Positions 1 through 40,894 of a DNA stretch of 40,894 bases are shown piece by piece; position 1 is the stretch's first letter, and each line of letters opens with the position of its first letter. The stretch covers positions 1 to 40,894 of the forward strand of contig DAOUVJ010000008.1 of assembly GCA_030667705.1 (NCBI GenBank), in the 5' to 3' direction. The stretch is from Promethearchaeota archaeon (lineage in GTDB: Archaea; Asgardarchaeota; Lokiarchaeia; Sigyniarchaeales; SOKP01). The notes under the pieces were generated by a model. The model was not told the origin of the DNA and searched no databases. It saw only the letters and a list, made by a program, of their open reading frames with translations. Both the position numbers and the translations under genes were made by a program.

Positions 1-594
1 TTCTGATAGATTCCTAATTAATATGGGATCGGCACTTAATCCCGATTCAATGGCATTAATGTGTTTTCTTCCCTCCCCAAGAGCTTCTTTAAGAGATTTG
101 AAATTACAATGAGCACCTAAGATACCAAAGTAAGGAGTAAAAATATGAGCAGGAATAATTTCAATTAAAGAATTGATTTCTTTTATTTCTAATATAAAAT
201 TTTCAACCGATAGGTAAATTTTAGGTCTTCCATCCTCTGTTAATTTACCATGAGCCGAAAGGAATTGATATACATCATTCAAAATATGAAAATTAGGGAT
301 TAGAATTATGAAGTGTACTTTTTTGAATTCTCCCTCTATTTTCCAGATGAGTTCTATTTCGGTTTGTAAAATGAATTTAATTTCAGGAATTTTAGGATGA
401 TGGTAAATACCATTATCATATTCCTCAAGTTCAAACTTTAACTCTTTTAACCAAGATGGATGTAAACAATCTCCGGTACCAACGATATCTAACCCTTTTA
501 TCTTACTATTTAATGCTATATTGAAAATGTTTATTCGTTTGCTTGTTCCACCGGAATATTTGCTATGGATATGTAAATCAACTACTTTCTCCAT
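1..594 (-). CDS. Endonuclease Q-like PHP-domain protein, 3' end cut off by window edge
   Basis: Not in the ORF track because it runs off the window; I translated it from the reverse complement, and 198 codons are open from ATG at 594. The N-terminus VDLHIHSKYSGGTS is a PHP metal-binding motif. It is followed by GLDIVGTGDCLHPSWLKEL, then IIPAHIFTPYFGILGAH and AIESGLSADP, which together match the archaeal EndoQ family. EndoQ nicks DNA 5' of deaminated bases (uracil, hypoxanthine) and abasic sites in an alternative repair pathway. The catalytic histidines of the first PHP motif are present; the C-terminal zinc-finger part lies outside the window. It is transcribed divergently from CoaBC across about 180 bp. 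The family call is fairly secure; activity is inferred from homology. Confidence 0.8.
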   Translation of the reverse strand, partial: MEKVVDLHIHSKYSGGTSKRINIFNIALNSKIKGLDIVGTGDCLHPSWLKELKFELEEYDNGIYHHPKIPEIKFILQTEIELIWKIEGEFKKVHFIILIPNFHILNDVYQFLSAHGKLTEDGRPKIYLSVENFILEIKEINSLIEIIPAHIFTPYFGILGAHCNFKSLKEALGEGRKHINAIESGLSADPILIRNLSE

Positions 595-615
595 CCTAAA
601 CTTTCAAATCTAATT

Positions 616-627
616 TACATATATGTA
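616..627. promoter_or_regulatory. 12-bp palindrome TACATATATGTA between divergent genes
   Basis: A perfect palindrome lies about 22 bp upstream of the EndoQ start codon, in the intergenic stretch shared with CoaBC. It could be a TATA-like element or a small operator. In DNA this AT-rich it may also be chance, so the assignment is weak. Confidence 0.25.
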
Positions 628-776
628 TTATTTAGAATTTTTAAAATCCACTAAGATCTTCATACTAAAGGGGTATTTTTTACATGAAATTTTAGAATTT
701 ATAGGAGTCGTTTCCATTATTTTTATATTCTAAATGAAATTAAATTACCTATTACTATATGATATATTGATTAATT

Positions 777-2057
777 ATGGACAGAGAAAAAGCCCACCAC
801 CCTTCAAAAGATATTGTTGAGAGTAAAGGTACAATTCTTAGAGGAAAGACAATATGCATGTGCTTAACTGGGTCGGTAGCTGTAATTAACGCTCCAATTA
901 TTGCGAGAGAATTAATGCGATTAGGTGCTGAAGTCTTTGCAGTAATGTCAAAGGCAGCTACAGAATTAATTAACCCTTCCTTAATGCACTGGGCTACCGG
1001 TAATCCTGTTATAACTTATTTAACAGGTGCAGTAGAACACGTTTTTTTCGCGGGAAATAGACCTAAAGTTTTTGGAAAAGCAGATCTAATCTTAGTTTGT
1101 CCAGCTACAGCAAACACGATATCAAAAATCGCCAATGGAATTGATGATACTCCCGTAACAACCATAGTTACTACTGCTTTTGGATCAAACATTCCAATTG
1201 TTATTGTTCCTGCAATGCATGAGAGCATGTTTCATCCTATCCTTGAACATAACATTTCATTATTAAAAAAATATGGCATGGATATTTTAGGACCAAGAAT
1301 CTCTGAAGGAAAAGCCAAGATTGCAAAAGTAGGTGATATAATTGACAGAGTTATCGATTTAATAATCGCAAAGAAAGATTTAGAAGGAATTAAGATATTA
1401 ATAACAGCAGGACCTACAAGAGAATACATCGATGAAATTAGATTCGTTTCAAATAAATCATCTGGGAGGATGGGTATTGAAATTGCTAAAGATGCATCAG
1501 CAAGAGGAGCAGAGGTATTACTGGTTGCAGGGAAATGCATGGTAAAAATTCCAGATTATGTAAATACGGTCAACGTGGTCTCCTCAGATGATTTCATAAA
1601 TGCTGTTAAAAATGAATTATCTTACAAAGATTTTGATATTTTCATATGTGCCGCGGCTATTTCTGATTATAAACCAATAGATTGCATTGAAGGTAAAATC
1701 TCTTCTGATGATGTAAAGGAGCTTCAAATTAACATGAGATTAACTCCTAAAGTTATTAACGTTGCTCGTAAGAAAAACTACAAAGTGTTTATCGTTGCTT
1801 TTAAAGCGGAAACCAACGTTTCAAGAACTCAACTTATCGATCGAGCATATGAAAGGTTATTAAGTTCCCAAGCAGATTTAATTGTGGCTAATGATGTAGG
1901 TAGAGAAGATGTGGGCTTTGGAAGCAAAGAAAATGAAGTATATATCGTCAATAAGGAAAAACAGATCTCACATATTGAAAAAAATTCTAAAAGATATATA
2001 GCTTCTAGGATATTAGATTTAACATTAGAAAACTTCAGAATAAGAAACATCAAATAA
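777..2057 (+). CDS. coaBC: Bifunctional phosphopantothenoylcysteine decarboxylase/synthetase CoaBC
   Basis: Makes 4'-phosphopantetheine from 4'-phosphopantothenate, cysteine and a nucleoside triphosphate in coenzyme A synthesis. The N-terminal half (about residues 20-195) is an FMN-binding HFCD flavoprotein: GKTICMCLTGSVAV, the VEHVFF segment that carries the catalytic His of the family, and LVCPATANTISKIANGIDDT. The C-terminal half (about 205-420) is the CoaB synthetase, with ITAGPTREYIDEIRFVSNKSSG, CAAAISDYKP and ANDVGREDVGFGS. Length (426 aa) is normal for the fused enzyme. The bacterial PAMN motif reads PAMHESM, and the substrate-flap region is the Cys-less EGKAKIA type, which I associate with archaeal CoaBC. 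The ATG has no obvious Shine-Dalgarno. The gene is isolated, with about 210 bp before top6B. Confidence 0.93.
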   Translation: MDREKAHHPSKDIVESKGTILRGKTICMCLTGSVAVINAPIIARELMRLGAEVFAVMSKAATELINPSLMHWATGNPVITYLTGAVEHVFFAGNRPKVFGKADLILVCPATANTISKIANGIDDTPVTTIVTTAFGSNIPIVIVPAMHESMFHPILEHNISLLKKYGMDILGPRISEGKAKIAKVGDIIDRVIDLIIAKKDLEGIKILITAGPTREYIDEIRFVSNKSSGRMGIEIAKDASARGAEVLLVAGKCMVKIPDYVNTVNVVSSDDFINAVKNELSYKDFDIFICAAAISDYKPIDCIEGKISSDDVKELQINMRLTPKVINVARKKNYKVFIVAFKAETNVSRTQLIDRAYERLLSSQADLIVANDVGREDVGFGSKENEVYIVNKEKQISHIEKNSKRYIASRILDLTLENFRIRNIK

Positions 2058-2156
2058 AATTAAGACTATTTCATTTTTATAAAGATAAATATTTAAATAA
2101 TAAATCGATTTCTTTTCAAAATGAATTAAAAATTGGAAGCACAGCCTTCAAGATTT

Positions 2157-2189
2157 TTACTAATGTTATTAGAATTATGTTATTAGTAA
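2157..2189. repeat. Imperfect hairpin-like inverted repeat upstream of top6B
   Basis: TTACTAAT and ATTAGTAA form 8-bp arms around a 17-nt centre that itself contains GTTATTAG. It lies upstream of the presumed TATA element of the top6 operon. It could be an operator, but arms of this length are not strong evidence in AT-rich DNA. Confidence 0.25.
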
Positions 2190-2211
2190 TAATTTAGAAG
2201 AAAGTCACGTG

Positions 2212-2220
2212 TTTATAAAT
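2212..2220 (+). promoter_or_regulatory. Probable TATA box of the topoisomerase VI operon
   Basis: TTTATAAAT sits about 50 nt upstream of the Shine-Dalgarno-like GGAGTGAG and the proposed ATT start of top6B. This spacing fits an archaeal promoter with a leader of roughly 25 nt. The assignment rests on motif and position only. Confidence 0.4.
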
Positions 2221-2270
2221 TTAATTTATAATAATTAAAATTGATAATATAGGTTTGGAGTGAGATTAAT

Positions 2271-5200
2271 ATTCCATCTGATGAGGAAGGTACAATAAAA
2301 CAAGGCACAATAGCACAATTTATGCGTAAAAGAACCCAATTAGTGGGGTTTGAATTCGGATACTGGAAACATTCTCAATATATAACAGAATTCTTAGATA
2401 ATTCTTTAGACGCTATTGAGACTTTTCACTGGAAAGAGATCGAAAAATCTGATTCAAGAAATAAATTTTCATTAGATCAAGAAACAGCTTTAGAAAACTT
2501 ATCACTGATGCAAGATCTCTTAGAAGAAGAAACGTTTGATAGTGATGATAAAGAAGAATCATCAAAAGAAAAAGAAGAAGAGGCTGGAGAAATAATCAAT
2601 AAAGCTGAAATTGAAGTAGAGGAAGAAGTTCAGCGAATTATAGATGATTTAGAAGAACTTTTAAAGCCTGTTGCGGATTTGGTTGATATTGAGCCAATTG
2701 TAGTAGTAAGATTGAGAGAATCTGAACCTCCTTCTTTTTTAACTTCGGAATTATCGCAAAAAAACGTTATGAATTATACAATCGAGATATTTGATAATGG
2801 AATCGGAATGAGCAAGGGAGATCTTCGTAAGTTTGGAAAATACTTAGCAAGTTCAAAAAGCGTTGAATTAAAACAAACTCGAGGTAGTCAAGGCTTTGGA
2901 GCTCCAAGTGCTTTTTCTGATGCCCAAAATACAACTGGAAAACCTATTATTGTAGCTTCTAAAACTAGCGATATGGTGTATGCTAATACATCTGAGTTTT
3001 TCACAACTTCAAAAAATGAAAAACGTTATTTAATACACCCTGTTGATTTTGATAGTCCTTTTGGACATGGTACATATATTAAGTTAAATTACTTAAACGT
3101 GAAATATGTTAGGGGTTATGTAGACACGTATATCAATGAAACTGCGTTGATGAATCCTCATATCACAATCCTTTTCATTGATCCTTACGGAGAACAAATA
3201 ACATATCCAAGATTAGTATCATCCTTTCCAAAACAACCTAAATATGCTAAACCACACCCTTCATCAACCAATATAGGTGATTTGCAGGATCTCATCGCAA
3301 AATCAGAAAATTTAACAGTTTCTGCATTTCTACAAGAAAACTTTGTACGTGTTAGCCCTAAAACCGCGAAAGAAATAATAGATATTGCTGAAAAAGATTT
3401 ACAAAATAAAAATAATCTCCTTATTCTTAAAGAAGGATTCATTACAAAATCGAAAAAAAAAGAGGATCCAATTTACCTTCTAAAAAAAGAAAAAAGGGTG
3501 TATGGACGGTCAGAAAAACTAAGAGATAAAATTATTATTTATTCATTAAAATCTGATGATTTAAAAAATGATTATTGGACTCTAATTAGTGAATTTATTA
3601 ATAAGGATAAAAATCTTATCAGTATAAATAATAGTATAAAAAAACATAATCGTCGAATAGAAACAGCTAATACTAAAAAAGAACAGAATAATATAAAGAA
3701 AGAAGTTAATAATTTAGTAAAAGAAATTAATAAAATCAACAAACAAAAAGAGGAAATTAAAAATCAAATATATGAATTAATTAAAAGAAATGAATCTGGG
3801 CTTTTAGAACTGAAGAAATTTCCTTCTCGAACTGAATACGAGGATTTAAAGCGAGAAGTACAAATTTCTAAAGCTAAGCCCGTTGAATTGAGTAATGAAC
3901 AATTCAATTCTCTTTTTCACGCATTTAAATCGATAAAATATATGGGCCCACCAACTGATACCGCTATACCAGTTGGGGATACAGTATTAGAAAATACTTT
4001 AGTAAAAGAAATTGGTTTAAAAATATCAGAAAATATCGAAGACTTTGATGATCCTGTTTCAAACCTTGTGTCTGTTAAGGAAGCTTTATTGAAGGAGAAG
4101 AAAAAGCAAGAAAGCTTATCAAGTGAAGATGCTCCTTTAGATCGTAGCGTAAATAATAGTGAAATAGAAATATCTGTATCAAGAATTCTCGCAAGTTATG
4201 ATATTTTAGAAAATAATGGAGATCCAGATGAATTCAATAAAACGTTTAACAATGTATTTAAAAAATTAGATGATGGGTCAGGAAGTAGTTATCGTGATCT
4301 ATTAAATTATTTTACCGATGTACATTCAAAAGACGATGATTTTGCTTCTGCTGAAACAAGACCTCCAACAAGTGGTAAAGGTTTAGCATATGTAGTTGAA
4401 GCAGCATTGGCATATTGCAATGATCCTAAGAAATTAAACACTCCTAAACGGTCTAGGGATGTTTTGTCTAGATTTGTAAACCGAACACCCAAATTAAGAG
4501 ATAGTGCCGAATGTGCTATAACAAAAGCAGTTCAATCTGTTAATTGGAAGAATTATAAATTAGACACCTTTGATAACAACTTACCTAAAGGACCTATTAA
4601 ACTCTTAGTTAATGTATCAGGTCCTTATGTACATTTAATGTTTAAATCTCAATCTAAAAACGCTTTAGCAGATGATGAAGAACTAATTAAGGAGATTAAA
4701 TATTGCCTCGAAGCAATTGGAAGACGTTTAAGATCATATTTGAATAAAAAAGATACTTTTAGAAAAACAGAAAAACGAGCGAGTGTCATAGAAAGATATA
4801 TTCCAACATTTGTAGAGAGTCTTTTTAATATAGTTAAAACTACAGAAAGTGAGTATAAAGAGAAATCCTCTCCAGAAGAGTTAGAGAGTTTAATGAAAGA
4901 GGCAATTGGTAAAAAAATTACACCCAAATTAACTATAGAACCCATAAAAGAGAAAAAAGTCATACCTAAGGAAGAAGAAAGAAAAGAAATCCCTAAAAAA
5001 ATAGAAATTGAATGGGAAAAAGAACCAGTTGATAAAAAACCAAGTAAACCAGCTGATAAAAAACCAAGTAAAGAGATTTTTTCAGAAAGAACTCTATTAA
5101 AATGGACTATCAAAGAATTAATAGAGTACAGTAAAGAAATCGGGATTTCAATTTCACAAAATTCAAAAAAAATAGACATTATCAAAAAAATACAAGCTTA

Positions 5201-5582
5201 CTACAAGACTGAAGCGATCATTGAAAAACCAACGAAAGAGGTAGAGGAGGAGCTTGTCAAACTTGTTTCGAAAAGACCTGAAACTATTGAAAAATATATC
5301 ACTTCTAAGAAACGTAAACCCATAAAAAAACCACCTCCCAAACCAAAACCTAAGGGAATAATTCCCCAAACCGTTCAAACTACCCTACCCGTTATTACAA
5401 CCGATAAGATAATAGCAACTCTTAACAGTGAATGGCAAAACATAACTCATCTTATCTTTAAATTAAAAATCAAAGATATGATGGATGCAAGGTATCTCCA
5501 GAATCGACTAAAAGAATTGGTAAGGAGAGAAAAAGTAGAAATGAAAATAATTAAAAATAAGAAACATTGGAAACTAAAATGA
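2271..5582 (+). CDS. top6B: DNA topoisomerase VI subunit B, greatly extended
   Basis: ATPase subunit of the type IIB topoisomerase that relaxes and decatenates DNA with the A subunit encoded next. The GHKL nucleotide site is intact: TEFLDNSLDA (residues 22-31 from the ATG), DNGIGM (about 158) and RGSQGFGAPSAF (about 187). The transducer region is recognisable by FVNRTPKLRDSAECAITKAV and PIKLLVNVSGPYV. At about 1100 aa it is roughly twice the usual length. The extra material is an acidic insert (about 45-130), a Lys/Asn-rich coiled coil (about 430-500), a charged linker, a SAP-like helical motif (about 922-962, TIKELIEYSKEIGISISQNSKK) and a C-terminal winged-helix-like end. The ORF track starts at ATG 2322. 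Family homology (AQFMRKRTQLVGF) begins before it, and the only Shine-Dalgarno, GGAGTGAG, precedes ATT 2271, so I place the start there. Eight to eleven bases separate it from top6A. Confidence 0.92.
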   Translation: MPSDEEGTIKQGTIAQFMRKRTQLVGFEFGYWKHSQYITEFLDNSLDAIETFHWKEIEKSDSRNKFSLDQETALENLSLMQDLLEEETFDSDDKEESSKEKEEEAGEIINKAEIEVEEEVQRIIDDLEELLKPVADLVDIEPIVVVRLRESEPPSFLTSELSQKNVMNYTIEIFDNGIGMSKGDLRKFGKYLASSKSVELKQTRGSQGFGAPSAFSDAQNTTGKPIIVASKTSDMVYANTSEFFTTSKNEKRYLIHPVDFDSPFGHGTYIKLNYLNVKYVRGYVDTYINETALMNPHITILFIDPYGEQITYPRLVSSFPKQPKYAKPHPSSTNIGDLQDLIAKSENLTVSAFLQENFVRVSPKTAKEIIDIAEKDLQNKNNLLILKEGFITKSKKKEDPIYLLKKEKRVYGRSEKLRDKIIIYSLKSDDLKNDYWTLISEFINKDKNLISINNSIKKHNRRIETANTKKEQNNIKKEVNNLVKEINKINKQKEEIKNQIYELIKRNESGLLELKKFPSRTEYEDLKREVQISKAKPVELSNEQFNSLFHAFKSIKYMGPPTDTAIPVGDTVLENTLVKEIGLKISENIEDFDDPVSNLVSVKEALLKEKKKQESLSSEDAPLDRSVNNSEIEISVSRILASYDILENNGDPDEFNKTFNNVFKKLDDGSGSSYRDLLNYFTDVHSKDDDFASAETRPPTSGKGLAYVVEAALAYCNDPKKLNTPKRSRDVLSRFVNRTPKLRDSAECAITKAVQSVNWKNYKLDTFDNNLPKGPIKLLVNVSGPYVHLMFKSQSKNALADDEELIKEIKYCLEAIGRRLRSYLNKKDTFRKTEKRASVIERYIPTFVESLFNIVKTTESEYKEKSSPEELESLMKEAIGKKITPKLTIEPIKEKKVIPKEEERKEIPKKIEIEWEKEPVDKKPSKPADKKPSKEIFSERTLLKWTIKELIEYSKEIGISISQNSKKIDIIKKIQAYYKTEAIIEKPTKEVEEELVKLVSKRPETIEKYITSKKRKPIKKPPPKPKPKGIIPQTVQTTLPVITTDKIIATLNSEWQNITHLIFKLKIKDMMDARYLQNRLKELVRREKVEMKIIKNKKHWKLK

Positions 5583-5593
5583 GGTAAACTTTG

Positions 5594-6781
5594 ATGGCAA
5601 GTAAAAGTGAAAATTGGGATTTAAAAGCTACAAAACAACTATATCAAGAATATCTAAATAGAAACTTGGAAGAACAGAAAAAAAAAAAGGTATTACCTTT
5701 AGAAACTGTTGAAATCGATGATTTAAATAAAGAACAAGCTCTCCAAAGAATACGTGAATTTACAGACGCTATTATTGAAAAAATTTATAAAAATGGGAGA
5801 CCCTCGATTTCTCTTCCTTCAAGAACCACAGGAAATATAATATGGGATGAAGAAAATGATTTACTTCTTTTAGGTAAACAAATAATGGAAAAACAATTCC
5901 ATTCTCTTGCAAGTGTAGCTGATATGACACGTTTGATGAAAGTATTAGAAAAGGTGAATGAGTTATTACTAAAAGATCTTCACGCTACTAAAAGAGAAAT
6001 TTTCTATTCGGCAGTTACACTTTTCGGAGATCAAAAAAATAGTGATAAATGCATTGAAGATGTGGCTAGTATGCTTTACACGACAAGAAATTCAACACAT
6101 ATCGTTGCTTCTGCTAAAGGATCTTGTGTAGGAAGGCTTCGAATAAGAGATAGAAATGATATTATTGATCTTGAAGCTTTAGGTGGCGGTGGATGGACAA
6201 TATCACCAATGCTTGATAATATTGAGATTATTGAATCTGATGCTGAATTCATATTAGTAATTGAAAAAGATGCGGCAATGATGCGACTAGCAGAGGCAAG
6301 ATTTTGGCGGAAATATCCATGTATTCTATTAACCGCACAAGGAGTAGGAAATGTAGCGGTGAGAATGTTTTTAAAAAGATTAAGTAAAGAATTAAATCTC
6401 CCAGTCTTTAGCTTAGTGGATAGTGACCCTTATGGGCATTATATTCATTCCGTTTATCTCAGAGGATCGAAGAGATTAAGTTATGAAAGTCCATTTTTAG
6501 CAACTCCTAAGATAAAACTTTTAGGTGTATTGACTAGAGATTTGGATAAATACAAAATTCCAAACTCCGTCCGTATTCCCATGAACAAACAAGACATAAA
6601 AAGAATAACCGATCTCCTCAACGAAGATTTCGTTAAAAAAAACAAAAAATGGGAAGAAGACCTCAAATTAGCACTGAAATTGAAAATCAAAGCTGAAATA
6701 CAAGCATTTTCGGCTCACGGTTTTGAATTTCTAACAGATAGATATTTACCTGAAAAGCTTACAACAGGAGACTGGATCTAA
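5594..6781 (+). CDS. top6A: DNA topoisomerase VI subunit A (Spo11-like)
   Basis: Catalytic DNA-cleaving subunit of topoisomerase VI, homologous to eukaryotic Spo11. The active-site tyrosine lies in ATKREIFYSAV (about residues 130-140, in the winged-helix CAP domain). The Toprim metal site shows the Glu of LVIEKDAA and the DxD of LVDSDPYGHY. Length (395-396 aa) is ordinary, unlike its extended partner. The track begins at a TTG directly before the ATG; both lie downstream of GAGGT and I prefer the ATG. The order B-A is the usual archaeal operon layout. It is followed after 17 bp by a small charged protein. Confidence 0.95.
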   Translation: MASKSENWDLKATKQLYQEYLNRNLEEQKKKKVLPLETVEIDDLNKEQALQRIREFTDAIIEKIYKNGRPSISLPSRTTGNIIWDEENDLLLLGKQIMEKQFHSLASVADMTRLMKVLEKVNELLLKDLHATKREIFYSAVTLFGDQKNSDKCIEDVASMLYTTRNSTHIVASAKGSCVGRLRIRDRNDIIDLEALGGGGWTISPMLDNIEIIESDAEFILVIEKDAAMMRLAEARFWRKYPCILLTAQGVGNVAVRMFLKRLSKELNLPVFSLVDSDPYGHYIHSVYLRGSKRLSYESPFLATPKIKLLGVLTRDLDKYKIPNSVRIPMNKQDIKRITDLLNEDFVKKNKKWEEDLKLALKLKIKAEIQAFSAHGFEFLTDRYLPEKLTTGDWI

Positions 6782-6798
6782 TTAGGAGATGAGAGGAA

Positions 6799-7320
6799 AT
6801 GAAATTATTTCATAAAAAGGATGGAGGAATTGTACAACTCGTAGGTAAGGATGAAATTAAAGAATGGCCAGTTGAATTACCTTTAATTTTTATTGAATAC
6901 ATAAGGAAAAACAAGTTAGGTAGCTATAATGATAAGAAGGTTGAGAAAGATATAGAAAAATATCTAGATGAAATTTTAACAGAAATCGCTATTCCAAGGA
7001 TGATCTCAGTTTTAGATGGAGAGGATGAAATAGAGATTAAAACAGTCCTTGAAAGAATTGATGAACTAGCAAAAAAAAAATTAGATTTAGTAAAACCAAT
7101 AAAATCTTATATTGAAAAATTAAAAAAAAAATCAAAAAAAAAAGATATCAGTAAGGCTTGCAGTTCCATTTTATCTATTTTTGTAAAAGAAGAAAATAAA
7201 AAAAAACTCGCTGATAAAAGGAAAAAAATGAGACAAATAGAGCAGGAATTTCTTCAAGGTAAAATTAGTGGTGAAGAATACGCGAGATCACGAAAAGAAT
7301 ACTTAATTATGAAAGAATAG
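6799..7320 (+). CDS. Hypothetical charged protein in the top6 operon, SHOCT-like C-terminus
   Basis: I do not recognise the family. The 173-aa protein is soluble, Lys/Glu-rich and probably helical. Its last 30 residues (MRQIEQEFLQGKISGEEYARSRKEYL) resemble the short SHOCT-type helical hairpin often seen at the ends of oligomerising proteins. It has a clear Shine-Dalgarno (GAGAGG) before the ATG, starts 17 bp after top6A and ends 6 bp before pyrE, so it is almost certainly cotranscribed with both. No catalytic or metal-binding motif is visible. A role with topoisomerase VI is possible from position alone. Confidence 0.7.
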   Translation: MKLFHKKDGGIVQLVGKDEIKEWPVELPLIFIEYIRKNKLGSYNDKKVEKDIEKYLDEILTEIAIPRMISVLDGEDEIEIKTVLERIDELAKKKLDLVKPIKSYIEKLKKKSKKKDISKACSSILSIFVKEENKKKLADKRKKMRQIEQEFLQGKISGEEYARSRKEYLIMKE

Positions 7321-7326
7321 GTTATT

Positions 7327-8001
7327 ATGTTGGATTGGGAAGATAAATCAAGATTTTTAGAATTCATTATTGAAAATGAAGTAGTTGGTTTTTTTAATGA
7401 ACCCTTCAAATTAAAATCAGGGCGGCTATCAAATTGGTATGTAAATTGGAGGACTATTGCTCAAGATGCTTTTCTAATCGATCAACTAACTGATTTCGTA
7501 ATTTCTTTCGTCAAATTCTTGAATTTAACACCGGATTGCTTTTATGGTGTACCTGAAGGTGCAACTAAAATAGGAATAATTACACAATTGAAATGGGCAC
7601 AAGAACAATCCAATTACAGTAAAGGAACGTATCTATTACCGATGGGGAGAGGAAAATTAAAAGAACACGGAGATCCTAAAGATCGATTTTTTCTGGGAGA
7701 ACCTAAAGGTAAGGTGATAATACTTGAAGATACTACAACTACAGCTGGATCTTTAATTACCGCTATTAAATCTTTAAAAAAACTAGATGTAGAAATAATA
7801 GCTACAATTGTTATGACAGAAAGGAATGAGATACGTGATGATGGTAAAAATGTAGAAGAAATCCTTTTTGAAGAGGATGTGAAGTTTTTTGCCATGAGTA
7901 ATGCATTAGAAATCATACCTTTATTAAAACCAAATAAACTCCAATCTAAACAAATCAAGGATTATTTTAATAAGTATGGGAATAGCCAAATAGACCTTTA
8001 G
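7327..8001 (+). CDS. pyrE: Orotate phosphoribosyltransferase
   Basis: Converts orotate and PRPP to orotidine 5'-phosphate in pyrimidine synthesis. The substrate-loop region FKLKSGRLSNWYVNWRT and the PRPP-binding signature KVIILEDTTTTAGSLITAI (about residues 130-148) are characteristic. The segment FYGVPEGATKIGI matches the dimer and active-site strand of OPRTases. Length (224 aa) is typical. It is the last gene of the plus-strand run begun by top6B, 6 bp behind the preceding ORF, and converges tail-to-tail with the GINS-like gene two bases downstream. No other pyrimidine gene is in the window. Confidence 0.9.
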   Translation: MLDWEDKSRFLEFIIENEVVGFFNEPFKLKSGRLSNWYVNWRTIAQDAFLIDQLTDFVISFVKFLNLTPDCFYGVPEGATKIGIITQLKWAQEQSNYSKGTYLLPMGRGKLKEHGDPKDRFFLGEPKGKVIILEDTTTTAGSLITAIKSLKKLDVEIIATIVMTERNEIRDDGKNVEEILFEEDVKFFAMSNALEIIPLLKPNKLQSKQIKDYFNKYGNSQIDL

Positions 8002-8003
8002 AT

Positions 8004-8579
8004 TCATTTAAATGTTAAAAAGAATGTTCTCCATTTTCTAATTATGTTATAAATCTTATTAAACAGTAATTGTTCTGATTTCGTCAATCTATTTTCGTCA
8101 TCTAAAGATAGTTCGGTTTTAGCTAATTTCAACAATTTTAATAACCTACTATCAATGATATTAGTGGTATAAGAATTATATCTATCAAGATCTATTTTTG
8201 GCTTTTTCTTATCTTCAACGGACTTTTCCATTAATGAGCGAAACTCTTTAGATTTTATCAAAAAGGTATCTTTATCTTGTTGGATAAGTTTCTGACTATC
8301 GCGTTCCCTAATGGCGAACCTTTGGATATCAACATTATCATATTTCTCATTTTGACTAACTACTAAAACTCCACTTTCAATAAATGGAATGGCTGAAAAA
8401 TTTTTCATCCTATATTTTTTTCCTTTTTCAAAGGGCCCAAATGAATCTCCTAATAATGAAAAACCCTCATGATCATTTATACATTCAGTAGATAAAGTTT
8501 CATTTTTAAATATAAAATCTATTCGTTTTAAAGCGTCGTCTAAAGGTATTTCAATTTTTACCTTATTTTTCACTACCAT
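8004..8579 (-). CDS. Probable GINS complex subunit, Gins23-like
   Basis: GINS joins MCM and Cdc45/RecJ-like protein in the archaeal replicative helicase. The N-terminal part reads like the small beta-rich GINS B domain (IPLDDALKRIDF..., FGPFEKGKKYRMKNFSAIPFIESGVLVV: the 'GpF+kG+' turn, then a 'l...G' helix). The C-terminal 60 residues look like the helical A domain (SRLLKLLKLAKTELSLDDENRLTKSEQLLFNKIYNIIRKWRTFFL). The B-then-A order is that of archaeal Gins23 and eukaryotic Psf2/Psf3, and 191 aa fits. An mcm gene lies 3.6 kb away on the other strand; gins23 is commonly near mcm in archaea. Sequence similarity is weak by eye, so this is a structural-pattern call that needs a profile search. Confidence 0.55.
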   Translation of the reverse strand: MVVKNKVKIEIPLDDALKRIDFIFKNETLSTECINDHEGFSLLGDSFGPFEKGKKYRMKNFSAIPFIESGVLVVSQNEKYDNVDIQRFAIRERDSQKLIQQDKDTFLIKSKEFRSLMEKSVEDKKKPKIDLDRYNSYTTNIIDSRLLKLLKLAKTELSLDDENRLTKSEQLLFNKIYNIIRKWRTFFLTFK

Positions 8580-8661
8580 GTTTAATAATTTAAAATTCTT
8601 TTATCTATTAAATTGTTTAGCAACCTTAAACAACACTTGTTAACTTCTTAATATTATTAGA

Positions 8662-11600
8662 GTGATCCACGTTTTGTTGGGAGAAATAGCGATAATTATA
8701 ATATTCATAGTATTCTTTATTGTAGGTTTTTTTATTATTTACAAGCAAGTGGCTTTAGTTAAAAAAGGAGAATTTCGTTTCATTGACCGACTTCAATGCA
8801 TGCTTTATGGGCTTCTGTTTAGTATCGCAGTAATGGTCGTTGTAGGAATGGCATTCATCTTTGCTGACAATACACTTCATCCTCTCATTTTAATAGTCCC
8901 TTTTTCAATATGTCTTGTTTATATCTCAATCTATCCTCTCATTGATTTTTTATTTATTGCTCTCAGTGAAGAAACAGATGAAGGGTTAACACCATTTCAT
9001 GGATATCTAAGTAAACATATCATAAATAAATCAGGAAATAAGATAGTTTCAGCTTTAATGGCTATATTATTATATCTATTTTTAATTATTCCACCAATAT
9101 TAATATCTTTAATTGGATTCCCTTTTCAAACTTTATGGATATCTTGGATGCTATTTTATCCCCTCTTGATATTAACATATTATGGTTCTAAAGGATATAT
9201 ATCCGGAATTTCGAATCAATATTATCACATACCCGAAATTAAGAGATCTATTTTCTTGAATTTTGAAGATAATAAAAGAGGGATGCATCAATTTCTAACA
9301 GATCCCTCACCATTCATTATGCTAGGGTTAATGTTGTTTGTTTTTGTATGGGCATGGATCTCACTTTTCCAAACGATAGGGTTCTATTTTACTGGTTCTT
9401 TAGCAATTTCTACAATGTCTTCATATTTCGTATATGTTACGCTGTTTTTTGGAATTGTAGGTTATTTTACGCGATTTTGGGGTAGAAAAATTAAGTATCG
9501 TGGAATTGATATCTATTTCGCAGCTTATTTAATGGCTGCAATAGGTGTAAACGTTCTAGTTAATTTTTTAATCGTAAATATCGATATTTTATCAACTACT
9601 TTTAATTTTTGGTTTTTCACGAGAGGAATAGTGCCAGTTTCTATTAGTTTTGCTTGGCCCGCTATTATTGAAGAATCAATTTTGATAATAATAACATCCT
9701 ATTTCTTTCTTGTAAAAAAAAATGAGTTCAAATTCAACATTAAATATTCCAAAATAACTGAATGTGGTCAAACTTTTGATCCAATACCGTTATTTAATTT
9801 TATTAAAAATTCAGATCAAAAACTTAGAAAACATGCAGAAAATACTTTACTATTAATGTTTGAGCGAATACCATTGAAGTCAAAAAAAGATTTGAATGAT
9901 TGGAAATTTAAAAATTCATTGATAGATGGAATTTGTGATCCAAATCCTAATTCTAGAGAAATCTCAATTAAAATTTTAGCACAATTAGAAAGTGTTGTTC
10001 CTGATATTGTGTTGCCCTGGATTATTGAAGCACTGGAATCTCCAAACTATGATAAAAGTATTTCTGTTGCCCGTTCCCTGGTTATAAATGATAATCAATT
10101 AGTCGAAAAATTACCTAAAAATCTTCTTATCAGCCTTATCAACGATCCAGAATGGAGACTAAGATTGATAGGTATAAAATTACTGAGAAAAATTAAATTA
10201 AAAGAAGATGAATTAATTTCAAAATTTAATTTAATTGAATTTATTAATGATCCTAGCGTAAATGTACAAGTAGAAGTACTAAAATTATTATCCGAATCAT
10301 CTTATCAGATTCCTCAAAATATTATTTTTGAAAAACTATCACATCCTCAACAAGATATTAGAGCAGCAGCAATTCAATGTTTAAATAATATAGATATAAA
10401 GAAAATTGATTTGAAATTAATATCAAAGATTATTCCTTTTTTGAATGATCCTAGGAAGTCAGTTAGGGCTTCAATGTTCGATATTATATCTAAAATCGGT
10501 AACTTTAAGAAACTATCAATTCCAATATTACCTATTTCAGAGGGATTGACAGATTCAGCAGAGTACGTGAGATTTTCAGCTGTAAACGCTTTAGAAAAAT
10601 ACTATATTGAATCCCCCAAAGCTTTAGATTTAGACGCTATTATTAATAAAATTGATGTTTCAAATATGGGGGTTGTATCCAGTATTATAACACTTCTGGG
10701 AAGATTATGGCATTTTAATCCCGAAAAAATATTGACAACCTTATTAATATATATAAAACTTGGAGATACGGGGGTAAAGCAAAAAATATCTTCAATTTTA
10801 ACTCAAAAATCAGAGGATAATCCTCTTTTTATCTTAAAAAGACTGATAATCTTAGAAGATGACTCCGGATTCATATCAAAAGGTATTATATCTACTACTA
10901 TTTCCAAAATTGCATCTAAACATCCTGTTGAAGTACTACTCTTTTTACATGACAATTTGATATCAGAAGATCCAAATATTGTCTTGAATGCCGTAGTTTC
11001 TTTAGAAACTTTAATAGAAAACAATATTGAAAGATTAAATTTAGTAGAAATCATGCAGATTTTAAAACCAGGATTAGATCCTAAAATCAAAAAAGTGATT
11101 GCTCAAATAATCTCTAAAATTGCGAAAAAAAATCCAGTAATGCTTAAACCTGTGATGAACGATTTGTTAATATCAATCCAAGATTTGGATTCCAATTCAA
11201 AGATAATGTTAATGAAATCTTTTCTTGATATTGTTAAAAATTATCCAGAACTTATTCCAATACGTTATGCAATTTCATTTTTGCAGGATAAAGATTCATT
11301 TGTCAGGGAAGCAAGCACTAAAATTTTAGGATATATAGGTGATAAAGTACCATTAGAATCTACAGATGCTCTTATTAATTTTTCGTTAAAAGATGATGAG
11401 TGGATTGTTCGAGATGCTGCTGTATTAAGTTTAGGAAGACTTATCAATGAAATTAAGGATAACGAGGAAATAATTGGAAAATTGGTTATGCTACTTGAGG
11501 ATAAAAATAGTTGGGTCAAAAGATCAGTAATGAATTTATTATCCTCAATTCCAGGTTTAGATCCAAATCTAATTCCCATAAAATTTGTTGAAAAAAATCT

Positions 11601-11982
11601 AAAGAGTGACGATCCGAAGATTAGAGAAGGCTTAGCTAATTTATTGAAAATTTTTGGATTTACCAAAATTGATATGATCTTTGATTCCATTCTACTATTA
11701 TTAGGTGATGAATCTAAAGATGTGCGGAACAATATGATTAACTCAATGGTTAGTATTATCCAAGAAAAAGGATTGGTTGATATACTTTCAAAACTACTAA
11801 AAAATCTGAGTGATGAAGGTTCAATTACATCGCAACAATCTATAGCTATAATTTTAGGTCGAACTGCGAGATATGAAGATGAAAAAATTAAAAAACGCAT
11901 CATAGCCTTATTAAAAATTAGGTGTGAAGTATCACAAGACCCAATCATATGCGAAACTTTGAACAAATTAAAAGAAGATTAA
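8662..11982 (+). CDS. Polytopic membrane protein with long HEAT-repeat C-terminus
   Basis: Residues 1 to about 355 contain roughly eight to nine hydrophobic segments, beginning at the N-terminus (GEIAIIIIFIVFFIVGFFII) and ending near PAIIEESILIIITSYFFLV. Residues about 365-1106 are a continuous series of HEAT/Armadillo-like helical pairs of 35-40 aa, with recurring 'LNDPRKSVRASMFDIISKIG' and 'DEWIVRDAAVLSLGRL' patterns. A large helical solenoid on the cytoplasmic face suggests a protein-protein scaffold at the membrane. No enzymatic motif is visible in the membrane part. The start is GTG 8662; there is no nearby ATG and only a poor ribosome-binding site, with a stop five codons beyond the upstream ATT triplets. 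It lies between the Gins23-like gene and MCM, but a replication role is not implied by sequence. Confidence 0.75.
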   Translation: MIHVLLGEIAIIIIFIVFFIVGFFIIYKQVALVKKGEFRFIDRLQCMLYGLLFSIAVMVVVGMAFIFADNTLHPLILIVPFSICLVYISIYPLIDFLFIALSEETDEGLTPFHGYLSKHIINKSGNKIVSALMAILLYLFLIIPPILISLIGFPFQTLWISWMLFYPLLILTYYGSKGYISGISNQYYHIPEIKRSIFLNFEDNKRGMHQFLTDPSPFIMLGLMLFVFVWAWISLFQTIGFYFTGSLAISTMSSYFVYVTLFFGIVGYFTRFWGRKIKYRGIDIYFAAYLMAAIGVNVLVNFLIVNIDILSTTFNFWFFTRGIVPVSISFAWPAIIEESILIIITSYFFLVKKNEFKFNIKYSKITECGQTFDPIPLFNFIKNSDQKLRKHAENTLLLMFERIPLKSKKDLNDWKFKNSLIDGICDPNPNSREISIKILAQLESVVPDIVLPWIIEALESPNYDKSISVARSLVINDNQLVEKLPKNLLISLINDPEWRLRLIGIKLLRKIKLKEDELISKFNLIEFINDPSVNVQVEVLKLLSESSYQIPQNIIFEKLSHPQQDIRAAAIQCLNNIDIKKIDLKLISKIIPFLNDPRKSVRASMFDIISKIGNFKKLSIPILPISEGLTDSAEYVRFSAVNALEKYYIESPKALDLDAIINKIDVSNMGVVSSIITLLGRLWHFNPEKILTTLLIYIKLGDTGVKQKISSILTQKSEDNPLFILKRLIILEDDSGFISKGIISTTISKIASKHPVEVLLFLHDNLISEDPNIVLNAVVSLETLIENNIERLNLVEIMQILKPGLDPKIKKVIAQIISKIAKKNPVMLKPVMNDLLISIQDLDSNSKIMLMKSFLDIVKNYPELIPIRYAISFLQDKDSFVREASTKILGYIGDKVPLESTDALINFSLKDDEWIVRDAAVLSLGRLINEIKDNEEIIGKLVMLLEDKNSWVKRSVMNLLSSIPGLDPNLIPIKFVEKNLKSDDPKIREGLANLLKIFGFTKIDMIFDSILLLLGDESKDVRNNMINSMVSIIQEKGLVDILSKLLKNLSDEGSITSQQSIAIILGRTARYEDEKIKKRIIALLKIRCEVSQDPIICETLNKLKED

Positions 11983-12177
11983 ATTTTTAAAACAATATAT
12001 CAATTAAATTTACTAAATCTAATCTCTCTCATTACTTTTTTCTGTAATTGATTATTTTTACCTTAATAAGCTTAAATCATTAATATGTCGGATTAAAATA
12101 TCATGAAAAATAATTTTGGTATATCAATTAATTCTCGAAGGTGAACTTAGATTACAACCCCCTCCTCAAAAACTGTT

Positions 12178-14277
12178 ATGCCTATACCTATTATTCAACG
12201 AATTGAAGATTTTTATAGATATTTCGAAGAAAAGCCCGGAATGTACAAGTATCAAGAAAAAATTAATGACATCTTTTCAAAAGGTGGGAATACTCTCATC
12301 GTCGAATATGAGGATTTATTAGCATTTGATTCTGAAATAGCAGAAATGTTAAGGAACGATCCAATAACCATTTTAGACGATGCAATTGAAGCCCTCAAAA
12401 ATATACTCAAATTTCAAGGGAGTAAATTAATTAATCAAGATTATTTTGTGAGAATTTCGACGAAGGATGAAAAATGTCCATTACTCATTCCCTTAAGGGG
12501 ATTAAGAGCAAAAAATATTGATAACCTTATATGGACTAAAGGAATTCTAGTAAGAAGCTCTGCCATTAGACCAAAATTAGTAAAGGCAACCTTTGAGTGT
12601 AATCTTTGCAACGCTCTAATAGATGTTGAACAATACTCTTCAAAGTTAAGGGGACCAAAAGGATGTACTAATCCCAGATGCAAAGCTAATTCACAATCTG
12701 ATTTTAGACTTATATCCAAAATTTCTGAGTTCATTGATTGGCAAAGTATAATGATACAAGAAATTCCCGAAGATTTACCCCCTGGAAGAATTCCGAGATC
12801 AGTTCAAGCTATTCTAACACATGATTTAGTGGATACTGTCAAACCGGGCGATCGAGTAAAAATAATGGGAATTTACATTTCTGTATTAGCACAATCTCCA
12901 GCAAGCATGAATAGTAACCTATTTAAAACATTTATTGAGGTAAATTTAATCGATCCTGAAGATAAAGCAGATGAGTTTATTGAACTTTCAAAAGAGGATA
13001 AAATAGCGATTGAAAATCTCTCAAAAGAACCCAATATTCAGAAAAAAATAGCTAGATCCATTGCTCCTGTTATATATGGTCGTGATGACCTCAAATTAGC
13101 TGCTGTTTTGAGTTTATTTGCAGGTACAAGAAAAAAGAGACCTGGTGGGGGTTTTAAACGCGGTGATATTCACATCTTATTTGTGGGAGATCCTGGGACG
13201 GGTAAGAGCGAAATTTTGAAAAGTGCTATTGACATATCACCTAGGGGCTTATATACTTCTGGTAAAGGTTCATCTGCAGTTGGTTTAACTGCGGCCGTAA
13301 TAAAAGATGGAGAAACAGGTCAAATGAACTTGGAAGCTGGGGCAATAGTATTGGCAAATGGAGGTGTGGCAGCTATAGATGAATTTGACAAAATGGATAC
13401 AGCAGATCGTTCGGCTCTACATGAGGCGATGGAACAGCAAACCGTAAGTATAGCCAAAGCAGGAATAGTTGCCACATTAAAAGCTCAAACAGCGATGATC
13501 GCAGCGGCTAATCCTCGTTCTGGGAGATATGATCGATATAAAACACCTACACAAAATATCAATCTTCCACCATCATTACTATCCCGGTTTGATCTCATCT
13601 TTGTAGTAGTAGATAAACCCGATCGCGCAAATGATGCCCAAATGGCCGAGTTTATTTTAAAGAATGCTATGACTGATCCTGAAAATCCAATAGAAGATGA
13701 TAGCCTAATTATAGCCCCAATTCCAGCAGATATGCTAAAAAAATATATCAAATATGCACGTAAGACTTGTCACCCTATTCTGAGCTCAGAAGCAAAAGAT
13801 CGTATTAAAGAATTTTATTTAGAATTACGAGGGCAATATGATAGTGAAGATGCAGTTGTATCTATTCTAGCTAGGAATTTAGATGCTTTGGTACGTCTTA
13901 GTGAAGCTTATGCCAAAATGGCTTTAAGAAAAAAAGTTCTAAAAAATGATGTTGAAGCAATTATTAAACTCTTTACAAGATATCTTCAAGATACAGGTTA
14001 TGATGAAACAACGGGTAAAATTGATATGGACCGTATATTAGTAGGGCAATCAAGAAGTGCAATAAGCAAATTAGAAAAATTTATGGATAAATTAAAAGAA
14101 GTTTTTGAACAAAACAATTGGAGAGCCCTAGAAAAAGCAAGCTTGATTCAAATTCTTGATATGGAAGAAGATTTGGATGAGAAATTCGTTAAAGGTGCAT
14201 TTGAAGAACTTATCAAAGAAGGTACTCTATATGAACCAAAAAATAACATGATCAAATTTACGAATAAGGTTGAATAA
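12178..14277 (+). CDS. mcm: Replicative DNA helicase MCM
   Basis: Hexameric 3'-5' helicase of the archaeal replisome. In order: N-terminal A domain; C4 zinc finger (CNLC at about 141 and CTNPRC at about 163-169); OB fold with its beta hairpin; AAA+ core with Walker A GDPGTGKS (about 337), Walker B AAIDEFDKM (about 399), sensor-1 AANPRSGRY and arginine finger SRFDL; and a C-terminal winged helix (ALEKASLIQILDMEEDLDEKFVKGAFEELIKEG). Length (699 aa) is typical, with no intein. The ATG has no Shine-Dalgarno. AAGGTGA at 12138-12144 stands 6 nt before an in-frame ATT at 12151, which would add nine residues. The overlapping ORF at 12116 is a shadow. Confidence 0.96.
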   Translation: MPIPIIQRIEDFYRYFEEKPGMYKYQEKINDIFSKGGNTLIVEYEDLLAFDSEIAEMLRNDPITILDDAIEALKNILKFQGSKLINQDYFVRISTKDEKCPLLIPLRGLRAKNIDNLIWTKGILVRSSAIRPKLVKATFECNLCNALIDVEQYSSKLRGPKGCTNPRCKANSQSDFRLISKISEFIDWQSIMIQEIPEDLPPGRIPRSVQAILTHDLVDTVKPGDRVKIMGIYISVLAQSPASMNSNLFKTFIEVNLIDPEDKADEFIELSKEDKIAIENLSKEPNIQKKIARSIAPVIYGRDDLKLAAVLSLFAGTRKKRPGGGFKRGDIHILFVGDPGTGKSEILKSAIDISPRGLYTSGKGSSAVGLTAAVIKDGETGQMNLEAGAIVLANGGVAAIDEFDKMDTADRSALHEAMEQQTVSIAKAGIVATLKAQTAMIAAANPRSGRYDRYKTPTQNINLPPSLLSRFDLIFVVVDKPDRANDAQMAEFILKNAMTDPENPIEDDSLIIAPIPADMLKKYIKYARKTCHPILSSEAKDRIKEFYLELRGQYDSEDAVVSILARNLDALVRLSEAYAKMALRKKVLKNDVEAIIKLFTRYLQDTGYDETTGKIDMDRILVGQSRSAISKLEKFMDKLKEVFEQNNWRALEKASLIQILDMEEDLDEKFVKGAFEELIKEGTLYEPKNNMIKFTNKVE

Positions 14278-14290
14278 TCATCCTAATGGG

Positions 14291-14306
14291 TGGTACCATG
14301 GTACCA
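14291..14306. promoter_or_regulatory. 16-bp perfect palindrome between mcm and rubrerythrin
   Basis: TGGTACCATGGTACCA is two tandem copies of the self-complementary octamer TGGTACCA, so both the 8-mers and the 16-mer are palindromes. It is much richer in G+C than the surrounding DNA. It sits 13 bp after the mcm stop and about 60 bp before the rubrerythrin leader, ahead of a weak TATA-like stretch. It may be an operator for rubrerythrin or part of the mcm 3' end. Confidence 0.45.
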
Positions 14307-14368
14307 TTATTAATTACAATAATTATCTTTTAATATTATATCAATACACATTATAGGTTGTGATTTAA

Positions 14369-14941
14369 ATCTCAATTATATTAGAAAATTTAAAAGAGGC
14401 AATAATTGGAGAAAGTACAGCAAAGGCTAAATACAAACTTTTTGCTTTAAAGGCGAAAGAAGAAGGATATGAGGAAATTGCAAGTTTATTTAATGCTATT
14501 TCTTATGCAGAAGAAATACATATCAAAAACCATGTAAAAGCTTTTGAAAAAATATCAGATACTAAAATCAATTTAGGAGAATTAGTTAAAATTGATGAAA
14601 TTGAACTACAAAAAAAGGTAAATGATACCAGAAATAATTTAATAAAAGCTATTGCTGGTGAAACATATGAATTTCGCAAAATGTATAAATCATTTATGAA
14701 AAATGCTAGAAAAGTGAATATTTATCTCGCGGAATTTTCATTTAACTTAGCAAGAAATGCAGAAAACATTCATCGCAAACTCTATATCGACTATTTAAAA
14801 ATGCTCGATGGTAATATAAGGCGTGAAAAAAAAGAGATCTATGTTTGCCAAATTTGTGGTAATGTAGAAATCGGAAAATTACCCTTTTCTTGTCCTATTT
14901 GTGATCATGATAAGAAATTTTTTAAAAAAATTGAAAGCTAA
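14369..14941 (+). CDS. Rubrerythrin with non-canonical start codon
   Basis: The track shows only the last 86 residues (from ATG 14681), but the same frame is open back to a TAA at 14366-14368 and encodes a complete rubrerythrin. The di-iron four-helix bundle begins NLKEAIIGESTAKAKY and continues with SYAEEIHIKNH, IAGETYEFRKMY and NAENIHRKLY, which supply the Glu/His ligands of ExxH type. The C-terminal rubredoxin domain has CQICG...CPICDHD. The role is peroxide reduction or iron handling. No ATG, GTG or TTG occurs in frame before residue ~105, so initiation must be at ATC 14369, ATT 14375 or ATA 14378. GGTTGTGAT just upstream is a possible Shine-Dalgarno. It converges with the VIT/CCC1 gene 13 bp away. 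Confidence 0.88.
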   Translation: MSIILENLKEAIIGESTAKAKYKLFALKAKEEGYEEIASLFNAISYAEEIHIKNHVKAFEKISDTKINLGELVKIDEIELQKKVNDTRNNLIKAIAGETYEFRKMYKSFMKNARKVNIYLAEFSFNLARNAENIHRKLYIDYLKMLDGNIRREKKEIYVCQICGNVEIGKLPFSCPICDHDKKFFKKIES

Positions 14942-14954
14942 ATTATTTTTTCTA

Positions 14955-15650
14955 TTATATTAATTGCTCAAATAAAATTCCTATTCCATAGGAAGCGATG
15001 AATGCAATTATTCCAATTATTAGCATCTCTAATCCACTTTTAATACGTGATTCTCCTGTTATCTTGGTTTTCAAAGCTCCTACAACAAAAAGTGAACACA
15101 ATGATAATATAGATGAAATAACTAAAGAAACCATTCCTAAATTAAGATAGTATGGCAATTGAGGTATTAATGATCCAAAAATAAACGCTAAAAATGTAAT
15201 AATCGCTCCAATTAAGGGGTTTTCTAATTCTTCTAACCCTAATTCATTTTTTATTAAAAAATTAAGCCAAATATCTTTATTCCTTGTAATTTTTTCGACG
15301 CAGGCATTCAATATATCTCCATCAAGCCCCATTTCTATAAAAATATCTTTTACTTCTTGTTTTTCTTCTTCTGGAAATAACTGAATTTCTGCTTCCTCCT
15401 TTTTTATCTCGTTTTTAATATAATTATATTCCGACTTTGATGAGATATATTCCCCAAGACCCATGCTTATTGCACCTGAAACCATTGCTGCTATTCCAGT
15501 TAGAATCACTAACGAATTTCCTCCTGTCAATGTCGCAGCAGCTATACCCACTAATAAAGTAAATGTTGAAATTAAACCATCATTCAGACCAAGAATGGCA
15601 CTTCGTATTTTACCTCCTCCCATAATATGTTCTTCATTTCTTTGACTCAA
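14955..15650 (-). CDS. VIT1/CCC1 family iron/manganese transporter
   Basis: 231-aa integral membrane protein of the vacuolar iron transporter family, which moves Fe2+ or Mn2+ against the cytosol. Family hallmarks are the N-terminal IRSAILGLNDGLISTFTLLVG, the second segment ISMGLGEYISSKSE, a cytoplasmic charged loop (EEEKQEVKDIFIEMGLDGDILNACVEKI) corresponding to the metal-binding domain, and three C-terminal hydrophobic segments (about 148-230), for five in total. It is tail-to-tail with rubrerythrin. In some bacteria a rubrerythrin-like domain and this transporter are fused in one protein (MbfA), so the pairing supports a shared role in iron export or storage. Confidence 0.9.
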   Translation of the reverse strand: MSQRNEEHIMGGGKIRSAILGLNDGLISTFTLLVGIAAATLTGGNSLVILTGIAAMVSGAISMGLGEYISSKSEYNYIKNEIKKEEAEIQLFPEEEKQEVKDIFIEMGLDGDILNACVEKITRNKDIWLNFLIKNELGLEELENPLIGAIITFLAFIFGSLIPQLPYYLNLGMVSLVISSILSLCSLFVVGALKTKITGESRIKSGLEMLIIGIIAFIASYGIGILFEQLI

Positions 15651-15706
15651 AAAAAACCTCTCCTATGTTCTATTGATACATATTCAACCTATCTTTTTAT
15701 AAAAAT

Positions 15707-17566
15707 TTAAAATTTCAAACTTGATAGCCTTAACCTTTTTATTGTTCGAGAGTTAGGTATACCTGTTTGTTCATTCCAATCTCTTAAATTATAATAATTT
15801 TTTTTCATTTTCTTGAATTCTGGGGATGATCCTCTTAGAGGACCTTCTTTTAAAGGTTTTAATAATATCTTAGGAATTGAATCATTTACAGGTTTTATTC
15901 CCATTTTTATATTAAACAACCTCTTCAAAGTAAATATTCTTTCACCTAATATTTTAGTAGATTCAATATTCAAATTACTCCCTATTAAATTGTTTATCAA
16001 TTCAATCATATACTCTGGTGGTGGATTCGCAAAGAAACATGAAATTAAGCTTGAATATATACTTCTGTAATCCTGTAGAATGATAGTCCCTTTTATCATT
16101 TTATCATTATTTGAATTCATATTAACTTTTTCTATACCTAAAGAAGAATAATCTATTTCAACAGATTTCCTTAATACTTTAAATACATCAGCAGAAGTAT
16201 GACATGCGCCTCGAGGGCTAAAAGCATAAGTTATTGCCATTCCATGACAAAATCTTAAATCATGATATGGTACTTCCAATTTATTTACCGTTGCTATTTT
16301 ATCATCAGAAATGTTAAATTTAGTGCCAATAGCATTGGAACCATCTGCTAATAGTTGACCAATTCCATCCTTGAAAGCCGTTTTTTTTATTAATGTCAAC
16401 ATCGAATCAGCTTGACCCCATGAAAGATTTAAATTGTCTACTTGTTCTTTATCAATTATTCCCTTATTAAACAAATCAAATAGTAAAGAAATACTACCGC
16501 TGGTACTTATGGTATCTAATCCATAATCATTACACATATCATTAGCAATAGAAATCGATTCTAAATCATTATTCAATATCATAGAACCAAAACCAGCAAT
16601 TGTTTCATATTCAGGACCTTCACAAAGGGTAACCTCATAATTCTTATTAACTATATTGATGATCCTCCCACATCCTATGGAACATCCATAGCATGATTTA
16701 TTTTTAATTAAAAACTGTTTTTTTAAGTTTTCACCTGAAATATCTAATACGCCATTCCATTCTCCTTTTGACCAATACTTGATCGGTAAGTCTCCCAACG
16801 AATACGCACCCATTACACCCGCACTGGTCCCCATATCTCTTAAAATTTGTGTAATGTTGGAATTTAGGATGGATTTAAGCGTTTTCTTGATCGAAGCTTT
16901 AAATACTTGAGGAGAATGTATTTTAGGTTTAAACGAAGATCCTTTAACAATTATTGCTTTCAAGCATTTCGAACCAAAAATAGCCCCCATACCTGTTCGT
17001 CCCGCAGATCGCCCTTCCGCATTAACATTTGCATATTTAACTTGATTCTCCCCTGCTTGTCCTATACATAATACTTTTGCCTTGGGTAAAGTTGACAATT
17101 CTTTCAGTTTAAGTCTTGTTTCTTTTATTCCTTTTCCCCAGAGCGATCTTGCATCAAATAAATTTACATTATCATCCATAATTTGTAAATAGACTGGTTT
17201 ATCCGATTTACCTGTTATTATTATTCCATCAAAACCCGCTCTCTTCAATTCAGGTCCAAAAGTTCCTCCACAATTTGATTCCCCCCATAAACCTGTATAT
17301 GGTGATTTTGAGCAAATTACAAACCTATTAGAAGATGGCGCCCCTGTCAGAGTAAATGGACCGTTCATTATCATTATAGTATTCTGAGGGGATAATCCAT
17401 CAATATTTTTATCAAGTTCATCAATTAAATAGCGACATGCATAACCTGCTCCACCAAGGAAATCAGTAGTATAATCAATATTGATAGGTTCAAATGAAAT
17501 TTTAGCTTGGCTAAGATCCACCTTCAATAAAACTCCAGTAAAACCAAAAACCTCTAGATCTTTCAA
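15707..17566 (-). CDS. Aldehyde:ferredoxin oxidoreductase family protein
   Basis: Tungsten/molybdenum bis-pterin enzyme of the AOR family; members oxidise aldehydes to acids, reducing ferredoxin. The N-terminal pterin-binding domain shows FLGGAGYACRYL, SSNRFVICSKSPYTGLWGESNCGGTFGPELKRAGFDGIII and GRSAGRTGMGAIFGSK. The [4Fe-4S] ligands are CYGCSIGC in the middle domain plus a distal Cys in SSLISCFF. The motifs EGPEYETI and SPRGACHTSADVF are also family-typical. Length (619 aa) is normal. The substrate is unknown. A Zn-dependent dehydrogenase is transcribed divergently from it across 180 bp, so an alcohol-aldehyde-acid route is conceivable. No ferredoxin or MoaD gene is adjacent. Confidence 0.92.
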   Translation of the reverse strand: MKDLEVFGFTGVLLKVDLSQAKISFEPINIDYTTDFLGGAGYACRYLIDELDKNIDGLSPQNTIMIMNGPFTLTGAPSSNRFVICSKSPYTGLWGESNCGGTFGPELKRAGFDGIIITGKSDKPVYLQIMDDNVNLFDARSLWGKGIKETRLKLKELSTLPKAKVLCIGQAGENQVKYANVNAEGRSAGRTGMGAIFGSKCLKAIIVKGSSFKPKIHSPQVFKASIKKTLKSILNSNITQILRDMGTSAGVMGAYSLGDLPIKYWSKGEWNGVLDISGENLKKQFLIKNKSCYGCSIGCGRIINIVNKNYEVTLCEGPEYETIAGFGSMILNNDLESISIANDMCNDYGLDTISTSGSISLLFDLFNKGIIDKEQVDNLNLSWGQADSMLTLIKKTAFKDGIGQLLADGSNAIGTKFNISDDKIATVNKLEVPYHDLRFCHGMAITYAFSPRGACHTSADVFKVLRKSVEIDYSSLGIEKVNMNSNNDKMIKGTIILQDYRSIYSSLISCFFANPPPEYMIELINNLIGSNLNIESTKILGERIFTLKRLFNIKMGIKPVNDSIPKILLKPLKEGPLRGSSPEFKKMKKNYYNLRDWNEQTGIPNSRTIKRLRLSSLKF

Positions 17567-17746
17567 TACCCTAGTCTCTCCTATAACTCTTACATACTTT
17601 GAAAAAACTAATAAGATTTAAAATTAAGATTAACCATTAAATTTTTTGAAGATTACTATTTGGATACAAAAAACTAAAATAAAGAATTAAAATAAAAAAG
17701 AATTATCAAATCAAGAGAAGAATTAAATTTTTTTAAGGAATCAATT

Positions 17747-18727
17747 ATGAAAGCTGCAATTTTTGAAGATGTGAAGAAAATAATATATAGAGAAGACTAT
17801 CCCGATCCAATACCAGGAGACGATGATGTTATCCTAAAAGTCCATTATTGTGGAATCTGTGGAAGCGATATTACAAACTTTAAAATTAAAATGTATCAAG
17901 TACCACTGATAATGGGCCATGAATTCACTGGAGAAGTAGTAGAAATTGGAACTAACATTACTGATGTAAAAATTGGCGATAAAGCATGTGGAATTAACGT
18001 TAAATTAGATTTAAGTCAGAAGAAATTAGATGGAATGGGAATATTTAAGGATGGAGGATTTGCTGAGTTTGTTAAAGTTCCTAGAAAATACCTCTTTCAT
18101 ATTCCTAACAACGTGTCAACAAAAGAAGCTCTCATGGTTGAATCCTTTGCTAATGCAGCAAGAGGAGTTCGATTATCTAAAATTGACCAGAATGAAAAAA
18201 TTGTGATAATTGGAGGTGGGAATATTGGATTATGCTTTTTAAAATACATTTTAAAGGAAAAAAACCCCCAATATTTAGTTATAGTTGAACCACATGAGTA
18301 CTTAAGGAATATAGCAAAAAAGATGGGGGCAAGTGAGGCATTTCCCCCAAACAAATCAAAATTAAAAAAATATTTCAAGGATAATGGATCTCCAACATTC
18401 ATTTTTGATTGCGCAGGTAATGAAAAATCTATTTTGTTAGCAATTGATTTAGTTGAACGTGGGGGCACTATTTTACTAGAAGGTGTATATAAAGGTAGTG
18501 TTTCATTTCCAATGTTTCTCATTAATTCAAAAGAAGTAACAATCACAGGGGTCCTTGGACATGATTATGAGGATATAAATTTAGCTCTAAACTTTTTCTC
18601 TCAAAAAAAAGTAGATGCCAATGAACATATTACTCATATAATGCCATTAAATGAAATCCAAAATGCGTTTGAAAAATTCTTGGATCCAGGCGAAAGGAAA
18701 TTTGTAAAAATTGGAATAAAGATTTAA
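17747..18727 (+). CDS. Zinc-type medium-chain alcohol/polyol dehydrogenase
   Basis: MDR-superfamily NAD(P)-dependent dehydrogenase. The N-terminal GroES-like domain has the catalytic zinc ligands in YCGICGSDI (Cys) and MGHEFTGEV (His-Glu). The nucleotide-binding Rossmann motif is IIGGGNIGLCFLKYIL (about residue 150). At 326 aa it is slightly short: the usual structural-zinc lobe with four closely spaced cysteines is absent, the region reading DKACGINVKLDLSQKKLDGMGIF instead. That points to the sorbitol/threonine dehydrogenase-like branch with a reduced lobe. AAGGAATC precedes the ATG. Its 3' end overlaps the stop codon of the convergent small GTPase gene. The substrate cannot be told from sequence. 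Confidence 0.86.
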   Translation: MKAAIFEDVKKIIYREDYPDPIPGDDDVILKVHYCGICGSDITNFKIKMYQVPLIMGHEFTGEVVEIGTNITDVKIGDKACGINVKLDLSQKKLDGMGIFKDGGFAEFVKVPRKYLFHIPNNVSTKEALMVESFANAARGVRLSKIDQNEKIVIIGGGNIGLCFLKYILKEKNPQYLVIVEPHEYLRNIAKKMGASEAFPPNKSKLKKYFKDNGSPTFIFDCAGNEKSILLAIDLVERGGTILLEGVYKGSVSFPMFLINSKEVTITGVLGHDYEDINLALNFFSQKKVDANEHITHIMPLNEIQNAFEKFLDPGERKFVKIGIKI

Positions 18728-19242
18728 GCTTTCAATTTGTTTTTTACTATCTCATTCGCCAATACTTCAAATGATTTGTAAACATTAGTCCCATCTTTAG
18801 CCGAGGTATTGAAAATATAACTGCCGTTAATATCATTTCTAATAATTTCAATTTCTTCTTTTGTGATTTCATTAACTAAATCATTTTTATTTGCTATTAA
18901 GATAATAGGGGTATTTTTACAATATTTCATCAAATCGAGCTTCCAAAATTTAATAAGCTGTTCAAAGGTTTTTCTTCTTGTGAGATCAGCTACCATCATC
19001 ACACCATCAGCTCCATTATAATACAAATGGCGCATTTTTACCCATCGTTCTTGACCAGCTATATCCCATAATTGCATTTTAATTGCTTCTCCTGTTTTAA
19101 GTATCAATTTTTTAATAAAAATATTAGTACCAATTGTTATTCTATAATCTCTTGAGAATTTTTTAGATATGAATTGTTTAACTAAACTAGTCTTTCCCAC
19201 CCCAGGATCCCCTATAATTATGATTTTGATTTGATATGTCAT
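18724..19242 (-). CDS. Ras-superfamily small GTPase, Rab-like
   Basis: Complete 172-aa G domain: G1 GDPGVGKTSLVKQF, switch-I Thr in YRITIGTNIF, G3 WDIAGQERW, G4 NKNDL and G5 TSAK. The WDIAGQE sequence and the Thr in G2 put it with the Rab/Ras-like GTPases that are expanded in Asgard archaea. The sequence ends VKNKLKA, without a C-terminal cysteine for prenylation, so membrane binding would need another mechanism. Nothing nearby is an evident GAP, GEF, longin or roadblock protein. It is divergent from the HDAC-like gene and convergent with the dehydrogenase. Confidence 0.95.
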   Translation of the reverse strand: MTYQIKIIIIGDPGVGKTSLVKQFISKKFSRDYRITIGTNIFIKKLILKTGEAIKMQLWDIAGQERWVKMRHLYYNGADGVMMVADLTRRKTFEQLIKFWKLDLMKYCKNTPIILIANKNDLVNEITKEEIEIIRNDINGSYIFNTSAKDGTNVYKSFEVLANEIVKNKLKA

Positions 19243-19563
19243 GACGTTCTACTTTTAAACGATTAAATCCAGTATTTAATTCTAATTAATTATTAAATTA
19301 CAAAAATATAAATAATATAGGTATATGAATTTTCCTTAGGATGCCGAACCGAACTAGAACTTGACCATTTAGGATGAAATTGAAAAAATAGTAAATAAGA
19401 TAAAATATTATCGTGAATTGAACGATTTTTTTTATAATTGAACTCTTCAATATTATTAACCTTGATTTGGTTGTAGATCCAAATGAGTATAATTAGAAAG
19501 TTATTTAAAGAATAATGAAAAATCATTATTTATTAATTTAAAAAATGGGAATGAATTATTAAA
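19243..19563. promoter_or_regulatory. 321-bp divergent intergenic region with hairpin operator candidate
   Basis: The region separates the GTPase and HDAC-like starts and must hold both promoters. The clearest element is the inverted repeat AATAATGA-AAAA-TCATTATT at 19511-19530, 33 bp upstream of the HDAC-like ATG. GGGAATGA just before that ATG is a likely Shine-Dalgarno. The 77-aa minus-strand ORF inside (19293-19526) has low-complexity composition and no recognisable motif, so I treat it as noise. I see no tRNA or structured RNA. Confidence 0.5.
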
Positions 19564-20655
19564 ATGACCACAGGGATAATATACGATCCAGTATATCTTA
19601 GCCATAGAATAGGAAATCATGTCGAAAGTCATTTAAGATTAGTAACAATTATGGATTTTCTTAAACAGCAAAAATTATTACCCAATAACCCCAGTTTTAA
19701 AATGATAAGCCCAAGGAAAGCAACAATAGATCAGATCAAATATGTTCATACAGAGAGATTAATTAATGAAGTGAAAGAACTTTGTGAACTCAGTCAAAAA
19801 ACTGGAAGAATTCAACAACTTGATATGGATACCGCAGTATCTGCGAAGACGTATGAGGCTTCTTTATTTTCCGTAGGAGGAAATTTACAAGGTATAGATG
19901 AAATATTATCCGGTAGTATTAAAAATGGATTTGCCTTAGTACGTCCACCAGGGCATCATTCAAACAAGTATAGATGTGCTGGATTTTGCATTTTTAATAA
20001 TATTGCTATTGCTGCGGAGTATTTATTTAGAGAAAAAAACTTTAAAAGGGTAGCTATCATAGATTGGGATTGTCATCACGGAAATGGAACACAAGACATA
20101 TTCTATGGAGGATCGGAAAATGGAAATTTGGTTATGATAAATTCACATCAAGATCCTACTTATTTTTATCCTGGTTCAGGATTCTTCAATGAAATTGGTG
20201 AGGATGAAGGATTAGGAAAAATAATTAATTTTCCAATGCCTCCCAATTCTGCTGATGATGTTCTAATGAGATATTATGAAGAAATAGTTAATCCTCTTTT
20301 AAACGAATTCAAACCAGAATTTATTCTTATTTCAGCAGGTTTTGATACTCACTGGACAGATAGATTAACTAATATGGGATGGACTTATCAAGCACCAGCA
20401 ATATATTTAGATAAAATTAAGGAAATTGCCAATAAATATGCAAAAGATCGAATTTTGATTACTTTAGAAGGGGGCTACGAAGTAGACAAGCAAGCAATAG
20501 CGGTATATAATTGTTTACAGATATTAAATGATAATGATAATGATTTAATTGAGGAAAATACAAGAACTTCAGATGCAGAAATATTGAATTATGTGGATAA
20601 TTATCTAATCCCGAAATTGAAAAAGAAACTGAGTGATCATTGGAGTTGCTTTTAA
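19564..20655 (+). CDS. Class II histone deacetylase-like (HDAC/AcuC) hydrolase
   Basis: 363-aa arginase-fold zinc deacylase. The tandem active-site histidines are in RPPGHHSNKYRCAGFC, the zinc ligands in DWDCHHGNGTQDIFY (Asp, His) and SAGFDTHWTDRLTNMGWT (Asp), and the transition-state Tyr in LEGGYE. The family covers protein lysine deacetylases, acetylpolyamine amidohydrolases and acetoin-utilisation proteins. The loop pattern is closest to class II HDACs. Possible substrates in an archaeon include acetylated lysines of chromatin proteins such as Alba or histones, but no such gene is in the window. The polyproline/zinc-ribbon gene follows after 93 bp on the same strand. Confidence 0.9.
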   Translation: MTTGIIYDPVYLSHRIGNHVESHLRLVTIMDFLKQQKLLPNNPSFKMISPRKATIDQIKYVHTERLINEVKELCELSQKTGRIQQLDMDTAVSAKTYEASLFSVGGNLQGIDEILSGSIKNGFALVRPPGHHSNKYRCAGFCIFNNIAIAAEYLFREKNFKRVAIIDWDCHHGNGTQDIFYGGSENGNLVMINSHQDPTYFYPGSGFFNEIGEDEGLGKIINFPMPPNSADDVLMRYYEEIVNPLLNEFKPEFILISAGFDTHWTDRLTNMGWTYQAPAIYLDKIKEIANKYAKDRILITLEGGYEVDKQAIAVYNCLQILNDNDNDLIEENTRTSDAEILNYVDNYLIPKLKKKLSDHWSCF

Positions 20656-20748
20656 GATTCTACCATCGCATTCTTGCATTAGTTTATAAACTTAGTTCAC
20701 TATTTAATTATCAAGTCAATAAAAAAAAAAAAATCAAGGTTAAAATTA

Positions 20749-21693
20749 ATGTCTAATGAATATGAGAGAGACGATGAGGAAGAATATAAACCACTAAAAC
20801 CCCCATCTATGCCACCCCCTACAATACCTCCTCCCTCAATGCCTCCACCTACAATGCCTCCGCCTACAATGCCTCCGCCTACAATGCCTCCACCCTCAAT
20901 GCATCCGCCCTCGATACCTCCTCCTCCGACATCAACCCTAACCCCCACACCACCTGCACCAACTCCTCCTCCCGTCTACCCTACAGAACCTGTTGCTCCT
21001 ATGTATGAACCAGAATACACCGGACCGTCTCAATATGAATATGAGACGGTTGTATCTCAAGTTCAACAAAAGGAAAATACAATTTATCAATTACAAGAGC
21101 AAATTAAAGATGTAAATGCTCAATTTGCTAATCTAAATGCTCAACTTCTTGAAAAGGAAAATATCATTAATCAATTATCTAATCAAATGAATGGTCTCCA
21201 AGGGTCTATGGAAAGTTATCAATCTCAAATAACCCAATTAACTAATGAAAAAGCTCAATTACAAACTGTTATTCCTCAATTACAAGGACAGTTGCAAGGC
21301 GTGCAACAAGAGAATATGACACTCCAACAACAAATTGACCCCCTTCAAGCACAAATCACTAAACTTCAAGAAGAATTATTATACAAAGATAGACGTATTC
21401 AGGAATTAAAAGAGCCAAAAGCAGTAATGCCCTCTAGCTTAGCACAAGGTATTACGTCCCAAACCGCTAATATAGGGGGGCCTCCTTCCTTTGGAGCACC
21501 TACGGGAACCACAGCAACACCTGCTCCGACTGCGAATATAGGTCTTGGATCTGGAAGAAGAATATGCCCAAATTGCGGAGCTAGTGGTTTTGCTATAAAA
21601 GAAGTTGAAGATAAAACAAGAATCATTAGTTACATTCCTAAACCTCAATATGCGAAGAAATCAATCTGCTCGAAGTGTGGTTTTGAGTTTTAA
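20749..21693 (+). CDS. Polyproline - coiled-coil - zinc-ribbon protein
   Basis: I do not know a named family for the whole protein. Residues 1-18 are acidic. Residues about 19-62 consist of repeats of the form (S/T)(M/I)PPP, followed by a further Pro/Thr-rich stretch to about residue 90. Residues about 100-220 are a Gln-rich coiled coil (QEQIKDVNAQFANLNAQL...). After a Gly/Ala/Thr/Pro linker comes a C-terminal zinc ribbon, ICPNCGASGFAI...SICSKCGFEF. The architecture recalls eukaryotic polyproline adaptors (the FH1 region of formins, Ena/VASP) that recruit profilin, SH3 or EVH1 partners; that parallel is inference. AAGGTT precedes the ATG. A T9 run follows the stop, so it probably ends a transcription unit. 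Confidence 0.8.
   Translation: MSNEYERDDEEEYKPLKPPSMPPPTIPPPSMPPPTMPPPTMPPPTMPPPSMHPPSIPPPPTSTLTPTPPAPTPPPVYPTEPVAPMYEPEYTGPSQYEYETVVSQVQQKENTIYQLQEQIKDVNAQFANLNAQLLEKENIINQLSNQMNGLQGSMESYQSQITQLTNEKAQLQTVIPQLQGQLQGVQQENMTLQQQIDPLQAQITKLQEELLYKDRRIQELKEPKAVMPSSLAQGITSQTANIGGPPSFGAPTGTTATPAPTANIGLGSGRRICPNCGASGFAIKEVEDKTRIISYIPKPQYAKKSICSKCGFEF
20806..20925. repeat. Eight 15-bp tandem repeats encoding (S/T)xPPP
   Basis: Consecutive units are in frame, for example ACAATGCCTCCGCCT (Thr-Met-Pro-Pro-Pro), with two adjacent identical copies at 20851-20880 and diverged copies either side. The near-identity of the central copies at the DNA level suggests recent expansion by slippage or unequal exchange. 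The reverse-strand Gly-rich ORF over it is an artefact of the repeat. Confidence 0.9.
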
Positions 21694-21725
21694 GGATATC
21701 CAATATTGTAAGGATTTAAAACTTA

Positions 21726-21734
21726 TTTTTTTTT
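21726..21734 (+). terminator. Oligo-T terminator after the polyproline gene
   Basis: A run of nine T lies about 33 bp after the stop codon, without a stem-loop, as in archaeal intrinsic termination. It separates this gene from the surface-protein locus. Confidence 0.5.
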
Positions 21735-21850
21735 ATCATTTCTTAATTATAAAACTCAACTAAAAATTTAAACCATAAATCAATTTTCAGAATTACAAAT
21801 ATTACTATATTTTACAGATATTTCATAGATTTTGAAATTGTAAGGAAAAT

Positions 21851-21862
21851 TATTTATATTAT
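21851..21862 (+). promoter_or_regulatory. Probable TATA box of the surface-protein/MoxR locus
   Basis: TATTTATATTAT lies about 60 bp upstream of the ATG of the 1489-aa protein, in an otherwise gene-free 228-bp gap after a T9 terminator. It is the first plausible promoter of the seven-gene run that follows. Confidence 0.4.
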
Positions 21863-21921
21863 AATTTTAATTAATATTGCAAATTGATCAAGGTATAAGT
21901 AGAGTAAAGTCTTGAGGAAGC

Positions 21922-24900
21922 ATGTCAGAATTTCGTGAAGATTTATTAGTTACAAGTATAGATAAAAAAAGAGTTGTTAAGATTATTGCAGTTGCAGCTT
22001 TATTAATTACCGCGTTTGCTTTCTCAATTATATTATCTAGTCTTATTTTTGATACCCAAAGACCCTATCCAAGTGACGAACTTGCAGGAGCCGAAGAAGA
22101 AACAGGCATTACACTGACTTTACCACCATTTCCCTATAATTTATCCGATTTTCAAGATATGAATTTGACTCAAGACCAATTAGACAGCCTGCTCGATGCG
22201 TTACAGGACATGTTTGATGGAGATATCGATGATTTGGACCTTGGTAATTTTTCTCAAAGTCAATTAGCTTTAATGGCTTCAGAAATTGAAGTATTTAGAG
22301 TTTTTAATTATGCTGATTTTAATAGCATGTCTAATAAATTATGGAAATATGAATGTTTTGATGATTATACTGGCGATGGATGGCAATCAACAGCCGCATC
22401 GCAAATTTACAATTTCTACACTTATGAGGATTATGGAACTTATCATTGGGATAAAGAAATTTTAAGAATTAAAATACCCATGACACCTTCAATTGGTATT
22501 AATTCGATGGTTATCCCATCATTATTCCCTACACCATTTATAATGGAAGGAAGCATTTGGGATAATCCAGCTGGAAATATTGATTTCATGAATCCCCCAG
22601 TTTTATATAAAGATGATTTTAATTCGTCGATATTGGATGTTTATTTTAATAGTGATGTCGACGTTAATATGAGTTATAACTCATTTGGATTAAATTTACC
22701 AACTAATGATCAAATTAATTCTTCTGCGATACATGCTAGTTACACTCCTTTACCGATTCAAAATAAATTTTTACAGTTGCCGCCAACAATCCAATTATAT
22801 TTAAGTAACAACCCATTTGTTTATACTCATTATTTAGCATTAAATAGCACCATTTTACCTAACGATAATGCCTTTATGGTAGCAAATAAAATTAGGAATT
22901 ATTTACAATTTTATTTTTCATTACCCTCTGATCCGGATACTTATACTTCCGCCCCTCCTGGAAGAGATGCAGTTGATTATTTCTGTGAAACACAAGAAGG
23001 AATGTGGGTTGAATTTGCTTCCGCGTTTGTTATTTTTGCCAGAATTTTTGGAGTCTCATCCCGTTTTGTTGATGGATTTAATAGTATAGGAATTCAGGAG
23101 ATATGGGATAATCAAGATTTTCAAAATGCGTTTGCTGTTAAATATAAAAATATCTATAATTGGGCAGAGATCTTTGTACCCACCGATATCAGCGGAGCTG
23201 GAGAATGGGTTCAAATGGACGTACTTCTTGATAGTTATGGAGTAGGAGGAAATCCTTGGAGTGATCCTTGGAGTTTAACTAACTATAGCTTAATTGTTAA
23301 CACTAATTTCACTAGTGGACATAGAAATAATCAATATGCTAATATTACTGCAACTTTAACTTTGAACAGTATCCCTGTTTCTAATAGTACTATAACTTTC
23401 ACAGACCATCCAGATTTTAGAATTCCATCAAATATAATTGGTCAATATACTACAGACATCAATGGTCAAGCATCTATTATAATCTCTATAGATGATGCCC
23501 AAACGGCAGGAATTCACGTGATTTCTGCGATATATAATGCACAAACTATGAATGCTACCAACTATATAGTATACGGAGATGTTCAACTAAATTTAGTGGA
23601 TGTAAATCCACAAGAAGTGAATATCTCCATAAGTACCCAAGCCAATATTCAAGGTTATATGATTGATCCTCTCACCAATCAAAGAGTTGTTGGTGCAACC
23701 GTTGAATTCTTATTACTTAACAAGGGTACAAATCTTAGAGTAGGTGCACCTCCTTTTGACATTACTCAATTAGATACCGATAGTAATGGAGATTTTAATG
23801 CGATGATAAATGTTGATCCTTCTGTATTAGTAGGGCAATATGATATAAGAGTCGATTTCAACGGTAGTTTTTACGGTTTTCCTCTTGCTATGGGTATTAT
23901 GAATGGTTCTAGCAACATAATGGACTTTAATGTTACTAAAGGATTACTCAAAAAAGTATGGTTTTTTATTGATGATGTTCCTTCAAGCAATGCTACAGCA
24001 CCTGCAATAACGAGGTACTCTTCAATAAAACTTAAGGCTTATGTACTAGATGAAAATAACTATCCGCTCGCTAATCAGAATGTAGAATTCTATGATTATA
24101 GGACGGGTAGCTTTATTACTAGCAATACAACAAATACTCAAGGATACGCAACTCATAATTATGATGATGTAGGAACTCAAGCTATATCTGGTCCAAATTT
24201 ACTTTATGCAAAAATAGGAAATGTTTACAATTATTCTTATTATGTTCTAAATGATGCTCCTACAATTCATATATTTTCAGGACCAACACCACTCGTAATT
24301 AATCGTACAGGTGGAGGCGCAACCTCATTTAATGTTGTTGGTCAAGTCACGGATACATTAGATGATTCAAAACCAGTAGGATACTCCACTATAACATTAA
24401 AATTATTACGTGGAGGAACAGATTATTCTTCATTTTTGGTAGCTTATGATAGCTATCCTTACCAAACATGGAGTTCAGGGATATTTGACCTTAATTTCGG
24501 AGTTGCATTCGATACACCTACAGGTAATTATACTTTAAGGATGGATTTTAATGGAAGTATCAATTTACTGAATTATCCATATCCCTACCTCTTTAACTTA
24601 CCCTTACTTTTAAGTAACTCAACAACGTTAGATTATGAACTACAAGTATCTGCCCCCGATACGCTGAAATTTGATTTCTGGATAGATGGGTTTACCTCAT
24701 ATGATTATAATCAACCATCAATTAATAGAAATGGCCAAATGAACTTGTCAACTTATCTCGAATGGGGTTCTAGCCCTATAGGAGATGGAGAGATGGTCGA
24801 ATTTTATGATGAAACTCAAGATCTATCAATTGGATTTGCTCCAACAACCAATGGAAGGGCTTCTTTAATTTATTCGACAGTGTTTTCCACAATTGCAGGT

Positions 24901-26391
24901 CCTCACTTGATTTCAGCAAGATGGGGATCAAATTATAATTACTCATATTTCATTCTTAATGATCAAATAAATGTCACATTATTATCAGGACCTACACCAC
25001 GAGAAATATATAGGAGTGGTCCAACTCAACGTACATTCAATCTTCAAGGTTCTATTATTGATGGATCGAATGGATTTCCTATTAAATTTCCTGAAATTCA
25101 GGTTGTTTTATTAGATGGAACAATGACTGATGTCTCGTATTATTTATCTTCTAATATATTTCTATTAGATGATACTGGTGTATTTGATCTCACAATTTCT
25201 GTAAGTAGTGGAACTCCTGCTACAAATTATACATTAGGTGTAGTATTTAATGGTATTTTCATATATTCATTACCAAATAATCAATTCAATGAACACAATT
25301 TCTACATGTTCACTTCTAATTTCACCGATTTCAAAAGTGGATTTTATGAATTGAAAGTAATTGATCCATATAATATCAGCATTTCGTTTTCAATAGATGG
25401 AAATCCTACTCAATCATTTTATGATGATTTTAATCTTCCTGAAAGATATACACAGGGAGAACCAATTAATTTTTCTGTTTACATTACTCAAAGTGGAACT
25501 CCAGTAACTTCTGGGACTGTCGTTCTTAGGGATGTCTATACTGGATCACAAATAGGATCTTATGATTATCAGTCAGGTGATAATGGATACTACAAATTTA
25601 TTAATATTGATACAGCTTTATGGCATGCCGGATTACATAGGATAGAAGTACAATGGTCAATATTTCCAACTTTTAATTCAACTTATATAATCATAAATGA
25701 AACTATTACTATATCCGCTTTTTCTACCTTGCATAGCATTCAAAGAGATTTTGATATACTCAGTGTGTTCGGTTCTGTTCAAGATGGAACAACCAATCTC
25801 AGAGGTTTAAATATCAAAATATTATTATTAGATTCATCATATAATGATGTTTCTGGATACCTTAATTTAGCGGGGAGTCAAACAATTAATGTTTATGATG
25901 GTAGTTTTCAATTTAATGTGAATTTTATCTCACTCAACTGTCCTCAAGGTCAATATTATTTTAGGATTGATTTTAATGGAAGCATAAACGAAGCTGGAAT
26001 CTCTTTAAATAATTACATGATTAATACAAGTAGTATGCTGATTCCAGTGAATATAACTGCAGGAACTTACATAGCTGGTAATTATGACTCTCTAGCTGTT
26101 AAGGATCAATTTTATGAAGATGATACTTTATATGCATATGGTTATTTATTATGGGATAATGGCACTGCCATATCTGGTAAAGAAGTAACAATCACAATAA
26201 AAGATAATTTAGGATTTACCATTACATCTGCAACGGGTTTTACTGATGGAAGCGGGTGGTTTAATATCTCGATCTTAATTGGAAATTGGCCAAATGATGC
26301 AGAAGTTTGGGCGAGTTTTGTTCCTGAAGATAATTATATTGACCCATATTATTATTATATTGATTATACAGAAATAGAGTTATTTAGATAA
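21922..26391 (+). CDS. Giant surface protein: inactive transglutaminase-like domain plus four Ig-like repeats
   Basis: A short cytoplasmic N-terminus is followed by one membrane anchor (about residues 18-42) and an external body with many N-glycosylation sequons. Residues about 330-440 have the TgpA-type transglutaminase-like fold (DAVDYFCETQEGMWVEFASAFVIF, FVDGF, YNWAEIF, WVQMD). The catalytic Cys position is Trp362 and the His position is Tyr412; only Asp433 of the triad remains, so it is probably a non-catalytic binding domain. From about residue 460 the protein is beta-rich. A unit of about 230-240 aa recurs four times, marked by DFNGS-type motifs near residues 644, 874, 1107 and 1349, and, except after the last, SGPTP-like strand starts. 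GAGGA precedes the ATG. There is no C-terminal membrane segment. It is the first gene of the MoxR/DUF58 locus. Confidence 0.85.
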   Translation: MSEFREDLLVTSIDKKRVVKIIAVAALLITAFAFSIILSSLIFDTQRPYPSDELAGAEEETGITLTLPPFPYNLSDFQDMNLTQDQLDSLLDALQDMFDGDIDDLDLGNFSQSQLALMASEIEVFRVFNYADFNSMSNKLWKYECFDDYTGDGWQSTAASQIYNFYTYEDYGTYHWDKEILRIKIPMTPSIGINSMVIPSLFPTPFIMEGSIWDNPAGNIDFMNPPVLYKDDFNSSILDVYFNSDVDVNMSYNSFGLNLPTNDQINSSAIHASYTPLPIQNKFLQLPPTIQLYLSNNPFVYTHYLALNSTILPNDNAFMVANKIRNYLQFYFSLPSDPDTYTSAPPGRDAVDYFCETQEGMWVEFASAFVIFARIFGVSSRFVDGFNSIGIQEIWDNQDFQNAFAVKYKNIYNWAEIFVPTDISGAGEWVQMDVLLDSYGVGGNPWSDPWSLTNYSLIVNTNFTSGHRNNQYANITATLTLNSIPVSNSTITFTDHPDFRIPSNIIGQYTTDINGQASIIISIDDAQTAGIHVISAIYNAQTMNATNYIVYGDVQLNLVDVNPQEVNISISTQANIQGYMIDPLTNQRVVGATVEFLLLNKGTNLRVGAPPFDITQLDTDSNGDFNAMINVDPSVLVGQYDIRVDFNGSFYGFPLAMGIMNGSSNIMDFNVTKGLLKKVWFFIDDVPSSNATAPAITRYSSIKLKAYVLDENNYPLANQNVEFYDYRTGSFITSNTTNTQGYATHNYDDVGTQAISGPNLLYAKIGNVYNYSYYVLNDAPTIHIFSGPTPLVINRTGGGATSFNVVGQVTDTLDDSKPVGYSTITLKLLRGGTDYSSFLVAYDSYPYQTWSSGIFDLNFGVAFDTPTGNYTLRMDFNGSINLLNYPYPYLFNLPLLLSNSTTLDYELQVSAPDTLKFDFWIDGFTSYDYNQPSINRNGQMNLSTYLEWGSSPIGDGEMVEFYDETQDLSIGFAPTTNGRASLIYSTVFSTIAGPHLISARWGSNYNYSYFILNDQINVTLLSGPTPREIYRSGPTQRTFNLQGSIIDGSNGFPIKFPEIQVVLLDGTMTDVSYYLSSNIFLLDDTGVFDLTISVSSGTPATNYTLGVVFNGIFIYSLPNNQFNEHNFYMFTSNFTDFKSGFYELKVIDPYNISISFSIDGNPTQSFYDDFNLPERYTQGEPINFSVYITQSGTPVTSGTVVLRDVYTGSQIGSYDYQSGDNGYYKFINIDTALWHAGLHRIEVQWSIFPTFNSTYIIINETITISAFSTLHSIQRDFDILSVFGSVQDGTTNLRGLNIKILLLDSSYNDVSGYLNLAGSQTINVYDGSFQFNVNFISLNCPQGQYYFRIDFNGSINEAGISLNNYMINTSSMLIPVNITAGTYIAGNYDSLAVKDQFYEDDTLYAYGYLLWDNGTAISGKEVTITIKDNLGFTITSATGFTDGSGWFNISILIGNWPNDAEVWASFVPEDNYIDPYYYYIDYTEIELFR

Positions 26392-26405
26392 ATGGTGATA
26401 ATTGT

Positions 26406-27947
26406 ATGAAAATTTTAAGAAAATCATTCATTAGCATGACATTCCTAATCTGTATTTCATTGTTATCATTTGTGTATATTAGTCAAAATAGTACTTCTCA
26501 ATCAGAAGATAAAGAAAACCTAAATCTCTCAGGTACATGGGCAACATTAGACTTAAATACAAGTATTTTCAATGGAACTCGAATTCAAACTAATAATATT
26601 ATTAGTGTTCAAGGGAGGCTTTGGAATAGAATAACAAGTGTAGGTAAGGATGGGTATACTGTAGTAATGGAAGTTGATGGTATCCTTCATTCTGGGTTTA
26701 ACGATATCACTTCAGGTGGTGGTTATTTCCAAATTGATTATACTATTGATAATTCTCTTAATGTGTTTAGTAGTCATCGATTAGAAGTTAAGGTTACTAA
26801 TCCTGTACCTCCTGGTGACGTAGAATACAGAACTCATTATGATATTGACGTAAGTACAAATTCTTATTTTGAAACATATGATCCTACTGATCCTAAATTA
26901 CTTGGTGAATTATTTTCTTTTGAAGGTTATTTAAGATATGAGAATGGTACCGGTATTGCATTCCAAAACTTTGATTATTATTGGTACCAAGGGACTACTT
27001 TACAATCTTGGGGTAGTGGATTCACTGATAATAATGGTCAAATTCAAAATTCCATCCCTATACCTGATATAGGGATTGATGATTTATCATTAAAATTAAA
27101 TTATACATTCAATCCATTTATTAGTGATTCAAACTCATCTATTTATAATACTAAATTATTTTCAAATATCTCTTGTATTTGGAACCTTCCTACTACAATA
27201 TTAGAAAATAGTACTTTTCGAATTCGAGGACAAATAATTTCTATTAGTGATCCTAATGTTTTAATAAGTAATAAATACATCAGGATTTTATATAATGGTT
27301 CTCAGATTAATGCTGTCACAACTGACGCCAATGGACGTTTTGATATTACTTATCCGTTAGGAGTAGGTATAGGATTAACTTACTTAGAAATAGAAGTAGA
27401 TAATTTTCTTGGAAAGGATATATCAACTCAATATTTTATAACAATTAAAGCTGCACCTCCACCTACAACTCCCCCACCAGCTACTGCCCCTCCATTTGCA
27501 TTATTTTTATCGATTTTTATCCCCATTATTGTTGGAATAGTAGTTGGACTATCAATTTATGGTTATTATCATTATAAAAAACAAGATAAAGAATCTCGAG
27601 TAGTTAATTTACCTCTTGAAAACAGGATTAAAAATTTATTGATATTAAAAGATACTGGAAGATTAGAAGAATCTCTTTCATATTTATTTAATGCGATATA
27701 TTTGGATTTAATCCAAGCAAAATTTGGGAAAACTCGCAACGATAATGAAACAATTCGGGACTTTGCTATAATCTCTGTTAAAGATTTAAATTTATCTCCT
27801 ACTAACATCTACCCATTCATTCAAAAAGTAGAAGAAATTATATATGCAAAACCGTACCGTATTTCAGATAATGATTTTTATAATACTATAGAATTATTTT
27901 CTCCAATTTATCATGAACTTACTGGATATAATTTCGTTTTAAATTAA
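26406..27947 (+). CDS. Single-pass surface protein with cytoplasmic DUF4129-like helical module
   Basis: 513 aa: an N-terminal signal peptide or anchor (FISMTFLICISLLSFVYI), an external beta-rich part (about 40-345) resembling the repeats of the preceding protein (FTDNNGQIQNSIPIPD; TTDANGRFDITYPLG), a Pro/Thr stalk (PPPTTPPPATAPP), a transmembrane helix (about 362-388) and a cytoplasmic helical domain of about 115 aa. That last domain (LEESLSYLFNAIYLDLIQ...ETIRDFAI...YPFIQKVEEIIYA) matches the pattern of the C-terminal DUF4129 segment that accompanies bacterial transglutaminase/MoxR loci. It begins 14 bp after the giant protein with GGTGAT as ribosome-binding site, so the two are cotranscribed. 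It probably links the external layer to cytoplasmic partners. Confidence 0.75.
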   Translation: MKILRKSFISMTFLICISLLSFVYISQNSTSQSEDKENLNLSGTWATLDLNTSIFNGTRIQTNNIISVQGRLWNRITSVGKDGYTVVMEVDGILHSGFNDITSGGGYFQIDYTIDNSLNVFSSHRLEVKVTNPVPPGDVEYRTHYDIDVSTNSYFETYDPTDPKLLGELFSFEGYLRYENGTGIAFQNFDYYWYQGTTLQSWGSGFTDNNGQIQNSIPIPDIGIDDLSLKLNYTFNPFISDSNSSIYNTKLFSNISCIWNLPTTILENSTFRIRGQIISISDPNVLISNKYIRILYNGSQINAVTTDANGRFDITYPLGVGIGLTYLEIEVDNFLGKDISTQYFITIKAAPPPTTPPPATAPPFALFLSIFIPIIVGIVVGLSIYGYYHYKKQDKESRVVNLPLENRIKNLLILKDTGRLEESLSYLFNAIYLDLIQAKFGKTRNDNETIRDFAIISVKDLNLSPTNIYPFIQKVEEIIYAKPYRISDNDFYNTIELFSPIYHELTGYNFVLN

Positions 27948-27976
27948 AGTTAAAAAAAAATAATTAAAAAAATATT

Positions 27977-28378
27977 TTGAATAAACAAAATAAAGGAAAA
28001 GAAAATGGCAAAAAAGAAAAAAAAATGATTGAACCAGAAGTCAACATTCGACAAAAATTTGATAACGTCAAAGTACTAGTTCAATCTCATCGGGCAAAAG
28101 AAGCTATTGCTTACATATATTTGGTTTATAATGATTTGATTACTTTGAAATTTAAAAAACCACGTTTAGCGTTTCAAACCATACGAGAATATGCAATAAC
28201 GTGTGTCAATGAATTAGATCAAAAACCAGAATCAGTGTATCCCTTCATAAAAAAAATCGAAGATATTATTTATGGTGGAATTGAACCCACGAGTAAAGAA
28301 ATAAATTTTACCGTGCAATTATTTTCCACTTTATACAATGAAGTTACTGGAAAATCTCTGCCTGCAATGAGTTTTTAA
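27977..28378 (+). CDS. Soluble stand-alone DUF4129-like helical module
   Basis: 133 aa, cytoplasmic, and nearly all of it is the same module found at the C-terminus of the preceding protein: AKEAIAYIYLVYNDLITLKF...QTIREYAI...ESVYPFIKKIEDIIYGG...FTVQLFSTLYNEVTG. The match includes the spacing and the T(I)RE/D-A and YPFI(Q/K)K(V/I)E motifs, so I take the pair as a duplication. The track start is TTG at 27977 with no clear Shine-Dalgarno. ATG 28025 (MIEPEVN), downstream of a GGAAAAG stretch, is an equally good start and would remove a Lys-rich tail. It lies 29 bp after its neighbour. Confidence 0.7.
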   Translation: MNKQNKGKENGKKEKKMIEPEVNIRQKFDNVKVLVQSHRAKEAIAYIYLVYNDLITLKFKKPRLAFQTIREYAITCVNELDQKPESVYPFIKKIEDIIYGGIEPTSKEINFTVQLFSTLYNEVTGKSLPAMSF

Positions 28379-28434
28379 TTGAAGCGGTATTTGAATAGAA
28401 GCATGACTAATAATAAATATAATGGGATGACATA

Positions 28435-30180
28435 ATGTCAAGTATTGGAAAAGTTTCTGAGAAGAACGTGAATTTATCAAAGGGGATTTTATATTCATTT
28501 TTCGTGATTTTTCTTCTATTTTATGGGGTCTTTCTTACAGATTTTGTTGAGGTTTATCAAAAGAATAATCCCGGTTTAGAACTTCCAATTTTCGTAACTT
28601 ACATTCCATTAGTATGCTACGTTGCATCAGTATTTGTTGGATTAGGATTGTTTATTTTCATTAGAAAAACTACAGCTCAAAAATCACGAGAGATACAATC
28701 AAGGAAAAAAACAAAAACAGGGTCAATCTACAAGAATGCATTATTTTTAATCATCTTTATATTCGTTTTTATCCCATTATTTGGTTCAATATTTGACCAA
28801 GGAGTGAATGATCAAAACTTTTCAATCTATAATGATGATTGGAATGGATCATCATCATTTCGAAATACGATAGAAGCACAAGGATATGATATAATGTCTA
28901 TTCAATCAAGTTTGAGTGCAACAGAAAGATTGGATAAGTCAATTTTGTTAGTCCTTCTTGGACCAAATCAGTATTACAATCCTATTTTCGAAATTCCTTA
29001 CTTTATCAATTTTTTCGGTAATGATACAACAAATTCAATACTAATTTGTCATGATCATGGAAGTACGAGTACTTTGTTATGGGAGATATTCATTGCAGGA
29101 GCTCTTGATCCTGATATAGCTGGGGCCATTCCAGTAACTATTTTCCCAAATGGTATTTTAAGAGATAATGAATCATATGATACAAGAACAGATTTTCCCG
29201 TGATAAAATCATTTACAACCCATCCTATTGCAAATGGAATTAATGAAGTAATTTTATCTCAAGCTACTACCGTTGTTGGAGGCCCTTTCTTTGATTTCTT
29301 TGGATGGGAATTAGTAGGATCTTCAAGTGAGTATGGTTATGTAGATAAAAATGATGATCACATGTATAAATTGGAAGATGATAATATAGATATTAGCTTA
29401 ATTGCTGCATCGATTCCTGGATTTCCGACACAATGGACACAATGGCCACTAGGAGGCTATCCTCAAGGGGTCTTTATGGCAAAAGATACTGGTAATGGTC
29501 GTGTATTCGTTTCTTCTGATGCTAGTTTATTTAATAATGAACTGATTGAATTACGTGATAATCGACAATTTGGGATTAATATAATCGATTGGCTAACCTA
29601 TGGGGCTTCTTCTCCAAATGAAGATTGGATAGTCGTGTTTGATGAAGCACATATCAGACCTGAATATTCAAGAGACTTAACTTCAGCAGGAATATATGGA
29701 TTTATCATTCAATATGTTATTCAACTATCTACAAATCCAATAACAGCATGGATATATCCACTATTAGCGATCTATACATTAAGAAAATATTTGCCAAAAA
29801 AAGACGAGAAAAAACAAAAGAAAAAAGTAAAGGAACAAGACGACAAAGAAGAACAAGAACGATTTAGAACATCCTCATTTTTTGCTGAAAAAATCCAGTG
29901 GTATCGAGAGAAAGGAAGATATGGGAAGGCGTTAACGCTTCTATATAGGAGACTTGAAAGAAAATTAAATAATTTGTTGAGAGGGAAAAAAATAACAACT
30001 AAAAGTGTGTTAGATATGGCTATTGCCAAGGAACAAAATCTAACAAAACTAAAAATTAGAAGAATAGCTCGATTTATGGATCGAATAATTGCCATAAAAG
30101 AAGGAAAAAATAAGATTAAGAATGAAGAAGATTTTGAAAATCTATTCTTTGAAATGGAATGGGTTATGAACAATATTTAA
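28435..30180 (+). CDS. DUF4350-like membrane protein with C-terminal helical module
   Basis: 581 aa. Three N-terminal hydrophobic segments (about 17-40, 58-80, 100-120) are followed by a globular part (about 130-420) with a class I amidotransferase-like fold pattern: YNDDWNGSSSFRNTIEAQGYDI, LLVLLGPNQYYNP, ILICHDHGSTS, HPIANGI and GNGRVFVSSDASLFNN. This is the layout of DUF4350 proteins. DEAHIRPEY precedes a further membrane segment (about 425-455). The cytoplasmic tail (EKIQWYREKGRYGKALTLLYRRLERKL...) resembles, more distantly, the helical module of the two preceding genes. DUF4350 proteins commonly sit beside MoxR and DUF58 genes. GGGATGA precedes the ATG. Confidence 0.75.
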   Translation: MSSIGKVSEKNVNLSKGILYSFFVIFLLFYGVFLTDFVEVYQKNNPGLELPIFVTYIPLVCYVASVFVGLGLFIFIRKTTAQKSREIQSRKKTKTGSIYKNALFLIIFIFVFIPLFGSIFDQGVNDQNFSIYNDDWNGSSSFRNTIEAQGYDIMSIQSSLSATERLDKSILLVLLGPNQYYNPIFEIPYFINFFGNDTTNSILICHDHGSTSTLLWEIFIAGALDPDIAGAIPVTIFPNGILRDNESYDTRTDFPVIKSFTTHPIANGINEVILSQATTVVGGPFFDFFGWELVGSSSEYGYVDKNDDHMYKLEDDNIDISLIAASIPGFPTQWTQWPLGGYPQGVFMAKDTGNGRVFVSSDASLFNNELIELRDNRQFGINIIDWLTYGASSPNEDWIVVFDEAHIRPEYSRDLTSAGIYGFIIQYVIQLSTNPITAWIYPLLAIYTLRKYLPKKDEKKQKKKVKEQDDKEEQERFRTSSFFAEKIQWYREKGRYGKALTLLYRRLERKLNNLLRGKKITTKSVLDMAIAKEQNLTKLKIRRIARFMDRIIAIKEGKNKIKNEEDFENLFFEMEWVMNNI

Positions 30181-30248
30181 GAAAATTATGTTAACCAAAT
30201 ATAATTAAAAACAAAAATTAAAATTAAAAAAAAAAGAAGTGAATTAAA

Positions 30249-31229
30249 ATGGAATCTCCAAACAAAGCAAAGTATTATGAAAGAGAAGAATTGGATGTAA
30301 GTTCTATTAGATCAATAGCACAAGAGGTTTTAAGTGAAGTAAGCCGCGTGATTGTCGGTAATGGAGAAATTCTTCAGCAGCTTTTCATAGCTCTCCTCGT
30401 TAACGGTCACGTCCTTCTTGAAGGCGTTCCTGGCTTAGGTAAAACCGTTATGGCTAAAATATTTGCTAAGACATTAGGAATATCTTTCAAGCGTGTTCAA
30501 TTTACCCCTGATTTATTACCTTCTGATATAACAGGTACAAAAATATTTGATCAGAATGAGGGTGCGTTTGTACTTCAGAAAGGTCCGATTTTTGCCAATG
30601 TTGTGTTAGCTGATGAAATAAATAGAAGTGCCCCAAAAACTCAAGCAGCACTTCTAGAAGCTATGGCTGAACGACAAGTAACTATTGAAGGTCAAACACT
30701 TGAATTAGTGAAACCATTTATTGTCATTGCAACAGAAAACCCCGTAGAAATGGAAGGTACATATCCCTTACCAGAAGCGCAAGTTGATCGTTTCTTATTT
30801 AAGTTGTGGTTAGATTATCCTGAAGTTGATGAAGAGGTAGAAATCATGAGGAGACAAATCTCAGGAGATATGCCTTCGGTAGATGTCATCACTAGTTCTG
30901 AAGAACTATTAGCAGCTCAAAGAATTATGAATATGGTCTATATAGACGAAAGAATACTTAAATACATTAGGGACATAATAATAAAAACACGAAATCATCC
31001 ACAAATCGCATTAGGGTGTGGACCTCGAGCCTCGCTTACAATAATGAAAACATCGAAAGCAAGAGCTGCAATCCTTGGACGTACTTATGTCACACCAGAT
31101 GATGTTAGAGCTCTCATCATACCAGCCCTTAATCATCGAATATTGTTAAAAGCAGAAAGTGAACTTGAAGGCTTGGATTCACTATCTGTGCTAAGATCAA
31201 TAGTGGAAGACATTCCAGTTCCAATTTAA
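30249..31229 (+). CDS. MoxR family AAA+ ATPase
   Basis: 326-aa AAA+ protein. Walker A is GVPGLGKT (residues 59-66), Walker B VVLADEINRSAPKTQAALLEAMAERQVT (about 118-145), sensor-1 IVIATENPVEMEGTYPLPEAQVDRF, and the lid contains GPRASLTIMKTSKARAAILGR. MoxR ATPases act as chaperones for complexes containing vWA/MIDAS proteins, and the DUF58 protein encoded next is such a protein. GAAGTGAA precedes the ATG. A T9 run follows the stop codon, so moxR and the DUF58 gene may be transcribed partly separately. Confidence 0.95.
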   Translation: MESPNKAKYYEREELDVSSIRSIAQEVLSEVSRVIVGNGEILQQLFIALLVNGHVLLEGVPGLGKTVMAKIFAKTLGISFKRVQFTPDLLPSDITGTKIFDQNEGAFVLQKGPIFANVVLADEINRSAPKTQAALLEAMAERQVTIEGQTLELVKPFIVIATENPVEMEGTYPLPEAQVDRFLFKLWLDYPEVDEEVEIMRRQISGDMPSVDVITSSEELLAAQRIMNMVYIDERILKYIRDIIIKTRNHPQIALGCGPRASLTIMKTSKARAAILGRTYVTPDDVRALIIPALNHRILLKAESELEGLDSLSVLRSIVEDIPVPI

Positions 31230-31238
31230 TTTTTTTTT
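31230..31238 (+). terminator. Oligo-T run directly after moxR
   Basis: Nine consecutive T start at the base after the moxR stop codon. Archaeal RNA polymerase terminates at such runs. The following 72 bp are AT-rich and could carry a promoter for the DUF58 gene. Confidence 0.45.
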
Positions 31239-31310
31239 AAACAAATATAAAATAGTAATATAATTCAAATGAAAAGCGGTAAAATCTAAAATTACATAAT
31301 GGAGATATAA

Positions 31311-32639
31311 ATGCTTGGTGGAAATGGTCGAACATTGATTATATTTGCAGTTTTCTTCCTAACTGCAGGATTTGCATTTGTAAATTATTTTTTTATTTTC
31401 TTTGCAATTCTCCTGTTATTTAGTACGATTATTAGCTTACCGCTTTTTTATTGGCAAATGAACATAGAAGAATTACGAGTCCATAGAGAACTTGAAAAAG
31501 AGAAGGTATTTAAAGATGATTTTGTCCATATTAAGGTTGTAATTAAAAACACAGGAAAAAATAGCTTTGACCTTTTAGAAATTAGAGATTATTATAATCC
31601 TCAACTTTTTCGATTAGTCCTTGGTGAAAATTTCATATCTACACGTATAGGTTCCAAAGGATTAGTAAAATTCTCTTATGTTCTTGAACCCAAAATACGA
31701 GGAGAATATCCTATAGGACCCCTTTCGGTAACCGTTAAGGATCGATTAGGGTTTAATTCCGTTGAAAGAATAATCCCTAATAGTGTTTCAGATATTTTAG
31801 TATATCCTCCATATGAAGATATAAAAAGGATCGAAATTCTCGGGTCCAAACGATCTCTTCAGTTGAATTATGGTTTACAAAGATCTAAACAAAAAGGTCT
31901 TGGATCAGAATTTTATGGAATGAGAAGATATGTTTTCGGGGATCAATTTAGATTAATTGACTGGAAGGCAAGTGCACGGACTCAAAAATTAATAGTAAGG
32001 GAATTTGAAAGTGAACGAGACGTAACTGTTATGATTTTAGTGGATTCATCTAATAGCATGGCCGGGGGTGCGATTGAGAACACAAAATTCGAATATGCAA
32101 TTCGAGCATGTATGTTACTAACCAAAGTTGCTCTCACACGAAGAGATAGCGTAGGAATATTTTCATATTCAGATAAGAAAAATCTACAATTCTTAAAACC
32201 AAGAGGCGGAGATGATCATTTTTATCAAGTCCTCGATTTTGTTGCTAGGGTAAAACCTCAAGGAAAGAGTAGAATTGTTGAAGCCATAGATTACTTCGTT
32301 AGACGGTTTCAAAAAAGGAGTTTAATATTTCTAATATCTGATTTAGAAGGAAATGTGAAAGAAATAAAACAAGCAGTGAGAAAACTTGTTACATTTAATC
32401 ATTCAATTATTGTTATTAATCCTTTTAGTCCATGGTTCGAAATTCATGAAATTGATTTATCCTCTACTGATAAAGCATTAGCTGAAGCAATTAGTGAGGA
32501 AATGATGGAACATATACTACTCCTTAGACGAGAATTTCGCAATTTAGGGATTAATCTCATAACAACGGGACCAGATGAAATGATGGCAAATGTACTAAAA
32601 ACTTATATGGAAGCAAAGAAAAAAGGGAGTGCGTATTAA
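31311..32639 (+). CDS. DUF58 family vWA-like protein, membrane-anchored
   Basis: 442 aa. Two hydrophobic segments near the N-terminus (about 8-48) are followed by a beta-rich region and then the DUF58 signature FYGMRRYVFGDQFRLIDWKASART (about 200-225). The von Willebrand A-like domain has a MIDAS DSSNSM (Asp245) and the strands DSVGIFSYSD and RSLIFLISDLEG. It is the usual genomic and functional partner of MoxR ATPases, and probably recruits MoxR to the membrane. GGAGAT precedes the ATG. The next gene starts 3 bp after its stop, so the two are surely cotranscribed. Confidence 0.92.
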   Translation: MLGGNGRTLIIFAVFFLTAGFAFVNYFFIFFAILLLFSTIISLPLFYWQMNIEELRVHRELEKEKVFKDDFVHIKVVIKNTGKNSFDLLEIRDYYNPQLFRLVLGENFISTRIGSKGLVKFSYVLEPKIRGEYPIGPLSVTVKDRLGFNSVERIIPNSVSDILVYPPYEDIKRIEILGSKRSLQLNYGLQRSKQKGLGSEFYGMRRYVFGDQFRLIDWKASARTQKLIVREFESERDVTVMILVDSSNSMAGGAIENTKFEYAIRACMLLTKVALTRRDSVGIFSYSDKKNLQFLKPRGGDDHFYQVLDFVARVKPQGKSRIVEAIDYFVRRFQKRSLIFLISDLEGNVKEIKQAVRKLVTFNHSIIVINPFSPWFEIHEIDLSSTDKALAEAISEEMMEHILLLRREFRNLGINLITTGPDEMMANVLKTYMEAKKKGSAY

Positions 32640-32642
32640 AAA

Positions 32643-34079
32643 ATGGCGCGATATTATTTATTAGGATTAAAAATAATTAAGATTTTCATATATGTTTTGA
32701 TTTTAGTAATATTCCTCTCCGTTTTTCATTTTGACGAGGTTTTAACGACTGATACCGGAGAATTAGTTATAGTTGCCTTTTTTGAAGGAATAAGAAATAT
32801 AATAACCTATGCCTTCTTTGGACTTGTGTATGTTTTGGCATTAGGAAGTATTCAGATATCTTCCTTTATCTTTACTCCAAATCCACAATTTATGTTTAAC
32901 TTTCTTGATATATTCATGCGTAATTATTTTGGATTATGGTTTAATTTTCCTAATGGTACTGTACCTGCCTTAACAGAAATCCCAGATCTCATATGGGCAG
33001 AAATCTCTGTATTTACTGGAGATTTCTATTTATTTGCTTTCCAAATTCTATTCATTGTATCAATAATTTATTCAATTAGAGCTTTTTTCCAAACAAATCC
33101 GAAACACGATATGCTTGTAGTTGGTTCTCTAATACTCATGATTGTAGTGCCTCTTATAATATTTGGATTTAACAATATGTTAGATCTTTTTCACATTAGC
33201 GACCCATATCTCAGTTCGCTTCATGATCCCTTGGATCCCGCGTTTTCAGTGATTCCTATAGATAATTTTTTTCAATTCTTAGCTAGCCCTGTTATATCAC
33301 TAGCTATAATGTCATATATTTATTTAGAATTAGCGTTTCAAATTAATTATATTGATACGGTTTCCAAACCATCCTTGGAAAGACGAAATAGGCTCGAGTT
33401 TCAGCTAGAAATCCTTCAAAGTGAATCCCATTTCGTTGTAGCAAATATTGACAAAATAAAAGATGAAGCTAAGGTACGCAAAGAAGAAATTGACAAAGAA
33501 GGAAAAACTAATATTAATAAATTTCTCTTAAAAATGGAAGAAAGATTTTCTTACGTAAAAGAAATGATTGAAAAAAAGAAATTGGAAGAAGAAGAAAAGA
33601 GATTAATTACTGCTGCTTCAAAAACAAGAAGATTAGGACGATACATAGATAGACTATTCAAGGAAGATACAGAGGCTCGAGATACACTTACAGCAAGAAC
33701 GTCTGCCCCTAAAACGCAGAGCTTAGCCATTTCAACATTAATCAACTTTTTCTCACGTATTATAATTTTAATTTTAATAAGTTTCATTGTAATACAACCA
33801 CATTGGTTTGCTGAAAATGTTTTCAGCTTACCACCCGCAATTACAGAAAGTGTGGCAATGTACTCTCCAGAAGTAATTTTAATTCTCTTATTACCCATAG
33901 TATCTTTATTTCCCGTTATATCAAAAATCGTCTCTTATATTAAACATCGAAATTTAATCATAAGTCTACAACAAGAAGGTAGAATAAAAGAAATTTTAGC
34001 TTCTGTAGGAGATTACGTTAGAAAAGAAGAAATCACTGAAGAAGTCACAATAGAAGAATCTGTAGCTGAATCATCCTAA
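32643..34079 (+). CDS. Multi-pass membrane protein with central coiled coil
   Basis: 478 aa, family not recognised. Several hydrophobic helices occupy residues 1 to about 235 (for example IKIFIYVLILVIFLSVF and FAFQILFIVSIIYSI). A charged coiled coil of about 100 residues follows (SLERRNRLEFQLEILQSESH...KKKLEEEEKRLI), then two to three more hydrophobic segments (about 360-425) and an acidic tail (EEITEEVTIEESVAESS). Its Shine-Dalgarno lies within the end of the DUF58 gene (GGGAGTG), implying translational coupling. It is the last gene of the locus and converges with cofD five bases on. From position it is a likely membrane platform for the MoxR/DUF58 pair; no catalytic motif is seen. Confidence 0.7.
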   Translation: MARYYLLGLKIIKIFIYVLILVIFLSVFHFDEVLTTDTGELVIVAFFEGIRNIITYAFFGLVYVLALGSIQISSFIFTPNPQFMFNFLDIFMRNYFGLWFNFPNGTVPALTEIPDLIWAEISVFTGDFYLFAFQILFIVSIIYSIRAFFQTNPKHDMLVVGSLILMIVVPLIIFGFNNMLDLFHISDPYLSSLHDPLDPAFSVIPIDNFFQFLASPVISLAIMSYIYLELAFQINYIDTVSKPSLERRNRLEFQLEILQSESHFVVANIDKIKDEAKVRKEEIDKEGKTNINKFLLKMEERFSYVKEMIEKKKLEEEEKRLITAASKTRRLGRYIDRLFKEDTEARDTLTARTSAPKTQSLAISTLINFFSRIIILILISFIVIQPHWFAENVFSLPPAITESVAMYSPEVILILLLPIVSLFPVISKIVSYIKHRNLIISLQQEGRIKEILASVGDYVRKEEITEEVTIEESVAESS

Positions 34080-34084
34080 TTTGT

Positions 34085-35014
34085 TCATAGATTAATTACA
34101 TATCTTGCCAAATTTTCCTTTTTTTGAATATTCGTCATAAGTGTGTCAAAACAATATGTTTTTATGCCCAACTCCTCAATCTGTGGTTTTAATAATTGGT
34201 CTTTTGTATCAATTATAAAATGACCTATTATTTCTTTATAGAATTTGGCGACACCGACACTTGAAACTTCATAACCAAAAAAATTTAGCATTTTATCCGC
34301 TGGACCCTTTACTGCAGATCCTTCAATAATAGGACTAATTGCATACACATTATCCTTTACACTTGATAGTGTGTTTTTTATATCCTTGACGCTTAGGATT
34401 GTTCCAATTGAAACTATTGGATTAGAGGGACATATTATTACTCTTTTTGCTTTTTTGATATAATTTATGATGCCCATTACAGGTTTAGCTTTTTCAGAAC
34501 CCCTAAAGGATATATCTAAAATTTTGGGTTCACATTTATGCTTTATGTAATATTCTTCAAAATGTATTTTTCCCAAGGGTGTTTCAATGTATGTTGCCAC
34601 AGGTTCATTGCTCATTGGAATCAGGTCTGCTTTTACTCCTAATTTCTTACAGATTTTAGACGTGATTTGAGATTTAGTATAACCTTTATGATATAAATCA
34701 GTACGATAAATATGCGTTGCTAAATCTTTATCACCCGCATTAAACCATCCATAGTCGTAATAATTCTTTAAAATACTTAAACAATTAAAAGTTTCATTTT
34801 CAAAGCCCCACCCTTTTTCCTTATCCACAACTTCAGCAATACTGTACGTTATTATGTCGATATCTGGACAAATATTAAGACCGAATAGTTCAATATCATC
34901 CCCTGTATTTATAATTATTTTTAATTTGCTAGGATCTACTACCCTTACTAATCCTTGAATAAACTTTGCTGCACCCACACCTCCTGCTAACACAGTATAA
35001 AAATCTTCCCTCAT
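34085..35014 (-). CDS. cofD: 2-phospho-L-lactate (or phosphoenolpyruvate) transferase CofD/FbiA
   Basis: Transfers the activated phosphoryl-acid moiety to the deazaflavin Fo, giving F420-0 or dehydro-F420-0. Family motifs are LAGGVGAAKFIQGL at the N-terminus, NTGDDIELFGLNICPDIDII, CPSNPIVSIGTIL and GSAVKGPADKML. Length (309 aa) is typical. It is the last gene of the five-gene minus-strand operon, 14 bp behind the CofE fusion that performs the following steps. No Fo synthase (CofG/CofH) or CofC is in the window. Confidence 0.93.
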   Translation of the reverse strand: MREDFYTVLAGGVGAAKFIQGLVRVVDPSKLKIIINTGDDIELFGLNICPDIDIITYSIAEVVDKEKGWGFENETFNCLSILKNYYDYGWFNAGDKDLATHIYRTDLYHKGYTKSQITSKICKKLGVKADLIPMSNEPVATYIETPLGKIHFEEYYIKHKCEPKILDISFRGSEKAKPVMGIINYIKKAKRVIICPSNPIVSIGTILSVKDIKNTLSSVKDNVYAISPIIEGSAVKGPADKMLNFFGYEVSSVGVAKFYKEIIGHFIIDTKDQLLKPQIEELGIKTYCFDTLMTNIQKKENLARYVINL

Positions 35015-35028
35015 TTTAAATCACCATT

Positions 35029-36438
35029 TTAATCCTCAATTTTGAAAAGAATATCATCTAAATTCTTGCGAAATGGTGTTTTAGGAACATCTATGGGATA
35101 TCCCACGGTAAAAAAAGCCATGGGTATATATGATTCTGGAAGATTTAATTCTCTCCTGATTATTTTCTTTGCAAATAAGGGTGCGCAATACCAACAAGAC
35201 GATAACTTTTTAGATTCAAGAGCTAATAGTAAATAAGTTGCAGAAGAACTTATGCTCTGGATCCCCATAAATAATTCATTTAAATTACGTTCATCCCCTT
35301 CATACAATTCTAAATCATGCTTATCTAAACAAAGTAAGATTAAATAAGGTGAATTTAAGAATTGATTTCGTGTTTTTTCAATCTTTAATTTGATGGTAGA
35401 CTCTGATTTGCCTTCATTGATTAAATCTTTCTTAAGCTTTTCATTCATCCTGTTTATCAATTGATTTCTTTTGGCACCTTTACTTAATATGATATATCTC
35501 CAAAATTGACCATTATGAGCACTCGGTGCCCACCTTGATAGATCAATACATTCTCTAATGAGTTCTTCATCTACTTCCTTTGAAGAAAAACCTAGCTTAT
35601 AACTCCTCCTTGACTTAAGTGTTTTTACTATGTCAATATCGCTCTTTTTTTCTCTAAATAAATCTGAATTTCTTTCGCGAATAATTGAGTTAATAGATGC
35701 TTGATAATTTATTTCAAACTCGTATCCTTTAATTAGTACAATAGGAAAACCCTCATCTGCCTCACCCATTATTAGTTGGGCCGCAGATGCAATATTATCA
35801 ACTTGACCAACAATTGTGCTTTTTAATTCTTTCCCATAAAAATCATATTTACCTCTCTTATCTAATATTGCATCTATTCCTGAAAGCCCTATTGCCACTC
35901 CAATAGCTCCTCGTCTAAAAGGTCTTCCGAACGAATCAGAAATAATAACCGCTATATTTTTATGCACTAGGTTTTTTAGGTCATCCTTGATTTTCTTCGC
36001 TTCTTCATCAGGATTTTCAGGTAATAATGTTACCATATTATCACCTTCTACATTTGATCTATCTATTCCTGCATTAGCACAGATAAATCCGTGTTTTGTT
36101 TCAACAATCATGACATGGTCGGATCGAATCAATTCATTTGATTCATCTAAAATTAACTGTATAATCTGCGGATCTTTGATAGGGATATTTTCTTTAGTAG
36201 CTAAAGGTTTCATGCTTTCATGAAGCATATTAGCATAATCACTAGGCTCAATTGTATTTAGATCGACTAAAAATCCACAACTTTTCGAAACAATACTCTG
36301 AGCAATAACAAGGACGTCTCCTTCTTCTAAGGTTATGTTAGACTTACTTACAGAATCAATTATTATATTCGCTAAATTATCTCCTGGTTTTATTTTTGGT
36401 ATTCCTTTTAAAGCAATTAGATTAACATGTTCACTCAT
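35029..36438 (-). CDS. F420-0:gamma-glutamyl ligase fused to a nitroreductase domain (FbiB-like)
   Basis: 469 aa in two domains. Residues 1 to about 260 are CofE, which adds gamma-linked glutamates to F420: IKPGDNLANII, DSFGRPFRRGAIGVAIGLSGIDAI and GQVDNIASAAQLIMGEADEGFPIVLIKG. Residues about 267-469 are an FMN-binding nitroreductase: LKSRRSYKLGFSSKEVDEELIRECIDLSRWAPSAHNGQFWRYIIL, ending MAFFTVGYP. This is the architecture of actinobacterial FbiB, whose C-terminal domain reduces dehydro-F420-0. Archaeal CofE is usually the single first domain. The fusion lies in one open frame without a break. It is 2 bp behind a radical SAM gene and 14 bp ahead of cofD. Confidence 0.9.
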   Translation of the reverse strand: MSEHVNLIALKGIPKIKPGDNLANIIIDSVSKSNITLEEGDVLVIAQSIVSKSCGFLVDLNTIEPSDYANMLHESMKPLATKENIPIKDPQIIQLILDESNELIRSDHVMIVETKHGFICANAGIDRSNVEGDNMVTLLPENPDEEAKKIKDDLKNLVHKNIAVIISDSFGRPFRRGAIGVAIGLSGIDAILDKRGKYDFYGKELKSTIVGQVDNIASAAQLIMGEADEGFPIVLIKGYEFEINYQASINSIIRERNSDLFREKKSDIDIVKTLKSRRSYKLGFSSKEVDEELIRECIDLSRWAPSAHNGQFWRYIILSKGAKRNQLINRMNEKLKKDLINEGKSESTIKLKIEKTRNQFLNSPYLILLCLDKHDLELYEGDERNLNELFMGIQSISSSATYLLLALESKKLSSCWYCAPLFAKKIIRRELNLPESYIPMAFFTVGYPIDVPKTPFRKNLDDILFKIED

Positions 36439-36440
36439 CT

Positions 36441-37499
36441 TTAATCTTCACCACTCACAAATAACGTGTATGATTTAATATCTTCCTCTTTGCTTCTAGC
36501 TATCTTTTCATATTTCTCAGGAATGGCGCAACAAGCAGAATAAAACTCGAATGAAACATTTGGATCGTATTTCTTCATCCATTGTAAAGTAGTTTTAGAA
36601 GGGATTTCAATTCTTGTAATTCCCGCTTTTAAAGCTAATTGTTCAATCTCCTTTTTTACACTTCCACGAGGTCTCATGCATCCTAAGGAAATTTCAGTTT
36701 GAGGAAAGACTAGTCTTGTCACAGCTATTAATTTGGAAATATCCTCAGGTTTTGGAATTTCAAATTCTGAGTTTTTGGGGGGAATAAGAGCGATAATTAC
36801 GATTAATGAGGGATTAGGAATTGAATCTTTAATGAATTTAATTGATTTTAACTCTTCGTGAATTCTTCCATAATACAATCCAAAACAGACATGCGGAACT
36901 ATATTTAAATTATTTTTCTGAAGGAGTTCCAAGGATTGTTTGTAATCTTCTACTGTTTTATCGAGATGGTAAATATCTTGGATTATTTTATCATCCATAT
37001 TAATATCAAAAGAGATAATATCTGCTGTGGTTTCTGTTAACTTTTGAGCAGTGTCTTTATTTATCAATCCCGTGTGAAGGTTTATTATTAAATTAGTTTG
37101 CTGTTTTACTTCTTTAATAGTATTTAAAAATTGTTTCAGAGGAACAGCCCCGTTAGGATCACATCCCCCTGAAATTAATGCTCCTACACCTCCCTCCTTA
37201 TGAAGGTTGATTAAAAATTGTTTTAAATCTCTATTAGTTAGAATTGGTTTCATATTTTCTAAATATTTTTTATTACAGTGTTCACAACTTAAAGCACATT
37301 CGCTCCCAGTGATACTTATAGCGGGGAAATTATTATTTGGAATGTACACTTTTAGAAGTCCACCAAAATTCTGTACTTTCAATTTATATGCATGCTTTAA
37401 AACGGGTTCAATCTGCTGAAAGTCTAATGAGATTAGTTCTTCATAATCTGACCAAGTCATTCGATTTTCCGTTATTTTCTTCATTATGTGCTCAAGCAT
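36441..37499 (-). CDS. Radical SAM protein, probable subunit of two-component lipoyl synthase (LipS1/LipS2 type)
   Basis: The radical SAM cluster motif is CALSCEHC (Cx3Cx2C, about residues 70-77), preceded by ISITGSE and followed by GALISGGCDPNGAVPL. Further conserved-looking cysteines occur in PHVCFGLYYG, SLGCMRPRG and SACCAIP, which could bind an auxiliary cluster. The family looks like the biotin-synthase-like radical SAM group that in Thermococcus works with a second radical SAM protein to insert sulfur into octanoyl groups. The second type is encoded two genes upstream, with an LplA-like ligase between. The ATG overlaps the ligase stop by 8 bp. Which of LipS1 or LipS2 it is I cannot decide by eye. 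Confidence 0.75.
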   Translation of the reverse strand: MLEHIMKKITENRMTWSDYEELISLDFQQIEPVLKHAYKLKVQNFGGLLKVYIPNNNFPAISITGSECALSCEHCNKKYLENMKPILTNRDLKQFLINLHKEGGVGALISGGCDPNGAVPLKQFLNTIKEVKQQTNLIINLHTGLINKDTAQKLTETTADIISFDINMDDKIIQDIYHLDKTVEDYKQSLELLQKNNLNIVPHVCFGLYYGRIHEELKSIKFIKDSIPNPSLIVIIALIPPKNSEFEIPKPEDISKLIAVTRLVFPQTEISLGCMRPRGSVKKEIEQLALKAGITRIEIPSKTTLQWMKKYDPNVSFEFYSACCAIPEKYEKIARSKEEDIKSYTLFVSGED

Positions 37500-38271
37500 A
37501 TTTACTTAACCATTTTTCATTTGAATATTTCTCTTTCACTAATCTTTCTGCTAATATTAATTCTTCATTAGTAATTTGCCCCTCTTTTAACTTGATTTTC
37601 AATGTATTTTCAAACCCTTGTTTTAATGATAATAAAAATTTTTCTTCATTCCAATGGGGCAAATGATCCTTTATTCCAATGCATTTTGCATATACAGATT
37701 TTACCATCCTTGATTTTGATACATTATGTGGTGCTTTTAAGACAGAATACATGAGGTCTGCATCTAACTCTAATAATATTGTTCCATGTTGAAGGATATG
37801 TCCCTTTTTTCTTATTTGTGCATTTCCAGAAAATTTTTTACCTTCTAAAAAAAGAGCGGGGCAATGAATAATTCCAGGTTCTGATTCTATACCATAGCTC
37901 TTTAAACCAGAGATGATTCCCAACTCAATTATCTCAAATTGTTCAATTACTTTGTAAGCATTCATCTCCTCTAAGAATTTGATAGGACAGATTATTGAGT
38001 ATGTTATTTCTCGATATCTATCATGAAATACTGCGCCTCCTCCAGTGATTCTCCTAACTACATCAAATCCTTTATTTTGAGCGATATCAGTATCAACCTC
38101 TGAAGAAAGGCTTTGATTTTGTCCTATTGAAATGGTTGAAGGATTCCATTTATAAAATCTTAAAGTATTTGGCGCTTTTTTCTCTATTATGCTTGTTAAT
38201 ATAGCCTCATCTAAGGCCATGTTCCAATAACCATTATAAATTTCTAAAGGTAATAATCTCCATTCATTCAT
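37492..38271 (-). CDS. Lipoate/octanoate-protein ligase family (LplA/LipM-like)
   Basis: 259-aa protein of the biotin/lipoate ligase fold. Characteristic motifs are the N-terminal MALDEAIL, STISIGQNQSLSSEVD, RRITGGGAVFHDRYREITYSI (about residues 73-93), EGKKFSGNAQIRKKGHILQHGTILLELD (with the lysine of the lipoyl-adenylate site) and a short C-terminal helical part (AERLVKEKYSNEKWL) like the LplA accessory domain. It attaches lipoate or octanoate to carrier proteins such as GcvH. It lies between two radical SAM genes of lipoyl-synthase type, which argues for de novo lipoylation. Its target protein is not in the window. Confidence 0.88.
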   Translation of the reverse strand: MNEWRLLPLEIYNGYWNMALDEAILTSIIEKKAPNTLRFYKWNPSTISIGQNQSLSSEVDTDIAQNKGFDVVRRITGGGAVFHDRYREITYSIICPIKFLEEMNAYKVIEQFEIIELGIISGLKSYGIESEPGIIHCPALFLEGKKFSGNAQIRKKGHILQHGTILLELDADLMYSVLKAPHNVSKSRMVKSVYAKCIGIKDHLPHWNEEKFLLSLKQGFENTLKIKLKEGQITNEELILAERLVKEKYSNEKWLSKYA

Positions 38272-38285
38272 ATTATAAATTACTA

Positions 38286-39287
38286 TTAATTGACGAATTT
38301 TAATAAAGAATCGTAACTTTTTTGTTTCTCAATTTCGTTTAACTCTCTTGGGTAATTATATATTGGTCCTGAGGGTCTTGATGTATAATACGGACGATTA
38401 CATCCTGGACATCCTGAAGTATATAGAACATCTGAGGTATCAATAATATCCCATAATACTTTTTTATTAATATTATATTTAATAATATTCCCCTTAGAGT
38501 TAAATGTAAAATCTTTTAACTGTTTATCCTGGTTGATTATAAGATATCGCCCTAATTGTATTTTCCTAAAATATAATAATTCGGGACTTTCTAAATTTTC
38601 AAGCTTTGTCCCCTTAATAGGAGTAAAAGCGAAAAGACTAACACGGATTTTTAGATCATTTAATTTTTGGATTAATTCTAAAATTTCTTTTGATGTTTCA
38701 CCGAGTCCGACAATTAAATGAGTTGTTACTTGACCTTCGGAAAATACATCTAAAGCCTCTTCTAAAGCTGCAAAATGTTTTTCCCATGAATAAGGACCAT
38801 TTGCATTTTTTCCTTTCACATTATTAAATATTTCCTCGGTTGATGCATCTAATGCAATACCAATCCTATTGACTCCTATCTGTTTTAATTCTCTCATGTT
38901 TTCTTTTGATATTGGAGCAGTTGCTACAGAAATTGGAACATCAGTAATTCTTTTAATCTCTGTAATAATTTCAATTAGATCGTGAAAATTTTCGGAGTAA
39001 TTAAGAGTTTGAATGCATAATCTTTTGAAACGTTTATTTGGTACTAAGTAACTCAATCTCGTTATAAATTCTTTAAAGGAAAATTCTGGCCAATTGACGC
39101 GAGAAAGATTTTCAGTTGATCCTTCTGACTCTCTCGCTTGTGGGCAAAAACCACAATTTGCAATACAATGCCCTTGTTTATAAGTCATGATATAACAAGT
39201 AGTTGGAGGATCCTTGAATCGTATACTATTATAAAGACCAAGTACTGAAGCACTCCCGATTGACACTCTAATTTTATCTATCGTCAT
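38286..39287 (-). CDS. Biotin-synthase-related radical SAM protein, probable second lipoyl synthase subunit
   Basis: 333 aa. Radical SAM motif CIANCGFC (Cx3Cx2C, about residues 41-48) followed by PQARES as in BioB/LipA relatives; TIM-barrel strands include RLCIQTLNYSEN, RIGIALDAST and TTHLIVGLGET. The C-terminus has SGCPGCNRPYYTSRPSGPIYNYPREL, a Cys-rich tail fitting an auxiliary cluster and seen in the archaeal lipoyl-synthase pair. No biotin operon gene is nearby, whereas an LplA-like ligase follows 14 bp downstream, so lipoate is the better reading. It is the first gene of the operon, so the promoter should lie in 39288-39421. Confidence 0.78.
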   Translation of the reverse strand: MTIDKIRVSIGSASVLGLYNSIRFKDPPTTCYIMTYKQGHCIANCGFCPQARESEGSTENLSRVNWPEFSFKEFITRLSYLVPNKRFKRLCIQTLNYSENFHDLIEIITEIKRITDVPISVATAPISKENMRELKQIGVNRIGIALDASTEEIFNNVKGKNANGPYSWEKHFAALEEALDVFSEGQVTTHLIVGLGETSKEILELIQKLNDLKIRVSLFAFTPIKGTKLENLESPELLYFRKIQLGRYLIINQDKQLKDFTFNSKGNIIKYNINKKVLWDIIDTSDVLYTSGCPGCNRPYYTSRPSGPIYNYPRELNEIEKQKSYDSLLKFVN

Positions 39288-39421
39288 TAAATTTCCTAAT
39301 GTTTTTGGAAAGATAAGTTTTTTCTGAGAAATGGATTTAGCTATTTTGATCAGATGATGATTAATTTGTTCTTTAAATATAAATGATGCAATTAGTTAGT
39401 AAAAGATTCAAATAATACATC

Positions 39422-40033
39422 ATGTCGTATAATACTGAAGATCCTTATTTTGAAACAGAATTTGAAGAAATTTTTAATGAGTGGTATGAGATTGAGGGCG
39501 TAAGGAAAATAAAAGAACTTTCACGCCAGTTCCGAACTTTCTTTAATTATAAGACTGAAGTGATAAGATATAGATTTAGATCCAACCTTGCTCCTACCGA
39601 AAACTTCACAAATACTAATTTTTTCACCCAAAAGCAAAAGATTGAATCATTAACTCTTGAATTCATAACTATGCTTAGAAAAATGAAAAAAACCGCTCAA
39701 ACACTTGAGCAAGGGATTCGATCTCTTTTTTATAATAATAATAAATCACAATTTAACCAGCTATCAGAGATAACTGATCAGTTGTTCATCCTAATTCATT
39801 ATTTTTCAGAGGAAAGTCTTCATAGTCATCCAAAATTTCTTAAATTTATCATATTATTAGCACAAGATATTTGTATGGTGAAAAAATGCTTATACGCGCA
39901 ATTCAGCGAATTCTTTGAAGAACTCGAAATCAATTATAGCAATTTAGAAAAAGAACTTAATATTTTAGTAGAAAGGACGTTAGTTGAGGAGAAAAAATTT
40001 GAAAAACAACTCGAGGAGAAATTAACTTCATAA
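39422..40033 (+). CDS. Hypothetical helical protein
   Basis: 203 aa, family not recognised. It is rich in Phe, Glu, Lys and Asn, has no membrane segment, and is predicted by pattern to be almost all helical, with coiled-coil character at the C-terminus (NYSNLEKELNILVERTLVEEKKFEKQLEEKL). The ATG has no clear Shine-Dalgarno. Its TAA overlaps the proposed ATA start of the next ORF, suggesting coupling. It is divergent from the lipoate/F420 operon across 134 bp. Confidence 0.6.
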   Translation: MSYNTEDPYFETEFEEIFNEWYEIEGVRKIKELSRQFRTFFNYKTEVIRYRFRSNLAPTENFTNTNFFTQKQKIESLTLEFITMLRKMKKTAQTLEQGIRSLFYNNNKSQFNQLSEITDQLFILIHYFSEESLHSHPKFLKFIILLAQDICMVKKCLYAQFSEFFEELEINYSNLEKELNILVERTLVEEKKFEKQLEEKLTS

Positions 40034-40894
40034 AGGTATATACAGACGTATCACGGAAAACCTTGGGAGAAGATCGCATAGCAATTTGTCCAAATTTTGG
40101 TTGTGAGTTTATGGCTCGAGTTAAACCTCTTAAATTTGGCTTTTTGGGTTTTGGTAAATATCCAAAATGTAAGAAACATCACATTCCTTTAGTCTACGTT
40201 GATGAAAGAATTGGTGATTTCGCGGATGCTGCTTTAGCGTGCTTGTTTGATAAAGCAGGACTCCCTCCAAGTGAATTGCTTGCGAGAGTGAAATCAAAAT
40301 TTTCTGATGAATATAACTCGGTTGTAGAAGGATGGGTGTATTGTATAACCGTTGGAAGGGGTGCGCCGATAATTTCACGTTACATGGATACGATTTCGAA
40401 TGCTTATCTCAAGCAATTGACCAAAAAACAGATCAAGGCACTTAAAAAAGGAGATTATTCTAAGCCAAATCTCGTGAATAAAGCAATTAAGGAGGGAATG
40501 GATGAAATAGCTATTCAATATACGAGACTTTTCAAGCACCTTAGAGCTCATTCAGAGATCTTAATTGACCATCAAAAACTTAACACACTCTCTAAAAGTC
40601 TCCGAAATCATTTGAATGATTGGCAAAAGAACATGTTGAATGATAATAAGATAATTCGTTCCTCAGAAAATAAGCGTGAGATGACGCCAAAAGAAATAAA
40701 GCTATATTATGATCAAATCCTAAACGTGGGCACATGTCGGGGCCTTCTCGGACTGAACCCTGAAATTAAAGCAGTCTCTAAAGCAAGAATAACTGCGTTT
40801 GATAGGTTTTCTGCTTATCATGATTTTTATACTGGAAATTTAACAAAGAAATTTACAAAATCTGACGTTTTAAACCTATTTAACACCAATAAAA
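40030..40894 (+). CDS. Zinc-ribbon hypothetical protein, cut off by window edge
   Basis: Not in the track because it has no stop in the window. The frame is open from a TGA at 40000 to the end. It reads KVYTDVSRKTLGEDRIAICPNFGCEFMARVKPLKFGF...KYPKCKKHHIPL, i.e. an N-terminal CxxxxC...CxxxH(H) zinc-binding module, then a mostly helical charged body. I do not recognise a function. The conventional start would be TTG 40063, but the frame remains protein-like upstream. ATA 40030, within the ATAA that ends the previous gene and 11 nt after GAGGAG, would give a tidy MKVYTDVS start. The gene uses GCG, CTC, GTG and CGG more freely than its neighbours, which could mean foreign or mobile origin. Confidence 0.6.
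   Translation, partial: MKVYTDVSRKTLGEDRIAICPNFGCEFMARVKPLKFGFLGFGKYPKCKKHHIPLVYVDERIGDFADAALACLFDKAGLPPSELLARVKSKFSDEYNSVVEGWVYCITVGRGAPIISRYMDTISNAYLKQLTKKQIKALKKGDYSKPNLVNKAIKEGMDEIAIQYTRLFKHLRAHSEILIDHQKLNTLSKSLRNHLNDWQKNMLNDNKIIRSSENKREMTPKEIKLYYDQILNVGTCRGLLGLNPEIKAVSKARITAFDRFSAYHDFYTGNLTKKFTKSDVLNLFNTNK

Follow-up and report, generated by a model that had tools for sequence, protein, structure and literature searches.

The closest described relative of the protein analyzed here is TgpA (PA2873) of Pseudomonas aeruginosa (structures 6g49 and 6g4h), its best PDB match by sequence. The likeness is a periplasmic or extracellular transglutaminase (TG) fold, and it extends over the N-terminal region. 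TgpA has a Cys-His-Asp (C-H-D) triad, Ca-independent transglutaminase activity and a multi-transmembrane DUF3488 N-terminus, and its gene is co-transcribed with two neighbors and is essential (PMC3507681). The Lokiarchaeota protein described below differs from TgpA in that it lacks the triad and DUF3488, and has approximately 1000 additional amino acids of Ig-like domains after the TG domain.

Several other systems share parts of this arrangement. Haloarchaea (Halorubrum, Halorussus, and Halobaculum) have clusters in which a TG gene is followed by genes for a small protein and a DUF58 protein. On the haloarchaeal plasmids the TG gene lies beside DUF58, and MoxR is present in one of the three stretches (Halorubrum). 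These clusters differ from the one in Lokiarchaeota in that their C-H-D is intact. In NorQ/NorD and RavA/ViaA a MoxR AAA+ protein is likewise paired with a vWA partner, but the vWA proteins and the targets are different and there is no TG partner. Two eukaryotic proteins, EPB42 (band 4.2) and FBXO21, are intracellular, belong to other subfamilies and contexts, and have no MoxR-DUF58 cluster. Both are inactive, with the TG fold kept (PMC10318531). We found no description of a dead TgpA in MoxR-DUF58-type clusters, of Asgard transglutaminases, or of inactive archaeal TG domains in the literature searched, to which subscription papers largely did not belong.

We analyzed a stretch of 40,894 nucleotides (the window) from a Promethearchaeota archaeon. 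The gene at 21922..26391 (+ strand) encodes a TgpA-like pseudo-transglutaminase of 1489 aa, a predicted surface protein, as assigned from the open reading frame, matches to PF01841, Big_1 and (weakly) MG2, and structure models. The protein has an N-terminal hydrophobic segment, a beta domain and TG core (aa ~170-470), and then approximately 9-10 Ig-like beta domains. The Transglut_core domain (aa 341-433; 22942..23220, + strand) matched PF01841 with 34.4 bits, compared to a Pfam gathering cut-off of 23; the same family was hit by each of the 38 sequences in the orthologue alignment. Beyond the TG core there were sub-threshold matches to Big_1 (Ig-like) and MG2. The 1489-aa protein had no Pfam match to the multi-transmembrane N-terminal region DUF3488 (PF11992); there is only the single hydrophobic segment.

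The TgpA-like fold proposed in the initial annotation was recovered in the structure model. The AlphaFold2 model of aa 25-480, made with the 38-sequence alignment, had a mean pLDDT of 85.7, with most of the TG core between 92 and 98. Foldseek gave the TgpA periplasmic domain from P. aeruginosa as its first-ranked match (6g49; E 6.6e-12, TM 0.65 by target length), followed by a putative cysteine protease (3isr). TgpA was also the top PDB match of the family sequence profile (E 0.011), with its catalytic Cys in the column of Trp362. The remaining 1024 aa were modeled (mean pLDDT 85.0, pTM 0.45) as a chain of approximately 9-10 beta-sandwich domains, a number counted from the strand list. The top PDB matches of this part were alpha-2-macroglobulins and other multi-domain chains, and given TM-scores of about 0.1 we read the modeled domains as probable generic Ig-like chains. 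An alpha-2-macroglobulin global fold was considered for the C-terminal part and rejected: the Foldseek E-values were low, but the TM-scores were 0.09-0.15 with an rmsd above 30 Å, and the MG2 match was below the cut-off.

The TG domain has no usable Cys-His-Asp triad. The relevant motifs are CETQEGMWVEFASAF, starting at aa 355, YNWAEIF at aa 412, and EWVQMD at aa 428. Column alignment placed Trp362 (codon 23005..23007) in the column of the catalytic Cys, Tyr412 (23155..23157) in that of the catalytic His, and Asp433 (23218..23220), all on the + strand, as the retained third residue. The position of Trp362 was reproduced against P. aeruginosa TgpA, in which RSGFC aligned to QEGMW. In the secondary structure of the model, a 14-residue helix begins with Trp362, at the place of the nucleophile in transglutaminases; Tyr412 is in a later strand, and Asp433 is just past the next strand. 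The initial annotation had named these three residues, correctly numbered, and had inferred the loss of the triad that the W-Y-D columns confirm; its start position was one codon early.

The loss is common to the whole family. We compared 46 domains from 45 genomes belonging to the protein's own family in Lokiarchaeota (f1), and none of them had Cys or His in the respective columns. The Cys column was always aromatic (Trp in 31, Tyr in 8, and Phe in 7), the His column was Tyr in 46/46, and the Asp column was Asp in 45 and Glu in one. The replacement is conserved, with Tyr412 fixed and Trp362 itself not, and orthologues with a canonical triad, which would have made the change a local one, were absent from the family. 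Tyr412, Trp414, Glu416, and Asp433 were invariant in the 38-member alignment, and these four and Asn410 rank with the best-conserved positions in a family whose members are 36-69% identical. At least six changes among Trp, Tyr, and Phe occurred within f1 and none to Cys. Codons for Cys are one base away from those for Trp, Tyr, and Phe.

With an aromatic residue in place of the nucleophile and Tyr in place of the His, the domain could not form the usual thioester. As predicted from sequence, the domain has neither a nucleophile nor a general base at the canonical positions, which rules out the standard thioester mechanism, and it is expected to lack conventional transglutaminase and protease activity. 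Absence of activity is unproven by sequence, because migration of the active site is known in papain-like folds (PMC10318531).

The pseudo-transglutaminase gene heads a cluster in which the downstream genes are on the same (+) strand and separated by gaps of approximately 4-80 bases. The next gene (26406..27947) encodes a 513-aa membrane protein with an Ig/carboxypeptidase-regulatory-like ectodomain, one transmembrane segment predicted by sequence (~366-391), and a C-terminal domain of ~110 aa. It is followed by a gene for a soluble 133-aa paralogue of that C-terminal domain (27977..28378; hhalign probability 99.7%), and then by genes for a 581-aa DUF4350 membrane protein (28435..30180; PF14258, 33.6 bits with a cut-off of 30.4), a MoxR-type AAA+ ATPase (30249..31229; PF07726, 216 bits), and a DUF58 protein with a vWA domain (31311..32639; PF01882, 120.9 bits). 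MoxR and DUF58 are thus clustered with the TG gene, and their motifs are intact (Walker A GVPGLGKT and Walker B VVLADE in MoxR; the MIDAS-type DSSNS in the vWA domain). The last gene (32643..34079), a conserved neighbor, encodes a 478-aa membrane protein with a charged stretch that is predicted to be cytosolic. No Pfam family matched this protein, the C-terminal domain of the 513-aa protein, or the 133-aa protein. DUF4129, which would be expected in partner genes from bacterial TgpA, was not found there by Pfam. A scan for promoters and terminators gave nothing above shuffles.

The order of these seven genes is kept in the Lokiarchaeota loci and partly in other lineages. DUF4350-MoxR-DUF58 stay with the TG gene in families f7, f8, f9, f10, f12, f15, f17, and f18. 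There was no MoxR near the TG gene in the single loci examined from f22, f26, and f28, which may represent another branch; the f27 contig was too short. At L116/L094 (CP070831.1), the TG gene and the next two genes were present, with no match to DUF4350-MoxR-DUF58 within the flank.

The domain was present in 84 of the 117 related genomes searched. When 228 genomes of the phylum were searched with a profile, 201 gave a match; the weaker matches can be other transglutaminase-like proteins. The three triad columns were read from 132 domains aligned to a single profile; this census includes part of the weaker matches, and most of the genomes are draft assemblies. The Cys was missing in 123 of the 132 domains, replaced by Pro, Ser, Gly, Ala, or an aromatic residue depending on the clade. 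All 33 domains of f8 had Pro at this column, without His or Asp. Elsewhere the column was Gly (f15), Ala (f28), or Pro (most of f2 and f4). Only eight domains had the full C-H-D: four in f17, three first domains of f10 proteins, and one copy labeled f4. Ser-His-Asp was found in most of f7 and in f6, f9, f12, f16, f18, f26, and f27 (for example L059, L060, and L069), and it is possible, judging from these columns, that the latter seven lineages, with Ser and a retained His and Asp, have a Ser-His-Asp site instead of a dead one. As a control, 10/10 TgpA-type proteins from haloarchaea and bacteria read C-H-D or C-H-E with the same profile. An alignment artefact was rejected on the basis of this control and of L001, another transglutaminase-like protein of the genome, which read C-H-D.

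Four f10 chains (L052, L054, L207, and L208) have tandem TG domains, the first C-H-D (C-Y-D in one) and the second always P-H-D, that is, by sequence, a putative enzyme-pseudoenzyme pair. The f4-labeled copy (L055, from genome G075) is the sole C-H-D member of its family and nests within f17 in the tree; it may come from a misbinned contig or a transfer.

We built a maximum-likelihood tree without the triad columns. The family f1 was monophyletic in this tree (support 100/99). Without assuming a direction, the tree requires a minimum of three changes between Cys and non-Cys, and a hand count on the drawn topology gave approximately five losses if Cys was never regained. With several deep forks open, the safe minimum is two losses. 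What is new is the clade-specific loss throughout the phylum, with the fold and the cluster retained. We suggest tentatively that in Asgard archaea the TgpA-like partner of MoxR-DUF58 may have lost its nucleophile several times and each time been kept in a non-catalytic form, and that its ancestral job in these clusters could have been at least partly binding or scaffolding, with catalysis dispensable.

We think it likely that the catalytically dead TgpA-like ectodomain, with its Ig-like chain, is the surface binding or scaffold part of a MoxR-DUF58 system. The dead chemistry is well supported; we infer the binding role, the anchoring and location of the protein, and the coupling to MoxR-DUF58. 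The initial annotation had likewise proposed a binding role on the cell surface, but had overlooked both the MoxR-DUF58 cluster and the extent of the loss across the phylum. The TG domain would have become a stable pseudoenzyme, the TgpA fold being kept while the nucleophile changed to an aromatic residue and the His to an invariant Tyr. The N-terminal membrane segment would hold the protein outside the cell, with the Ig-like chain projecting. The conserved pair of replacements and the retained Asp suggest that the cleft is filled and specific, and that it either holds a partner or stabilizes the domain; as a surface made of the aromatic residue, Tyr, and Asp, it could bind proteins or peptides or act as a scaffold. 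The single-pass partner, the DUF4350 protein, and the last membrane protein of the cluster would couple the ectodomain to the cytosolic MoxR AAA+/vWA pair, which would remodel or assemble the complex. NorQ/NorD is a MoxR-vWA pair that remodels a membrane partner (PMC13036017). Because such pairs, including RavA/ViaA, act on membrane partners, we propose that the protein is probably the outer component of a membrane complex on which MoxR-DUF58 acts.

The domain could instead be active with displaced residues, for example using Cys355, seven residues upstream of Trp362. Active-site migration is known in the superfamily (PMC10318531) and Cys355 is present in 40 of the 46 f1 domains, but it is Leu or Ser in the other six, the model places it in the helix before that of Trp362, and relatives with an intact C-H-D have Leu or another residue there. 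Cys370 is also not invariant (32/46), and His occurs at any one core position in at most nine of the 46. Because of this scarcity of His and the six substitutions of Cys355, there is no conserved alternative Cys-His pair in the core of the 46 domains, and hence none of the different triad that the initial annotation had allowed for; we regard a displaced site as very improbable. The lack of such a pair, combined with pairwise dN/dS values of 0.04-0.44 for close pairs, indicates a maintained pseudoenzyme. That the gene is decaying or locally mutated, or that the assembly is in error, is scarcely credible. The assembly is a draft of 228 contigs, but the 1489-aa frame is full length and the same state is found in the 45 genomes of f1. 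The purifying dN/dS, the invariant residues, and the intact reading frames exclude decay, and the agreement of 46/46 same-family domains led us to reject local mutation or misassembly.

Two other explanations accept a dead domain and give it a different role. The TG fold could have a purely structural role, as the block from which the Ig-like stalk rises, with an old cleft that binds nothing and replacements that pack the core. Beta domains in a chain make up the rest of the protein, and the residues that fill the site in each clade, which are small, hydrophobic, or aromatic (Pro, Gly, Ala, and Trp/Tyr/Phe), suit packing as well as binding. However, packing accounts only in part for the high conservation of Tyr412, Asp433, Asn410, Trp414, and Glu416 in or beside the old site, and we consider this explanation unlikely. 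It is quite improbable that the protein is a regulatory pseudoenzyme that competes with, or controls, another transglutaminase-like protein of the cell that is active. The genome does encode three other transglutaminase-like proteins with Cys, one of which (L001) looks secreted and has C-H-D, and the f10 proteins combine an intact TG domain with a dead one in a single polypeptide. But the genes for the three lie on different contigs from this one, and the proteins fall into other subfamilies, with no link found beyond the shared genome, and there was no active TG copy elsewhere in the cluster.

In a whole phylum, most lineages have a dead enzyme part while the fold, the cluster, and purifying selection persist, indicating that a non-enzymatic role can carry the system. 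The intact and dead orthologues are a natural set for testing such a role. The protein also extends the inventory of the archaea most closely related to eukaryotes by a conserved, probably cell-surface component.

A gene of the histone-deacetylase family (19564-20655) adjoins the TG gene, on the same strand in Lokiarchaeota and divergent in f17 (L063, L064, and L233), which has the intact triad. Upstream of the TG gene, 20749-21693 encodes a conserved Lokiarchaeota protein with a proline-rich N-terminus, a coiled coil, and a zinc-ribbon-like C-terminal end (CxxC...CxxC). A Ras-family small GTPase gene (18724-19242, - strand) lies beside the cluster and is kept in most Lokiarchaeota loci.
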